A DNA stretch of 64,000 nucleotides from Cladocopium goreaui (Eukaryota > Sar > Dinophyceae > Suessiales > Symbiodiniaceae), in NCBI GenBank assembly GCA_947184155.2, contig CAMXCT020001376.1, positions 27,501 to 91,500 of the forward strand, read 5' to 3'. The position numbers and the translations under genes are program-made. Positions 1 through 64,000 of the stretch are shown one piece after another. Each line of letters starts with the position of its first letter. Position 1 is the stretch's first letter. A model generated the notes under the pieces. It saw only the letters and a program-made list of their open reading frames with translations. It made no database searches and was not told the DNA's origin.

Positions 1-760
1 GAGCTGGTTTAAGGGGGACATAACTAGAGCAATTGGGGTTTATCAGCCAACCCATAGAACTGCAGAGGGCCACATTAGGGCTGGGATGTTCACAGAATTC
101 ATATCCGACTTCGATCCTACTTGATGGGTCATAACGTCATGAGCCCACGAAAAGTATAGTTCACTTGCCCTACTTACCTGATGGGTTGGAGATTCAAACA
201 GTGTTTGTTCACTATCATTTGGGTACCCTGGAATGGTAGTCTCCAACAAAAATGGTGGTTTGATAATGCTAGGGGTGGATGGGTTTCACCTCCTGGTGGT
301 TGATGGTGGGAGGTCGGGGTGCGAACTGGTTCGGGCTTGGAACCAAGCCAACATAATGTTACTAAAGCAATGGTAAACCATCCCAAAATTTATCATAAAT
401 GGTTTGGTTATTATATTAATGTTGATTATTGCTTTACAAACATTGGAAACCATGTCATCCCCCAGGTGGTTTCGGAGGAGAGAAGGTGAATTTAGCACTG
501 GTCATATGGGGTGTTGATTGTTTTCTTGTATCTTACAGAGCTGATTGACACCATTTGACAATACCACACTGCATACCCGCAGATCCACTGGTTACCCTGT
601 GGTAATCAAACGGCGGAATGGGAAATCCCCTAGTTTTAGTTGGAAAGACTTCTATGTGGGAAAATCCATTACTGTACCATGCTTGATTACCATATAAGGT
701 ATTCCATTTTCAGACACACCCGTGAGCCCTCCTCAGCTCCCCGTCAGCTTTCATTGACAG
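1..760. other. AT-rich intergenic or intronic DNA
   Basis: I see no gene here. The stretch contains a short inverted repeat at about 180-245 (GGTTGGAGATTC against GTAGTCTCCAAC). At about 591-705 lies a palindromic element related to family B (left end TACCCTGTGGTAATC, right part CATGCTTGATTACC), which resembles the copy at 33468-33590. Confidence 0.5.
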
Positions 761-815
761 GTCTTGCGTCGCAGTATGATTGAAGCACGCAAAAAAGGCC
801 TTGGGCAAAATCTGG
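761..815 (+). CDS. candidate internal exon, unknown protein
   Basis: A pyrimidine-rich run ending in TTGACAG (755-760) precedes a coding-like island that reads VLRRSMIEARKKGLGQNL in phase 0. A GT donor follows after position 815 (TCTGG|GTGTC). Base composition is richer in GC than the flanks. The peptide is basic and matches no family I know. The support is splice-like borders plus an open frame over only 18 codons, so a chance match is possible. Confidence 0.35.
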
Positions 816-1064
816 GTGTCTATGATTCGGTGGCACATGTATGGATTCATGATGATTTAAGATTACCTCAGAAAAGGATGAAGGGAATTCTTACAAGAAG
901 TTCCCACAATTACTGAGAAAGACAATGGTTTCACCGTACTCTGTGACGTCGTTGGAATGATGATTTATATATGAATCATTCCTAAACGGCTGAACTTGTT
1001 CAGCTATTTTCAGGATAGTGACTGGTTATAATTCAGCCATAGATGGTTTGCAAGCGTTGGTGAG

Positions 1065-1132
1065 TCGATGATTTCACCTGGGATTTTGACCTGGATGAAC
1101 TGACCGGTGCCGAAGACTTGGCTAAGCTAAGG
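1065..1132 (+). CDS. candidate exon, unknown acidic peptide
   Basis: The frame reads VDDFTWDFDLDELTGAED followed by LAKLR, an acidic peptide with natural-looking composition. The right border could be the GC donor in CTAAG|GCTGT. The left border is poor, because only the AG of GGTGAG is available, and the same GTGAGT could instead be a donor for an upstream exon. No family is recognised. Confidence 0.25.
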
Positions 1133-2320
1133 CTGTATTTTTTAAATAGATGTTTGACACCAGAAACATTTCTATAAAAAATATCTCCAGCTAAACATTT
1201 CTATAAGAATATCTTACTTGTTTTCCACACCAGTCCAAGTCGTGGAAAAAGATGTTTCTGATGTGAGTCTGATGATGGCTGTTGAAAGATCATGTTCTGT
1301 AACAACATCCTGCCGACAGCCGCGCATGGATGCTGCCATCTTGGCGAAACTTGGAATCAATATAAATATACCATCCCCAAAAAAGATCAATAAGGATTTC
1401 TGCTAAAACAGGTGCACATGTTGTTTCCCTATCTTTTTGCGGGTCACAACTATAACTGCTCGGTAACTCACTTTAAACTCCGAACACCATTGGCAGGACA
1501 TACACCAGTGACTAACCATTCAGCCATGGATAGTATGGGGATGAGTCAAGATCGTTTATAAACCATAATACCAACCGATTCTCGGGGAATGAGCATCCAT
1601 AGATTTAAGCCATGGTTCTTTTCATCAGGGTACACTCGGCAGTGCCGACTTGTTCTTTTTGGTTCAGAATCCATAATACTTATTAACCAATCATTATAGG
1701 GGGATAAGGGTTATAACTATTACGGATCAATGAATTGCTCACTTGTTGTTGTTGTTATTATCATGATATTGGGTTGCTGGCTTCAAGCATGTACCAATGA
1801 CTACATTAGCAACCCCCAAAAGATAAGCAAGTGAGACCTTGCCAAGATTGTGATGTATTATAGTCAATTTCTACCAGATAGAATATTTTAGTTCAAAAAA
1901 ATAATTTTTTTTGCTTGAACTAAACGCATTTCTAGCAGATAGAATGCTTTCACAGATAGAATATTCAAAAGATACCGGTAAAAATCATCCAAAAACTTGC
2001 ATTTTACCAGGTGAATATTACTAAATCACACCCAAAAAAAAAGTTGGAAAAATAGGTTTAGTTCAAACCTTTAAAAAATAAAAATAAATTTTGCTTAACT
2101 TAAGATAGCTATAGACAGATAGAATATTCCACGGACCCGGTAAAACAACAAGCCGTACCTATGTAAAATGCTTCAAAAAAGTGGGTATAGATAGCCATAG
2201 ATAGCCACAATGCCTATGTAAAGTGCTTCCACTGAGGGTACAAATATGTCATGAATATTGCACCATACCTATGTAAAGTGAGGTTGACAACGTAGCAACT
2301 GTAACATCAGCAAAAGGATG
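1133..2320. other. AT-rich DNA with two short dispersed motifs
   Basis: I see no convincing gene. The motif CAGATAGAAT recurs near 1875, 1936, 1953 and 2115. Its reverse complement (ATATTCTATCTGTG) appears in each copy of the tandem unit downstream (for example 3786). A second motif, CCTATGTAAA, recurs near 2157, 2212 and 2270. Possibly these are decayed edges of the repeat unit that begins near 2.5 kb. Confidence 0.5.
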
Positions 2321-2499
2321 ATTGCTTTCAGTTCCTTTCATTGTCCTTCTGTTTTCCTTTCATGTTCCCAGCCTATGGTTCCAAATGTTTTTCCATTTCC
2401 TTGTATCTATGCTCCTTTCATGTACCTTTCACTTCCTTTCATGCTCATTTCATGTGCCTTTGATTTTTATGTCCTGTCAGTTTAGAACAAAATCGAAAC

Positions 2500-4320
2500 G
2501 TTTCCGTCAACCATATCTTAAAGGAATGTTGGGGAAATTTAAAGGAATTTGAAAGGAATTACAAGGAAATTCAAGGAATTTAGGGAGTTTTAAGGACTTT
2601 GAAGGAATCTTAGAGGAAGTTGAAGGAATTTTAAAGGAATTTGAAGGAATTTGAAAGATTTTCAAGGATTTCAAATGATTTTAAGGATTTTTGAATGATT
2701 TTAAGGATTTTTTTGGAATTTTTTAGGAATTTTAAGGAATCTTAAAGGAATTTTAAGGAATCTTAAAGGAATTTCAAGGAAGTTTAAGGAATTTTCAGGA
2801 ATCTTAGGGGAATTTCAAGGAAGTTTAAGGAATTTTAAAGAATCTTAAAGGAATCTGACGGAATTTGAAAGATTTTTACGGGTTTTAATGATGTTAAATA
2901 ATTTTTAAGGAATTTTCATGAGTTTTTTGGAATTTTAAGGAATTTTCAAGAATTTTAAGGAATTTTAAGGAATTGCTACGAAAGAATGCCACCGTATTTT
3001 GTTGCTACAGAATGCTATAAACAGAAGAAAGCCATTAAATGTTTGAGCACCTTCACTCTAAAATACCTCTATCTAAAAAGAATTTCCTGACCCCTTTTTA
3101 AAGAGGCATTTCTGAAGGTCTTCGAATTTGGATGAACTTGGATGCCAATTCGGCGTGAATTTGCTGGAACAACATTTTATGGCAGAACCAGTTCTCATTG
3201 TTTTTGTGCATTTTAAAGCATGAGGCCCTATGCACAAAAGCTAGACCGCTTAAAAACTGCTGCGCATTATCACATTATGAATTGGCACCCCAATGCATAA
3301 ACGAGCAAGGAAGATCACGAAAAGAACCAAGGACCATGAACATAATTTGAAACGAATATGCACGGAAATTCGATATGATTTTGAAAAATGACAGGACGTA
3401 CAAGAAAAATGGAATGACTTGAAGGAAAAAGGGAAGGAAACTGAAGTGACAAGAGAGTAAAATGAAAGGGACATGAAAGGAAGATGAGAAGGAAAATGAG
3501 ACGAACGGAAAGGGAAACCAGAGGAACATCAGAAGGACATGAAAGAACAAAAGGAAAGGAGGGAAATTAAATAAGGTGAACGTAAAACAAAGATATGATT
3601 GACGGAAATAGAAGGAACATGGAAGGAAGCGAAAGGAAACTGGCAGGAAACTGACAGGAGAATGAAAGGCATGAAAGGAATGTGAACACGAAAGAAAATG
3701 CTTTTGTATGAGTGTATATGTGTTTTTTTTAAGATTCACACATATAAATTGTGACCACCATGGTGGCCAAGGTCATGCATTCCGAATATTCTATCTGTGA
3801 GGATTTGGACATGGCATGCAGGGACAATGAAAGGATATGGATATGAACAGATAATGGAAGGACATGGAAGTAACGCGCATGAAAGGAAAGTGGAAGGACA
3901 TGAAATAAACACAAATAAAGTAACGTAAAATGAAAGGAAGATAGCAGAACATCGGAAGAAATAAAGAATTGAAAAAACACATAAACATCCCCGTGGCAAT
4001 TTCCACACTAGAAATGGATGACTTGTGCATAGTCTAAGCGAGATCCGTAATGTATTGGAATTTCAAAATTGGAGTCAGGTTAGTCATTTTATTGTTAAGA
4101 TTGTTAAGGGGTTGGTCTGAGCATTTTATTGGCCAGGGAAATCCTGATGATTTTTAACATGTTAAAATTCCATTCTAATTTTAAACAAATTGAGTGTTTG
4201 GAGCATTTTATTGCAGAATGGAACCAGTGCTTTTCGAGGATCTCTTTATATCAATTTTATTGGGCATGTCATTTTAGATCTGCGAATTTGAAGGAATTTG
4301 AAGGAATCCTAAGGAATTTT
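2500..4320. repeat. tandem 1.8-kb unit, copy 1
   Basis: The unit has three parts: about 500 bp built from AAGGAATTT-like 10-12 bp words (2520-2990), a unique-looking spacer (3000-3300), and a purine-rich tract of ATGAAAGGAA/GGACATGAAA words (3300-3990). ORFs in it, including the longer minus-strand ones full of Phe, Ser and His, are by-products of the purine/pyrimidine strand bias and repeat identically in copy 2. I do not regard them as genes. Start-to-start spacing to copy 2 is 1800 bp. Confidence 0.85.
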
Positions 4321-6176
4321 AAGGAATGTTGGGGAAATTTAAAGGAATTTGAAAGGAATTATAAGGAAATTCAAGGAATTTAGGGAGTTTTAAGGACTTT
4401 GAAGGAATCTTGGAGGAAGTTGAAGGAATTTTAAAGGAATTTGACGGAATTTGAAGGAATTTGAAAGATTTTCAAGGATTTCGAATGATTCTAAAGGATG
4501 TTAAGGAATTTTAAGGATTTTTTGGAATTTAAATGAATTTTAAGGAATCTTAAAGGAATTTTCAAGAGGAATCAAAGGGCATTTCAAGAGGACGTTAAGG
4601 ATTATTCGAAGAACCTGTGAGCAGGAATTTCTACGGAGATAGAGTTCAGGTAATTTTAAGAGTGTTACAAGGAACATCTGACGGGGAATTTGAAAGAGTT
4701 TACGGGTTTTTTTTTTTAATGCTAGTTTGTGTTAATTGAGATTGGTAAGGAATTTTGCATGAGTTTTTTTGGAATAAGAAATTTAAAGAACTTTTTAAGG
4801 AATTGCTACAAAGAATGCCACCTCGTATTTGACTCTGTATAGAATGCATAAACATGAAGAAACCATTAAATATTTGAGCACCTACTCTAAAATACCTTAT
4901 CTAACAGTGTAGTTCCCTGACCGACTTTTAAAGGACGACACATTCTGAAGGTTTCGCCACACAGATATGTATGTGAAATGGATGCCCAATTCGGAGGGTG
5001 TAATTGCCTTCGGATTACCAACAATTTCTATGGCAGAACAGAACCAGTTCTCATTGTTTTTGTGCATTTTAAAGCATGAGGCCCTATGCACAAAAGCTAG
5101 ACCGCTTAAAAACTGCTGCGCATTATCACATTATGAATTGGCACCCCAATGCATAAACGAGCAAGGAAGATCACGAAAAGAACCAAGGACCATGAACATA
5201 ATTTGAAACGAATATGCACGGAAATTCGATATGATTTTGAAAAATGACAGGACGTACAAGAAAAATGGAATGACTTGAAGGAAAAAGGGAAGGAAACTGA
5301 AGTGACAAGAGAGTAAAATGAAAGGGACATGAAAGGAAGATGAGAAGGAAAATGAGACGAACGGAAAGGGAAACCAGAGGAACATCAGAAGGACATGAAA
5401 GAACAAAAGGAAAGGAGGGAAATTAAATAAGGTGAACGTAAAACAAAGATATGATTGACGGAAATAGAAGGAACATGGAAGGAAGCGAAAGGAAACTGGC
5501 AGGAAACTGACAGGAGAATGAAAGGCATGAAAGGAATGTGAACACGAAAGAAAATGCTTTTGTATGAGTGTATATGTGTTTTTTTTAAGATTCACACATA
5601 TAAATTGTGACCACCATGGTGGCCAAGGTCATGCATTCCGAATATTCTATCTGTGAGGATTTGGACATGGCATGCAGGGACAATGAAAGGATATGGATAT
5701 GAACAGATAATGGAAGGACATGGAAGTAACGCGCATGAAAGGAAAGTGGAAGGACATGAAATAAACACAAATAAAGTAACGTAAAATGAAAGGAAGATAG
5801 CAGAACATCGGAAGAAATAAAGAATTGAAAAAACACATAAACATCCCCGTGGCAATTTCCACACTAGAAATGGATGACTTGTGCATAGTCTAAGCGAGAT
5901 CCGTAATGTATTGGAATTTCAAAATTGGAGTCAGGTTAGTCATTTTATTGTTAAGATTGTTAAGGGGTTGGTCTGAGCATTTTATTGGCCAGGGAAATCC
6001 TGATGATTTTTAACATGTTAAAATTCCATTCTAATTTTAAACAAATTGAGTGTTTGGAGCATTTTATTGCAGAATGGAACCAGTGCTTTTCGAGGATCTC
6101 TTTATATCAATTTTATTGGGCATGTCATTTTAGATCTGCGAATTTGAAGGAATTTGAAGGAATCCTAAGGAATTTT
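4321..6176. repeat. tandem 1.8-kb unit, copy 2
   Basis: Positions 5041-6420 (running into copy 3) match 3185-4564 at a constant offset of 1856 bp, and by eye I find no difference. By contrast 4565-5040 aligns only poorly with the equivalent part of copies 1 and 3, with scattered small insertions and deletions. Start-to-start spacing to copy 3 is 1856 bp. Confidence 0.85.
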
Positions 6177-7506
6177 AAGGAATGTTGGGGAAATTTAAAG
6201 GAATTTGAAAGGAATTATAAGGAAATTCAAGGAATTTAGGGAGTTTTAAGGACTTTGAAGGAATCTTGGAGGAAGTTGAAGGAATTTTAAAGGAATTTGA
6301 CGGAATTTGAAGGAATTTGAAAGATTTTCAAGGATTTCGAATGATTCTAAAGGATGTTAAGGAATTTTAAGGATTTTTTGGAATTTAAATGAATTTTAAG
6401 GAATCTTAAAGGAATTTTCAGGAATCTTAAAGGAATTTCAATGAAGTTTAAGGAATTTTCAAGAATCTTAGAGGAATTTCAAGGAAGTTTAAGGAATTTT
6501 AAAGAGTCTTAAAGGAATCTGACGGAATTTGAAAGAGTTTTACGGGTTTTAATGATGTTAAATGATTTTTAAGGAATTTTCATGAGTTTTTTGGATTTTT
6601 AAGGAATTTAAAGGAATTTTAAGGAATTGCTACGAAAGAATGCCACCGTATTTTGTTGCTACAGAATGCTATAAACAGAAGAAAACCATTAAATATTTGA
6701 GCACCTTCACTCTAAAATACCTCTATCTACACAGAATTTCCTGACCCCTTTTTAAAGAGGCATTTCTGAAGGTCTTCGAATTTAGATGAACTTGGATGCC
6801 AATTCGGCGTGAATTTGCTGGAACAACATTTTATGGCAGAACCAGTTCTCATTGTTTTTGTGCATTTTAAAGCATGAGGCCCTATGCACAAAAGCTAGAC
6901 CGCTTTAAAACTGCTGCACATTATCACATTATGAATTGGCACCCCGATGCATAAACGAGCAAGGAAGATCATGAAAAGAACCAAGGACCATGAACATAAT
7001 TTGAAACGAATATGCATGGACATTCGATATGATTTTGAAAAATGACAGGACATACAAGAAAAATGGAATGACTTGAAGGAAAAAGGGAAGGAAACTGAAG
7101 TGACAAGAGAGTAAAATGAAAGGGACATGAAAGGAAGATGAGAAGGAAAATGAGACGAACCGAAAGGGAAACCAGAGGAACATCAGAAGGACATGAAAGA
7201 ACAAAAGTAAATGAGGGAAATTAAATAAGGTGAATGTAAAACAAAGATATGATTGACGGAAATAGAAGGAACATGGAAGGAAGTGAAAGGAAACTGACAG
7301 GAAACTGACAGGAGAATGAAAGGCATGAAAGGAATGTGAACACGAAAGAAAATGCTTTTGTATGAGTGTATATGTGTTTTTTTCAATATTCACACATATA
7401 AATTGTGACCACCATGGTGGCCAAGGTCATGCATTCCGAATATTCTATCTGTGAGGATTTGGACATGGCATGCAGGGACAATGAAAGGATATGGATATGA
7501 ACAGAT
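6177..7506. repeat. tandem 1.8-kb unit, copy 3, truncated by gap
   Basis: This copy begins with the same AAGGAATGTTGGGG word as copies 1 and 2. It carries scattered substitutions (for example the minus-frame peptides differ at several residues) and breaks off inside the purine-rich tract at the N run. More copies may lie in the gap. Confidence 0.8.
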
Positions 7507-7606
7507 NNNNNNNNNNNNNNNNNNNNNNNNNNNNNNNNNNNNNNNNNNNNNNNNNNNNNNNNNNNNNNNNNNNNNNNNNNNNNNNNNNNNNNNNNNNNNN
7601 NNNNNN
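7507..7606. other. assembly gap of 100 N
   Basis: Exactly 100 N, the conventional placeholder for a scaffold gap of unknown size. It separates the tandem 1.8-kb array from a LINE ORF whose 5' part is therefore missing. Confidence 0.98.
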
Positions 7607-8311
7607 TTGGCAATGAACGGTCACAACTGTATTCGTTTTAAAGATGGATCTCGCATGAAGCACGTGGAAGAAGCCGTTTACTTGGGCGGAATTTTGACCA
7701 AACATGTTAACATTGCGTCAGAAGTGTCCAACAGAATTGCATCAGCTATGGCGACTTGGAAGAGTTTGGATATTTTTTGGAAAGAAGCACAATGCAGTAC
7801 CAGAAACAAAATTCTAATTTATAATGCAGTCATTCAATCAAAACTTCTCTATGCCTTGGAAACAATTGAGATTCCAGTGGCTCTCCTTTCACGATTAGAA
7901 TCTTTTCAGTTGAAAGGTTTGCGAAAGATCCTAGGCATGACTACGACCTATATCAATCGTGCAAACACAAATGAGGAGGTTTTCAGAAGAGCAAACTTGC
8001 ACATTGCAGCGAACCATCATGGAACCAAAATTGAACCAATTCAGGACATTTTGGCCCATCGTCGCATCGCACTTGCAGCGAAAGTTTTGAGACAAGACAA
8101 TGACAGCCCTATGAGAATGGTCAGTTTCAAAAAAGATACCGCCGCACCTGTTGAGGTATTGTTCCGACGGGTCGGCAGACCCAGGAAACAATGGACGCAA
8201 AACACCTTGACTATGATATGGCGTAAAATTCGTAATGACCAAAGTGATTTCAACAATTCCAACGCACAACTTGCTCAAATACTGCAAGCAGCTATCAACA
8301 AAGAAATCTAG
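7607..8311 (+). CDS. LINE (non-LTR retrotransposon) pol fragment, C-terminal part
   Basis: The open frame runs from the gap edge for 234 codons to a stop at 8309-8311. It reads like the region after the reverse-transcriptase core of non-LTR elements: YLGGIL near the start, then a repeated R..A...W pattern (NRIASAMATWKSL), then YNAVIQSKLLYALETIEI, and later RRVGRPRKQWTQ near the end. These are the thumb and connection motifs typical of dinoflagellate LINE proteins, as I recall the family. The RT catalytic core and any endonuclease would lie 5' of this part and are lost in the gap. No frame damage is visible in what remains, so the copy could be young. What follows is presumably its 3' UTR. Confidence 0.8.
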   Translation: MAMNGHNCIRFKDGSRMKHVEEAVYLGGILTKHVNIASEVSNRIASAMATWKSLDIFWKEAQCSTRNKILIYNAVIQSKLLYALETIEIPVALLSRLESFQLKGLRKILGMTTTYINRANTNEEVFRRANLHIAANHHGTKIEPIQDILAHRRIALAAKVLRQDNDSPMRMVSFKKDTAAPVEVLFRRVGRPRKQWTQNTLTMIWRKIRNDQSDFNNSNAQLAQILQAAINKEI

Positions 8312-8773
8312 TAACATTTTCCTACCAGGCTGTATCCTGGACATCGTAACTAAGTCGAACTAATCTATAGTTCTACTTCAAGGAGTTCCTGTACTGAGGG
8401 GCAACGATGCTGCGGGGAGCCTACGGGTATGGCACCTGCCTTTCTAAGTTAGTTTCACATCCGTTTTTCACAAACCATACCTATGGCACGCAAGAAGAAG
8501 AAGATGATATCTTACATAGTAGGTAAATGTGTACATTAAAACCTTGGCTCGAAAGAGTCGAGTCAGTCGAGTCTTTCGCCAGGCTCGAAAGTCGAGATGT
8601 TGAACAGCGGTTTGATTGGATGGATGCCCACCAGTCTCCTGTACGATCCGTCGGGTGGAAAGGGATGGGATGGGATGGGAGTTATCCCACAATTATGGCC
8701 ATTTATAAGTTATATGGCATATTACATGATTATGGAAAATATATCAATATTATCAATTACTATCAATATTATA
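8312..8773. other. LINE 3' flank and hairpin, no gene
   Basis: This is probably the LINE 3' UTR followed by AT-rich DNA. A local inverted repeat lies at 8549-8580 (CGAAAGAGTCGA against TCGAGTCTTTCG), and a third related word follows at about 8584-8595. Short ORFs across it are not convincing. Confidence 0.45.
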
Positions 8774-8870
8774 TCTGGTTGGTGGTGTCAAACATGAATT
8801 TTATTTTCCATAATATATGGGATGTCATCCTTCCCATTGACGTTCAAGATGGTTAAAACCACCAACCAGA
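8774..8870. mobile_element. palindromic element family A, copy 1
   Basis: The perfect terminal inverted repeats TCTGGTTGGTGGT and ACCACCAACCAGA enclose about 70 bp. The core includes CATGGGATGTCATCC-like sequence shared with the copy at 9832-9940. Size and structure match a MITE or dinoflagellate introner. There is no ORF. Confidence 0.75.
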
Positions 8871-8871
8871 T

Positions 8872-8966
8872 TAGTTATCACTTATCACTGGTTATTTCTA
8901 TGGGATTATACATTCTAAAAATGGGGTTTTGTTAGTACTTATAACTGGTATTTCAGGTCATAACTT
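8872..8966. mobile_element. palindromic element family C, copy 1
   Basis: This lies directly beside the family A copy. It carries GGTTATTTCTATGGG and TATAACTGGTATTTCAGG, which are the reverse complement of words in the copies at 22037-22261 and 56668-56785. Confidence 0.6.
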
Positions 8967-9557
8967 TAAAAAATCGAACACCTAAAAAAGTGTTAGGGGC
9001 TTCAACATGAATAATTGAATAGTTAGATATTTATAGTAGCTAAAACATGGTGAAACATGTGGGGGTAATTCTTTTTTGGTGAGGAAAGGCGCTGGAAGGG
9101 ATTAGCAGGTGATTAAGAATGTATAATCCAGTTATAATGCTAAGTTCTGTTAAGTGGCATATCTATATGTATATATATATACTTTGGTTGTAAGCCATTT
9201 ACTAATTGCTAATGGGGATGAGCATATGCGCATCCAAGTGTTGACCCCTTTGCTGGTCCAAAGTCCGTAAACTCAAACCTGGACTTGATGGTTAGTAGGG
9301 AGAACCTGCCTCAAATTGAGCCACGAATCATGATGAATCACGAAAGTCTGTAACTTTCAGACATAGGATCATTCTAGAATGATGAAATTCAGCCAGATTT
9401 ATGATAAAAAAGGTGGCTCAACTTCCAAAATGCGGAATAGAAGTAACACATGTGTGGATTGAGTCACAAGATTCATTGTCATTTGGTTGTACGAACTGCT
9501 CATGTGGCAATGTTTAACTTGGAACTGGGATGATCTCTGAAGTTTGCTCAATCCAGG
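8967..9557. other. AT-rich intron-like DNA
   Basis: No gene or exon island with splice-like borders was found. The stretch contains a short TATATA run (9165-9182). Confidence 0.45.
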
Positions 9558-9666
9558 TTACCCTCTGGTAAACTAACATAACTATGGAAAATCACCATTT
9601 TCAATGGGAAAATTCACTATAAATGGTCATTTTCAATAGCGAACTGTTAAATTACCAGAGGATAAT
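9558..9666. mobile_element. palindromic element family B, copy 1
   Basis: The left end is TACCCTCTGGTAAACTAA and the right end is TTAAATTACCAGAGGATA. The centre carries AATGGGAAAATTCACTAT and the arm ATGGTCATTTTCAATAGC. The word CTGGTAA at the left and TTACCAG at the right could serve as splice donor and acceptor. Confidence 0.75.
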
Positions 9667-9831
9667 GAAGCATAGTTTACCAATAGGGGGAGGGGTATCC
9701 ATGTTGATAGATTTGATCGTGGTGAATCAGAAATACCAAAGCTCCCACCTTTTCCGCATTTCATGGGCATTCTAATCACCATTGGTTGAATTGTGGTTGG
9801 TTCCAATCACTATTGATTATCAACAGTCACT

Positions 9832-9940
9832 AAGTGGTTGGTGGTTTCAAACATTTGTTATTGTTCATGATACATGGGATGTCATCCTTCCCATTGACGA
9901 ACTCATATGTTTCAAGATGCTTAAAACCACCAAGCAGCTA
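9832..9940. mobile_element. palindromic element family A, copy 2
   Basis: The left end is AAGTGGTTGGTGGTTTC and the right end AAAACCACCAAGCAGCT. The core word ATACATGGGATGTCATCC is nearly identical to that in the copy at 8774-8870. Confidence 0.65.
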
Positions 9941-10029
9941 ATGATTGACAAACATGACCTTATATAATCTTAACTGAGTTTGTTGCTTTCCATTTTGAAT
10001 CATCTTTGATGGCTTATATCATGTATATA

Positions 10030-10195
10030 TGGCAGTGTGTCAAAACCAATAGTACCCCTTCTGTTCACATCAAAATTTAGCTGGGATTTATGGATGTTCA
10101 TCCCCCTAAAAATGGTATCTATATAGGTATTGATCCATACCCATATTAATAACAATCCTAAATAATGGATGATAACTTAACCATCAGCGTTTATA
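10030..10195 (-). repeat. dispersed repeat family F, copy 1
   Basis: About 165 bp that match 21546-21704 in reverse complement. Shared words include GTGTCAAAACC, CCCCCTAAAAATGGTAT and ATGATAACTTAACCATCAGC. There are small indels, so this is an old dispersed repeat. Confidence 0.75.
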
Positions 10196-12421
10196 TCATT
10201 GATGTATATATCATTATATCATGTATATATCATTGATGTTCTTATATATCATGTCCCATTTGATGGTTAGAAAATGGCCATGTTTGTTGCTTCAAACGGT
10301 ACCTCCGAGGTTTCGAGGGAACCGAAGAAAGGGTCAAGGTGGGCGATGTTCTGAAGGTGCGAAAAAACAGAGACCAGTCCTGGAAGAAAAGTTGAATGAC
10401 ACAATGATAGACCACTATATAATATAGTAGATGATACCATTATGGAGGATTGTTGATAATATTAGATAATTATATATCAATGACACTATTAGTTGATACT
10501 TGATACTAGATTATATATCGATATATTATATAGAACACCATTTGTTTATGGACAAAATGATAGAGACCATCATACATCATATACAATTGTTAATAGGTAT
10601 CCAGGGATTGTTGGTTAAATCCATCTAAAGTTGGTGCTTAAAAAAATACCAATATCTATTGACTATATAGATATGTTCTTTTCTATCCGATTGCGTCAAG
10701 CGACTGGTGACTGGTTTCACAGTTGTTCCTAAAGATTTGGCAACACGCCAACGCGACAAAGAGCTTAAGGTGCACCTGGCTTTGTGCACAAGGTGATGTG
10801 TTATCTTCTCGGAAGTCCATCAGAAAATGAGGTGAATCTATAGGGAATATGTGTTCTTTGCGTAAAAGACCAGGCGAAAAGGATTGGCCAATTTGCGCGA
10901 GCATCCCAAAACAAGAATAGCAGAAAGAGATGGAAACATGCAAAATTAAGAAACACATTATCTCTGATATGCAAAAAAACACATAAGTGATATATAATTA
11001 GTAAGAATGATTAAGAATGTACTGATCATATTATACATCATGTGTATGTATTATATATATATATCAAACCATAATTAGATACACATTGGATTTAAGTTGG
11101 TTGCTGTTTTTCCAGGGATACCCATTATATTGGGAAGGGATTGTCATCCCCCATCAACTGCCATTAAAAAAAACGTTGCGAATTTTGAACTCTTCTCAGA
11201 TGGGAAGTGACCCGTGTTCATTGGCTATAACTCATATATATATACACACATAGCAACCACCAAACAGAGAAGTGTTTCCAGGATGGTAGTCCGATGATGA
11301 AAATTCTACCTATTTTCCAGGTGTGCAATTGTTCTATCCCTTTTGGGGTTTGGGCTAAGTTATCAAGACCTCACTGCGAGGCCACTGGTTGCTGATGGTT
11401 TGGTTTGGAGCAACTACTGTATCCCATTGTTTTCCTTAATCTGGGTATTTGAAATAGTATAGTTCATTCAGTATATAGTATATATTTATAAATATATAGA
11501 CATCTGGAAACAATCGTATATCAAAATATTTAGGCGTTTGACGATGTATAGATATATATATATATATACACACACATATGGGCGATTGATTGTAGTATTC
11601 TTGGTTTAGGGATTATGACAAGACTCATGAGATGGCAATCTCGCCCTCACCCTGGAATTGCTGAAGATGATAGTTCAACCGACTGGATGGGTAGTTGCTG
11701 ATCCTTTAATCTCTTGCTATAAATTTGGATATATATATATACACATATACCCCATATATATATATACATATACATGTATATTCACCAGCTAACATTTTTT
11801 ATAGGGTATCTAAGGTTGGCAATGATTTGCACATACTCTTGTAAGTGATATCTTGCGACAGAATAGAGAAAAAGCAGACAGCGACAGGAAAATCTCTTCC
11901 TCCCTGCTTCATCACGATGCTGGTCCCTGCCAGATTGACGAAACTCCTGGCTCCTGGATTCCTGGATCACTTTTAACATCAGTCAATTGAGGTAGCGGTG
12001 ATAGCCGTCTGGAACTGCCACGGCTCTGCGTTGCGCAGCTTCACGGAGACTGCAGGGTAGCCACTAACTGTCCATGGAGGAGTAGAGTGTCTGGATCGTC
12101 ATCAATCGATTGGGGGGGGATGATTTGCCCGGATTATATCCATCCATTAGGCATTTGTTATTTGTTGACAGATTACGATCTAGGAATCGAAATTCCCCTT
12201 CATCTTGGATTGTACCCGTTTTGGTTCAATTAAACATCCATTCCCAGAGGTCCATCCCACTTAGTAAATTGTCTATAATCTTGATTATCAAGGGACTAAG
12301 TAGGGTTCGTTCATTAACACTAGGGTTTTAACCTACTTACGAACTCCCTGGGTTTTTTCGGTGATGTGTGTTTTCCCCCCGGGAAAATCCATCCACCTTT
12401 GAGGGGATCGATTGTTCCAAG
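10196..12421. other. AT-rich intron-like DNA with microsatellites
   Basis: There are several TATATA runs (11041-11061, 11555-11575, 11731-11765). A weak coding-like patch near 10734-10800 reads VVPKDLATRQRDKELK, and another near 11990-12058 reads IAVWNCHGSALRSFTETA. Both lack good borders and I do not call them as genes. The sequence after 11780 (TTCACCAGCTAAC) resembles 33387-33420 and 16026-16070 and may be another dispersed repeat. Confidence 0.4.
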
Positions 12422-12470
12422 GCTACAATGGCGTGAAGCTAAAGCAACGAACATTTCGCGGGGCCCACCT
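12422..12470 (+). CDS. candidate exon, unknown protein
   Basis: A TTCCAAG acceptor-like end is followed by a frame reading GYNGVKLKQRTFRGAHL. The donor is uncertain because GT words are absent at the exact end. Both strands stay open here, which weakens the case. No family is recognised. Confidence 0.25.
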
Positions 12471-12638
12471 TGTAGTTCTCCATCCAAACTTGCATGAATT
12501 CCATGATTCCCTATACATCCATTGGTTATTATCCCAGTACATCCTATCATATCCCATGATTATTTCTCCATTTGTACTGCAGGGAATGGGGTTTCATGAT
12601 CCAATCCATTACAATCATCCCGGCATCCCATTCACCAG

Positions 12639-12717
12639 GCGGAGTGCACAGCTTGCCCTATGCAACGTCTCAATGGCGAGCAAGGGGAACTCAGTGATGG
12701 AAATTGGTGGGACTTAG
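12639..12717 (+). CDS. candidate terminal exon, unknown protein
   Basis: The acceptor TTCACCAG is followed by a frame reading RSAQLALCNVSMASK and GNSVMEIGGT, ending in TAG at 12715-12717. Composition is protein-like and GC-richer than the flanks. No family is recognised. Confidence 0.3.
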
Positions 12718-13326
12718 GTGAGGAGTACATACTAATTATAGTCCTTTAATGGGGATTTCGCCATCATCTATAGGTGTTTTAGCTCTCAACAAGTGGGGAT
12801 ATGAGTGATTTTAGTCAGTTAATTCGGATTTCAACATCATCTATATAGGTGCTTAGCCACCAACATTTTGGGGATAAAGTTGTGTTTTCCGTGTTTTTCG
12901 CCACTGGTGACTGGTGACTTAGATGGGCCATGGTTCGATGGTTGGTTAGGTGGTCATCGTGTGTCGGTGGGTAATTAACTAACTAGTAAATAGCTCTTAA
13001 CCAGCAGTCGGTTGCAGTCAGTAAGTTAGATTTCAATGAGGATATCATGGAGGGATATTACCAGATAAGCCAGTTTTCAGCCAACTCCATTGTCCAATGG
13101 GAGTGTCTATAGGATCTATGAAAGCATTTTATCAGATACTCCCTGGTTTACTTATGTTTATGATTAAGATTACTATAGATAAGTACCAATAAGTATATTT
13201 AGCAGGTGCATTCTGATAGCTTATTTATCAATATACTCATATACGCTTCTCCTTTTATCAGATACTTATGTTTGTAAGATGACAACCAATCAGGTGCATT
13301 GACATTCTTATGACTTCTTCAGGTAG
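12718..13326. other. intron-like DNA, no gene seen
   Basis: AT-rich, with repeated short words (TTCAACATCATCTATA-like sequence at about 12760 and 12830). There is no supported coding island. Confidence 0.45.
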
Positions 13327-13402
13327 GAATTTGAGGATATCGCCGATACGTCCGATGGCAAACATCCGGTGTTTTGCACCATGTTCCGCATGAAAGTTGC
13401 CG
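13327..13402 (+). CDS. candidate internal exon, unknown protein
   Basis: The acceptor TTCAGGTAG is followed at once by GAATTTGAGG. The frame reads EFEDIADTSDGKHP, then VFCTMFRMKVA, with a clean donor G|GTAAAG after 13402. It starts in phase 0 and ends in phase 1. The peptide has natural composition and a GC content above its surroundings, so this is among the better exon islands. I do not recognise the protein. Confidence 0.5.
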
Positions 13403-14053
13403 GTAAAGGGGCGATTGATCCAATGGGGGATGATTTATGGTTTTGCCTTCACTACATTCAGTTGATGATGCTTGATATGGTATTGCGTAGGAACGGGGCT
13501 GGAATTCAGGTTAATAACCATATGCTATGACATATATATATAATATAATTGGTTCACATAGTTAAAACCAATTATAAGATTATTACAAGCAAATTATTTG
13601 GTAACCATACTAAAACTGTTTTATGGAGTTCGAAATTGATATGTCCTTACTGTCAACCCTCGATCTGGTGGAGAAAGAATATGGCCTTTCCAGATATCAT
13701 TCCAAGGGGAAATTTGTCACATCCCATGTGCAATCCATCAGTGGAGATATTGCAGGGTCCCCCCAATATAAACACAGAAAGTGGTCCCAAACATTTGGTT
13801 TCAAACATTTGGTTTCATCCCCCTACGAGACCATGATTTCTTCGTTTTTTTCTGTGAACGGGGAAGGTGTTTTTCTCGATTTAGACTATGGCTCATCTAT
13901 GGTCTGCGGTTAACAAAATCGATGCCCATCGGAGGATCACTGGCAAGAGCTGACAGAGACGACCTGGTGGGAGTGGTCATGACAATTTTGGGATTTCTTT
14001 GATGAAATGCCAGATCTTGTTTTGGAATGCCAGAGCAGCCAGCACGTCCTCAG

Positions 14054-14124
14054 ATGTCAAGTCATCGCCCCTCCGCCTACAGCGTGAAGCAGTACGTCAA
14101 CTCCGCGGCGTGACCGGACAATAG
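14054..14124 (+). CDS. candidate exon, basic peptide
   Basis: The acceptor CGTCCTCAG is followed by a frame reading VKSSPLRLQREAVRQLRG, then VTGQ and a TAG at 14122-14124. It could be a terminal exon. GC-rich and Arg-rich. No family is recognised. Confidence 0.35.
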
Positions 14125-14613
14125 GCTAGTTACACATAAACCTTTTACTGGGTGAATGAAAGTTGATGGGTTAGCCAAATTGGTTCATTACCATCTAAGT
14201 ATAGTTAGAAGTACCAGATGATGCCCCTGAGTTATGTTTGTTGGATTAGAAGCCCCATTAAGATAATAAATCTATCATTAACCCACGTTTTCACCTAGTT
14301 ATGTTCATCAACTTTACTAACGGATTGCTTTCTGGAAATCTAACATGTAACATAATTATGGAAAAGCTCGTTGATTTTTGATGGGTAAATCATCTACACA
14401 TGAACCGGTTTCCATAGCATTTCCATAGCTATATTAGATTACCCGAGGGTATCCCATGTTTTCACATAGAATGGCATCACTTTGCAGGCTTGGAATTGGA
14501 TATAGAATGGAGTTCGTCACTAGCAACTTAGATCAATTTAGAACAACCAAACAAAGCCAAATCACATCTATATATATATGTATATATATAGGTCATCCCT
14601 ACACAACAAACAG

Positions 14614-14696
14614 GCCATTGCCTTCAAAGAAAAACGAGCCCATGGTCGAGGTTGAAATGGAGCCCATGGCCCAATCTCTACAAGAGGAGAGAGAAG
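14614..14696 (+). CDS. candidate internal exon, charged peptide
   Basis: The acceptor ACAAACAG is followed by a frame reading PLPSKKNEPMVEVEMEPM, then AQSLQEERE, and a GT donor after GAGAGAGAAG. It is rich in Glu and Lys, as in a linker or coiled segment. A TATATA microsatellite lies just upstream, an arrangement also seen before the islands at 25269 and 28980. Confidence 0.4.
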
Positions 14697-14699
14697 GTG

Positions 14700-15577
14700 C
14701 GCGACGAGTTGCCCTGTTGCGGAGTTGCTGAGTTGAGGAAGATTTGGTTTCCATAAATGGGGACATCCTGAAACGGATACTGAAGTTTATTTCATTCAGA
14801 ATCCTATTAGATGATTTAGAGGAGATCCAGTACTGAAAAGTGGGGCTTTGGAAACGTGGTGTATTGTGCAAGGAGAATGGGAGGTCGATGGTTTACTGTT
14901 CAGCTATGAATCTGGATAAATCGTTTGCTGACGTCACTGCGACGTCACTGGAATTATTGATGGCTTAAATATGAGTAATCATCCCCAAATGGCCGTATGA
15001 TAACAACTATTTTCAGATTAGTAAATCATTATATATTAGTACTATTGAGCCAGACTGAATGGGATATTACATGGCTAATTAAAAAACAATTGAAGAAACT
15101 ATCAATATCAAGAGAAAACTATCAAATGGGTTTGTCTCATTTTTTTTTAGTGCAAGAAATATGCTTACGGTGTGCTTTTTTCAACCTCCTTGGTTAATGT
15201 TTTCTGGAGGATATATTGATAAATTTAACGGAATTGATGTCGTGATATACCACATCTTTTCCCATGAAATTGACTGGTTAAGTCGGCTTGATGTGTTGCT
15301 GAAAAATTCACCGAAGATGTGAACCGTTAACCAAGCTAGTTCTCTTGGAGAAAAATCCCACCCACTTTTTGGCCCCGGTTAATATAATCCCATTGGTGAT
15401 GAATTATATGATATCGCATTTTGTTTCCCCTTCAATCACGTGATATTTGACTATATTATCTATATTTGGCACATAACCACTAATGAACCTCGGTTTTATT
15501 GTCCACATCTCCACCTATATCCACCTCATAAGTCCTATCATTGCCGTAACGCTTCTGTCCCTTACCATGTCCTCCAG
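14700..15577. other. intron-like DNA, no gene seen
   Basis: AT-rich with short ORFs on both strands. The repeated word TGCGACGTCACT (about 14928-14950) also occurs near 19030 and 29380, as part of a dispersed GACGTCACT motif. There is no supported exon. Confidence 0.4.
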
Positions 15578-15673
15578 GCTGTGCCGGTCTTCTCGCATTT
15601 CCTCTGGTTGCCTGGCAAGATCCCGGCGATGTCTGAAGAAAATCATAAGATAACTTGGTCACTTGGATGGTAG
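15578..15673 (+). CDS. candidate exon, strand ambiguous
   Basis: On the + strand a strong pyrimidine tract ending TGTCCTCCAG precedes a frame reading AVPVFSHFLWLPGKIPAM, then SEENHKITW, open to TAG at 15671-15673. On the minus strand a different frame reads RRDLARQPEEMREDRHSL with a fair acceptor (TTTTCTTCAG) and donor (ATG|GTAAGG) at about 15562-15634. Only one can be right. I prefer + because most neighbouring islands are on +. Confidence 0.35.
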   Translation, partial: AVPVFSHFLWLPGKIPAMSEENHKITWSLGW

Positions 15674-15695
15674 TTACTTAGTGATTGAGATGGAT

Positions 15696-15765
15696 AGATA
15701 GATTAGATTTAGATTTAGATTTAGATTTGGATTAGATTAGATTAGATAGATAGATAGATATACAC
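15696..15765. repeat. GATTTA/GATA microsatellite
   Basis: Tandem TTAGATTTAGATTTAGAT grades into GATAGATAGATA and then TACACACATATAC. It is simple sequence with no coding role. Confidence 0.85.
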
Positions 15766-16156
15766 ACATATACATATAACATATATATGTATGTATATAT
15801 ACCATTATATCATGTCTCTATTGTCAACGGATATACCCCTTAAGTAGTTTATCCCAAATGTCCCAAGTCACCATGGAACATCTTGAGATAAACGACTTGG
15901 GTATCTTGGGTATCTCTGAAAATGATGTGGAAAACCATCCATATTACTGAGTCAAGCAATTTTATGGCCAGTTGATATCATTTGGCTACATCTTCTGCTA
16001 TATGAATATCATGGAATATCTTCTTACCGGCTACCAAGAACTTTTCCTAAAGGGTATCTGAGATTGGAAATGATGTTCCTCAGTGAAAAAAACATTTAAG
16101 AACAAAAATATACGAACATTAGGATATATTGAGAATATTGAGAATATATTCAGCAA
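15766..16156. other. intron-like DNA, no gene seen
   Basis: AT-rich. It contains the word CTAAAGGGTATCTGAGATTG, which resembles 11800-11822 and so belongs to a dispersed repeat. Confidence 0.4.
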
Positions 16157-16720
16157 TATATCAAACGTAGGATGGCGAGGGTTGGGCATCGAGCCGTTGA
16201 AAACCTCATGGTGCGTATGTGGCAGTCAAATGCAAGGGCCACCAAGAAGGCGCTGGGGTTGGCATTTCTCGATGTCAAGTCTGCATTCTACCGAGTTGTC
16301 AAGGCAATGCTTGCGACAGTTGATGGATCAGCCGACTCGCTTGCTAGGGTTTTCCGTGACCTGCAGCTTCCTGAGACTGCATACCAACAATTTCTTCAGA
16401 ATGTGGGACAATCCAACATGATTGAGAAAGCCACTGGTTCCAGATTAGTGGCTGGGCATGTTGCTTCTAGTTTGTCCCACACTTGGTTTCTCATTCCAAA
16501 TGGCCAGCATGTCTGCGCACCCAAAACAGGTTCTCGTCCTGGGGATCCGTGCGCTGATATTTTGTTTGGATATGGCACAGATCCTTGCCACAGTCAGGAC
16601 CAAGGCCGAAGCAGTTGGGGTGCCGTTGCAGATCGATGTTGCTGGAGGCACCACAACTATGTCACTTGGGTCGACGACATTGCAATGGCAGTTTTTGAAG
16701 AGCCGGACAGGGTAGCTTAA
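16157..16720 (+). pseudogene. LINE reverse-transcriptase fragment with two frameshifts
   Basis: The frame from 16172 reads AFLDVKSAFYRVVKAML (residues 31-47), the aspartate-bearing motif of the RT palm. Near 16535 comes GSRPGDPCADILFGYG, the standard non-LTR RT motif before the active site. The frame then has to shift near 16570 to read MAQILATVRTKAEAVGV. It must shift back near 16655 to read YVTWVDDIAMAV, the equivalent of the YxDD box. The two shifts compensate each other, which is expected for a decaying copy. Both ends are truncated, with AT-rich flanks and no LINE 3' end. This is a dead fragment. Confidence 0.75.
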
Positions 16721-16843
16721 GCCCCAAGAAGATTGAGGCTTAACTTAAAGCCCATTCAGAGGACTTGATGGGGTGACCTTTGGGTTGTCTTTATGAAACA
16801 TGTGGATGTTACTCATTGAAAACATGGATGTTACAAGCAAACA

Positions 16844-16948
16844 TACCCTCTGGTAAACTAACATAGCTATGGAAAATCACAATTTTTAATCGTAAATCCA
16901 CTATAAATCACCATTTTCAATAGCTTTTTGTATGTTTACCAGAGGGTG
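16844..16948. mobile_element. palindromic element family B, copy 2
   Basis: The left end is TACCCTCTGGTAAACTAA and the right end GTATGTTTACCAGAGGGT. The core carries AATCCACTATAAATC. The right arm differs from other copies by TTTTTGTATG, so the arms are only partly symmetrical. Confidence 0.75.
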
Positions 16949-17297
16949 TGTCGCCTTTTCACCCATGATTCATGGTGTGAAATTTAGCCATCTGCCATCA
17001 GGGTCAGGCTTCGTGACTGGTTGGTCACAATAAACATGGGACTAGGGGAATATGGTTTGACCAGGAACAATGGTGGTTGAACCAGCAACAATGGGGATCA
17101 TAACAGGTATCGGTATAGTGGAAATTATGGGCATAGTTCATATGTTTGAATCGATTATAACTACCTCACTACAACGTAGGTGTGAAGAATGGTTCGGGAA
17201 TAGCGGTGACTATCCCAAAATGAGTTTGTTTCAGGTTAGTGAATTACTATTAATCCACACATATGCATGTCTTTTTGGGTGGGGCACCTAACACTAG
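16949..17297. other. intron-like DNA, no gene seen
   Basis: There are no convincing coding islands and no recognised repeat. Confidence 0.4.
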
Positions 17298-17367
17298 GCA
17301 TGAAATGGTGCTATCCACGCTTTCGGCGGTCAAAAAACGCAAGCGATCTCACCAGAAAAGTCGATTG
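17298..17367 (+). CDS. candidate internal exon with basic cluster
   Basis: The acceptor ACACTAG is followed by a frame reading HEMVLSTLSAVKKRKRSH, then QKSRL, with a donor G|GTGAGG after 17367. The run KKRKR would fit a monopartite nuclear-localisation signal, but that is inference from one motif in a short peptide. Confidence 0.4.
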
Positions 17368-17634
17368 GTGAGGAAAGTGCCCCTAATTTGGCTTATGCCA
17401 GGTTTGGCAAATATTGCTGGTATCATTTGGTATCGTTATCACCATGTTCAGGCTTTTTAGACTATGATAAATCATTATTAGCAATGATCATGTCCAATAT
17501 GGGTTTAATTCAGTTTGATGATTTTCTACTAATTTGAATCCCTGATTCATTGTCCAAAAAATGTACCTCCCTGGGGTGTTTTACGGGGTGGGGTCCACTT
17601 TATCCAGCAAGAAAACACTGGTTGACTTGCAAGA

Positions 17635-17744
17635 ATATGGGGAATTCCCAAAAAAGGGGGTACCCCAATAGCTGGATGGTTTATTTCATGGAAAATCTTA
17701 CTAAAATGGATGATTTGGGGGTACCCCTATTTTAGGAAACCACC
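17635..17744. mobile_element. palindromic element family D, copy 1
   Basis: The left arm is AAGGGGGTACCCCAATAG and the right arm GGGGGTACCCCTATTTTAGG. The core is TTATTTCATGGAAAATC. The word GGGGTACCCC occurs in both arms. It is related to copies at 22083, 27778 and 32692. Confidence 0.65.
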
Positions 17745-17800
17745 ATATACATACTGGATATTATCTCACCCACAAATTGGATCAAATTGGTCCATCGCAG

Positions 17801-17911
17801 AAATGTGGGCTGCCCAATGGCCCCATAATTCGCCAAGTTGGTGAACCTAACAAGGCCATCCAATTTCTTCCGGCCATTTTCACAAAATTCGACCGGAAAC
17901 ACAATATATGA
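17801..17911 (+). CDS. candidate exon, unknown protein
   Basis: The acceptor GGTCCATCGCAG is followed in phase 0 by a frame reading KCGLPNGPIIRQVGEPNK, then AIQFLPAIFTKFDRK, open to TGA at 17909-17911. An earlier GT donor (AAGTTG|GTGAAC) could end the exon sooner. Composition is natural. The opposite strand is also open, so the strand is not certain. No family is recognised. Confidence 0.35.
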   Translation, partial: KCGLPNGPIIRQVGEPNKAIQFLPAIFTKFDRKHNI

Positions 17912-17974
17912 AATGTGGTCATATTGTGTCATATTTATGCCAATCTCTCTTTCCCACATTTCGACATATACATA

Positions 17975-18075
17975 AGCTGCTTGGTGGTTTGGAACATTTT
18001 TTTCCATATATTGGGAAGAATAATCCCAAGTGACTAACTCATATTTTTCAGAGGTTTTTTTTACCGCCAAGCAGC
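17975..18075. mobile_element. palindromic element family A, copy 3
   Basis: The left end AGCTGCTTGGTGG pairs with the right end CCGCCAAGCAGC. The internal words TTGGAACATTTTTTTCC and CATATTTTTCAGAGG are shared with the copy at 27461-27563. An exon-like island starts about 25 bp beyond its right end. Confidence 0.75.
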
Positions 18076-18099
18076 ATAAAGAATCTGAAATTCTCCAAG

Positions 18100-18176
18100 T
18101 TCTGCCCGAAGGTTAGAGCAGCAACGATCCATCAAGAAAGCGAAGGATTTGAAGGCGATCGCTGAGATAAGCCTTG
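18100..18176 (+). CDS. candidate internal exon, Lys-rich helix
   Basis: The frame reads SARRLEQQRSIKKAKDLK, then AIAEISL, with a donor G|GTAGAG after 18176. The acceptor is TTCTCCAAG just before. Alternating charged and Ala/Leu residues suggest an alpha helix. A second frame (SIKNLKFSKFCPKVRAA) is also open over part of the region, so the frame is not certain. It follows the family A element directly. Confidence 0.35.
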
Positions 18177-18889
18177 GTAGAGGGGTTACTCTCTGGCTGT
18201 TATATCGACTGTTATGTCATAGCTATCATTATTGTACATTATTACTATTACTATGTCATGGTAATGGTAATTTAATATGTAGTCTATTTTGATTATTTAA
18301 TAGTCATATATATATATATAGATGGTCATAGTTATGTTTATTATTTAAGCCATACTGTACTTATTGTGTTTATTAATGTTGTTTACTCATTGCCGTGTTG
18401 CCGGCAAGGCAGACCGGAAAATCCTAGCTCGTTTTTCATGGGATTTCATGGGAACATCATCGAACTAACATTATAATAAGCACCATAAGTTGGCACATGG
18501 GGGCCATATATCTATGTGTTAAACGTTGTGCTATCATGTGTTCTATATTTTAGTAATACATGCAAAAAAGCACATATAACTTCTTATTGGAATTCTGCAC
18601 CCTTGGAAGTACTTGGATATGTATACGGGGAATAGAATGGGGACAGGGACATATTGGGACATGCATTACCTAACGCTATGATATTTGGATCTGAACATGT
18701 GGACCTTATCATTGATAATGTGATATTACTCATGGCACATATTGTGTTTTACGCAAAGCAGCCATCTTGGGGATATGAACAGCATCAAATTGGATTTGGA
18801 CTTACAATACCTTTTGTTTATTTGTTGATGCCTAACAGATCCTTTCAAATCACTTTTCTTCAAAGCTAGATCCACATGTTTTGATGTTT
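18177..18889. other. intron-like DNA, no gene seen
   Basis: AT-rich, with a short TATATA run near 18307. The + strand ORF at 18654-18869 (71 codons) has no splice context and is not recognised. Confidence 0.4.
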
Positions 18890-18992
18890 ACCCTCTGGTA
18901 ATTTAACATAGCTATTGAAAATGGCCATTTATAGTGGATTTTCCCATTAAAAATGGTGATTTTCCATAGCTATGTTAAATTACCAGAGGGTA
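18890..18992. mobile_element. palindromic element family B, copy 3
   Basis: This is the most symmetrical copy. The left arm is TACCCTCTGGTAATTTAACA and the right arm TGTTAAATTACCAGAGGGTA. The inner arms are ATGGCCATTTATAGTGG and AAATGGTGATTTTCC. Core order is inverted relative to copies 1, 2 and 4, so this copy sits in the opposite orientation. Confidence 0.85.
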
Positions 18993-19363
18993 AATCCCAT
19001 TTTCCTTTTCGTCTTTCTCCATGACGACATCACTGCGACATCACGATTGAGGATGCTGAACTTATTCAAGGCCCAGGTGAGTCCTGAAATAGACATTACA
19101 ACCAGGCCAGATAAATAAGAACATACGGATATATGTGATAACCAGCTATGTTCTGTATGGCTTAGACATACTGCCTCGATTATTTGTCTTGTAATTGTTT
19201 AATCCGATGGTGATTTTCTCGATATGTGATTTAATCCATGTTAATCACATAGTGTTTACTTTGTTTATTCTGTTTAATGATTTATTTTCAAACTATAAAC
19301 ATAGAAAATCGCAAACATACAGTATAGTGATCTTATAAACGTACCCCATTGTTTGGGCGCCAG
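18993..19363. other. intron-like DNA with one weak exon end
   Basis: At 19040-19077 a frame ATSRLRMLNLFKAQ ends at a strong donor CAG|GTGAGT, but no matching acceptor is clear. The rest is AT-rich without features. Confidence 0.35.
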
Positions 19364-19444
19364 GCCGGAAGCATCGTCAAAGCGGTCCGGGGCCAAGCTG
19401 AAAGCGTTTCGGTTGGTGCCTGTGACCCAGTGATATACCTTGGG
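19364..19444 (+). CDS. candidate internal exon, unknown protein
   Basis: The acceptor GGGCGCCAG is followed by a frame reading AGSIVKAVRGQAESVSV, then GACDPVIYLG, with a donor GGG|GTATGG after 19444. That makes 27 codons with phase 0 at both ends. It is clearly GC-richer than its flanks. I do not recognise the protein. Confidence 0.45.
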
Positions 19445-19862
19445 GTATGGCTAAGTCATAGGAATTCTTACTCAGTGGGTAGTAAGTGCTGGTAGTATCT
19501 CGTAGTAAGTGCTCGTAGTATTTTTTTCAAACATACAATATAGCCCCAATTATAGTCAATAGCACAACTATGTGTTTTGTGTGTAGAATTGATCAACTAC
19601 TGGATGAGTCATAAAATGTGATAAACCACTTACTGGCATACTGGGATGCACATTCCTTACGTAGGAATGGCCAGCCATTTTCAGAACGGTCAAATCACTG
19701 GTCCAGTTGGCAGTTTTTGTGAAGCGATTTTCCCTTCAAAGTGAACCGATACAAGCGATACAAGCGATATCAATCTCAGCTAAACTGAAGAAAAGATGTC
19801 CTTGTTTCACTCCAAGATGTTTTTTTTACATGTTTGTTTTGCCAAAAAATATTGGATGCAAG

Positions 19863-19939
19863 CCCTTGAAACTGACCTGACTACTCCCTGGTTGAAGGAC
19901 CGAGGCCCCATTGACTACTCCCAAAGTGATGATGGTGAT
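19863..19939 (+). CDS. candidate internal exon, acidic peptide
   Basis: After GATGCAAG the frame reads LETDLTTPWLKDRGPI, then DYSQSDDGD, with a donor GAT|GTGATT after 19939. The same frame stays open upstream (KYWMQ) and downstream (VIGLRIVA) to a TGA, so the borders may lie further out. It has natural acidic composition and no recognised family. Confidence 0.45.
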
Positions 19940-20009
19940 GTGATTGGATTACGGATTGTAGCCTGAACAATTCTGATGAAACCATATTTAGTGGGGTTTC
20001 AAATCCAAG

Positions 20010-20109
20010 TACCCTCTGGTAAACTAACATAACTATGGAAACCATTTTTAATGGGAAAATCCACTATAAATGGCCATTTTCAATAGCTACATTAAATTAC
20101 CAGAGGGTA
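20010..20109. mobile_element. palindromic element family B, copy 4
   Basis: The left end is TACCCTCTGGTAAACTAA and the right end ATTAAATTACCAGAGGGTA. It is slightly shortened on the left inner arm compared with copy 1. Confidence 0.85.
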
Positions 20110-20379
20110 GATAGTGTCATGAAATCGTTTAGATTGGATGAAGGACTCGTCTAAAGTAGGAAACTTAGGCCCGGTGCCTGAGCTAAGACCCTGCATTTGA
20201 TGTCAGGGCACAACAATTTTCCCTATAGCATGTTGATGGTTAGATAATCCCAACCCGATCTTTGCTGAGTGTTTGTCACCATTGATGTTCAAATTACCAC
20301 ATCTTTTCAACTTATTGAGCCCCTCTTAAGTTGGCAGCTTGCCATTGGGGGGGTTAGCCTTCAACTTCCGCGAATCCTG

Positions 20380-20470
20380 TGAAATCCCATGAAGTTCCAT
20401 GAAGTTCCATGAAATTCCAACCCCAGGAAATTCCATTCAACCCCATGAAATCCTATAAATCCTAGAAACA
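20380..20470. repeat. short CCATGAAATTCC tandem
   Basis: Near-repeats of CCATGAAGTTCC/CCATGAAATCC in a run of about 90 bp. It is simple low-complexity sequence. Confidence 0.7.
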
Positions 20471-20569
20471 AACACACTCTTCATCGGAAGCCATCGCTCC
20501 AGGTAGTTCATGCTCATTGCCCCAAGGGCTTAGCCGGGATTCCCAGAGATGGATGACAAAGTCGCTACA

Positions 20570-20668
20570 AAAAGCTATTGAAAATAGCCATTGATAGTTG
20601 ATTTATGTTGATTTACCCAATAAAAATGATGATTTTCCATAATTATGTTAGTTTGCCAGAGGGTAAAT
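20570..20668. mobile_element. palindromic element family B, copy 5, left end lost
   Basis: The right arm ATGTTAGTTTGCCAGAGGGTA is present, with one change in the TTACCAG word. The left terminal TACCCTCTGG is missing and the sequence enters at AGCTATTGAAAATAGCC. It is a decayed copy. Confidence 0.65.
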
Positions 20669-21545
20669 ATATTCAAATCAGCCCGATTATTACAATGAGA
20701 TCTTCAACTGCTAAAAGTTGATGACTCTGAATTGTTTAGATGATTTAAACAACTATAAAGCAACTTGTGCGATTGATGATGTTGCCATAGCTAAGTTGGT
20801 GCCCTCCGTGAACCTCTTGACAAAACAACCTGAGCAAATTCACATCGAAAAACTAAGAACTGGAACATCAGTAGCTTCGCTTACAGCACTAGGCCTTGTG
20901 ACAGAGTCCCAGGCACCCAGTAAAACTGCCAGTGAAACCGGGTCCGGGGTTAAGCACCACAAAAACCCAGTGTTTCACACGCATTTGTTGCTGGATCTTT
21001 GTCCCCAAAAATAAGTGCCCTGTGTGAAATCACCGTTTTTTGCTAGTTAGACCCAATGTTTGATGTTTATGGTTAAGTTACATCCTTTGCGTTCATATAA
21101 TGTGGGGCCCCACAGATATAAGTTGGTTTATAATGCCCTCCGACCATAAATACGTCCACCAGAAATCCTATCCAATAGCTATTAGGGGTTTTCAAGCAAC
21201 TTATCTTGGGGTGACCAGCTTCTCCGACATCTGGCAATGATCTGGCAATGGACCGGCAGTGGAACTTTTTTTTGATGATTGGAATATTCGCAACATCGAT
21301 GTAACAAAAGAAAGACAGTAAACAACGGAACATCCAGGGTACGAATGTTCCAACGTTGTCCTATGGTTTTCCCATGGTTTCCCTATAGTTTTTCCTGGTT
21401 TTCCGATACGTTAAATCACCATCATACGGCTATAATCCCTGCCGTGGAGATACTCATGGTCTAATAGTAGGACAAACAAATCATCCCAAAGCACATATCA
21501 GGTGAATTTAGTCACATCATTCAGCCAGGATTTTCGGGGGCCCCG
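20669..21545. other. intron-like DNA, no recognised gene
   Basis: The + ORF at 20718-21014 (98 codons) contains repeated Ala/Thr/Ser stretches and lacks recognisable features, so I leave it uncalled. At about 21101-21140 lies a partial family E word (GATATAAGTTGGTTTATAA) next to GGGGCCCC. Confidence 0.35.
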
Positions 21546-21704
21546 TAAACGCTGATGGTTAAGTTATCATCCATTATATTTAGGATTGTTATTAATATGG
21601 GTATGGATCAATACCTATTAATACCATTTTTAGGGGGATTAACATCCATTTACCAGCTATTTGATGTTCACCAGGGGTACAAGGTTTTGACACACTGCCA
21701 TATT
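21546..21704 (+). repeat. dispersed repeat family F, copy 2
   Basis: Reverse-complement partner of 10030-10195. Matching words are GCTGATGGTTAAGTTATCAT, ACCATTTTTAGGGGGAT and GGTTTTGACACACTGCCATA. The left border lies at GTAAACGCTGATGG. Confidence 0.75.
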
Positions 21705-22036
21705 GGTGTGACTTAAAATTGGATATAACACCCTCTAATTGCAATTTTGATACGGCAAAGGATGAAACCATTATGGTTTCTGTTGGTTTCCCCGAAATTC
21801 TCGGACAAGGCCATATGATTCACAACGAATTCGAAACCGACTGTATTCCCATGGTTTTATTATGTTCCCCATTCAAAATACAATTCTTATGTGTGTCATA
21901 AGTTTCTCGATTAAAGGCCTACAAACACTCTACAAACATGTTAGGTTTCTCATCATTTTCCCTAGATTTTCCAGGGCGAGCACAGGTGAAGCTATGCAAA
22001 GCGGAATCCTGGAGTTCTGAGTCCTGGTAATCCTAT

Positions 22037-22261
22037 AAATGCAATGTATCAGTGACCCTTTACCAGTTATAAGTATTTATAACCTCATTTGGAGGTTTCC
22101 ATAAATGGGGGGTACCCCATTTATGGATGATTTATAATGGAAAATCCTACGAAAAAACGGATGATTTGGGGGTACCCCTACTAAAACGGAAACCTTCATG
22201 TATGGAATGTATTAAATCCCATAGAAACAACCAGTTATAACTAATAGCCATGGCCATAACT
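22037..22261. mobile_element. palindromic element family C, copy 2, split by family D
   Basis: The left part holds ACCAGTTATAAGTATTTATA. The right part holds CCCATAGAAACAACCAG and TAGCCATGGCCATAACTG. Between them sits a complete family D element (22083-22197). The uninterrupted copy at 56668-56785 shows that the two parts belong together. Family D therefore inserted later. Confidence 0.7.
22083..22197. mobile_element. palindromic element family D, copy 2 (nested)
   Basis: The left arm is GTTTCCATAAATGGGGGGTA and the right arm GGGGGTACCCCTACTAAAAC plus GGAAACC. The core is TTTATAATGGAAAATCC. It is inserted in a family C element. Confidence 0.75.
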
Positions 22262-22275
22262 GCAGATATATCTAA

Positions 22276-22536
22276 ATTTCCGAGTTCAGTAAGTTCATCA
22301 GCGCATGGACAGCTTGCTGCGTGAACGACCCAGGAGTCCACGATCTGCTCGCACTTCGGGCGAGCCAAATCTCTGTATCCGTAATTAAAGACGACATCTA
22401 CCGAAAAGAAGACGGCATCTGAGTGCCCTGGCCAGACGTGACCGAAGAGGAAGTTTCTGCAATCGCCAATCAAGCCTTGGACAATGCAGTGCTCTTCCAG
22501 GCCTTAGGTGGCTTCACTATGCTGTACTATGATTAG
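22276..22536 (+). CDS. candidate exon with an internal in-frame TGA
   Basis: One frame reads EFSKFISAWTACCVNDPG, then VHDLLALRASQISVSVIK and DDIYRKEDGI. It meets TGA at 22420-22422, then continues VPWPDVTEEEVSAIANQ, then ALDNAVLFQALGG, to TAG at 22534-22536. Both halves look like real protein and share a frame, so the TGA is either a point mutation, a recoded codon or part of a tiny intron. The minus strand is open over 22147-22473 as well, which leaves some strand doubt. I do not recognise the protein. A donor may lie at CTTCCAG|GCC or AG|GTGGC near 22500. Confidence 0.4.
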
Positions 22537-22809
22537 GCCAAGATGTGCTATGATCATCTCTGAGAATAATCTATGATAATCTATCTTAATCTATGATATA
22601 CTCTGATATACGATGATGTACTATGCTAATCTATGCTGTACTTTCTTTCGTAGGCTTTGGGAATCAGCGTTCAACTAGTATGTCATATTTGATGATGTTT
22701 GATGTATACATATTTATAAATAGTATATTCTTATGATATAATATATATATATATACGCAGTATTTTATGGTAACCTTAATGATATGTTGTTTCATTTTTT
22801 GGTGCAAGG

Positions 22810-22988
22810 TCATGGCATTGGAGGGCGATGAGAAGCCCAAGGGCATGCCCGGCACCTCGGGGACCGAAAACAAAAGACCGAGCTCGGAATGGGAGAAACG
22901 TTGGGAAAATCGATGGGAAAACCCATGGGAAAATGGTGGGAAAACACATCAAACATGGAAAATTCTGGGAAGATCGGAGAATTTTTGA
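22810..22988 (+). CDS. candidate exon with Trp-Glu-Asn repeats
   Basis: After GGTGCAAG a frame reads MALEGDEKPKGMPGTSG, then TENKRPSSEWEKR, then WENRWENPWENGG, and stops at 22986-22988. The second half comes from a GGGAAAA/ATGGGAAAACC expansion and is low complexity. The first half looks like genuine coding sequence. The exon may end before the repeat. Confidence 0.35.
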
Positions 22989-23336
22989 AGATCGAAAACG
23001 GACCATCGGACATCGAAAACGACTGGCCATGTTCAGTGTCAAGTGGTTTGAGCAATGTCAGCACTCATGGGGATTAGCAATTAGCAAAGTTATAAATCGA
23101 CTGACTTACCTGCTATAAATCAAGTAGAAATGCCAATGTTGGTTAAATCCCCATAAACCCTAGCTATGGCGCTATGGCCACAAAAATCTACCATTAATCC
23201 CATTCATATCCCCCACTATTAATCCCATATGTCTCCACTTTATCCCCATAAATGCCGATAAATGTTGGTTTATTTCCCATTCAATTCCCATGATGTTCAT
23301 TGAATCTTACGAAATCCTAGCAAAAACCGAACCCAT

Positions 23337-23465
23337 TACCCTCTGGTTATGACTAACAGTTCGCCATGGTATAGCTGGCCCATAGAAATAGATGGTTTAC
23401 CTGGGTTTACCTATTAATAGCATGGTGATTTTCCATGGCGAACTGTTAGTCATAACCAGATGGTA
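23337..23465. mobile_element. palindromic element family B, long variant
   Basis: The left arm is TACCCTCTGGTTATGACTAA plus CAGTTCGCCATGG. The right arm is CCATGGCGAACTGTTAGTC plus ATAACCAGATGGTA. At 129 bp it is longer than other copies. It shares the CAGTTCGCCATGG arm with the copy at 26547-26660, forming a subfamily. Confidence 0.75.
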
Positions 23466-23648
23466 AATCCAATTGAAGCCTTGCTGACTGATCAGTTGTC
23501 AGGCTGGACATGAATGACATCTCCCGCAAGGTACCGAAACGCGCCGGTTTTTTTCCAGGTCTGTGAGTGGATAGTGGTTGCAGTCACCAGCTATTTCTGG
23601 GGCATCAACGGTTTTTGATGTGTATCTGTATATTCTATGTACTGTACC

Positions 23649-23761
23649 CGGCCTGGTAATTTGTTACGTAGCTATTGAAAATGGCCATAGAAATAGTTGA
23701 TTTACCCATAAAAATAAAAATGTATTTGTTCATAGCTTTTCCTGAGTTTACCAGATTGTAC
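23649..23761. mobile_element. palindromic element family B, diverged copy
   Basis: It carries CCTGGTAATTTGTTACG, TATTGAAAATGGCCATAG and, at the right, GAGTTTACCAGATTGTA. The terminal TACCCT is eroded. Confidence 0.55.
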
Positions 23762-24311
23762 ATTATATATATATATATCCACATGTATGAGTGGATGTAG
23801 AATCACCATTAGTGGATTATCATGTGGATGTGTGGATCATATCTCCGAACATCAAACTGTTTATGTGATGACTTGATGTGTATTGAATGGCTTACAACAT
23901 GTTACAACCCATTTGCTAAATCACCAGTCAACTAGGCTGGTTTGTCCGAACATGTTGAGTAAGACCTGCAATAGCCCCCCTTAAGCTCCCCCTTAAGCGC
24001 CCCCATTGGTTAATCATAATTTTCCCTATTAAAGTTGCCAGAAACGGGTGGAATAACTTATTTTCAGACACACCCGTACAATGGGGATGAACCATTGATT
24101 AATGTTTTTTTAATGAACTTGTTCAAAAAACATGACTGCTCCGAGCTTGTATAAACGACTCCACCATGACACCACCAGAAATGTGATTTAAAAGGGTAAG
24201 TGTCTCAAAATAGCCTTATTTCAGGGGTTTCAGATAGGTGAATTGCTATGATTTAGTCAGATGCATGGTGGTTAAACCAACAACAAGGTTGGTTCAAGCA
24301 ACAAGTAACCA
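23762..24311. other. intron-like DNA, no gene seen
   Basis: There is a TATATA run at 23765-23778 and a short CCCCCTTAAGC tandem at about 23974-24004. No supported coding island. Confidence 0.4.
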
Positions 24312-24690
24312 TCAGTGGGGATTGATCCAAAGATAATCAAGGTTGCTCGAACCTACTACAGGTAGATCATTGCCAAAAAGATGATGGGAAATGGTTGATT
24401 TTACTAAATGTTCGGCAATGGTAACTGGGTCGTTTGAGAGCAACCGAGCAAGCTCCTTCACATAGGCCCCAAAAGTAACGGGGTTTCTAGGGCATGTTTC
24501 AGATTGGGGAGGAGACACTGGTTAGGATGAGAAATCTGGTATTCAACTGATTCAGCCAGTCAAAATGATGATTGGAACCCAGTGGGTACCTCATTTCCCG
24601 CCAGAAATCCTCGCACAAGTGGGTGGACAAGATGTTCCCTGTGGGTACCGAGATGAAATGCTTCGTGGTCGGGCGCCCGGATATCAATAC
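24312..24690 (-). CDS. two candidate exons on the minus strand, unknown protein
   Basis: On the minus strand about 24680-24590 reads HFISVPTGNILSTHLCED then FWREM and meets a donor GAG|GTACCC. About 24515-24312 reads NPVTFGAYVKELARLLSN, then DPVTIAEHLVKSTISHH, then LFGNDLPVV, ending at a stop. An acceptor-like CCTAACCAG precedes the second part. The second peptide looks helical and natural. The + strand is also partly open (24565-24897), so the strand call is moderate. The NPVT word recurs in the minus-strand island at 26239-26532. Confidence 0.4.
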
Positions 24691-24937
24691 CAGATGGATT
24701 GGATATCCATACCGCTAGGATTTGCTGATGGGATCCATTCTCTCAATGGGAAATCCACTACTTGGGGAATATTCCTATGGGAATATGTTGTTTTTGTTTT
24801 TGTTTTTGTTGGGTTCTTAAGCAAATCCAAGACTACCGGGATTCTGGGATGTACTGATGGTTTGCCATCCAACATGGGGAGAACATGTGAACCATAACTA
24901 CTGACGTTGGTCCATCCGACTTCATAAGGGATGGCTG

Positions 24938-25046
24938 TAACCCTCTGGTAAACATACAAAAAACTACGGAAAGATCCACCATTTTTCAAGGGTAAATCCA
25001 CTATAAATGACCCATTTTCAATAGCTATGTTAGTTTACTAAGGGTA
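24938..25046. mobile_element. palindromic element family B, diverged copy
   Basis: The left end AACCCTCTGGTAAACATAC and right end TTAGTTTACTAAGGGTAA show a lost CAG in the right splice-like word. The inner arms are CACTATAAATGACCC and CAATAGCTATG. Confidence 0.65.
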
Positions 25047-25268
25047 ACCCTCAGCTATAACCGTTGATATTCAGAGTGATTTAATTGTTGTCGATCTCCC
25101 AAATGCGGAGTGAAACACCAGTTGGAAGTATGAATGTGGGATCCGCAAAAGTCACCATCCCCTTATTTTCTGCGGGAGAATATGGAACATATACAGAAAT
25201 ATGGTAATATAATGTATATAGTAGATGTGATATGAATAATATATATAATTATATATATATACATATAG

Positions 25269-25578
25269 GTCATACCCTACGATGCTGCTCGCCTTGAACT
25301 TCCCGGACCTGGAGAAACATTTGCTCTCATGGCAAATTGCCAAAGACTTGCCAAAGGGCGCATCCATAGGGATCGACAACTCTGGTCAATGGGCCACAGC
25401 CAAGCTGAAGGAATATCCACCTGCGCTTTGCGGCGGGCTCAGCGAGGCTTTTATTGCTGTCCACCGTGCACACGCCACGGACACAGCTTTCGGTGTCAGC
25501 CATGAGTTCCACTCCCGCTGCTCTCACATGGAAGCGACGAGCTTCGGTGATGTAATCGGACGCGATTACGCTGGCTGA
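25269..25578 (+). CDS. candidate terminal exon, hypothetical protein
   Basis: An AG acceptor after a TATATACATAT run (25267-25268) opens a frame of about 100 codons ending TGA at 25576-25578. It reads MLLALNFPDLEKHLLSW, then KGASIGIDNSGQWATAK, then LKEYPPALCGGLSEAF, and ends HMEATSFGDVIGRDYAG. It is clearly GC-richer than its flanks and has a strongly protein-like composition. From memory, the word YPPALC followed by an alpha-helical segment occurs in many predicted dinoflagellate proteins, some retroelement-derived. I cannot name a function. The ATG at 25282 is internal to the exon frame, which stays open to the acceptor. Confidence 0.55.
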
Positions 25579-26238
25579 GATTCAATCCCTTGTACAGTCA
25601 TTGCATTGGCCGCATCGAAAGATCCTATGTGCCAGTAGCAAAAAAAATAGATTCATACGTAATTTTTCATAATAAGATTATCCAACTGTTTATGGGTTGA
25701 TGGGATATTTAACCACGGCACATGACACAACTAGAAAATGCTCTGATGATTTTCGGTGGGCCATGGATTGTGGCCAACGGATGTTTGAAATGATTTAGAG
25801 CTGTGAAAATCATTGAAAATGGGGTAAAACAATCATAAACCACCCATTTAGGAACGGTTTATAGGATCTATTTATGGTGATTTGGGGATGGTTTATGACG
25901 TTGTTTTACCCACATTACTTGCAGATTGTTCCGTTGCCACGCTTGATTACGTAAAAGCACCAAGGTGCTAGTAGCTGGATCGCCAAGCATATCCAAGGTA
26001 AATTGGTTTATAACCCTATATAATCCTATATATATATATATATGATATATATTATATGTTTACATAAGTATAGACACATCCATCAGATTGTTTTGCTCAA
26101 CTAACCTACTTACAAACAAATCGCCTAGATTATGTGTTGTTTTTTGTAAAAATCAATGATGGGGCAGGATGATGTGCTTGATTTTATCTAATGCCTCAGG
26201 GTTGTGTCCACCTAATTGGTTGTAACAAGTTATATAGA
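25579..26238. other. intron-like DNA, no gene seen
   Basis: AT-rich. It contains a TATATATA run at 26029-26052 and repeated ACCATCCC/ATAGGATCTATTTATGG words. No supported exon. Confidence 0.4.
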
Positions 26239-26532
26239 CTAAAGCCCTGCTATGATTTGGGTTTGTCCTGAAGTATGGCTGGTGAATTTGCAACTAGTTA
26301 TATAGTTTGATGTGTAAAATGATGTTGTAGACCATGGGGTGGAATGGGCTAGCACAAATGCAGAGGAATCAGTTCGGCATAGTTCGGCTCGCATGGTAAC
26401 TGGGTTGCTGGCGCCGCAAACAGAATGATACTTGCCAAAAAGTCTGGCAAGATAACCCCTCAGATCTTCGACTATTAGTAATTGGGCTATGAATCCCTTT
26501 CTGCGGTCAGAATAAAACTCTTCAAAAAGCAT
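26239..26532 (-). CDS. candidate exon on the minus strand, unknown protein
   Basis: On the minus strand the frame reads FEEFYSDRRKGFIAQLL, then IVEDLRGYLARLFGKYHS, then VCGASNPVTMRAELCRTD, then SSAFVLAHSTPW. Its composition is convincingly protein-like over the first 65 codons and becomes low quality after that. No domain is recognised. Together with 24312-24690 it may form a minus-strand gene inside an otherwise + strand neighbourhood. A family B element begins 15 bp away at 26547. Confidence 0.45.
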   Translation of the reverse strand: MLFEEFYSDRRKGFIAQLLIVEDLRGYLARLFGKYHSVCGASNPVTMRAELCRTDSSAFVLAHSTPWSTTSFYTSNYITSCKFTSHTSGQTQIIAGL

Positions 26533-26546
26533 TGGTCTAGTCTAGT

Positions 26547-26660
26547 TACCATCTGGTTATTTAACAGTTCGCCATGGAAATCACATTTTTTAATAGGTAA
26601 ACCATCTATTTCTATGGGCCATCTATACCATGGCGAACTGTTAGTCATCACCAGATGGTA
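26547..26660. mobile_element. palindromic element family B, long-variant subfamily
   Basis: The left arm is TACCATCTGGTTATTTAACA plus GTTCGCCATGG. The right arm is CCATGGCGAACTGTTAGTC plus ATCACCAGATGGTA. It is close to the copy at 23337-23465 but in the opposite core orientation. Confidence 0.75.
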
Positions 26661-26989
26661 GCATCGGATATCATCGGTGAAGCCATTCCAAAGGATGATC
26701 AGCAGCCCATTTCTGGGCAAAGCCACTTATAGCTATCCAAAATGTCAAAAGCATATTTCAAGAGTTTAACAAGTTTAACACTGCCCAAAATGGTTTTTTG
26801 TTATTCTGGAGGATTATGATTGGACCAGGTGTTTCATATACCAACTTGCCCATATTCAGTGGAGTTCCCCTCTAACATGGCACAATTCACTGATGGCTAG
26901 TAGTGTTAGTTATTCCCAAATGCTCTTTATTCAAGTGAGGCCTTTATTCAAGTAAGTGAATTGTTACAATGTACCAATCCGTATGATGT

Positions 26990-27165
26990 ATTATAATTTA
27001 TATGTATATATAGTATAATAAATATATATAATAAGAATAGTAATAATAATAATATATAATAATATAATATAATATAATATAATATATATAATAATATATA
27101 TATATAATATAATATATATAATATAATGTGCAATTGTGTGTATATATATATATGTATACTTATCT
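26990..27165. repeat. AT-rich microsatellite
   Basis: Mixed TATATA, AATAATA and ATAATATA runs over about 175 bp. ORFs across it (Tyr/Ile-only peptides on minus) are meaningless. Confidence 0.85.
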
Positions 27166-27226
27166 TCTACAATACAAGTATTTAGTAGCTGTAGCAGGTT
27201 CATGGGCTCGCCTCCGTTGATCGTAA

Positions 27227-27342
27227 GTGATCGTTGCGTCTAAGGTGCACGCGGACAAGAGGAACGGGCGTATCACTTTGAGTACCAAGGAGGGTCCGTT
27301 TTCGCTGGAATTGTCCCAAGAAAAATCGCCACACATTTTCAG
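27227..27342 (+). CDS. candidate exon with S1-like RNA-binding signature
   Basis: The frame reads VIVASKVHADKRNGRITL, then STKEGPFSLELSQEKSPH, then IF and a donor AG|GTTCAG after 27342. The string VHADKRNGRITLSTK matches the end of an S1 RNA-binding domain (consensus like V..VD..RGRISLSTK), the part found in ribosomal protein S1-like and plastid translation proteins. Only the last strands of the domain are in this exon. The left border is unclear (AAG at 27227 is one choice). The exon ends in phase 2 and the next island (27578) opens with exactly one base, so the two join in frame. Confidence 0.5.
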
Positions 27343-27460
27343 GTTCAGTTGGTGTATGAGAAATGATCCAGATATATCCAGATGATTCGTAAGTGTTGGA
27401 TCTAAGTTGGATGGTCCTGCGTGATCTTGGCCATTAATTTTGCGGGGTGTCTTGTTAAAT

Positions 27461-27563
27461 CTGGTTGGTGGTTTGGAACATGTTTTATTTTCCCCAATAG
27501 TTGGGAATAATGATCCCAACTGACTTTCATATTTTTCAGAGGGGTAGGTCAACCACCAACCAG
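27461..27563. mobile_element. palindromic element family A, copy 4 (intronic)
   Basis: The left end is CTGGTTGGTGGTTTGG and the right end AACCACCAACCAG. It is internally like the copy at 17975-18075 (TTGGGAATAATGATCCC and CATATTTTTCAGAGG). It lies wholly inside the intron inferred between the islands at 27227 and 27578. Confidence 0.8.
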
Positions 27564-27577
27564 TGAATACTTTGCAG

Positions 27578-27698
27578 GGTTTCTCAAGTTCGGCACGGGG
27601 CACGGCTGGGGCTGGGACCCCGTTCAGCTGGGTCCGTTTTGGAGGAGTTTGAGGATGACGATCACGTGACTGGCCGATTTTGGGGACGGCTACGTTTG
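27578..27698 (+). CDS. candidate exon following the S1-like exon
   Basis: The acceptor ATACTTTGCAG opens a frame reading VSQVRHGARLGLGPRSAG, then SVLEEFEDDDHVTGRFWG, then RLRL, with a donor TTG|GTGAGC. Its one-base start matches the two-base end of the exon at 27227-27342, and it ends in phase 0. GC-rich, with an acidic patch EEFEDDD. The function is unknown apart from the link to the S1-like exon. Confidence 0.5.
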
Positions 27699-27777
27699 GT
27701 GAGCCAAACGATATAGGTAAGTTGGTGAACAGAACAAATATGATAACTTAACAAATATGATATATATATATATATGG

Positions 27778-27887
27778 GGGGTTCCATAAATGGGGGATCC
27801 CCAAAATGGGTATTTTATAATGGAAAATCCTATATTAAAATGGATGATTGATGATTTAGGTGCACCCCCATTTTTGGAAATATATAA
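27778..27887. mobile_element. palindromic element family D, copy 3
   Basis: The left arm GTTCCATAAATGGGGGATCC and right arm CACCCCCATTTTTGGAA flank TTTTATAATGGAAAATCC. GATCC replaces the usual GTACC. Confidence 0.7.
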
Positions 27888-28281
27888 TAAGTTGGTTTTA
27901 TGCTAATTACAAACATATACTTAATTGCCAACAAATATCGCTTGGAGTGGACCACCATGTAGATTAATTGCGGGGACCCCCAAACACATATTGATATATC
28001 AATTAGAGCTACAACTTATTTGGTAAAATAGCTACCTGCCACCCAAATAGTGCTAACTCACAATTATTGCTAAAATTTGCCATTTCCCCTATTAATTAAT
28101 AAACTGTGGGGTCGTGGGGTTGTAATGTCCTGGCTTAACCTTACAATCAAGTTACCGCAAAGCGCTTTGCCAATGTGAAAGAAATGCATCCTGCATGATA
28201 GAGGGTAGAATAGGGGCCAATATCTCCACAGGTTTCTAAGAGGTATTCCACTCAGCTCCTTAAGGATTCTTCACCTTTTAG
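27888..28281. other. intron-like DNA, no gene seen
   Basis: AT-rich, with a partial family E word at 27889-27902 (AATAAGTTGGTTTTA). No supported exon. Confidence 0.4.
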
Positions 28282-28345
28282 ACGCCACATCAGCGAGTTT
28301 GGTGTGATAGTTTTGGATGGTTTATGTCACCCATTTCGGCAAAAG
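28282..28345 (+). CDS. candidate internal exon, unknown protein
   Basis: A pyrimidine-rich CTTCACCTTTTAG acceptor and a textbook donor AAAAG|GTGAGTG enclose 64 bp. One frame reads RHISEFGVIVLDGLCHPF then RQK. A second frame (TPHQRVWCDSFGWFMSP) is also open. Splice borders are better than the frame evidence. No family is recognised. Confidence 0.45.
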
Positions 28346-28512
28346 GTGAGTGTGTTATGTTTGTTTTCCTCACTGTTTTATTACCAAAGGGTCATTATCA
28401 AACAATCAATCCTGGGTAGAATGTTCTAAGAGTCTAAAACCAAAAATCATTCTTTATGTCGTGTGAGTTCAAACTCTTGTGTTGAGGGACACTCAAGAAT
28501 GGCCACATATGT

Positions 28513-28551
28513 TGGGGAGTGTTGGGGGGTGTTGGGGGGTGTTGGGTGGGT
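28513..28551 (+). other. potential G-quadruplex tract
   Basis: Five runs of three or more G are separated by short AGTGTT, TGTT and T loops. This fits the G3+N1-7 pattern on the + strand. It may have arisen by slippage of GTGTTGGGG. It lies in the intron between candidate exons at 28282 and 28689. Confidence 0.7.
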
Positions 28552-28688
28552 GATCCATATACATGGTTGATATTCAATACATCAAAGGTCGTTCAAAAAT
28601 GTTACACGAGATGATGGAAAGATACAAACCCTTTCAGATACATCTCATCACCGTTTAGATTGGGGGAGGTTCCGGGGGGTATCTACAG

Positions 28689-28825
28689 TGTTTCGCATCA
28701 ACCAACTGAATATGCTTCAATCACTGATGATTCTGATGATGGCGCATGGTCGGATTATGAGTCCCTGTTTCAGGATTATGATTATCAGTATCACAACTCT
28801 CCAGATAATATATATATATATATAT
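28689..28825 (+). CDS. candidate internal exon, acidic peptide
   Basis: The acceptor ATCTACAG opens a frame reading VSHQPTEYASITDDSDD, then GAWSDYESLFQDYDYQY, then HNSPDN, running into TATATA sequence and a donor AT|GTATGT. It is rich in Asp, Ser and Tyr, like a disordered acidic segment. The reading is much better than the other two frames. The exact right border is uncertain. Confidence 0.45.
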
Positions 28826-28979
28826 GTATGTAATAGCAATTGCAAGAATCGCGAATCATTAATTCTGATCATAGTATGTAAATGTGTATATATATAGGCA
28901 GAGAAACAAATCAACAACAAGGTTGGCCACATAATGATTGTATGATTGTATGATATTGTATGTGTATGTATATATATAG

Positions 28980-29183
28980 AATACACGCATTTGTGATGGG
29001 CTTGGCTCCGCCAACTATGGCGACCATCCTGTGGCAAGAGCCGAGTCGGCCCGACGAGAAACCATTGAAAAGCAGGTTTTCACCGGATTGAATGGAATGA
29101 TAGTGGACAACTATGAGAAATTCCTGGGACAAATATTGAACATCATGGAAAATGGTGATTTACGCCCTCAAAAAATAGGTTGA
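28980..29183 (+). CDS. candidate exon, unknown protein
   Basis: An AG after TATATATA opens in phase 0 a frame reading NTRICDGLGSANYGDHPV, then ARAESARRETIEKQVFTG, then LNGMIVDNYEKFLGQIL, to TGA at 29181-29183. A donor may lie earlier (ATG|GTGATT at about 29153 or AG|GTTGAA near 29179). Composition is natural, mixed charged and hydrophobic. The exon at 28282-28345 ends in phase 0 in its first frame and would join this one. No domain is recognised. Confidence 0.5.
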   Translation, partial: NTRICDGLGSANYGDHPVARAESARRETIEKQVFTGLNGMIVDNYEKFLGQILNIMENGDLRPQKIG

Positions 29184-29510
29184 ACCAACAATGGAGGATT
29201 TTAAATACCAAAGACGGTGGTATGGTGGGTACAGTAATTATCATGTAGTCAATCATGTGAATATGTCATATATACATATGTATGTACGTATATAAATATA
29301 GATATTTATTTGTTTATTTATTCATTTTTTATGTATTTATTTATGCATTGGTTTATTATTGGATAAATACGATCACGACTTCTTGCGACGTCACAACGTA
29401 GATTGTGGTTTGGAGTGTGGTAACTCTACCATTTGAAGGTCGAGCTTTTCAGATTGGTGAATTATTGCGATTTCTAGATGTTTGAATCATTTTTTAACCC
29501 TTGAGACTGA
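29184..29510. other. intron-like DNA, no gene seen
   Basis: AT-rich, with ATTTATTTATTCATTT simple sequence at about 29306-29345 and a TGCGACGTCACAACG word near 29386. Confidence 0.4.
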
Positions 29511-30077
29511 AACGTTCCACATTTCGCACAGCCAAATTTCTTTGTTCCTCTGCGGAAGGTTCGTTCTTGCTACTCTTCAGTTCGGTTTCCGCTCGCTGAA
29601 GGACCCAACATTCGACTGACGCAGCTGCATCGCAGCTCCAGAAAAATATGGGTTCTCCCTCGTGAATATCACCAGATTTGGATGATTTTTGGGGCCCGTA
29701 TTAAACAGAAAACGTTTGTGTTGCCAAACTGCAAAGGCGGGCCTCTAAATACACGCGACAAAAGCCGAGGCACCCGTGACATGATGGCATGTTTCCTACG
29801 GTATTGGAAGGCAGAGCATGGCAAGCATTTTTTGCCTACATTGTATGTGTTTAAAATAGTAATCCTAGAGCCGCCAACCGGAGACAAGTCTTGTAGTCGT
29901 TGTGTTCGCCTAAATTGCGAAGTTTTTTTGTGCAAACGCAACTCTTCACAAGAAATGCATATTCCAATGGTTTGGGCCTGCTTGCAGTCATTTGAGAATT
30001 TGTTGGCCTGCCATTTACAGCAGGATATCTTGAATTCTGAAAGCGCAATGGCGCGCAAATATCACAAAAGCCACTGA
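29511..30077 (+). CDS. long open frame, unrecognised (possible transposon remnant)
   Basis: The + frame is open for 188 codons from a TGA at 29508 to a stop at 30075-30077, with the first ATG at 29682. Segments include LAEGPNIRLTQLHRSS, REYHQIWMIFGARIKQK and RDMMACFLRYWKAEHGKH. Near the middle comes CSRCVRLNCEVFLCKR, with CxxC-like cysteines that could bind zinc. The minus strand is open over 29669-30058 too, so this may be a decayed element read either way. It is unusually long for random sequence of this composition. I do not recognise a domain. Confidence 0.35.
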   Translation, partial: NVPHFAQPNFFVPLRKVRSCYSSVRFPLAEGPNIRLTQLHRSSRKIWVLPREYHQIWMIFGARIKQKTFVLPNCKGGPLNTRDKSRGTRDMMACFLRYWKAEHGKHFLPTLYVFKIVILEPPTGDKSCSRCVRLNCEVFLCKRNSSQEMHIPMVWACLQSFENLLACHLQQDILNSESAMARKYHKSH

Positions 30078-30231
30078 AACATTTTTTTTGCGACAAAAAC
30101 GCCCGGCAAAATACCCGCAAATACCTTGCAAACGCCTGGATTTTTTTTAGAAAGGCCTGCAAAACCAGAAAAGTCGCATTCTTTCTGCTAGATGGACTTA
30201 CTAGAAGCCTGAAAATTCTTACGCAAGCCAT

Positions 30232-30471
30232 GTGGCTCTGCCATCAGTATGCGTGGGCGCAGGGGAGAATATTGAGTTGGAGATACAATGGGGGCACCCA
30301 GACATGATTGTCTTTAAGTCGCAGCGATTTGCAGCAACACGTCTTTTTGAGCCAGGGTCTACCCAGGGCCAACGTCTCTGTCTGAAGATAGCTTGCTGGG
30401 TTGCCCCATTCCATCCCGTGATTGGACCTGCCATCTTCTCTTTTCAATTGCCACAAATCGGCGCCACTTGA
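30232..30471 (+). CDS. open frame of 79 codons, unrecognised
   Basis: It reads MALPSVCVGAGENIELEI, then QWGHPDMIVFKSQRFAA, and ends FSFQLPQIGAT at TGA. GC content is similar to the preceding ORF, and several frames on both strands are open between 29.5 and 30.9 kb. The whole block may be one degraded element. No family is recognised. Confidence 0.25.
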   Translation: MALPSVCVGAGENIELEIQWGHPDMIVFKSQRFAATRLFEPGSTQGQRLCLKIACWVAPFHPVIGPAIFSFQLPQIGAT

Positions 30472-31019
30472 GATAAACCCCAGCTATGATTCTGCTTGTT
30501 GTAGATCCCCTCATGTTTTGATATTGTTCATGATTTTCCATGTTTCACATTGTCATTATTTTCCCAAAAGTTTCGCGCTATGTGTGGCTGCATCCCATTT
30601 AGTAAATTGGTGATACTAGCTGCACTTCCAGATGTACATGGAACCTCCCCAGTTAACATGTATCTACATGAAGTTCCATATCCAACTGGGATGAGTTTTG
30701 TGATTTGCACATGTTTGCACTTACTCAGTGGCTTCCACTTGACACAAACATTTGAATCATGCAAAGTGTTGCACATCCCAGCATCATAAGCCTTCACCTT
30801 ATTGGACCCGGGAACGGCTAAGGTGGGCTGGATGCTGAGTTTCCCGGAACGGTGTTTTGCCATGGCGGACGAGGCATTGAAAAGATACCAACCAATGGGA
30901 AACAAGGTTGGCCCAGTAATAATTTAATCAGTTGGTTGATAACCCACATAAACTCTAGTTAACCAAGGTATCAATCAACCTAGTTAATTATCTATAAAAC
31001 CATCCTTGAACGTTTGTGA

Positions 31020-31271
31020 TTTTGGAAATTTCTTTCGGATACCATTCAGCAGGCAAATGCAATAAACCGTTGTTACATTTTCGAATTTTACATATATCGT
31101 GGCTACGGCACCTCCTCAAATATTTTCGAGAAAATATGGCAATCGGAAAACATAGTGGAGATTGATGAAATATTCATGGAATATAATTGGAATGTAATAG
31201 ACAATGTGGCGCCCCTGTGCTGGCTGAGTATGTCAAAAATGGGCATACCACAGGGAGAATCACGGGGGTGA
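31020..31271 (+). CDS. candidate exon, aromatic-rich protein segment
   Basis: The open frame of 83 codons reads TIQQANAINRCYIFEFY, then IYRGYGTSSNIFEKIW, then QSENIVEIDEIFMEYNWN, then VIDNVAPLCWLSMSKMG. An acceptor ACCATTCAG lies at about 31050. Composition is protein-like despite the high AT content. No domain is recognised. A long AT repeat follows. Confidence 0.4.
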   Translation, partial: FWKFLSDTIQQANAINRCYIFEFYIYRGYGTSSNIFEKIWQSENIVEIDEIFMEYNWNVIDNVAPLCWLSMSKMGIPQGESRG

Positions 31272-31366
31272 TACAGTGGTGATACAGTGGTGATTCTGCA
31301 TAGGGGAATAGTAGTGATTGCATTGTTTTGTTTTGTATGTTGATGTATTTGAAGTGCACCGGGGAT

Positions 31367-31532
31367 TGATATATATATATATAATGATATATATATATAA
31401 TGATATATATATATATAATGATATATGTATATGACATATATATATATATGACATATATATATATATATATATATGATATATATATATATCATATATATAT
31501 ATCATTATATATATATATATGATATATATATA
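31367..31532. repeat. TATATA/ATGATATA palindromic microsatellite
   Basis: About 165 bp of alternating AT with interspersed GATATAT and CATATAT words that make it self-complementary and able to form cruciforms. ORFs over it are artefacts. Confidence 0.9.
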
Positions 31533-32633
31533 GCCGACAGTAGATTATGTGACCCTGGTTGAAACAACAAAATCATGGGACATCTAGGGAAAATGATTTG
31601 AAATACATGAGTAAATGATGGCGTGAATATCCACAGGAAAAGTTGGTTGGTTAATTGTTCTACATATGTTTTTTGTAGGATATTTTAAATATCTCAATAT
31701 TAGATAAACTGTAGGTTTATCTACATACAATTTTTAAAATCGCATATGTTTATGGTTGGATGGGTTTGGAACCAATTTCTAATTGCAAGCAGGGGCCTTG
31801 CTGGGCTGCTGGATGGGCTAGCCAGGGATTCACCAACCAACGCGGGATGGTCTGGACACAAACCAATTCTGAGATGAATTGTTTATAATGATTAACTGTG
31901 CAGACCTGATCCAATCACGTGGGTATGTTGCAAACATACGCAATTGATTGGATCAGGATCTAGTACAGTAGTTATATATTGTTTAACCATACGTCCCCTA
32001 GTCGCTAATAAGGGAATCTACTTACCAGCCACACGATGGACCACCACGCAAGTTTGGATTTGAGAAAACCATTTTTTGCATGCCATAGGAAAATAGAGTT
32101 TTGTTAGATCTTTTTACTGTACGGTGATGTTTCAGAATATGTTGTCACACAGCTATACTCAGGTATTAACCATGCAGTGTGGAATCCCATGAATCATAGA
32201 TCATCTTCAACTTACCTTAAATTTTACCATTTTTAGATTTCCATCCCCCTATTAGTTGTGCAGAAATTAGTTGATTGACATTGGCACTTACATGTAAGGT
32301 TATCTCCATGCGGTATCCCTATGGCTAACCGGCTAACCCCGTTCGAAAAGCCACCGTGCTTTTCATTACAGGATGGGGCCGTGCCCCCCAGTGATGTGAA
32401 CGTTGGTTTATAAAACCATGAAAGTTTGTCCCCATTAACTAGTTCGTTATATCTACCATATCATAAACATCCATGAACCATAGAATTCAGCCACGAAATA
32501 AGGCCGGCTTAGCTATCTTGGGGGCCCCATGATCATTACCATCTTTTGTCGAAATTCCCATATTTTTCTTGGTGACGTCACCCTTTCCCCTGGTAAAATC
32601 GCTGTTGTCACCGCTTGTTGCTTGTTGCGTCAG
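31533..32633. other. intron-like DNA, no gene seen
   Basis: It contains an approximately inverted pair around 31905-31960 (CTGATCCAATCA against TGATTGGATCAG), likely the ends of another small palindromic element. A weak island near 32378 (GATGGGGCCGTGCCCCCC) is too short to call. Confidence 0.4.
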
Positions 32634-32690
32634 GCTGTGGCCAGATACAACGATAAGTGTGGATGCCGAACTGCCGTTGGGGGGAAACCT
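32634..32690 (+). CDS. candidate exon start, Cys-containing peptide
   Basis: A long pyrimidine-rich tract ending TGCTTGTTGCGTCAG is an excellent acceptor. The frame then reads AVARYNDKCGCRTAVGG. The donor is unclear because family D sequence begins at once. No family is recognised. Confidence 0.35.
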
Positions 32691-32691
32691 A

Positions 32692-32771
32692 TAGCTGGGG
32701 GAGACCCCAATAGCGCACATCTATAAATGGATGAGGACTGGGGGTACCCCTATTAGAAAGGCAATCTCCAT
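32692..32771. mobile_element. palindromic element family D, short copy
   Basis: The left arm AGCTGGGGGAGACCCCAATAG and right arm CTGGGGGTACCCCTATTAG flank a shortened core with ATCTATAAATGGATGAG. It is smaller than other copies. Confidence 0.55.
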
Positions 32772-33467
32772 ATATCTATGTATATCTATAGTTGTTTATG
32801 GCGCGAGCATCATCGTGTAGTGCAATTTTGGATCAATTTTATTGGGAAGAGATTGAGAAAATATTAATAATATTAGCCAAATCTATGCTAGGATCTGTTT
32901 GTTGCTGAAATTTGTTGGGGGGGAACCTCAAAAGAACACGTGTTCATGACACGATGGGTGATGTGTGCCTAAAAAATGGGGATCTGTTCCTCAACCAAAA
33001 ACGAGTGTTCTGAATTGGGTTGTACCTGAATTACCTGAAACAATAACAATTCATTTGATGTCTCACTTGACTTTACAGGTGTGGGTAATGTTGGGATTGG
33101 TTCTTTGTTTTTTGCTGCAAATAGGAATCTACATATTTTATGATATCTGTTATATATATATATATCATAGATATATTGTATATATGTAATATGCGTATTC
33201 ATCCTGAAGTAGATAGAATATCACAATTTCAATAGCACTCTCACTGTTGTGAGTTGTTTTGTTTTTTGATGTGCATATTCCATCTACTCCAGGATGACTA
33301 TACAGGATGAATGTATGTATGATATGTATATATATACACATACACATGTATAATCATGTATACATATACTTATACATATACTTATACTCACCAGCTTTAA
33401 GTAAATGCTGGGTAACTAAGATTGGCTTGCTGGTTAAGGCTCTTGCAAGGGTAGAGCCATCGTTCTT
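32772..33467. other. intron-like DNA, no gene seen
   Basis: TATATATA and CATATAC microsatellites lie at 33150-33190 and 33325-33390. No supported exon. Confidence 0.4.
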
Positions 33468-33590
33468 TACCCTTTGGTAATCGAACATGATTTGCTGGAA
33501 AATCCCCGAACTAAATGAAGGCTTTAATTGGAAAATCAACTGTAAATTGTGGTTTTCCATCAAGCCATGCTTGATGACACAGGAGGGTAA
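33468..33590. mobile_element. palindromic element, family B subfamily with ATCAAACATG arm
   Basis: The left arm is TACCCTTTGGTAATCGAAC and the right arm CATGCTTGATGACACAGG plus AGGGTA. It resembles about 591-705 rather than the main family. Confidence 0.6.
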
Positions 33591-34078
33591 TCTGGGAATC
33601 ATAGGAGAGCTGATCAGCAGGGAAAACATGGATATATCTCACTAATGGCAATGGAGCATTGTTGAAACATTTCATTAGTATATGCAATCAAACAAAGGAT
33701 CCATTAGACCATGAAGAAGGTCATGTGTAAGATATGTCTAGATACTTCTGTCTTTTTTTCCAGTGTCACCATGTCACAAAGATTGCTGACCCAACACTAC
33801 TTAGGCAAATCTGGTGGTTTTCAACTACGCACACCTACATATTTTTTAAAATACTGTTTGTATTCCAACCTGGCGAGGGAAGATCATGGTGGATGATGTT
33901 CAGATGATAGCAGCGCAGCTGTTGCCATTCAAAATATTAATTATGTATCATATTATCATTATGTATTGCAAATAGCTGCTTTGATACAAAGGAATCATGA
34001 AGCTAACATAACAATATTCAGAATATGCATTGTGTATTGTTATGTTTGATTGCGCGTATTTGTTTGAACAGCTTTTAG
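33591..34078. other. intron-like DNA, no gene seen
   Basis: The weak + ORF at 33711-33896 has no supporting context. A short patch near 33885 (IMVDDVQMIAAQ) is too small to call. Confidence 0.35.
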
Positions 34079-34154
34079 TACTCGTGGAACGTCAATCGCT
34101 GTGGCTATGGGTCTACCAAAGACCCGTGGTTCTATGAGCAGTCTGCACATTTAA
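34079..34154 (+). CDS. candidate terminal exon, small peptide
   Basis: After the acceptor CAGCTTTTAG the frame reads TRGTSIAVAMGLPKTRG, then SMSSLHI, and stops at TAA 34152-34154. A second frame from an earlier AG (LLVLVERQSLWLWVYQRP) is also open. No family is recognised. Confidence 0.3.
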
Positions 34155-34395
34155 GCGCCATTTCCCCTGTGACCTTCCCCATTCCAGTTCCTATATGCTT
34201 CCCATACTACTGTTTTTCGTTTGAAACTGTAGAGGTTTTAGAGGTTATATCACAACGCACGGGGTAGTTCACCATGGGATGACGCTAACTGCACCCCCAA
34301 GCATAGTTGGTCCCAAAATCCACTATGACTTCTTTCTATCCCATTATTTCCCATTTTGATTGGTTACTGCTTAACATTTTCTCGTTCATATCTTC

Positions 34396-34512
34396 GGGTA
34401 AACATACAAAAAATCAAAAAGATCTGGAAAACCCCTTGATTCCCGTGTGGAAAACGATCTGCAAATGATGGATAAGGGGTAGTTTTCCACATATATTTTG
34501 GCATGTTTACAG
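34396..34512. mobile_element. palindromic element related to family B
   Basis: The left end GGGTAAACATACAAAAAA pairs with the right end TATTTTGGCATGTTTAC. The inner arms TCTGGAAAACCCC and GGGGTAGTTTTCCACA are complementary. Confidence 0.5.
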
Positions 34513-34565
34513 GTTGGAAAATCATGGCAAGTCATGCTAAATCCCATCCATCCATCCATCTCCAG

Positions 34566-34931
34566 GCGCGAAGCCTACATCGCCTGGCTGCAGCGTTGAT
34601 CGAAGCCAAAAAATCAGCATCAGCACGGCAGTAGAAACCACGGCGGGATTTGTCCAGAAAAGAGGCCCCCAAAAGAGAGATTGCCACAATTGGAGAAATA
34701 TCAAGTTGGAAAAGTTGGAAAAGTTGGAAAACAAAGCTTCAAATCTTGTGAAGATCAACTCTAAGAGAAGCTATTTGTATCTTAAAGATTTGCCACGAGA
34801 TCATGAAGACAACAAAAATCTGGTCAAACATCACGCGGCATAACTTTAGTAAAATCCTTGCGAAAGTCTTCACCCTTTTTCCGGTCGACCTCAACTCGCT
34901 GCCGTGTGAAAGATTCGACAAACGGCGCCAG
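34566..34931 (+). CDS. candidate exon with a probable frame shift, coiled-coil segment
   Basis: After a CTCCAG acceptor the first frame is open for about 92 codons: GAKPTSPGCSVDRSQK, then TTAGFVQKRGPQKRDC, then IKLEKLEKLENKASNL, then SYLYLKDLPRDHEDNKN. It stops at TAA 34841-34843. The next frame then reads ITRHNFSKILAKVFTLF, then PVDLNSLPCERFDKRR, to a donor CCAG|GTGCCG. The two frames overlap near 34800-34843, so a single shift would give one continuous exon. The LEKLEKLE run comes from a GTTGGAAAA triplication and would extend a coiled coil. No domain is recognised. Confidence 0.4.
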
Positions 34932-35542
34932 GTGCCGGGATGCTGATCCCCAATTTCACCGGAAAGCCAAACAGTGAACTTCCCATGATCCAAGACATGG
35001 GGACGACAGCATTTCATGGTTTTTCCATATGGTCCAAGACATGGGTTTATCTGAAAATATCATATGGCTATACTCTCCAAATATTTTAGCATATGAATTA
35101 TAACCATATAGGTTTATATGAAAATATGGTATACCCTCCAAATGGCTATTAAATAATAGGGATAATGATGACTGAACCATGGATTTAGGGTACCACATGT
35201 TCAAACAAAACCATATGGACCAGAACTACTGGGCAATCCTGCTCCAGTGTCCAAAAGTGTTGGATCCCCTGTAAATGTTCTTTTCCCAGACATCGGGATA
35301 CTGTACTTGAGGCATCCACCAAAATGCTATAATGCTTAAAGCTTGGAAGACCATTAATTATTGGCGGCTGTATAGCTGTGCCATTGTTGGCTTTTTTATC
35401 TCAAAAAAACATGGGAAAATCCCTGAAATGAGTTTTTGGTTGAGAAGTAGCTTAACCCATCTTAACCCCTGAAAGGAGATCAAGCCAGGGGGGTGAGATC
35501 ATCGTAAGAAAATTAGCCCAAGCCATTGGCTTTGGAACTTGA
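34932..35542. other. intron-like DNA, no gene seen
   Basis: It contains a short direct repeat (ATGGTCCAAGACATGGG at about 35028 and CATGATCCAAGACATGGGG at about 34983) and TATATGAAAATAT words. No supported exon. Confidence 0.4.
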
Positions 35543-35806
35543 ATGTTTGCTACGGTTCTATTCTTACGCATCAAATATGTTCTTTCAAACGGTGGCGACA
35601 ACTTTGCAATCCTGCCTCCAGAGAACCAAACCATGGGTTTCCTCGAAAAAAAAATTGCTTTCTATGTATACTATTGGGATCTATTCAAAGGGTTCTTGGA
35701 CGGGGTCCAAGAGGGGTCAAAGTCAATTTTTGTTGTTGTTTCTTGCCTTAGATTCATTTATCAGACCCGCACCAGAGCTACATCAGACCGCTTAAAGCTG
35801 AACTGA
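35543..35806 (+). CDS. open frame of 87 codons, unknown protein
   Basis: It reads MFATVLFLRIKYVLSNGG, then DNFAILPPENQTMGFLEK, then KIAFYVYYWDLFKGFLDG, then VQEGSKSIFVVVSCLRF, and ends TRATSDRLKLN at a stop. The ATG directly follows an in-frame TGA, so this could be a complete small ORF or a last exon. Two other + frames are open, but this one has the best composition. There is no signal peptide or clear membrane helix. No family is recognised. Confidence 0.35.
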   Translation: MFATVLFLRIKYVLSNGGDNFAILPPENQTMGFLEKKIAFYVYYWDLFKGFLDGVQEGSKSIFVVVSCLRFIYQTRTRATSDRLKLN

Positions 35807-36085
35807 GTGTCAAATTCACCGGTTTGACATTCTGGTTGATGATTATATATAGAATATCATAGGAAGCTATGATATGCATACAAACTATCCATACTATCCT
35901 TTATATGGGTATGGGTCAACGTTTAAGACCTAGGGGACCACAGATGATGGTCTATTTTCAGTATTAACCATCCATTTTTATGGGTACAGTACTGTACCCA
36001 TTTTTGACCCATAAGCTATAGCCATATATTGGATCACCATCCATGACCAGAAAAAACACCGTTCCAATGTACTCTCTTGACCAAG

Positions 36086-36166
36086 CAGTTGGCTGCGGCT
36101 TCAGCAGCCACTGCTCAACCAGTACTTTTTGCAGGGTATCATGCCAAACCTCCAATGACGAAATGA
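36086..36166 (+). CDS. candidate terminal exon, Ala-rich peptide
   Basis: After the acceptor TTGACCAAG the frame reads QLAAASAATAQPVLFAG, then YHAKPPMTK, and stops at TGA 36164-36166. It is Ala-rich and GC-richer than its flanks. A second frame is open over the same bases. No family is recognised. Confidence 0.3.
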   Translation, partial: QLAAASAATAQPVLFAGYHAKPPMTK

Positions 36167-37416
36167 TCCAAGCTGTTTAGTTCCGACTTTGGTCGTCAAC
36201 ATCACAGGCATTGAAACTGGGTAACTGTCTGAAAATGTTGGGTGGATATAACATGATATAACCAATATTAGCCAAGCAAAATTGTGATTTAATGGAATAT
36301 GACATTATATATGATGGGATCTGTAGTCAGCAATATGATATTTGGTTTTTCCCAACAAGATGAATTATACATCATCAAAGTTGGAGATAGCCTATTTTCA
36401 GACAATCAATACTCATTCATGGCTTATCAAGAGGGCAAGCTTTACACGACCCAGTGACCCAGTGTTACTGCGCAGACCGGTGGCTTAAGTTGTTTTTGGT
36501 GCGAAACAGTCCATGAAACCAGAGACTGTTTAACGTCTCAAACGACCTATCCCCACAAATCACAGAGAACGACAGTAGGATACTGTGGGAACAATTGCCA
36601 TCACATACGGGCTGAACCAAGCAGGTCTAGAATTGATTGTAAGTCTTTCAGATCGGATTTCTTTGGCATCGTGTACTGAGTCTGAAAAAGTCTGATAGTC
36701 ATCAAAAGAATAGATCCATTTAGTGTCACATCAACCACTCAGGCCAGTCTAGTATATACAGTTCCATAAACATCCAACAATGTTTTATTACGGCAACTAC
36801 AATAAACGTACTGTACTAAACCACTTCAAAACGTCTCACCAAAAATTCAGTGGATCCAATACGTGATCCCCTTGATGTTCATCATGATGGCCGCCCTTTG
36901 GTGCCAAGGTACCAGATCTGTGAATGTTTTCTGGGTTTAACCAAGATGGTGATTTAACCAAGAAAAATATGGGCATTGAATCAGCAACGTTTTGGTTTAA
37001 GCTCCAGATATGGAAAACCCACCGTTCAGTTTGATGCTTAGTATATACATTAGAATCCCATATGCCTACATTTTCCCATGGAGAAAGGTGTGAGTTTCCA
37101 GCTCGCTATGTTAGATTACTAATTGTAAATAGTTTACGTGGCCCACCATCCGAGTAAGAAGTTATTGTATAAATCATAAACCCATCCACCTATAGATTAT
37201 ACATCCATATACATATACATATATCCATCATAAATCCATTGAAGGTATAAACCAACTTACTCATCTTGGAGTCCCGCATCGTACACTTTTATTGATTCAA
37301 ATGTTTGGTGTAGATTCGGACATGTTTTTTCTTCCAAAAGCAGCATATAATCATCCCCAGCCCCAATCAGCTGGCCACATGTGCGTATCCGATCTTATAC
37401 CCCATGTGTTCGTTAG
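36167..37416. other. intron-like DNA, no gene seen
   Basis: About 1.25 kb without a supported coding island. AT-rich, with no recognised repeat family. Confidence 0.4.
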
Positions 37417-37470
37417 TTCGCACCTTCTAATCAAGCGGGTTCTGGTTCTAGTGATTTGCTAAATGCCTTG
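37417..37470 (+). CDS. candidate internal exon, unknown protein
   Basis: The acceptor GTTCGTTAG is followed in phase 0 by FAPSNQAGSGSSDLLNAL, with a donor TTG|GTTCTA after 37470. That is 18 codons, phase 0 at both ends. It is a short island with natural composition. No family is recognised. Confidence 0.35.
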
Positions 37471-37911
37471 GTTCTAGCCAAGTATCTATACATATACAAT
37501 TTTATATACCATACACATGAGATGCATGATGAATGTGTATATATATATAGAGATAGATATATGCCTTTGTTCACGTAAGCAAGTACACCAGTGGCATGGG
37601 AGATATATCCCATTGTATTTCCGTTAGATCCCATTATGACCAGATAGAAAAATATGTTCCCAGCGTGAACGGAGAAAATCTCATTATTCTGGTTGGTTTG
37701 TAGGCATCAGGGTCAACTATTGGGGATTATAACTTATAATAATGGTCAATTGGGGAGCACCGGGGGATTATAATGGTCAATTATTGCTTATGTCATAGTC
37801 CCCAATACATGACTTAGTAGAACCCTCTGGAAAAGCCAATCAACATGGGTATTTTATGGTAGAATTTCTGAACAGCTGATCCACTTCCCCCTTATTTTTC
37901 CCTAATATTAG

Positions 37912-38088
37912 ATATTCCGCTTTCGGATCGACGGCATTCATTTTGAGACCCTGAGATCTTGGATAGGGGACAAGCTGAGCCAAGCTGTCGGATGCGAAGC
38001 ATTTGGGGGCACTCGGTGGTCATCGTGCTGGTTGGAGCGCTCACTTGCATATGCAATGTCTGGGTTTCATCTCAAAGCCTATTCTTAG
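37912..38088 (+). CDS. candidate terminal exon, good reading frame
   Basis: A very strong acceptor (CACTTCCCCCTTATTTTTCC then CTAATATTAG) opens a 58-codon frame. It reads IFRFRIDGIHFETLRSWI, then GDKLSQAVGCEAFGGTRW, then SSCWLERSLAYAMSGFHL, then KAYS and TAG at 38086-38088. This is one of the most convincing islands in the window: GC-rich, mixed polar and hydrophobic, Trp- and Cys-containing. It may instead end at an internal donor (ACTCG|GTGGTC or CTG|GTTGGA). I do not recognise the family. Confidence 0.5.
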   Translation: MFRFRIDGIHFETLRSWIGDKLSQAVGCEAFGGTRWSSCWLERSLAYAMSGFHLKAYS

Positions 38089-38241
38089 TGACATTTAGAT
38101 GCATTTAGAGGTTTATTCCCATATACTCCATGAGAATCCCCAAGTGGTTAATCCCTTCCCCAGTTGCTGGATAAATCACCATCTTTGAGGCTTAAAAGAA
38201 GCCATCTTTGGTGAACATCCCAGTTTCAATATTTTTTTCTG

Positions 38242-38350
38242 GTTACCCTCTGGTACACTAACAGTTTGCTATTGAAGCCATGGCCATAGAAATAGTTGAT
38301 TTAGCCATTAATAGCATTGTGATTTTCCATCGTTATATTACCACGAGGTA
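38242..38350. mobile_element. palindromic element family B, diverged copy
   Basis: The left end is GTTACCCTCTGGTACACTAA and the right end TATATTACCACGAGGTA. It shares ATAGAAATAGTTGATTTA and TTAATAGCATTGTGATTTTC with the copies at 23337 and 23649. Confidence 0.65.
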
Positions 38351-38936
38351 TCCCTTTTATATCCCCATTATATTGATGGATTTCAGTTGTTTCTTGCTTC
38401 TTAGATTGCCATGGCTTCCCACATGAAACATGAAATATCCCATTGCCCATTATTTTGATATGGATAGTGATGGTTGTGCCATTATGGCCCTGTATCTGTG
38501 TGTGGAAATATAATGAATGATCCCGATGATGTTTTCCTCATCAAATCCCATGTTTCCACACATCAAGTTGATGTTGTCTTTTCTAAGTTTGGTTTTATAT
38601 CCCCATTGCAGTAAATCACACTTATATACAATCCAATACTGATTGTGTATAGCTGTTTTCATCCCCTGTTAACTGTAGTTATATATAATCCCCTGTTGAC
38701 TGTAGTTATATATGTATTATATAGATATATTATACATTTTCCTCATTGTTATCCTCTTTTTATCCCATTAACCCACTAGCTATAATTATAATCACCATCA
38801 CACCTCTTATAAAACTCTTGTATACATCTTATATACCTATTATATATGTGTATATGTATATATATATACTGCCATTATCACGCCTGTTATCCCATTAATT
38901 CTATGCCTATGAAATATACCTATTTTTAAAAGTCAG
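38351..38936. other. intron-like DNA, no gene seen
   Basis: It includes a duplicated TCCCCTGTTAACTGTAGTTA word at about 38663 and 38690, and TATATGTGTATATG microsatellite. No supported exon. Confidence 0.4.
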
Positions 38937-39003
38937 TTTTTGCTGCTACCTCAGCACTGAGGTGGACCTGCCGCAGCATTTTCGTTCAGAGGATCGGATT
39001 CTG
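38937..39003 (+). CDS. candidate internal exon, unknown protein
   Basis: The acceptor AAAGTCAG opens a frame reading FCCYLSTEVDLPQHFR, then SEDRIL, with a donor CTG|GTTTCG. It ends in phase 0. The frame stays open further (VSKTHRKSMG) to a TAG, so it could be terminal. GC-rich against an AT-rich background. No family is recognised. Confidence 0.4.
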
Positions 39004-40112
39004 GTTTCGAAAACACACAGGAAATCTATGGGATAGTTCTTCAAGGGATTTGGATACTATCATGGAAAATCATGAGAAAACCTATGAACATAATGAGGAT
39101 ATAGTGGGGATATAGTGGGATGGTTTAATGTGTTTTCTGTGTATATGATTAATACATCATATCCAATCTTGTTGATGAAAAACATGTGATTAAACAGTGA
39201 ATGGAATGGTATATTTCCACCAAAATAATATTTTCAGATATATTAATCCAATAGGCAATGTGCCAATATTTAAACAATATGGCAACCCCCTTTCTGGGGT
39301 TTTCCATCAATATTTCCATCAAGATAATGGGGATATAGGGACATTGTTGGGATGTCATGGGATAGAATAAAATACATAGCCAACAATAGGATATGTGGCT
39401 GTGTCAGAGCATGGGCCCCCTGGGCCATACCACCAATATATGGTTATGTTATGTTAATAGGGAACATGGTGATTAAACAGTGGATGGAATGGGTAAGCCA
39501 TTTTCAGACAGAACCGCATATTTGAATCATGGGCAAGTGGTTCTTGGGTTTTCCATGACAGGAAAAAACATTCAAACAAGAACGGAGGAACCTTCCAAAG
39601 CATTATTTCATCTTATCTCAGGGGTATCAAGTATTTTGCTCAGAGTTTCGGTTTCAATACAATCGAAATGACTGGAAATTGGGCCAGATGTTTGTGTTTT
39701 TTTGAAGGCCCCCGCGAACTGGATCCATGCGAAAATATGTAGAAATCAGAATGGAATAGATAGCCAAAATTAAAATGAAGATAGACCATGTTTCAGAACA
39801 AACATAGAAATTTTCAGGGAATACCTAAACTGAATTTCAGGAAGTGAAGACACACATAATATTAAAAAAGACATATATTGATATTTCAAATTTATTTTTA
39901 ATAGTCCAGAGATATTCACTATTTGTATTTTGATCTTCGAATAGTCTGTCCCATCACCTGATCTTAAAAACCTAAGGAATTATGTTAATAGGTATCAAAG
40001 GTATATATATATGGTACATGAGAGTCATACTGGTGATTAAAACTACATTCATAGTAGGTGTATAAGATTGTATAAGAGTCATATAATCCTTATATTCCAA
40101 TATGTTTCATAG
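39004..40112. other. intron-like DNA, no gene seen
   Basis: The + ORF at 39480-39671 (63 codons) has plausible composition but no splice support. The rest is AT-rich. Confidence 0.35.
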
Positions 40113-40178
40113 CCTCCACCTCGCCAGGAAGTTGCGCAGAGGCAATGGTCATGCAGTTGGGAAGCTCAGTGACTGGAG
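40113..40178 (+). CDS. candidate exon, basic peptide
   Basis: The acceptor ATGTTTCATAG opens a frame reading LHLARKLRRGNGHAVGKL, then SDWR, with a possible donor GAG|GTTTTC. If unspliced it continues FSPPKMCS to TAA at 40204-40206. Arg/Lys-rich. No family is recognised. Confidence 0.4.
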
Positions 40179-40206
40179 GTTTTCACCCCCAAAGATGTGC
40201 AGTTAA

Positions 40207-40313
40207 TAAGCCCTTTACCAGTGATTTCTCTGGTTATAACTGGGGCTATCATGGCCCATAAATAATTTGATAGGGTAATTATGGGTTATTAAACTGACTT
40301 AAAACTGGTATTT
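40207..40313. mobile_element. palindromic element family C, diverged copy
   Basis: It contains CCCTTTACCAGTGATTTC and GGTTATAACTGGGGCTATC on the left, and TTAAAACTGGTATTTGTTCC on the right. It is related to 8872-8966 and 56668-56785. Confidence 0.5.
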
Positions 40314-40613
40314 GTTCCTAATATACTGTGGATCTAAGACTGATCTAAGTTGTGAACTGGCCATGACAACCAGAATTTGCCCACCAAAAATCCGGGTGAT
40401 GAACGGGATTTACGATCGTAAGACTGTTATTTTTCTCTTACGATCTGTGGAATGATTCCTTATTATCAGCCTCATTATATTCCACAGCTTATTATCAGAT
40501 GATTCCTTATAATGGTAATGATTCCTCATTATATTCATATCCTTGTTATGTACATTACCATTGTAATCCCCATATGTCCATGTATAACCCAAGCTACGAC
40601 CTCAAGACTTAAG

Positions 40614-40669
40614 AGTTTGGGCACGTTGAATATTTTTATGGGCCCCATCCCTGGCACTTGCTGAGAGCA
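40614..40669 (+). CDS. candidate internal exon 1 of a phase-consistent chain
   Basis: After ACTTAAG the frame reads FGHVEYFYGPHPWHLLRA and meets a textbook donor GCA|GTAAGTGG. It ends in phase 0, and the next island (40845) starts in phase 0. The peptide is aromatic- and His-rich. The protein is unrecognised. Confidence 0.5.
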
Positions 40670-40844
40670 GTAAGTGGAAGATAGCCCATTGTATCACATA
40701 CAAGTTGAAACAATCCCTCGAAAATCCCGACAGTTGTGAAATTCAGGTAAAATATCCATGGATATATCCAACATCATAATATGAATATGAATATTCGTAA
40801 AACAACATATTCAATATCCATCATGCCCTCCGTCATTCCCGCAG

Positions 40845-40906
40845 GAACACGCGGTGGTTAAGCCGAAGCACAAGACATTTCTTCACGCTTCAAGGTGCGG
40901 CTGGAT
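40845..40906 (+). CDS. candidate internal exon 2 of a phase-consistent chain
   Basis: The acceptor CGTCATTCCCGCAG and the donor GGAT|GTGAGTAA enclose 62 bp reading EHAVVKPKHKTFLHASRC then GW. The exon ends with two bases of a codon, and the next exon (41326) supplies exactly one. The intron after it contains a family E element. Confidence 0.55.
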
Positions 40907-41226
40907 GTGAGTAAACCCATGAAGAAATGGGGAGTTAATTAGCGAAAGTTGAGATTTAGAACCATGTCAATGGGATACGATATGGGGATATCGTGGGGAT
41001 TTACAGCCATCAAGATTTGAATTTGGGTGTTTCTGAAAATGGAGTATACCATAGTATACCTACAAATATCAGGTTTTGAGGGGAAAATGATGATCGACCA
41101 TGGCTTTAGGATGATTTAGGGGTATTGTATTTCGTAGACAAGCCATGACAAGCCCACGTATCGTATGTACATCAGTCATCAATAATATATGGGCTATCAA
41201 CATCTATCAACCACGTACAAGATGAG

Positions 41227-41325
41227 GCCCCCCAGTTATAAGTTGGTTTATAACTTGTAACCCATCAAGTATAGTTGTATCCCTCTAATCAAGCCTAGTT
41301 GACCAAGTTATGTGCGTCAACTTAG
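41227..41325 (+). mobile_element. palindromic/introner-like element family E, copy 1
   Basis: It starts at GCCCCCCAGTTATAAGTTGG and ends GTTATGTGCGTCAACTTAG. The terminal TTAG is the acceptor of the exon that follows at 41326, so the element's right end coincides with an exon border. A relative lies at 59880-59971. Confidence 0.65.
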
Positions 41326-41404
41326 CGATTTCGTTTATGGCAGCCTCACCTTGTACCAAGTGGAACGCACCCCCCAAGAAGCTATGTGGCCCGGTGTATT
41401 GCTG
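41326..41404 (+). CDS. candidate internal exon 3 of a phase-consistent chain
   Basis: The one-base start completes the codon left by exon 40845-40906. The frame then reads DFVYGSLTLYQVERTPQE, then AMWPGVLL, with a donor CTG|GTGTAAG, ending in phase 0. The three exons together give about 65 residues of continuous, protein-like sequence. The family is unrecognised. Confidence 0.55.
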
Positions 41405-42082
41405 GTGTAAGATCATGTAAGATCATCAACACTGAAAAGTTTGCTGGATAGTGGTCAGCAATGGGGATGAATCAAAACCTTTGCTTTGAAATACAATATT
41501 TGGAGGAGGTGAACATTCAGAAATGCCATATTTGGAGGAGATGAACATTCATAAACGCCAACTATTTTGGAGTGAAAACCGAATGTACTGATCGGGTTTG
41601 GACCAATACCCAAATGGGTTATTCAAACATGTTTGGTGAACAGGCCAACCCATGTGGTCTGCACCTGATGACCTAGAACCAGAGAAAGTGTCCATGCAAC
41701 ACCAAGATGAGATACAGTATTCGTTCCACATAATCACAAAATAACGAATTTGGGATTTGATATAACATATGCAAAATTATTGGATTAATTAAAATATAAC
41801 GGTGATACAACATACAATATCATCAACAATGAAGGGATTCGCAGCAACTAGTCAAAGTCGGCGGATGACCGGCAGGTAGTGCCCCGTAGCACTGTGATGG
41901 AGAATGGGTTTCTATTCTGTGTGGCTTGAAAACAAACATGGGGGTTTCAGCTAGGATAGACTCGTACAACCTAGAAATGAGATAGCTAAGTTGGTTAACA
42001 TCTACAGTAGCTTAGCCATGGATTCATCCTGATTATTAACCATGACATGACCAAACAGTCGTGGGTTTCCCTGGAAATAAGG

Positions 42083-42475
42083 TACCCTGGAATTACGACA
42101 TCTTACGGGTGGCGCAAGGTGCACAGTCGTGCACAGTCGTGCACAGTCGTGCACAGTACAGCCAGTAATGAAACTGACGAAGAGAAACACTTTCACATGT
42201 GTCATCATCATCTCAACACAGGGGAACTGGTACCTTGGTCTCACTCTGGTGTGATCCACGAACGTTATATCGGTGGGTCAATGGGTCTTCGACGACGCGG
42301 TCAATTACTTTCAAGTCTTGAAAGAAGAGTTGGCCTGACAATTAGAGAAGACACACTGACAGGAGCCGCGAAGGCCTACTTCAAGATCGTTGGATCGTGG
42401 TACAAAACGGTACAAAGCTGTTCGCGACTTGTTGGACAGAACATTGGACACAAAAATGGCTAACTAGGGTTTATG
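42083..42475 (+). CDS. coding region with several frame changes, possible pseudogene
   Basis: Coding-quality segments follow each other in alternating frames. VPWNYDILRVAQ lies at 42083-42118. ELVPWSHSGVIHERYIG comes next, then WVFDDAVNYFQVLKEEL in another frame. LTIREDTLTGAAKAYF and KIVGSWYK return to the first. After a 10-bp duplication (GTACAAAACG/GTACAAAGCT) comes AVRDLLDRTLDTKMAN, ending in TAG. Either the gene is dead, or several small introns are present, or the assembly carries indel errors here. The order of segments suggests one original protein of about 120 residues. The family is unrecognised. The phase-0 start could continue from the exon at 41326-41404. Confidence 0.4.
42117..42157. 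repeat. 10-bp tandem repeat, four copies
   Basis: GTGCACAGTC repeated four times, the last ending in A instead of C. Each unit contains the ApaLI-type palindrome GTGCAC. Confidence 0.9.
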
Positions 42476-43079
42476 GTAGATTGGTGACACTAGTTAATTG
42501 GGAGTTATAAACAAAAAACATACATATACTATCACATATATCATATATATATATACATATACATAATATATAATATTGATTGTCACACATATCCTAGTCT
42601 ATCTCTAGTATATCTCCGTATCTAGTGATGGTGTTCCCCGTCTGCCGTCTCCGTGCGAGATGAGGTGCCGAATTGACGATTTTCGAGAGGCGGGGATCCC
42701 CGGACATCACCATACTTGTTTGAATACTAAGTTATAGTCATCCATGACGACTGGATGATTTGGGGTGGGGGTAGATTTTAGGAAACCTCCAATCCAAGCT
42801 AAGAATGGATGAATGGTAACTGGTGATTTATATTTATGGCACTGGCAAATATTGAGGATATGTCATACAATGTGGTGAACATAACTGCAATAGCGCAAAT
42901 AGCAGTCTTTCTGAAGCTTATAAACCAACTTATAACGTTTGGGGCCCCCACCTTGCAGAGATATTGATGGGACATGTTAGATTTTAGTGGAATGTCTATG
43001 GGATTTCAGCGGAAGGCAATGGGATATATATATATATATACAGTGCTGTACAGTCACTTAGAACATATTTTTCCAAATG
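42476..43079. other. intron-like DNA, no gene seen
   Basis: TATATATA runs lie at 42536-42565 and 43026-43040. There is a partial family D word near 42765-42790 (GGGGTGGGGGTAGATTTTAGG). A reversed family E word lies at 42920-42950 (AACCAACTTATAACG then GGGGCCCC). Confidence 0.4.
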
Positions 43080-44190
43080 TTTGGACTCTCACACTTAGAA
43101 TTTCCAGAGACCCCCACACTTAGAACAACCAGAGCAAAATCAGTTACAACATCCTATATGTAGGTTGATGGATGTTCTAAGTGTGAGGCTCCTTGCAACT
43201 AACCCTGGCTCCCCACACAGAATATCACAAACAAGAGTTCGTTCAAGTTTTCTTTTCTGTCAATAGATCATTTTAAAAAAAAACAGTTACGTCAATGTCA
43301 ATAGATCATTTTAAAAATCTATATGTAGTAATGTCTTGGGATGTTCTAAGTGCGGGGGTCTCCACAGCTGATTGATAACTTTGTGTTCATATAAATATAT
43401 TTATGTCAATAGATCACTTTAAATATATATATATGTTGTAATGTCTTGGGATGTTCTAAGTGTGGGGGTCTCCAAAGCTGATTGATAACGTTGTGTTCAT
43501 ATACATACAGTTATGTCAATAGTTTATTTTAAATACATATATATGTATGTATATATATATATCTATACATATATGTTGTAATGTCTTGGGATGTTCTAAG
43601 TGTGGGGGTCTCCACAGCTGATTGATAACTTTGTGTTCACATAAATATAGTTATGTGTTGTAATGTCTTGGGATGTTCTAAGTGTGGGGGTCTCCACAGC
43701 TGATTGATAACTTTGTGTTCATATAAATATAGTTATGTCAATAGATCATTATAAAAATATATATGTAGTAATGTCTTGGGATGTTCTAAGTGTGGGGGTC
43801 TCCACAGCTGATTGATAACTTTGTGTTCATATAAATATAGTTATGTCAATAGATCATTATAAAAATATATATGTAGTAATGTCTTGGGATGTTCTAAGTG
43901 TGGGGGTCTCCACAGCTGATTGATAACTTTGTGTTCATATAAATATAGTTATGTCAATAGATCATTATAAAAATATATATGTAGTAATGTCTTGGGATGT
44001 TCTAAGTGTGGGGGTCTCCACAGCTGATTGATAACTTTGTGTTCATATAAATATAGTTATGTCAATAGATCATTATAAAAATATATATGTAGTAATGTCT
44101 TGGGATGTTCTAAGTGTGGGGGTCTCCACAGCTGATTGGTAACTTTGTGTTCATATAAATTTAGCTATGTCAATAGATCATTATAGAAAT
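43080..44190. repeat. 108-bp satellite array, about eight units
   Basis: The block TCCACAGCTGATTGATAACT recurs at 43361, 43471 (variant), 43611, 43693, 43801, 43909, 44017 and 44125. The last four intervals are exactly 108 bp, and earlier ones are 110, 140, 82 and 108. Each unit holds TTGGGATGTTCTAAGTGTGG, TTGTGTTCATATAAATATAG and ATGTCAATAGATCATT. The array is headed by the same word in reverse orientation (CCCCCACACTTAGAAC at about 43110), which suggests an ancestral inverted element before tandem growth. Confidence 0.92.
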
Positions 44191-44550
44191 ATACGGTTCT
44201 CCGCTTGCATAGAATATGCAGTTGTTCAATTCCACAGGCAAATTTGCCGAAAATGTACTTAGAATATTCCCCCATTTCATTTCATGTTGGTTTTTTCTCC
44301 CCATGTGGTCTTTGCTCTCGAAGCCTCTGTACATCTCTATGCGGCGGCGGAAAAATGTACTTTTTAGTACACAAAGTAATAAGAAATCGGTCAATTTGGG
44401 GACCTTGCCAGTTTTTGGTTTTTGTCACCAAACACCTTGTGAAAAACGTCCCTATCTATTTGTCTGGAAACATGAAAGAATTTATGTGGAAAAAAAATGG
44501 AAAAGTGAAGAATTTGTATGGAAATGTGGGATTTATGATTTATAAGGAAA

Positions 44551-45240
44551 ATGAATATATATATATATGGAAAAATGATGAATTTGACTGATAAAGTGAA
44601 AGAATTTATATGGCAAAAATATGGAAAAGTGAAGACTTTCTATTTCCATTATCCAGTGTATGACATGCATTCATTGTCAGAGTCATTGAATCTTTTTCCT
44701 GGGACTTCTCCGCTGGCTACTTCTTTTGATTACTTACAGACATTGCCGGAAGACCTTCTAGGATGTCTCCGAAAGCAGTCTGGGGGTCGACCCGTTTATG
44801 TCCTTGTGACCAAGCAAGTCATTGGACGGCTTGCATCTTGGATCATTTCTGGTTATGTTGACAAGGAGGTCAATGAGGTATTGGAGAAAGACTTGAAAAA
44901 GCCAGCCAGACATTTCATTTGTGATCTGGTAGTTATTGTGACAGATTATGCCCTCAAAGCACTCATGGGGTGCTTGATTTCTGTCTCGATGGCTGCCAAT
45001 GTCTCACTCCAGAAAAGGGACTTCAACATCAATTGCCTGATCAAGCCTGAAGATGCGCTCAACGAAAGACTCCAGTACATTCACCATCGATGCGTTTGAT
45101 TCAGGGTTGAGAATGGAGAGGTCATACTTGCGTCAAGCAAGTTTCAGCCCCGGGCCTTTTCGCTTGCTGAATTGTTTGACCTTCTGCAGTACAGTGGTCC
45201 ATGTTGCTCCTGGCAATCCTGGTGGTCATATCAATATTGA
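44551..45240 (+). CDS. unrecognised ORF of ~229 codons with one in-frame TGA
   Basis: From about 44640 the frame looks genuinely coding. It reads YDMHSLSESLNLFPGTSP, then SFDYLQTLPEDLLGCLRK, then RPVYVLVTKQVIGRLAS, then GYVDKEVNEVLEKDLKK, then FICDLVVIVTDYALKAL, then KPEDALNERLQYIHHRCV. A TGA lies at 45097-45099. The same frame then continues FRVENGEVILASSKFQPR, then AFSLAELFDLLQYSGP, to TGA at 45238-45240. The first 30 codons are AT-rich and may be intron or UTR. The segment LVVIVTDYALKALMGCLI is hydrophobic enough to cross a membrane. I recognise no domain. The conserved frame on both sides of the TGA points to a recent nonsense change or to recoding. Confidence 0.45.
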
Positions 45241-45535
45241 CGGTATTTTGCAGATCTGATGCCAATGTTAGGGGTGTGAAACGCACATACTAAACCTTCA
45301 CTCTTAAAGTTTACACCACCCATGGCAAAATTGATGCTGGTTTAACCCAGAATCAACTGGACTAACCCTATTTATCCTACCTACAACTGAGGCTATAATA
45401 TAAGGATTGTTTTTTCAGTTTTTTTTTATTTGATTTTTTCTGTTTTCCAGCCTGGGTTTGTGGCTTTTGTGGCTTCTGTGGCTTTTGTGGATGTGTGGTT
45501 TTTGTGGGTGTGTGGTTTTGTGGCTCTACCATGCT
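45241..45535. other. T-rich spacer, no gene
   Basis: It includes TTTTGTGGCTTCTGTGGC-type low complexity (45440-45530). Phe/Val/Trp-rich ORFs over it are artefacts. Confidence 0.5.
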
Positions 45536-46162
45536 TTACCTATCTATCTGTCTGTCTGTCTGTCTGTCTATCTGTCCATCTGTCTATTTGTTTATTTGTC
45601 TATCTATGTATCTATCTATATCTATCTATCTATTTATCTAATCTAACCTAATCTAATCTAACCCAATCTAATCTTATCTTATCTAATGTTATATCATGTT
45701 ATCTTGCTTTATCTTGTTTTATCGTGTTTTATCTTATCTATCTAATCTATCTAACCTATCCAACCTAACTAATCTATCTAATCTAATCTATCTAATCTAA
45801 TCTATCTAACCTATCTATCAAACTATCTATTTAATCTATCTATTTGATCTATCTATTTAGTCTATTTATTTAATCTCCATATATTTAATCTCTTTATTCA
45901 AACTGTCTATTTAATCTGTCTATTTAATATGTTTATTCACTCTGTTTGTTTATTCTATCTATTTAATTTATCTTTTTAATCTATCTATTTAATCTTTCTT
46001 TTTAACCTAATCTAACCTAATCTAATCTCATCTCATCTAACCTAACCTAATCTAATCTATCTATATATCTAATCATCAATCTAATCTATCTATTCTATCT
46101 ATCTATCTATCTATCGATCTATCCATCTATCAATCTATCTATCTATCTATCATTCTATCAAT

Positions 46163-46193
<31 letters not shown>

Positions 46194-46290
46194 ACTATCT
46201 ATCTATCTATCTATCTATCTATGTATCTATCTTTCTTTCTATCTGTCTATCTTTCTATCTATCTATCTATCTATCTTTATATTTTATATA
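45536..46290. repeat. ATCT/CTGT tetranucleotide microsatellite
   Basis: About 750 bp of TCTATCTATCTA with interruptions TCTG, TAATC and TTTAATC. The purest block is 46090-46275. Confidence 0.95.
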
Positions 46291-46321
46291 CACACCTTGT
46301 ATCCCTATATTTACCTTAATC

Positions 46322-48118
46322 CAACCAGCAACAGACTTTAAATCGGCCATAAACCAACCCTAAATAACCACAAATAACCCTAAATAACGCTAAATTACCC
46401 TAAACCAACCATAAACCAATCCAACATAACACTCCCTAAATAAACCCAAAACCAAGCCTAAACTAAATAACCCTAAACCAACCGTAAATAAACCCAAAAC
46501 TAACCCTAAATAAACCCTAAACAAACCCTAAACAAACCCTATACCAACCCTAAATAAACCCTAAACAAACTTTAAATAAACTGTAAACCAACCCTAAATA
46601 AACCCTAACCCAACCCTTAACAAACCCTAAACCAACCCTAAACCAAGCCTAAATAAACCCTTAACCAACCCTAAATAAACCCTGGCCCAACCTTAAATAA
46701 ACCCTAAACCAACCATAAACCAAGCCTAAATAAACCCTAAACCAACCCTAAATAAATCTTAGTACCCAACCCTAAATAAACCCTAAACCAACCCTAAATA
46801 AACCCTAGCCCAACCTTAAATAAACCCTAAACCAACCATAAACCAAGCCTAAATAAACCCTAAACCAACCATAAACCAAACCTAAATAAACTCTAAACCA
46901 ACCCTAAAAAAATCTTAGCCAACCCTAAATAACCCTAAATCAACCCTAAACCAACTCTAAATAAACCCTAGCCCAACCTTAAATAAACCCTAAACCAACC
47001 ATAAACCAAGCCTTAATAAACCCTAAACCAACCATAAACCAAACCTAAATAAACTCTAAACCAACCCTAAAAAAATCTTAGCCAACCGTAAATAATCCCT
47101 AGCCCAACCTTAAATAAACCTAAACCAACCCTAAACCAATCCTAAACAAACACTAAACCAAGCCTAAATAAACCCTAAACAAACACCAAATAAACCCTAA
47201 ACCAAACCTAAACATAATCTAAATGACCCTAAAGCAACCCTAAACCAAGCCTAAATAAACACTAAATCAACCCTAAATAAACCCTAAACAAACACCAAAT
47301 AAACCCTAAACCAAACCTAAAGATAATCTAAATGACCCTAAACCAACCATAAACCAAGCCTAAATAAACCATAAACCAACCCTAAATAAATATAATAAGT
47401 CTTTGCCAACCGTAAATAACCCTAAATAAACCCTAAACCAACCGTAAATAAACCTTAGCCCAACCTTAAATAAACCTAAACCAACCCTAAACCAATCCTA
47501 AATAAACACTAAACCAACCCTACATAAACCCTGAACAAACACCAAATAAACCCTGAACAAAACCTAAAAATAATCTAAATGACCCTAAAGCAACCCTGAA
47601 CCAAGCCTAATAAACACTAAACCAACCCTAAATAAACCCTAAACAAACACCAAATAAACCCTAAACCAAACCTAAACATAATCTAAATGACCCTAAACCA
47701 AACATAAACCAAGCCTAAATAAACCCTAAACCAACCCCTAAATAACCCTAAATAGACCCTAAATAAACCCTAGCCCAACCTTAAATAAACCCTAAACCAA
47801 CCATAAACCAAGCCTAAATAAACCCTAAACCAACCCTAAATAAATCTTAGTACCCAACCCTAAATAAACCCTAAACCAACCCTCAATAAACCCTAGCCCA
47901 ACCTTAAATAAACCCGAAACCAACCATAAACCAAGCCTAAATAAACCCTAAACCAACCATAAACCAAACCTAAATAAACTCTAAACCAACCCTAAATAAA
48001 TCTTAGCCAACCCTAAATAACCCTAAATAAACCCTAAACCAACCCTAAATAGATCTTAGCCAAGCCTAAATAACCTCAAATAAACCCTAAACCAACCCTA
48101 AATAAACCTTAAACCAAC
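46322..48118. repeat. degenerate telomere-like CCCTAAA array
   Basis: Nearly 1.8 kb made of 11-bp words ACCCTAAATAA and ACCCTAAACCA with variants (ACCATAAACCA, ACCTTAAATAA, GCCTAAATAAA). CCCTAAA is the C-strand of the TTTAGGG repeat known from dinoflagellate and plant telomeres. Here it is not perfect tandem TTTAGGG but the heptamer with AT-rich spacers. Larger blocks also repeat (for example CACCAAATAAACCCTAAACC and TAATCTAAATGACCCTAAA near 47190, 47300, 47540 and 47650). That shows higher-order duplication. Confidence 0.85.
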
Positions 48119-48125
48119 CAACACT

Positions 48126-48389
48126 ATGATAGCATCCAATGCCACTATTTCACCTACAAAAAATGGCCGAAGTTGTGCTGTCACGCCAGGCAGCAGTATT
48201 CCGGACGCCGGGCTTGGAAAATGCTGGTCGTGTACCATCAGAGCTCGCATCAGAGGCGGTCTGATGTCCTGTGATCCAAAAAGATTGTGTCTTTTTTTGT
48301 GCTGGATTGTTACCATGAATATCCTGGGATTTAAGGGGGAATACATGAATAATTTTGTGATTATGATTAGATTATATATATATATATGA
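48126..48389 (+). CDS. unrecognised ORF of 87 codons between array and retrotransposon
   Basis: It reads MIASNATISPTKNGRSC, then AVTPGSSIPDAGLGKCW, then SCTIRARIRGGLMSCDPK, then RLCLFLCW. The last 20 codons run into AT-rich sequence and are probably not coding. It is GC-rich for the area, with five Cys in 45 residues. The minus strand is also open. It begins right after the telomere-like array and ends about 30 bp before the LTR. No family is recognised. Confidence 0.3.
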   Translation: MIASNATISPTKNGRSCAVTPGSSIPDAGLGKCWSCTIRARIRGGLMSCDPKRLCLFLCWIVTMNILGFKGEYMNNFVIMIRLYIYI

Positions 48390-48421
48390 CAGATAAACAT
48401 TATCATAAATATGTATATATA

Positions 48422-48570
48422 TGTTGAATTCAGCTTGTGTGAGCACCTCTCACCTATGCCAGTTGTCGCATGACCGCAGGGACTCTATCTCCGCTCGAGA
48501 TCAAAAGAAGCCCGATCGCTTGGTGCATAGGAATGCACAGGTGTTGGTAGGTCAGCCACCAGTTTTAACA
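48422..48570 (+). repeat. 5' LTR of the copia element
   Basis: It starts TGTTGAATTCAGC and ends CCAGTTTTAACA, matching 55960-56108 along its whole length by eye. At 149 bp it is short for a copia LTR. No obvious TATA box lies inside; the nearest TATA-rich sequence is the upstream flank. Confidence 0.93.
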
Positions 48571-48571
48571 C

Positions 48572-48584
48572 TGGTAGCGGAGCC
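48572..48584 (+). promoter_or_regulatory. primer-binding site, initiator tRNA-Met-like
   Basis: TGGTAGCGGAGCC begins two bases after the LTR. It differs by two bases from the copia primer site TGGTATCAGAGCC, which pairs with the 3' end of initiator tRNA-Met. Confidence 0.7.
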
Positions 48585-48620
48585 TCCTACGGGAGGCTCC
48601 CCTAGGATAGGATTCCTAGG
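48580..48620 (+). other. two hairpins in the retrotransposon leader
   Basis: GAGCCTCC/GGAGGCTC (48580-48599, loop TACG) and CCTAGGA/TCCTAGG (48601-48620) are adjacent perfect inverted repeats between the primer site and the gag ATG. Possible roles are RNA dimerisation or packaging, or translation control. That is inference. Confidence 0.6.
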
Positions 48621-48637
48621 TGACTTGTGTGAGCGCC

Positions 48638-50053
48638 ATGGCTGGTGCATCTCTGCCGTCTGACCCTGCGTCAGGCAAAGTTTTCTCTGGCGAGAATGAG
48701 GATCCACTGGAGTATAAAAGATGGAAGACATGGGTATCCAACAAGTTGATGACACTGGATTCAAAAGTTCCCAAAGAGGCTCGTGGAGCTTACGTATACA
48801 CCCTGCTGGCCGGTAAGGCCCTCGACTGCATAGAACACTTGGATCCTAGCGAGTATCAGAAGGTTGACGGCGAGAAGACCCTGTTTGATCTTCTCGATGC
48901 CAGGTTTCCACAAAAGGACTCCTCCGATGAAATGAGTGAAACACTCACCACTGTGTTTGGTTTACGCGCAACTGAAGGTGAATCATTGAAAGTCTGGATT
49001 TCTAGAGCTGGCGAGATGTTTGACCGATGCAAGAGAAAGTGTCAGGTCGATTTTCCAGATGAGGCTCGTGGGTGGCTCATTCTGAATCGCTCAGGTTTGA
49101 GTGACGAACAAAGTGCGGTAGTTTTAGCCCGCAGTGGAGGAAGTCTGAAACGTGATGCCATAGGCAGGGCCATGAGGTCGTGCTATCCAGATTTTACTGT
49201 ACCAAAGCGGAAGAGTTTTGGACTCAGTCTTGTGGAAGCTGAGGAAGATCTGGACACCATCGAAGAGGACGACGACACACTGTCTCATGAGGTGGAGGCC
49301 TTTTTGGCCGAACATGGTGAGGTTCCTGCCGAAGAGCCTTCTGAAGTTTTTGAGGAGACGGAGGTGGCAGAAGCACTAGCCGTTTCTTGGAAAGACAAGC
49401 GCCGTGAGTTAGGGCGTTTGCAAAAGAATCGACGTTTTGGTGCTGCTTCTGATCTCCGAAAGAGCTATCGCGTGGAGATCGAAGAGCTCAAGCGCAAAAC
49501 GCGCTGCCATAAGTGCCAACAAGTTGGACATTGGTCCAGGGAATGCAAGCAGCCTGCAAAAGGAAAGGGCAAAGGTTCCAAATCTGGGTCCAGTTCAAAG
49601 GGTTCCGACTCAGGGGTAGCACTGGTTGAGCAGTTTTCGGAGACATTTGTTGCTACGGTGGCTGACGAAAAGTTCTCTGGCCTCAGCATGTCGCAATGGC
49701 TGAGGAATCGACGCGCTACAAAGTCTGAGCAATCAGTGCCTGCGACATCAACTGAGGTGTTCCTGGTCAGTTCACCAGGATATGGTGTGATCGATTCTGG
49801 ATGTGGTCGCACAATTGTGGGACAAGAGACGTTGTCAGATTTCACGAAGCTCTGGAAGTCTCGTGGCATCCCAGTACCTGAGCCTTTTGCTGAGGTCAAT
49901 CATTTTAAGTTTGGAAACGGCCAGCGTGAAACCACTGAATTGGCAGTCAAACTGCCGGTAGTGATCTCTGGAAAGACTGGAAGTATCAAGGCAGCCATTG
50001 TCAAGGGGGCTGCTCCGTTACTGATTTCACGCCGGGCTCTTCAGACTTTATAA
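48638..50053 (+). CDS. copia Gag and aspartic protease
   Basis: I take ATG 48638 as start (GAGCGCCATGG context, MAGASLPSDPASGKVFSG); upstream in-frame codons lack an ATG. That gives 471 residues to TAA at 50051-50053. The N-terminal two thirds look like a copia gag (EYKRWKTWVSNKLMTLD near the start, then LFDLLDARFP). A CCHC zinc knuckle lies at residues 290-303 (CHKCQQVGHWSREC), followed by a Lys/Ser-rich linker. The protease signature is VIDSGCGRTIVG with the catalytic Asp at residue 386. The protein ends LISRRALQTL. In related elements the frame simply continues into pol. Here a TAA intervenes and the same frame resumes with AVIDFGKNEM. Confidence 0.9.
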   Translation: MAGASLPSDPASGKVFSGENEDPLEYKRWKTWVSNKLMTLDSKVPKEARGAYVYTLLAGKALDCIEHLDPSEYQKVDGEKTLFDLLDARFPQKDSSDEMSETLTTVFGLRATEGESLKVWISRAGEMFDRCKRKCQVDFPDEARGWLILNRSGLSDEQSAVVLARSGGSLKRDAIGRAMRSCYPDFTVPKRKSFGLSLVEAEEDLDTIEEDDDTLSHEVEAFLAEHGEVPAEEPSEVFEETEVAEALAVSWKDKRRELGRLQKNRRFGAASDLRKSYRVEIEELKRKTRCHKCQQVGHWSRECKQPAKGKGKGSKSGSSSKGSDSGVALVEQFSETFVATVADEKFSGLSMSQWLRNRRATKSEQSVPATSTEVFLVSSPGYGVIDSGCGRTIVGQETLSDFTKLWKSRGIPVPEPFAEVNHFKFGNGQRETTELAVKLPVVISGKTGSIKAAIVKGAAPLLISRRALQTL

Positions 50054-52546
50054 GCTGTGATTGATTTTGGGAAGAACGAGATGTCACTTTTTCCAGAACG
50101 TTTGACTGTTCCTCTGTTATCGAATGAAGCCGGGCAGTATGTCATTGATGTTTTGGGTGGCATTTCCAACCCTGCTCCTGATGCGACTGAAGATTTCTCT
50201 GAAGTCATGCTGCATGAGAAGGTTTCCGTGCCCAAGCAAGAGACATGTCCTGCCAGTCCCACACAGTCATCCGCAGCCATGGATGTGCACTCCGCTGACC
50301 CAGGAGTTTCAGCTGACTTGCAAGTTTGGTCTAGGGCTGATTCATACCTCAGTCACACACTCACCACTGGTAGTCAAGGTCCCAACTGGCAATCTATAAG
50401 ACGACGTAGAGTCATGAATGCTGACAACAATGAAGTTCTGTTTGATGAATGGATTCAACCTCACCACAAGAAATCAAGATATCGTCATCCAATACCTCAA
50501 GAAGTTTTTCATGTGGTCACTGAGTTTCATTTCATCCCGCAGGAGACAGTAGCGACAATTGAGAGTCTGCCTGCCCATTGCCAGCGTCAGTTAGATGCCC
50601 AAATCCGAAGTTCACCAACTGAGGTCAGATCCAGTGTTGATGATAAACCTTTCTTAGTTGCCGAAGTTTTCAGCCCACCGCGTTTTGCCCCGTTGGTTGA
50701 AGGAGTGGGCGGTTCTTGCCGTTCATATGATCTGACCACAGGCTTTGATTTTACCAAAGCAGAGGTGAGAGAACAAGTGGCTGATGAGCTCAAGCGTGCA
50801 CCACCAGATCTGCTTGTGCTCAGCCCACCGTGCACTGACGAAGGTGGATGGTTCAACCTTAATGCCTGCACTATGGATCCCAATGAGTATCTCCGTAGAG
50901 TTCGGCGTAGCCGTTTGTTCATCAGGTTCTGTTGCAAATTGTTTGAACAACAGGTGCAAGCTGGAGGTAGGGCCATTTTTGAGCATCCGAAGGGTTCCAA
51001 GCTGTGGACCTACCCTGAGGTCCGTGCACTCGTGAATGAACATCATGTGTTGTCATGTCACATGTGTCGTTTTGGGTTACGCATCCCCGGTAGTGATAAG
51101 TTGATTCGTAAGGCCACTCCCTTACTTGTCACCCATGAGAACATGAGGGTTTTAGCCAAGGAGTGTCCAGGCTCCAAACAACCGAAACATGAGTGTCATC
51201 AGACCATTGCAGGGTCAGATCCAGCTGTGGGCCGAATCAGTACTTTTGCCGGGAAATACACACCCAATTTTGTGGAATCCGTGATGGACACGGTGCCTCG
51301 ATACATGGAACTGAAGCAGCAGTGTCTTGCCGTGTGTTCTCCGTGGTCCAGCAAGCAGCAGGACGAAGTTCTTGCAGCCAAGCCCGATCTGTCAGCCGAC
51401 AAGAGTGATGAGGATTTGATGAAGGTGATTGACAAGGTCCATAGGAACTTAGGTCATCCTCCCACGCATGATCTTGTTAGGATTTTCAAGCATGCCAAGG
51501 CCTCAGATCGCGCGATCCAACTGGCTCAGAAGCACAAGTGCAATTTTTGCCAAGCTCAGATCAAGCCACACGTGCCGCTGCCTGCCAAGAGTTCCAGACC
51601 ACAGGAATTCAATCAAGTGGTTGGCATTGATGTAAAAAACTTGAATGGTTGGTCCCCCAACATGAAGGTTAAGGCCCTCAACATCGTTGATCAACCTAGC
51701 TGTTATCAACTCATGATCCCCTTCTATGAGCGGGAAACCTCCGATGTTTTGCGCAGAGAGTTTGCCAATCACTGGGTCCGAATTTTTGGTTCTCCAAAGG
51801 AGGTCATTGTGGATCAGGCACAGACCAATTTGGGCGAACCTTTCCAGAGCTACCTGGAGTCGTTGGGGACTCATGTACATCAAATTGCTGGCGAAGCACA
51901 TTGGCAGTTGGGGCGTACAGAATCTCATGGTGGTTGGTTTTCCAGGGTTTTGGATCGTACCATGTCAGAGTTCATGCCACACAACAAGGAACAATGGGAA
52001 GATTGTGTAACCCATAGCCATGTGAAGAACACCATGATCCAATCCTACGGATATACACCACATCAGCATGTGTTTGGGAAAAATTCTGACATACCTTCCG
52101 ATCTCATGAACGAGCCACTTCATGTCATACCAGCCACACTTGGTTTGTCCGATGAAGCTGTAGCCCGATCACAGGCCATACGTGCTGCAGCCCGTCAAGC
52201 TGTTTTGCAGACTCAAGATGACCAAGCGCTTAGGCGTGCTTTTTCAGCCAGACCACGCCTGCAACAGCAATTTGTGCCTGGTGACTTGATTGCGTACTGG
52301 AGAGCCCAAAAGTATCAGCAAGGTAAGGTTCAGCTAGGAGGTCAATGGTATGGTACAGCAGTTGTCATTGGTAGCATTGGCAAGAACTATATAGTAGCCC
52401 ATCGCCGACAGATCTTCCGTGTAGCACCCGAGCAAATGAGACCAGCAACCACTGAAGAAAAGACTATGGTTACTACACCACAAACTGAGTTGTTGGGGGT
52501 AAAAGATATGTTGGAAGGGGTACTTTTAAGAGTAGCCAATACATAG
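50054..52546 (+). CDS. copia Pol part 1: methyltransferase-like domain and integrase
   Basis: It is in the same frame as gag-protease, directly after the TAA. Numbering is from 50057. Residues 200-320 resemble a cytosine-C5 methyltransferase-type Rossmann domain: LVAEVFSPPRFAPL, DLTTGFDF, PDLLVLSPPCT (Cys 259) and FEHPKGSKLW. Residues 462-498 form the integrase HHCC zinc finger (VHRNLGH then CNFC). The integrase core has D525 (VVGIDVKN), D586 (VIVDQAQTN) and E622 (LGRTESHGG), a perfect D,D35E spacing. The C-terminal part includes a GDLIAYWRAQKYQ motif like that after copia integrases. The frame ends at TAG 52544-52546. The RT lies in another frame. Confidence 0.88.
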   Translation, partial: AVIDFGKNEMSLFPERLTVPLLSNEAGQYVIDVLGGISNPAPDATEDFSEVMLHEKVSVPKQETCPASPTQSSAAMDVHSADPGVSADLQVWSRADSYLSHTLTTGSQGPNWQSIRRRRVMNADNNEVLFDEWIQPHHKKSRYRHPIPQEVFHVVTEFHFIPQETVATIESLPAHCQRQLDAQIRSSPTEVRSSVDDKPFLVAEVFSPPRFAPLVEGVGGSCRSYDLTTGFDFTKAEVREQVADELKRAPPDLLVLSPPCTDEGGWFNLNACTMDPNEYLRRVRRSRLFIRFCCKLFEQQVQAGGRAIFEHPKGSKLWTYPEVRALVNEHHVLSCHMCRFGLRIPGSDKLIRKATPLLVTHENMRVLAKECPGSKQPKHECHQTIAGSDPAVGRISTFAGKYTPNFVESVMDTVPRYMELKQQCLAVCSPWSSKQQDEVLAAKPDLSADKSDEDLMKVIDKVHRNLGHPPTHDLVRIFKHAKASDRAIQLAQKHKCNFCQAQIKPHVPLPAKSSRPQEFNQVVGIDVKNLNGWSPNMKVKALNIVDQPSCYQLMIPFYERETSDVLRREFANHWVRIFGSPKEVIVDQAQTNLGEPFQSYLESLGTHVHQIAGEAHWQLGRTESHGGWFSRVLDRTMSEFMPHNKEQWEDCVTHSHVKNTMIQSYGYTPHQHVFGKNSDIPSDLMNEPLHVIPATLGLSDEAVARSQAIRAAARQAVLQTQDDQALRRAFSARPRLQQQFVPGDLIAYWRAQKYQQGKVQLGGQWYGTAVVIGSIGKNYIVAHRRQIFRVAPEQMRPATTEEKTMVTTPQTELLGVKDMLEGVLLRVANT

Positions 52547-54945
52547 ACCTAGTTCCAGGGTTGTATCCACCAATGGCATCCGGTCCCGCAGATCAGAGTC
52601 AGCCCACTGAAAGCCCAGAGGTTGCGTCAGAACCTTCCATACCGGCCAATGGTGATGCTGATGCGTCCATGGAACCAGTTTCAGGGTCCACTGTGAATCC
52701 CAAAGCTAGGTCTCTAAGCTCCGAGGAGCATGATGAACCAGACCAGTTCCCGGTGAATCCACCACCTGATGACGTCACTGTTGAAGATCCCAACATGACT
52801 GGTTCTTCAGATTCGGCATCTAGCTATGGCCCTTTGCGACGTGTTCCATCAAAAAATGGACCTGCTGCTTTGTACAGGCCGCCAAGTATGAGGGAACAGG
52901 ACTTCTTGGACATGATGAAGGAAGTTGTTCCTAAGTTGATTGAACATGCCACGAATCCAGCAAATGCATCAGCCTCACCTGCTCAGAGTTCCTCACCTAG
53001 GGTAGGAGACCAGCACAAGCGTGTCCTTGAAGATTCCGATGCTGTTGAACCACCCAGCAACAAGCCCCGCATCGATGCCGTGTGCGAGGTGTTGTCTGTT
53101 GAAGACGTGACTGAGTTGTGCAGGCAGCTGGAAGATCCCAAGGTCACCACTGAGTGTTTGTTAGCCAACTATCTCCAAAAGAAAACCAGTAAAGAACTGC
53201 ACCACAGTCATAACCATCCTGATTTGCAAAGCCTGATCGATGAATCCAAAAGAGCTGAATGGAACACCATTGTCGAAAAACATGCCGTCAAAGTCCACTA
53301 TGGCAAACGTGCCGCCCAACTCTTGACACGCTATCCAGACCGTTTCATCGGCAGTAGGTTTGTGATCACTCGAAAGCCTATGGAAGAAAATCAGCCTATT
53401 GTAGAAGATGATTCCAGTACGTATCGAGTCAAGAGCCGATGGTGTCTTCAGGGTCACCTGGACCCGGATCTCGACAAGAAGGTTCAAGATGGTTTGCTGC
53501 AGTCGCCAACTTTGAGTCAAACAGGTCGCATGTTGTTGATGCAACTCATAGCCACCCACAAATGGGATTTGCAGTTAGGGGATATCAAAGGTGCATTTCT
53601 GGAAGCTGGCGAGCTGCCAGCAAAGTTTAGACCTCTGTTTGCAAGACAGCCTCCAGGAGGCATTCCGGGCGTGCCACCTGACGCCATTTTGGAAGTCGTG
53701 GGAAACGTCTATGGACAAAACGGTGCTCCTTTGGCGTGGCATCGTACTTTTGATTCCGAAGCTGTGACCGTTGGTTGGGAGCGATCCAAGTTTGACCCTT
53801 GTCTTTACTTTCTCAGGGAGCAAAACAAGTTGGTTGGTGTTATGGGGGTACATGTGGATGATACTGCACTTGGAGGCCAAGGAGAGCGTTTCCAACAAGC
53901 CGTGGCAGCTCTACGGGCTAGATTCCCATATAGGAAGTGGCGAGTCAATGAGGGAGAATTTTGTGGTGCTTATTATGTTCAACATAAGAAAACCAAAGTG
54001 ATTGAGATGTCTCAGAAGCTGTTTGCTGAAAGACTTAAGCCAGCCACAATTCCCAAGAGTGCCTCGCCTGACGACCTGTTGACAGAGTCTCAAATCCGTG
54101 TTTTGCGAGCCATCAACGGCTCTCTCAACTGGCTAGCCAGTCAGTCGCGACCAGACTTGGCAGTACAGACCAGCCTCAGCCAGCAAGCTTTTCCTGCACC
54201 TAGGATTAGGCATTTGCGCGATGCAAACAACGCAATTCGTCGAGCCAAGATGCATAAAGAGCTTTCCATTCGGTTTGAATCCATTTCCCCTGAAAATCTT
54301 TGTGTGTGTTGCCATTCAGATGCTGCTTTTGCCAATAGAGGTTCCCATACTCAAGCCGGTTACATATTGGCTTTTGTAGATAAGCGTATGCACAACGGAG
54401 AGATTTCACCATGGACACCAGCCATTTGGAAGAGCTACAAGTTGCCTAGGGCTGTCAGCTCAACACTAAGCGGGGAAGCTCAAGCACTTGCAACTGCATC
54501 TGGATCGGTTGAATGGTTAAATCTACTTTTAAGTGAAGCTCTTGACGGAAGCGTCATCCCCAGCATGTGCCGATCCTTGTTGGCCAAGAGACCAGCCATT
54601 TTAGCCACCGACTGTAAGTCTTTGTATGATCATTTAATATCCCCTTCATCGCCCACTGCAGTGGATGACCGTAGGACCAGTATCGATATTGTGATCATCA
54701 GAGAGTCCATCAAGCTGTTGTCTGCACAAATTCGTTGGCTTCCAACAAATCGCATGATAGCTGATGGCCTTACCAAGGATAAGATGGAGCCTAGCGATCT
54801 GCTTCGCTCATGCGTTCGTGCTGCATCGTATCAGATTTCTCCCGAAGACCATGTCCTGGCGCAGCAAGCAGCTGAACGTGCCTTTCGAGCGCAAAACCGT
54901 GAGAAGAGTGCCCAGAAAGCAGTTGAGACGTCTGGGGGAAACTGA
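52530..54945 (+). CDS. copia Pol part 2: reverse transcriptase and RNase H
   Basis: The frame is open upstream of the first ATG (52573) through SSQYIDLVPGLYPP, so it was once continuous with integrase. Numbering from 52561. After a disordered Ser/Pro-rich linker the RT shows WCLQGHLDPDL, then GDIKGAFLEAGE (D341), then the GVHVDDTALGG active site (D433, D434). RNase H follows with CHSDAAFANRG (D587), TLSGEAQALA (E639), LATDCKSLYDH (D684) and NRMIADGLTK (D735). All catalytic acids are present. The C-terminal tail is basic. The stop is at 54943-54945. Confidence 0.92.
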
Positions 54946-55348
54946 CTTCTCAAAGGGGTAAGATGTATCACTCTGACTTCTTCCATAATGATTGCTAGGT
55001 ATAATCTGCAGATGTCTTGAGGGTCAGTCTTTAGAGTGCACAGCATCCTGCCGAGAGCCTTTCGATCAGTGGAACATGTCCAAATCTCGTTTCATGATAA
55101 TTAATAAGGTCACTTAAGCTAGTGACATAAATAAGTTTATTTCCGCTGAGGATGTGAGCAGTTGTGCATGTTTGGTGCTTGGGAGCCCCTTTTTCTCGTG
55201 TTTATCCATTGTAGGAGGTGCACCGAAGCTTGACCTAGCTTCTCACCACCCTTTTTGCTCATTTCCTTCGGGCCTTTTCGTCAATCCAGCCACCGGAGAA
55301 TCCGTGGATATCTGGTCCGCATCAGAGTTTGCGCCCAGCTCTGGAGCC
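54946..55348 (+). other. copia pol-to-accessory spacer with splice-like site
   Basis: It contains a pyrimidine-rich run TTTTTCTCGTGTTTATCCATTGTAG ending at about 55213, followed by G. This looks like a good dinoflagellate 3' splice site, usable for cis-splicing or for spliced-leader trans-splicing to make a separate mRNA for the ORF that follows. That use is inference. Confidence 0.45.
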
Positions 55349-55816
55349 ATGACAGATGGAGCTAAGCGTCGTGAAGATGCTTTGATGCCTCAAGATGCCA
55401 AGCGATTGATGAAGCCCAAGGCCATGGCTGCAAGCTCAGCAGCTCCATGCACAGCCTACTCAGGCACCATGGGCACTGTGCCCTTTGTGAACGCCGTGAG
55501 CCTTCCTGACATTGAGCCTGAGGTTGGTATCAAGCTGCCACCTTTTCCACCAGGTGTCACGGACGTAGCCACATGGGGAGAGACTTTGATTGAGTTTGGC
55601 CAGTACAAGAATGCAACGATGAGCTATTTTGATCTGGTCTTGTCGACAGATGATCGCGCAGTGAGCTACGTGAAGTGGTGCAAGTCTCGTGCCAGTTCCT
55701 CTTCCGGCCAGCTCAAGGACCTGTGTGATTTTCTGAGCCATCATTTTGCTGATGAGGGTGCGAATCAGGGTCCACTGATTCCCGGCACCACCATGACCCG
55801 TCGTTTGAAGAAGTGA
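55349..55816 (+). CDS. accessory ORF of the copia element, ExoX-C-like motif
   Basis: The frame is open from 55154 (220 codons), but I prefer ATG 55349 (MTDGAKRREDALMPQDAK), giving 155 residues, because the upstream part is Cys/Ser/Phe-rich and poor. After LPPFPPGVTDVATWGETL comes EFGQYKNATMSYFDLVL, then AVSYVKWCKSR. The spacing of FG.YK...(S/T)Y..V to YVKW matches the small C-terminal domain of exodeoxyribonuclease X-like proteins (GKYKGKT..EV......YV.W). I recall similar short ORFs in dinoflagellate transcripts. It ends KK and TGA, about 140 bp before the 3' LTR. A nucleic-acid role for the element is inference. It could also be a captured host domain. Confidence 0.6.
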   Translation: MTDGAKRREDALMPQDAKRLMKPKAMAASSAAPCTAYSGTMGTVPFVNAVSLPDIEPEVGIKLPPFPPGVTDVATWGETLIEFGQYKNATMSYFDLVLSTDDRAVSYVKWCKSRASSSSGQLKDLCDFLSHHFADEGANQGPLIPGTTMTRRLKK

Positions 55817-55916
55817 TCTCCAGAGATCGTTTTTGCATGACTTTGTGAGAGCAGTTTTGTATCAAGCTGTGTGAGATCTGCGGGGTGACGCAGATTTGAA
55901 TTTCCATACACAACAC

Positions 55917-55959
55917 TGGAGAAAACAGAAGATGATTTATATAAAAGAGTTATTACCAG
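55917..55959 (+). promoter_or_regulatory. purine-rich tract before the 3' LTR
   Basis: GGAGAAAACAGAAGATGA (55917-55934) and AAAAGAG (55943-55949) precede the LTR. Either may be the polypurine primer for plus-strand synthesis. Neither directly abuts the LTR, because TTATTACCAG lies between. Confidence 0.45.
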
Positions 55960-56108
55960 TGTTGAATTCAGCTTGTGTGAGCACCTCTCACCTATGCCAG
56001 TTGTCGCATGACCGCAGGGACTCTATCTCCGCTCGAGATCAAAAGAAGCCCGATCGCTTGGTGCATAGGAATGCACAGGTGTTGGTAGGTCAGCCACCAG
56101 TTTTAACA
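55960..56108 (+). repeat. 3' LTR of the copia element
   Basis: It matches the 5' LTR over all 149 bases by eye, beginning TGTTGAATTCAGC and ending GTTTTAACA. Confidence 0.93.
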
Positions 56109-56131
56109 TATAGATAGATAGATAGATAGAT
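56109..56131. repeat. TAGA microsatellite at the insertion site
   Basis: TATAGATAGATAGATAGATA directly abuts the LTR. Confidence 0.9.
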
Positions 56132-56667
56132 ATAAAACTTGTAAATACAATGGGATTTAATGGAGATAGATACATTATATGTTGATCGGGATAAATTATA
56201 GTGACATCACGTCGTGACGTCATTGGAACGATGAATGCATGAGGGGCCTTATTTCAGCAATTTTCAGGTTAGTGAATTACCATGTTACTATAATTCAGCA
56301 AGATATATGATGGATATGAAATGGATAGGATGGCCAATAGGAAGATCATGAGAAAACAATGAATGCAACAGGATCTTGTGTGGGATACACAACCATCTTT
56401 GACCAGAAAAGCATAGAAAAGCAAGGTGCCATGTTCAAGTTCCATGGGTTATTTTTCCCATAAAGCGAGATGATCATCCCCCCTTTAATAGAGGTAAATA
56501 TACCCATATAAGAAATCCCTAACGATGGTGAGATGACCATAGCCAGTATACCATGTTTTGACCCTGGCCATGGCACTTACGAACATGTTTACCTTGAATG
56601 GTGAAGTACCCCCAGAACTTGGGGGCGCAGTTCTACTAAGAAGTTGTGATCTAATCATAGTAAAATA
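56132..56667. other. intron-like DNA, no gene seen
   Basis: It contains a CGTCGTGACGTCA palindromic word at about 56209-56222 (an imperfect GACGTCAC family seen also near 14930 and 29385). No supported exon. Confidence 0.4.
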
Positions 56668-56785
56668 GAGTTATGGCCTGAAATACCAGTTATAAGAACT
56701 AACATAGCCCCATTTATAGAATGTTTCTCACCCCATAGAAATAACCAGTTATATATAACTAGTAGCCATGGCCATAACTGTATAG
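56668..56785. mobile_element. palindromic element family C, uninterrupted copy
   Basis: The left end GTTATGGCCTGAAATACC and right end TAGCCATGGCCATAACTG pair as inverted repeats. Internally it carries ACCAGTTATAAGAACTAAC and CCCATAGAAATAACCAG. It serves as the reference for the split copy at 22037-22261. Confidence 0.7.
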
Positions 56786-56829
56786 GGGGCCCATATCCCC
56801 ACTTATTCTAACAAGGGATCCCAAAACAG

Positions 56830-56906
56830 GCAACGAGATCTCTGTGCTTTGGCCAAACTCTGCGAGGAGAAAGCGGTCGGAAACTCAGACACAGCCATTT
56901 CCACAG
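56830..56906 (+). CDS. candidate exon, unknown protein
   Basis: After the acceptor CCCAAAACAG the frame reads QRDLCALAKLCEEKAVG, then NSDTAIST, and stays open through GMYGMGSIFGRKLRETN as far as 57019. The right border is unclear; a GA donor is possible after CACAGG. GC-rich and natural. A second frame (RDVWDGKYIRPEIERDK) is open downstream. No family is recognised. Confidence 0.4.
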
Positions 56907-56954
56907 GGATGTATGGGATGGGAAGTATATTCGGCCGGAAATTGAGAGAGACAA

Positions 56955-57090
56955 ACCCCATCAAGTATCAAACACCATCAATGAGAATCTCAACAATGAT
57001 AAAGTTGGAATATATCTATTAAACACCATTAATGAGAACATATATATATATTGGAATATATATTCTCAAACACCATCAATGAGAATATCA
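56955..57090. repeat. AACACCATCAATGAGAA short repeats
   Basis: The word AACACCATCAATGAGAA (or TTAATGAGAA) occurs near 56970, 57021 and 57070, separated by GGAATATAT-type spacers. Confidence 0.7.
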
Positions 57091-57862
57091 CGACAACATA
57101 CTGGCGCCCCATTGGGGATCCATCCGCCCCAGGACGATGAAATTCCTCACTGACTCGTATTGTGGCTCTGCCAAATATCATGGTTCCTGAAATTAGTTTC
57201 AACCAACCATTTAAATTGTGAATATTAGTTAATTTTGCCCAAGAAAAAAAACGATTTATTTAACAAAAATCGTGGTCTAATGGGATAGAATGTGTTTATA
57301 ATGTGGATATAATGAAATATAATCCCATCTCCCTTTCATATTAAACACCCGATTCTATGGTCCCGAATATGTGATTTCATCCCCTAATCTCGTTTATGGG
57401 GAGTGTTTGATAATAGCGAGAAAGGATTAACATGGTTTCCAAAAACTATTTTCAATACGGAAAGATTATTAATATCAGGTTACCATATCATAATCAGGAT
57501 ATGGGAACTAAGCGGCTTATGATATGGGAACTTGAAGGTGTTTTCAACCCCGGATTGACAAACCTTAGTTGATGAGTTAGGATGCATCTCTTAGAAGAAT
57601 CATCCCCACATTCGGGTTTGTCTGAAGATGTGGTTAAGCTATCTCTAAAGTCTAAGGTGTTTCAACCCCAAACAGCCCCACATGCAGTCTTAGAAGCTGT
57701 TTGGAGCAGTAGGGTTTGATCCCAAACACTTTAGAATCTATATGTGAACTCCCTTTTTTTAGTAGGGGTTGATACTGGTAAAGTAACATAGCTATGCCTA
57801 TATCAATGGGTGGTTTTACATAGCTATGTTAGTTTAAGAAAGGGCATAGCCATGGGTACCCA
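57091..57862. other. intron-like DNA, no gene seen
   Basis: AT-rich. A decayed family B relative lies at about 57775-57850 (ACTGGTAAAGTAACATAGC and ACATAGCTATGTTAGTTTA). Confidence 0.4.
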
Positions 57863-57863
57863 G

Positions 57864-57958
57864 AATCCAATGTCCTACTGAGGTACGACGCCTTTGGCGC
57901 TGTGGGAGGCGCTGAAAAAAAACTCACGCCTGCGGTATTATGGGAACATATGGGATAA
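57864..57958 (+). CDS. candidate terminal exon, unknown protein
   Basis: The acceptor TGGGTACCCAG opens a frame reading SNVLLRYDAFGAVGGAEK, then KLTPAVLWEHMG, and stops at TAA 57956-57958. It is Gly/Ala-containing, GC-rich against AT-rich flanks, and follows a decayed family B element. No family is recognised. Confidence 0.4.
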
Positions 57959-58639
57959 ATAAGGAATCATGTGTAGCATTATGGTACACTAATAGGGATA
58001 TATGTTCAGGATTGTAATCTATACCCGTTCACTTGACATTATTTCTCCATTATATGTTCAATACAATAAGGAACGCTATAGCATTTTAATGGACACATAA
58101 TGGAGATATGATGGGATAAAAAGCAAAGTATGGTACACTACGGGGGGGACATTGAGCAACAAGCACGTTGACATGGCTATAGGAAAAATGGAATAGAAGT
58201 AGAGTAGACTGGAGACACTGGGTAATCAAACATGGCTGGCTGGGAACATAAAGGAGGTATAGTGGAAATAACTAACAGAAATAGCGATTTAACCAGCAAC
58301 AATGCGGATTTTCGTTTTAGTAGGGAATATGATTACAATATAGTTGATACAATAATATGGTGCTATCACAACATATCCCGGATATGATTGTTCCTTATAT
58401 CATTTAACCAGCAACAAGGGAGATGATACTGGGCATATGATGTCACTGTGGGAATTGGGGTAGCTACCCCATAGACAGCAAGACAGTGTCTCCCGTCCTT
58501 GCAAGAAACGCCTATCTACTCATTGCATTCTATTCCTATTACATATATTATATAAAATAATATATATATATATGGCAGTCGATCTGAAGGTCCTTGCAAG
58601 GAGTTTTAACTGCGAAAGCCGTGTGTGTTATGTTGGAAA
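57959..58639. other. intron-like DNA, no gene seen
   Basis: No supported exon. A TATATATA run lies at 58557-58574. Confidence 0.4.
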
Positions 58640-59360
58640 CCCTCGCGAAAGTTTTTTTTCGAGTTCGCGAAGGATTTTTTTTTTACTCGCCAAAGTTTCG
58701 CGAAAGTTGGATATTATGAATCATTATCATTGTATACATTACAGCTTGTTAAGGGCTACCACCTCCTGCCGCCCGGGGTCCGGCAGGAGAATGGTACCGC
58801 ACCATAGGTAGCAACCAAGCTTCCGAAGGGGAGGCTGCGCCACGGCTTCGCCACTGTCAAACACCATGGTCTTGAAGCACCTTGCACCTGCGGCTGGTAC
58901 TGCCTAACCTTGCTTTCTGAAGTCTCAAGAAACCAGGCCCAAATGTAGCAGCCAAGCTTCCAAAAGTGAGGCTTTGCGAGAGCCAAACACCAAGGCCCCT
59001 GGTGTTTGCTTTTCCTCTGATGCGCCCCTGCTGATGGCTGGGGTCTGCGGATAGGGGTATTTTCGCGAAAGTTCTGCGAAAGAGTGGGCGAAAGTCAAAG
59101 TGCATTTTGAAGGGAGTGGCCCCAGTAAGCCTTGCAAAAAATTGCCTAATCAGCAACAACCTGTCCTGAGAAGGAGATTCCCAGATGCTAGCTGCATGTT
59201 TACAAGGCTATGAAGAAGTTATCCGCGATAATTTTGTATGATTTTGCAGGTGATGAATGAATCTTCATAAGAGGGGTTGTTGCTCAACATGGGTTCCGCG
59301 AAAGATAATCATGGAGTTCGCGAAAGGTTCGCGAAAGAATTTTTTATTCGCGAAGAATGG
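58640..59360. repeat. cluster of TTCGCGAAAG palindromic words
   Basis: CGCGAAAG or CGCGAAGG preceded by TT, CT or CC occurs near 58643, 58666, 58696, 59053, 59287, 59313, 59322 and 59348. TTCGCGAA is a perfect 8-bp palindrome. Between the groups lies a GC-rich block (58760-59020) with a diverged direct repeat (GTAGCAACCAAGCTTCC at 58808 and GTAGCAGCCAAGCTTCC at 58946). I see no convincing gene here; the minus-strand ORFs over it overlap in several frames. Confidence 0.65.
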
Positions 59361-59479
59361 CCGTTCCCGGATAAAGGAATTTTGATCAAACATCATATAT
59401 AATTTTATATTACTGTGTCCAACTATATATTATATATTATACAATTTTATATTTAATTATACGATGATCATCATTATTG

Positions 59480-59868
59480 TTATTACATGTCATTACTATT
59501 CTTGCTATTCTTGGAGGAGTTATTATCAGTATTGGACTTAAAGCTCGAACCGTCTCGAGGTTTGTTTGACACACTGGTGCTACTGGGGCTAGTTTGGACA
59601 AATTCTTTCAGGGAAGACCGAATCTCTTGGGAGAACTTCGACAGGTCAACGAATGCACTTGGGAAGCCACTCAATTTGTGCCACCAGGGCTGTCTAGCGC
59701 TGCAGCCACTGGAGGATGTGAGACGATTTGGTCCACCTTGCCTGCAACTCTTTTTTTCATGTCCCTTTTCTGTTTCTCGTTCAGAATGTGTATGAAGGGT
59801 ACTATAGCACAGCCCGACGGTATGTGCCATGGTATGCTGATTTTTATACCTGTATTGTGGCATGGCAC
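59480..59868 (-). CDS. candidate minus-strand exon(s) with one frame change
   Basis: On the minus strand, 59868-59671 reads HILNEKQKRDMKKRVAGK, then VDQIVSHPPVAAALDSPG, and stops. In another minus frame about 59675-59483 reads LSGFPSAFVDLSKFSQEI, then RSSLKEFVQTSPSSTSVS, then a Ser/Asn/Lys-rich tail ending SKNSNDM. The two join smoothly if one base is gained or lost near 59675. This is plausible as a Lys/Ser-rich C-terminus. The + strand is open as well, so the strand is uncertain. No family is recognised. Confidence 0.35.
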
Positions 59869-59879
59869 AAGATCGTGCC

Positions 59880-59971
59880 CCCGTAGTTATCAGTTGGTTT
59901 TTAAACCATCATTTACTAACTATGTATATACCATAACCCAACAGACATTGGAGTTATAAGTCAACTTAGCA
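59880..59971 (+). mobile_element. palindromic/introner-like element family E, copy 2
   Basis: The left side CCGTAGTTATCAGTTGG and right end GAGTTATAAGTCAACTTAG resemble 41227-41325, including the terminal CAACTTAG. Confidence 0.55.
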
Positions 59972-60062
59972 AACTAATTCTCAGTAGATTCCAATAACAA
60001 TATCCCAGTAAATCATCATTAAATCACCATTAAAGCATCATTAAATCACCATGCTTTGTCAG

Positions 60063-60140
60063 GTGCAGAAAGCCGTCCGAAGCCGAGAGCCACCTGAGGA
60101 GGAGCGAGGAAGGTTTGAGGTGTCTCAGAGGATGATTTAA
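60063..60140 (+). CDS. candidate terminal exon upstream of the TIR-like gene
   Basis: An acceptor TTTGTCAG lies at about 60055-60062. The frame reads VQKAVRSREPPEEERGRF, then EVSQRMI, and ends in TAA at 60138-60140. It is highly charged and GC-rich. It would be the last exon of a separate upstream gene, since the next gene starts with its own ATG at 60489. Confidence 0.4.
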   Translation: MQKAVRSREPPEEERGRFEVSQRMI

Positions 60141-60488
60141 ATGACCCGACTCGTTGCTGCTCAAGTACCACATCTTGGGCATTGCAGAGTTCCAGTTCAA
60201 TGGTCAGATTGCTGGGAAATTACTCATAACCTTGCCACATACCAGAAGCACCCAGAGTCCATATATCTCAGAGATGTGTTGGTGCAAAATGCATGATGAT
60301 CCTAGTCGAGAAGGCATAACTTGCAAGGCAATGACAATGAGGAACAAGTCCCGTCATGTCATGTTCGGCCCAATCTTCGAAGTTCTTAGAGTTTTATCAT
60401 GTTTTATCATGTTTTATCAGTTCCATGATTTAAATTTTAGACCATAAGATTCCCCTGCATTCCAAATGCCCATTTTTTCCATTGCGCC

Positions 60489-63116
60489 ATGGCCCAAACG
60501 GTTCGCATTCAAGTCCCGAAAAAGGGTACATTCACTTGCAACAGTAGCACCGCAGACGAGGCCGTGGAATATTTGCGGCAAGTGTTAGATGAGCCCTGGC
60601 ATGGTCAGAAACTGTTGTCTTGCGGTCCACAGAAGTTGGGACCCCACAACCCGATGCATGAATTCAATGAAGACCTTGTGTTTGCAAACTATTCATACTT
60701 GAGTTCTGGACCTCCGATTGATATCCCAAGAACAGAAGTGCGTGGAATCACCATCAAGCAGCTGTCACGTCTGCTGGATTTTGTTGAGGAAAGGGCCTCC
60801 ACTTGGTGTGAAGTGCATCAATGTTCACCACACTACAGGCAACCTTTGTCTTTCAAGGACTTCAATATGTATCATGCGCATTACTGGGTCATTCACCCTG
60901 CTACGGCCAGTCCCTTGTACTGCAGCTATGTAGAGCTGGTCGCCAGCGAGGCTGCAAGTCAACGGCCTCTGTGGTTTGCCTCCTATGTGTGGGCGGCGCC
61001 GCTCCACAAGTTCATGGCCTGCCTGAGGCACCAGGTTTCTTTGCGCGAGTTGCCTGCGCACACAGCCTATTGGGTTGAGGTTTACGCCTACAACCACCAT
61101 CGGCTTGAGGAGGAGATCTGCGACAATCCCCGAAAGACGAGCTTCTGCCGTGCACTGAAGTTGTGTACCGGTCTCTTGCTGATCTTGGATCAAGATCCTC
61201 TGAGCAGGATCTGGACGTGCTTTGAAGTGTCTCTGGCAGTAGAGGAGCGCAACATGTCTCTGGCAGTGGAGAAGCGCAACAAGGGAAAGTCCGGGAAGCA
61301 TTTTCTGCTGGATGTGGCGGCCATGGATCGTCATGGCGAAGCACATCTCATCACAGATGGCCTAGCCGGTGCTGAGGAGCGGATGGACGGGGCGCTGGGT
61401 TTTTTGTTCAAAGGCCAGCGTGAGGCCAAGTTCCCGCGAGAGATTATGCACAAAGCCGCGCATGTTGACGTTGCCTGTGCTGATGCAACCAAGCATGATG
61501 ACAAGATAAGGATTCTCAACAGCCTTCGTTGCCCACGGGCAAAGACAAGGGATCTTCTTAATGAACCACCGTATGAGGATCCAAGCTTTGATGCGGTCGG
61601 CAACGCCATGAGAGAAAAACTGGAGGAAACCGAGAGGCTCTCTTCAGTGGCGAACGACCTTAGTTTTTTGCTTGGTGAGAACCAGAAAAAGACAGACGGA
61701 GTTGAGAAGCTTGTGCAGGACATGGATGAAGAGCTTTGGAATGAACAGGACGACACTGTGCAAAAGTTTCTCCCGGAGTTTGACTTGTTTGAATGGAGCA
61801 AGGACAGAGTTGAGCAGAAGGTGCAAGAGATCCGTGCTCTTCATAGCAAACATGCAGGAGTCAGCATGGCCTACTTGCTGCAAGATTTTGTGCACTTAGC
61901 CCAACAGAGATCACAAGAAGTAGATCCAACCTTTCTCCGATTGAAAGAAGTCTTTTGGCTCTGTAAGGACAAAGTCGGCCAGGACTTGTACTGCCCAAGA
62001 GATGGCAAGTTGGGCCGTGCTTTGGTGGATTTGCTTCCCCCAAAACATCGACAAAGGCAAAACTACTTCATGTCCTGGAGTTGGCAATACTCAGTGGGAC
62101 AGGTAAGAAATGCGTTGCAAATGTGGAAAGCACCGATGGCAGCTGAGAATGTCTTTTTCTACATGTGTTTTTTTGTGAACAATCAATTCCGTCTCATTGT
62201 GGATGGAACTCCGGCTGGCAGTGACGATTTGGAGGAGGTCTTTGAAGAGAACCTTCGACGCTGTGGCCAGATGGTAGCCATTTTGGATGGATGGCACCGG
62301 CCCAGATACCTGCGACGAGTTTGGACGATCTATGAACAGTACGTCGCGTGCACTCTGAAGATTGACGTGGCATTTGTGATGCCTCATGAAACCTGGATTT
62401 GCTGGATTGTTTGTTTGTTTCATCAGTGCTTAATCATGATTAATCCACCAAAGGTGGAAATCTGTGGGTGAATGAAACGATGATGGGTGAATCTTCATTT
62501 TTGAGCAAACGTTACATTAAACTGCTACAGGTTTTCCGCAAGCCACCATTTACAAAAAGTGCCGAATCTACTCTTAGTTCTTTGTGATTTTTGCAGCCCT
62601 GCACGATCGCAAATCCAAGGAAGCAAGTGCCTCCCTGTCCCAGAAGATTTCTCTTGGAGATAAAGGCATTGCCGAGGTGACCCGATCCCTCTGTGAAGTC
62701 AACGTGGCCAATGCAGAAGCATATGACCCACGGGATGAGAAGAAGGTCAAAGACACGATCCAAGAAAGTGTTGGTTTTCAGGTGGGAACCCGCCAAAACA
62801 CCAAACCTGACCCTGGTTGATTGGTTAACGGGTTGTGTTTTTTTCCGGATATAATTGCTATATACCGTATACCTTTTATATTTTGATGATAATCCTGCCA
62901 TCCACATTTAGAATCAACCAGTTTTTGAAGGGACGACGTGTTGCGGGAGCAGCCGCTCAGGAGGTGAATCGGCATGTGAAAAGTGCCATGGCTCAATGGA
63001 TCGGTGGCGTTATCAGGGACAAGTTTGAGAAGCTCGTGAACGAAACGGGTGAGGAGTGCGAGGACGCCGACGATACATTTTGCCCCACAACTTTCTGTGG
63101 GGGTTCTTGTTTTTGA
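60489..63116 (+). CDS. three-exon gene: protein with two TIR-like domains
   Basis: Exons 60489-62387, 62620-62781 and 62961-63116 give 738 residues. The start GCGCCATGGCC is well placed. Domain 1 (about 128-300) carries WFASYVWAAPLHKF, AYWVEVYAYNHHRLEE, LLLILDQDP and RIWTCFE. Domain 2 (about 525-632) carries NYFMSWSWQY, FYMCFFVNNQF, LRRCGQMVAILDGW and RRVWTIYEQY. The alternating strand and helix pattern with a buried LxILD strand and R.W..(F/Y)E motif resembles a TIR-like fold, repeated twice and diverged. Between them lies a coiled-coil-like region (about 375-430). From memory this pair defines a large, unnamed family in dinoflagellates and haptophytes. Catalysis (for example NAD cleavage) is not shown. 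Intron 1 (62388-62619) uses a GA donor and AG|G acceptor. Intron 2 (62782-62960) is GT-AG. Joining exons gives VMPHEASASLSQKIS and ESVGFQEVNRHVKSAM without frame change. Confidence 0.8.
62388..62619 (+). other. GA-AG intron of the TIR-like gene
   Basis: The 5' border is CAT|GAAACC and the 3' border CCAAG|GAAGC. Exon ends share the word GAA, so the junction is a short direct repeat. No GT nearby gives a phase-correct product that reads as well. GC at 62401 with acceptor TTTTGCAG is a weaker alternative that adds residues. Confidence 0.65.
62782..62960 (+). other. GT-AG intron of the TIR-like gene
   Basis: The donor is TTTCAG|GTGGGA and the acceptor GCCGCTCAG|GAGG. Both borders share TCAGG. 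Phase is 0. Confidence 0.7.
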
Positions 63117-63165
63117 TTCTGTATCCCGGGTCGCTTCCCCACCTCCGCCTCCCGCCTCCCGCCTC

Positions 63166-63760
63166 CACACACACACACACATACCATCTCTCACATACAA
63201 TAACTTCACACACACAAACTTAACACACAACTTTGTCACATACCATCTCTCACATACAATAACGTCACATACCATCTCTCACATACAATAACTTCACACA
63301 CACAAACTTAACACACAACTTTGTCACATACCATCTCTCACATACAATAACGTCACACACACAAACTTAACACACAACTTTGTCACATACCATCTCTCAC
63401 ATACAATAACGTCACATACCATCTCTCACACACACACACACTTAACACACAACTTTGTCACATACCATCTCTCACATACAATAACGTCACATACCATCTC
63501 TCACATACAATAACTTCACACACACACAAACTTAACACACAACTTTGTCACATACCATCTCTCACATACAATAACGTCACATACCATCTCTCACATACAA
63601 TAACTTCACACACACAAACTTAACACACAACTTTGTCACATACCATCTCTCACATACAATAACGTCACATACCATCTCTCACATACAATAACTTCACACA
63701 CACAAACTTAACACACAACTTTGTCACATACCATCTCTCACATACAATACTTCACACACA
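63166..63760. repeat. minisatellite with 88-bp higher-order unit
   Basis: Two 29-30 bp monomers alternate: CATACCATCTCTCACATACA plus ATAACGTCA, and CACACACAAACTTAACACAC plus AACTTTGTCA. The marker CTTTGTCACA falls at 63231, 63319, 63378, 63453, 63543, 63631 and 63719. Most intervals are 88 bp (two of the first monomer plus one of the second), with shorter ones at 59 and 75. Confidence 0.95.
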
Positions 63761-63764
63761 AACT

Positions 63765-64000
63765 CACATCTACCATCGTTTTGCGTGGCAGGCGTGGCAC
63801 TGATGGCACTGGGTGGCATGCTTGGTCTTGGTTTAGTCGCCCGTGACGCCGCGGCACTTTGCGTGGCAGGCGCGGCACAAACTCACATCTACCGTCGTCT
63901 TGCGTGGCAGGCATGGCACAAACTCACATCTACCATCGTTTTGCGTGGCAGGCGTGGCACTGATGGCACTGGGTGGCGCGCTTGGTCTTCGTTTCGTCGC
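63765..64000. repeat. GC-rich GCGTGGCAGGC repeat at the window edge
   Basis: A block CTACCATCGTTTTGCGTGGC plus AGGCGTGGCACTGATGGCAC is repeated at about 63770 and 63928. Partial copies with CTACCGTCGTCTTGCGTGGC lie near 63890. It continues past the window end. Confidence 0.85.

What the first reader, a model, noticed from the sequence alone, without database searches (positions are those of the whole stretch)
50654..51300. Methyltransferase-like domain embedded in a copia polyprotein
Between protease and integrase the pol frame carries an extra ~120-residue region with EVFSPPRFAPL, DLTTGFDF, PDLLVLSPPCT and FEHPKGSKLW. The SPPC word resembles motif IV of C5-cytosine methyltransferases, with Cys 259 as the would-be nucleophile, and the first motif could be the SAM loop. 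Capture of cytosine methyltransferases by dinoflagellate retrotransposons is known. Whether this one is active or a relic used for another task, such as binding methylated target DNA, is open.
Basis: partly seen in the sequence, partly recalled or inferred. Interest (0 to 1): 0.75.

Follow-up and report, generated by a model that had tools for sequence, protein, structure and literature searches.

The report
Methyltransferase-like domain inside dinoflagellate copia retrotransposons
A jumping gene in a coral-symbiont alga carries, inside its own replication protein, a divergent relative of the enzymes that methylate cytosine in DNA; it is kept by selection in many copies and is invisible to the standard search profile, although whether it still methylates anything has not been tested.

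The parts
48422..48570 (+). 5' LTR, 149 nt, TG...CA
   Evidence: 149/149 identical to 3' LTR; flanked by TATA on both sides, inside AT-rich repeats, so the duplication is uncertain
48571..48592 (+). likely primer-binding site, CTGGTAGCGGAGCC...
   Evidence: directly follows the LTR; resemblance to an initiator-Met tRNA end is recalled, not tested
48620..50053 (+). ORF1: gag with CCHC zinc knuckle and aspartic protease (DSG); ends at an in-frame TAA
   Evidence: PF00098 E 7.8e-6; family protease HMM 49754-50050. Two 99% sister copies have protease and MT in one frame
50054..50656 (+). protease-to-MT linker, weakly constrained
   Evidence: linker dN/dS median 0.142 and 0.152 in two dS ranges
50657..51295 (+). 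C5-methyltransferase-like (MT) domain, 213 aa
50669..50683 (+). motif I position: FSPPR in place of FxGxG
   Evidence: loop after beta-1 in the model; conservation
50729..50731 (+). Asp 225 (ORF numbering), motif II position after beta-2
   Evidence: 100% in both groups; 53 of 53
50822..50833 (+). SPPC, motif IV; Cys 259 the candidate nucleophile
   Evidence: loop after beta-4; aligned with the PC of Dcm and of phage enzymes
50981..50989 (+). EHP, motif VI (ENV) position; Glu 309
   Evidence: end of beta-5; E, H and P each 100% of 49 group A and 123 group B homologues at these columns
51110..51118 (+). Lys-x-Thr at the motif VIII (QxRxR) position
   Evidence: aligned with KKPT of the phage enzymes; K 53 of 53, T 52 of 53
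51413..52219 (+). integrase
   Evidence: family HMM E 1.7e-142 (the HMM derives from this family); two relatives reach PF00665 at E 4.5e-5 and 0.0037, under its cut-off; the window's own ORF does not
52561..54945 (+). ORF3: reverse transcriptase, RNase H expected after it; in another frame in this copy
   Evidence: PF07727 E 2.7e-9; RNase H by position and recalled motifs only
55960..56108 (+). 3' LTR, 149 nt

Best explanation
A captured, minimal, divergent DNA cytosine-C5 methyltransferase built into the copia polyprotein. Shown by computation: C5-methyltransferase-like fold (predicted), conserved Cys (motif IV) and Glu (motif VI), strong purifying selection, constant order protease-MT-integrase in this lineage, many copies. 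Inferred: it is released by the protease or stays joined to integrase, works in the virus-like particle or nucleus, flips a cytosine, attacks C6 with Cys 259 with help of Glu 309 and transfers a methyl group from S-adenosylmethionine through a remodelled cofactor loop (FSPPR), marking the element's own cDNA so that it resembles the host genome, most of which de Mendoza 2018 reports as methylated at CG.
Against: FxGxG is absent in most: [FY][SC]PPR in at least 142 of 169 homologues with the loop aligned. QxRxR is replaced by KxT. No room for a target-recognition domain in 213 residues. Group A, to which the window belongs, has lost the FS after PPC. hhalign to Dcm-type enzymes is weak (probability 9%; single Dcm E 0.03). 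No special CpG depletion in the element (0.60 against 0.58 in the rest of the window without the minisatellite). SymbioLINE and Klebsormidium Gypsy DNMTs showed no activity in the published yeast test, which its authors call inconclusive. No expression or activity data here. In 2 of 2 other copia loci examined no MT was found upstream of RT, so it is not essential for copia as such.
Confidence: 0.55

Rival explanations
1. Non-catalytic module: a methyltransferase fold repurposed to bind nucleic acid (a base-flipping reader or a tether that steers integrase to methylated DNA), retaining Cys and Glu as part of the binding pocket.
For: Glycine-rich cofactor loop and motif VIII arginines replaced in most members; in the domain order the MT stands next to integrase in both arrangements, before it in one and after it in the other, though in the second a long stretch lies between.
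Against: Near-invariance of Cys 259 and Glu 309 among homologues down to about 25% identity and in 53 of 53 genomic copies is more than a binder usually needs.
Confidence: 0.22
2. RNA methyltransferase: the domain makes 5-methylcytosine in the element's RNA or its tRNA primer, as DNMT2 does in tRNA.
For: The C5 fold includes RNA-modifying DNMT2 (general knowledge); LTR retrotransposons package RNA and a tRNA primer (general knowledge); de Mendoza et al. raise RNA methylation for LINE DNMTs.
Against: The structural rows shown are DNMT3, M.HhaI, DNMT1 and other DNA enzymes, but the lists show only 50 rows and cannot exclude it.
Confidence: 0.13
3. Other chemistry in the C5 fold: a different cofactor or a different base, made possible by the remodelled motif I. 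Dinoflagellate DNA is rich in 5-hydroxymethyluracil (recalled; also the subject of PMC11071213, of which I saw title and start of abstract).
For: The SPPR loop is itself well conserved (P 100 and 85%, P 97 and 91%, R 100 and 95% in groups A and B), so it is not decay; a carboxymethyl-SAM enzyme of this fold is among the weak Foldseek rows (8yf3, E 0.021).
Against: No direct evidence; small phage C5 methylases keep a glycine in this loop (LFDxG) and so do a few family members, which speaks for an S-adenosylmethionine ancestry.
Confidence: 0.07
4. Relic or chance resemblance without function.
For: This copy's polyprotein is interrupted twice.
Against: Purifying selection similar to protease; 8 of 9 large loci fetched, chosen mostly for long frames, hold protease, MT, integrase and RT in one frame of 1975-2243 aa.
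Confidence: 0.03

Closest known systems
SymbioLINE-Dnmt and SymbioDIRS-Dnmt3 retrotransposons (de Mendoza et al. 2018, PMC5890265)
   Same: C5-type methyltransferase carried in the coding region of a dinoflagellate retrotransposon, kept by purifying selection, many copies; SymbioDIRS domains active on CG in yeast (abstract, section 6, part of 7, sections 10, 11, 15 and passages seen).
   Different: Those are LINE and DIRS elements with domains found by PF00145 and with conserved key residues; here it is an LTR copia element and a domain outside PF00145. The paper says Copia 'lacks any DNMT domain' (passage). None of the 286 places here lies within 10 kb of the 125 PF00145 places listed for this genome; both lists are capped.
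KnitGypsy-Dnmt3 of the charophyte Klebsormidium nitens (same paper)
   Same: DNMT inside the Pol polyprotein of an LTR element, purifying selection (passages).
   Different: Gypsy, green lineage, Dnmt3 domain with conserved key residues.
Small phage C5 methylases (Lactococcus phage P087 gp15, Streptococcus phage Javan139 'putative C5 methylase' and kin)
   Same: 212-268 aa in the eight I used; PDLI-SPPC/NPPC-x-x-[FW]S, ENP and K[PR]T motifs; P087 gp15 is also a structural match.
   Different: Free-standing phage proteins; glycine kept in motif I; by eye without counterparts of the invariant Cys 137, Cys 170, His 181 (domain numbering) of the copia family.
DNMT3A/B, M.HhaI, Dcm (PF00145)
   Same: Fold; motif IV Cys and motif VI Glu.
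   Different: FxGxG, QxRxR and target-recognition domain missing; no PF00145 match.
DIRS elements with Dam-like adenine methyltransferase
   Same: Methyltransferase in a retroelement (mentioned in PMC5890265).
   Different: Adenine enzyme; E. coli Dam scores 12.9 against this family, below the best shuffles run against the other targets (no shuffles were run against Dam).
Sola DNA transposon of Ectocarpus with ParB-like and N4C/N6A methyltransferase protein (PMC12477816, passage)
   Same: A mobile element of an alga with its own DNA methyltransferase.
   Different: DNA transposon and another class of methyltransferase.

Membership tests
C5-cytosine DNA methyltransferases (PF00145) | class I Rossmann-type C5-methyltransferase fold | tested here: met
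   (predicted models)
C5-cytosine DNA methyltransferases (PF00145) | motif IV PPC nucleophile | tested here: met
   53 of 53 genomic copies with intact domain; 50 of 50 group A and 99% of 123 group B
C5-cytosine DNA methyltransferases (PF00145) | motif VI ENV | tested here: inconclusive
   Glu invariant, but Asn-Val replaced by His-Pro
C5-cytosine DNA methyltransferases (PF00145) | motif I FxGxG cofactor loop | tested here: not met
   FSPPR in the window; glycine-rich loop in only a few relatives
C5-cytosine DNA methyltransferases (PF00145) | motif VIII QxRxR | tested here: not met
   K-x-T
C5-cytosine DNA methyltransferases (PF00145) | Pfam PF00145 score over cut-off | tested here: not met
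   0 of 19 diverse members match at E <= 10
C5-cytosine DNA methyltransferases (PF00145) | target-recognition domain | tested here: not met
   whole domain is 213 aa; inferred from length, as for the small phage relatives
C5-cytosine DNA methyltransferases (PF00145) | methyl transfer to C5 of cytosine | not testable with these tools
   needs the bench
Ty1/copia LTR retrotransposons | PF07727 reverse transcriptase | tested here: met
   E 2.7e-9, 37.4 bits over cut-off 31.6
Ty1/copia LTR retrotransposons | integrase upstream of reverse transcriptase, LTRs, CCHC gag | tested here: met
   integrase by family profile, Pfam rve under its cut-off in two relatives
Dinoflagellate DNMT-retrotransposons (SymbioLINE, SymbioDIRS) | LINE or DIRS backbone with PF00145 domain | tested here: not met
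   LTR copia, no PF00145 match
DNMT2-type RNA methyltransferases | tRNA substrate | not testable with these tools
   -

The most novel reading that the evidence does not exclude
The copia elements of dinoflagellates (reported as the most abundant retrotransposons of Symbiodinium) carry a so far unnamed family of catalytic C5-fold enzymes with a re-engineered cofactor loop (FSPPR for FxGxG), placed before or after integrase in two copia lineages; they chemically mark the element's DNA or RNA before integration, so that self-modification is a main strategy of dinoflagellate retrotransposons, not a LINE/DIRS oddity.
Probability: 0.35. Interest if true: 0.9.

Novelty: new variant of a known kind. 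Interest (0 to 1): 0.74.

Why it matters
It contradicts a printed statement that Symbiodinium Copia elements lack any DNMT domain, and offers the reason: that survey searched with Pfam PF00145, which does not see this domain. It makes a question directly testable: do dinoflagellate retrotransposons mark their own cDNA to pass in a host whose genome is mostly methylated at CG? It also offers a natural family of small C5-type proteins, apparently without target-recognition domain and with an unusual cofactor loop.

Tried and rejected
Pfam, NCBIfam and PHROGs with the window domain: nothing significant. PDB by sequence: single sequence nothing; profile A2 gave DNMT1 chains at E 1.2-1.9 beside an aldolase at 1.1, not significant. 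tblastn of a whole related polyprotein (P0076) in phages: one match at E 5, outside its MT part. No viral relative by peptide patterns of one member; the alignment A2 was too diverse for that tool in viral and prokaryote contigs, so a prokaryote origin was not searched by that route. DNMT2 is not named among the 50 VIA rows of either model; this excludes nothing. CpG depletion: no difference.

Independent capture was not proven. The RT tree of 46 rows (15 PR-MT-INT, 1 MT-INT, 28 MT-RT mostly drawn at random, 2 MT-free) parts the first lineage from the rest by a branch with SH-aLRT 97, but the groups have support 71 and 59 and several rows have long branches; one gain with relocation or loss is not excluded. 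The two 'MT-free' loci rest on 1400 and 1433 aa of frame without MT hit at E <= 10 and without PPC, EHP or ENP; my protease and integrase profiles missed theirs as well, so sensitivity is limited.

Left out of counts: one search dropped L058, L024, L027, L020, L045 (same places as longer loci), domains under the length limits, and pairs outside dS 0.05-0.8, so 33 of 1378 MT pairs entered; pairs share copies and are not independent; RT (8 segments) gave no usable pairs. A2 took the window and 18 of the other 23 pieces printed; P0134, P0140, P0146, P0152 and P0160 were left out, among them P0140, which has the glycine-rich loop YGRGGL. I noticed this only on re-checking and counted it. Of 77 P087 coding regions listed, 41 were used as background. 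Conservation is partly by construction, since homologues were found by similarity.

Full report
What is there. The finding lies in an LTR copia retrotransposon, 48422-56108, with 149-nt LTRs identical at 149 of 149 bases. It has gag with a zinc knuckle and an aspartic protease (48620-50053), a second ORF with the region in question and integrase (50057-52546), and reverse transcriptase (52561-54945; PF07727 E 2.7e-9). In this copy the frame is interrupted between protease and MT and changes between integrase and RT; two 99% sister copies have protease and MT in one frame. So it is a young but broken copy.

The domain. Homologues and the model define 213 residues, 50657-51295. I collected 175 proteins: the window's, 55 and the 119 new ones among the 120 listed; an iterated profile of the domain covers all of them. 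E202, D224, PPC258, Q298, E308-H309-P310, W316, C336, K351, T353, C369, H380 and Y400 (window ORF numbering minus one) are nearly invariant, each at 91% or more in both groups. Group A (52, window type) has SPPC or CPPC followed by TxEGGW; group B (123) mostly SPPCTxFS, the canonical motif IV ending. Rows that cover a column number 41-51 of 52 in A and mostly 105-123 of 123 in B. The motif I position reads [FY][SC]PPR in at least 142 of 169 rows aligned there; P0140, P0144, P0151 and P0159 have a glycine-rich YGRGGL, YGGGSI or YGRGKI instead, and the short protein P0237 YGRGGL as well, with the same Cys, Glu and Lys-x-Thr motifs checked for P0140 and P0237. Only three of the proteins listed came with an organism name that I saw: P0002 (C. 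goreaui), P0178 and P0225 (Karenia brevis). That the others are dinoflagellate is inference, supported by the copies of both groups in the window's genome.

Sequence relationship. Pfam finds no methyltransferase in the domain, nor in any of 19 diverse members at E <= 10. The family profile matches a profile of eight small phage C5 methylases with score 63.4, E 5.6e-9, over the ENP..W and KKPT motifs; 80 column-shuffled versions reached at most 24.7. With the 19-member alignment the best local match is the PDLI-SPPC-FS stretch, E 9.6e-7. Among 41 of the 77 listed P087 proteins the annotated methyltransferase scored first, 31.6 against 21.2 for the next. Five Dcm-type enzymes give 28.7 with PC and ENV in register; 40 shuffles reached at most 18.7; Dam scored 12.9. 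These E-values are for pairwise comparisons.

Selection. Codon comparison among copies of this genome gave median dN/dS of 0.029 for MT (19 pairs with MT dS 0.3-0.8), 0.051 protease (19), 0.021 integrase (12) and 0.142 for the protease-MT linker (13); at dS 0.05-0.3 the figures are 0.043 (14), 0.044 (11), 0.015 (11) and 0.152 (6). The domain is thus under constraint similar to the enzymes beside it. Cys, Glu, Lys and Asp equivalents stand in 53 of 53 copies with an uninterrupted domain.

Copies and architecture. Two genome searches listed 136 and 150 domain places, none shared, so 286 places, two pairs of which adjoin and may be one copy each; only the best of 3497 and 4982 first-look candidates were scored, so these are lower bounds. 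In 62 loci (some places held twice), the frames with MT read PR-MT-INT 30, MT-INT 21, PR-MT-INT-RT 9, PR-MT 2, MT alone 1; no other order occurred. Of nine large loci, chosen mostly for long frames, eight hold one uninterrupted frame of 1975-2243 aa with all four; the ninth is a sister of the window copy and is interrupted. In seven of nine, LTR-like repeats of 127-189 nt at 99-100% identity were found; in two none. In group B the MT precedes RT, and 100 of 123 proteins have an integrase-like stretch, in all 100 upstream of MT, related to group A's integrase by profile comparison (E 7.6e-7); Pfam's rve itself is seen only weakly (one of seven scanned, E 0.064). Three group B proteins (P0147, P0166, P0170) and 12 genome loci (L069-L080) have MT before integrase. 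Two strong copia loci from the genome's RVT_2 list show no MT upstream of RT, within the limits told under Tried and rejected. The RT tree separates the lineages but does not decide between two captures and one capture with relocation.

What is known. De Mendoza et al. 2018 (PMC5890265; abstract, results part 1 of 3, sections 10, 11, 15 and passages seen) describe DNMTs in Symbiodinium LINE and DIRS and a charophyte Gypsy element, show that DIRS DNMTs methylate CG in yeast, and write that Copia, the most abundant superfamily there, 'lacks any DNMT domain'. They searched with PF00145. In this genome the PF00145 search listed 125 places; none lies within 10 kb of the 286. A 2025 paper (PMC12344493, passages) speaks of DNMT3 in 'LTR Copia and DIRS' citing the same work, where the LTR element is Gypsy. 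In the passages I saw of a 2024 review (PMC11453091) and of a 2023 survey of microeukaryote DNMTs (PMC9998398, 12 of 15 passages) no such domain in copia is mentioned. The full-text searches listed no title or abstract that reports one; several listings show only part of the papers found, and the library lacks most subscription journals and bioRxiv.

Judgement. The domain is a real, selected, C5-methyltransferase-like module and a new case of a known kind of capture. That it methylates is likely but not shown: cofactor loop and motif VIII depart from the rule, although both are themselves well conserved. I therefore do not file it under PF00145; it probably works like such an enzyme. The glycine-rich relatives found on re-checking favour this reading; I left the odds as they were.

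Noticed in passing
46500-48050: Minisatellite with an 11-bp period and extreme GC skew (-0.85 in 46001-48000), just upstream of the element.
   Followed up: no
55154-55816: Extra ORF of 220 aa between the pol ORF and the 3' LTR; a related stretch was found by tblastn at E <= 0.01 in 8 of 9 large related loci (L049-L056, weakest E 0.005; not L057). Unknown function.
   Followed up: partly
50051-50053 and about 52490-52560: This copy is interrupted by a stop and by a frame change although its LTRs are identical, so it was hit very recently, was copied in trans, or the assembly errs.
   Followed up: partly
domain residues 137, 170, 181 (51065-51067, 51164-51166, 51197-51199): Cys, Cys and His in 53 of 53 genomic copies and without counterpart by eye in the small phage enzymes; possibly a metal site.
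   Followed up: no
P0140, P0144, P0151, P0159, P0237: Family members whose motif I is glycine-rich (YGRGGL, YGGGSI, YGRGKI) instead of [FY]SPPR; they may show the ancestral cofactor loop.
   Followed up: partly
L069-L080: A further subfamily has MT before integrase in very long frames (up to 3451 aa), longer than the polyproteins of the window's type.
   Followed up: no
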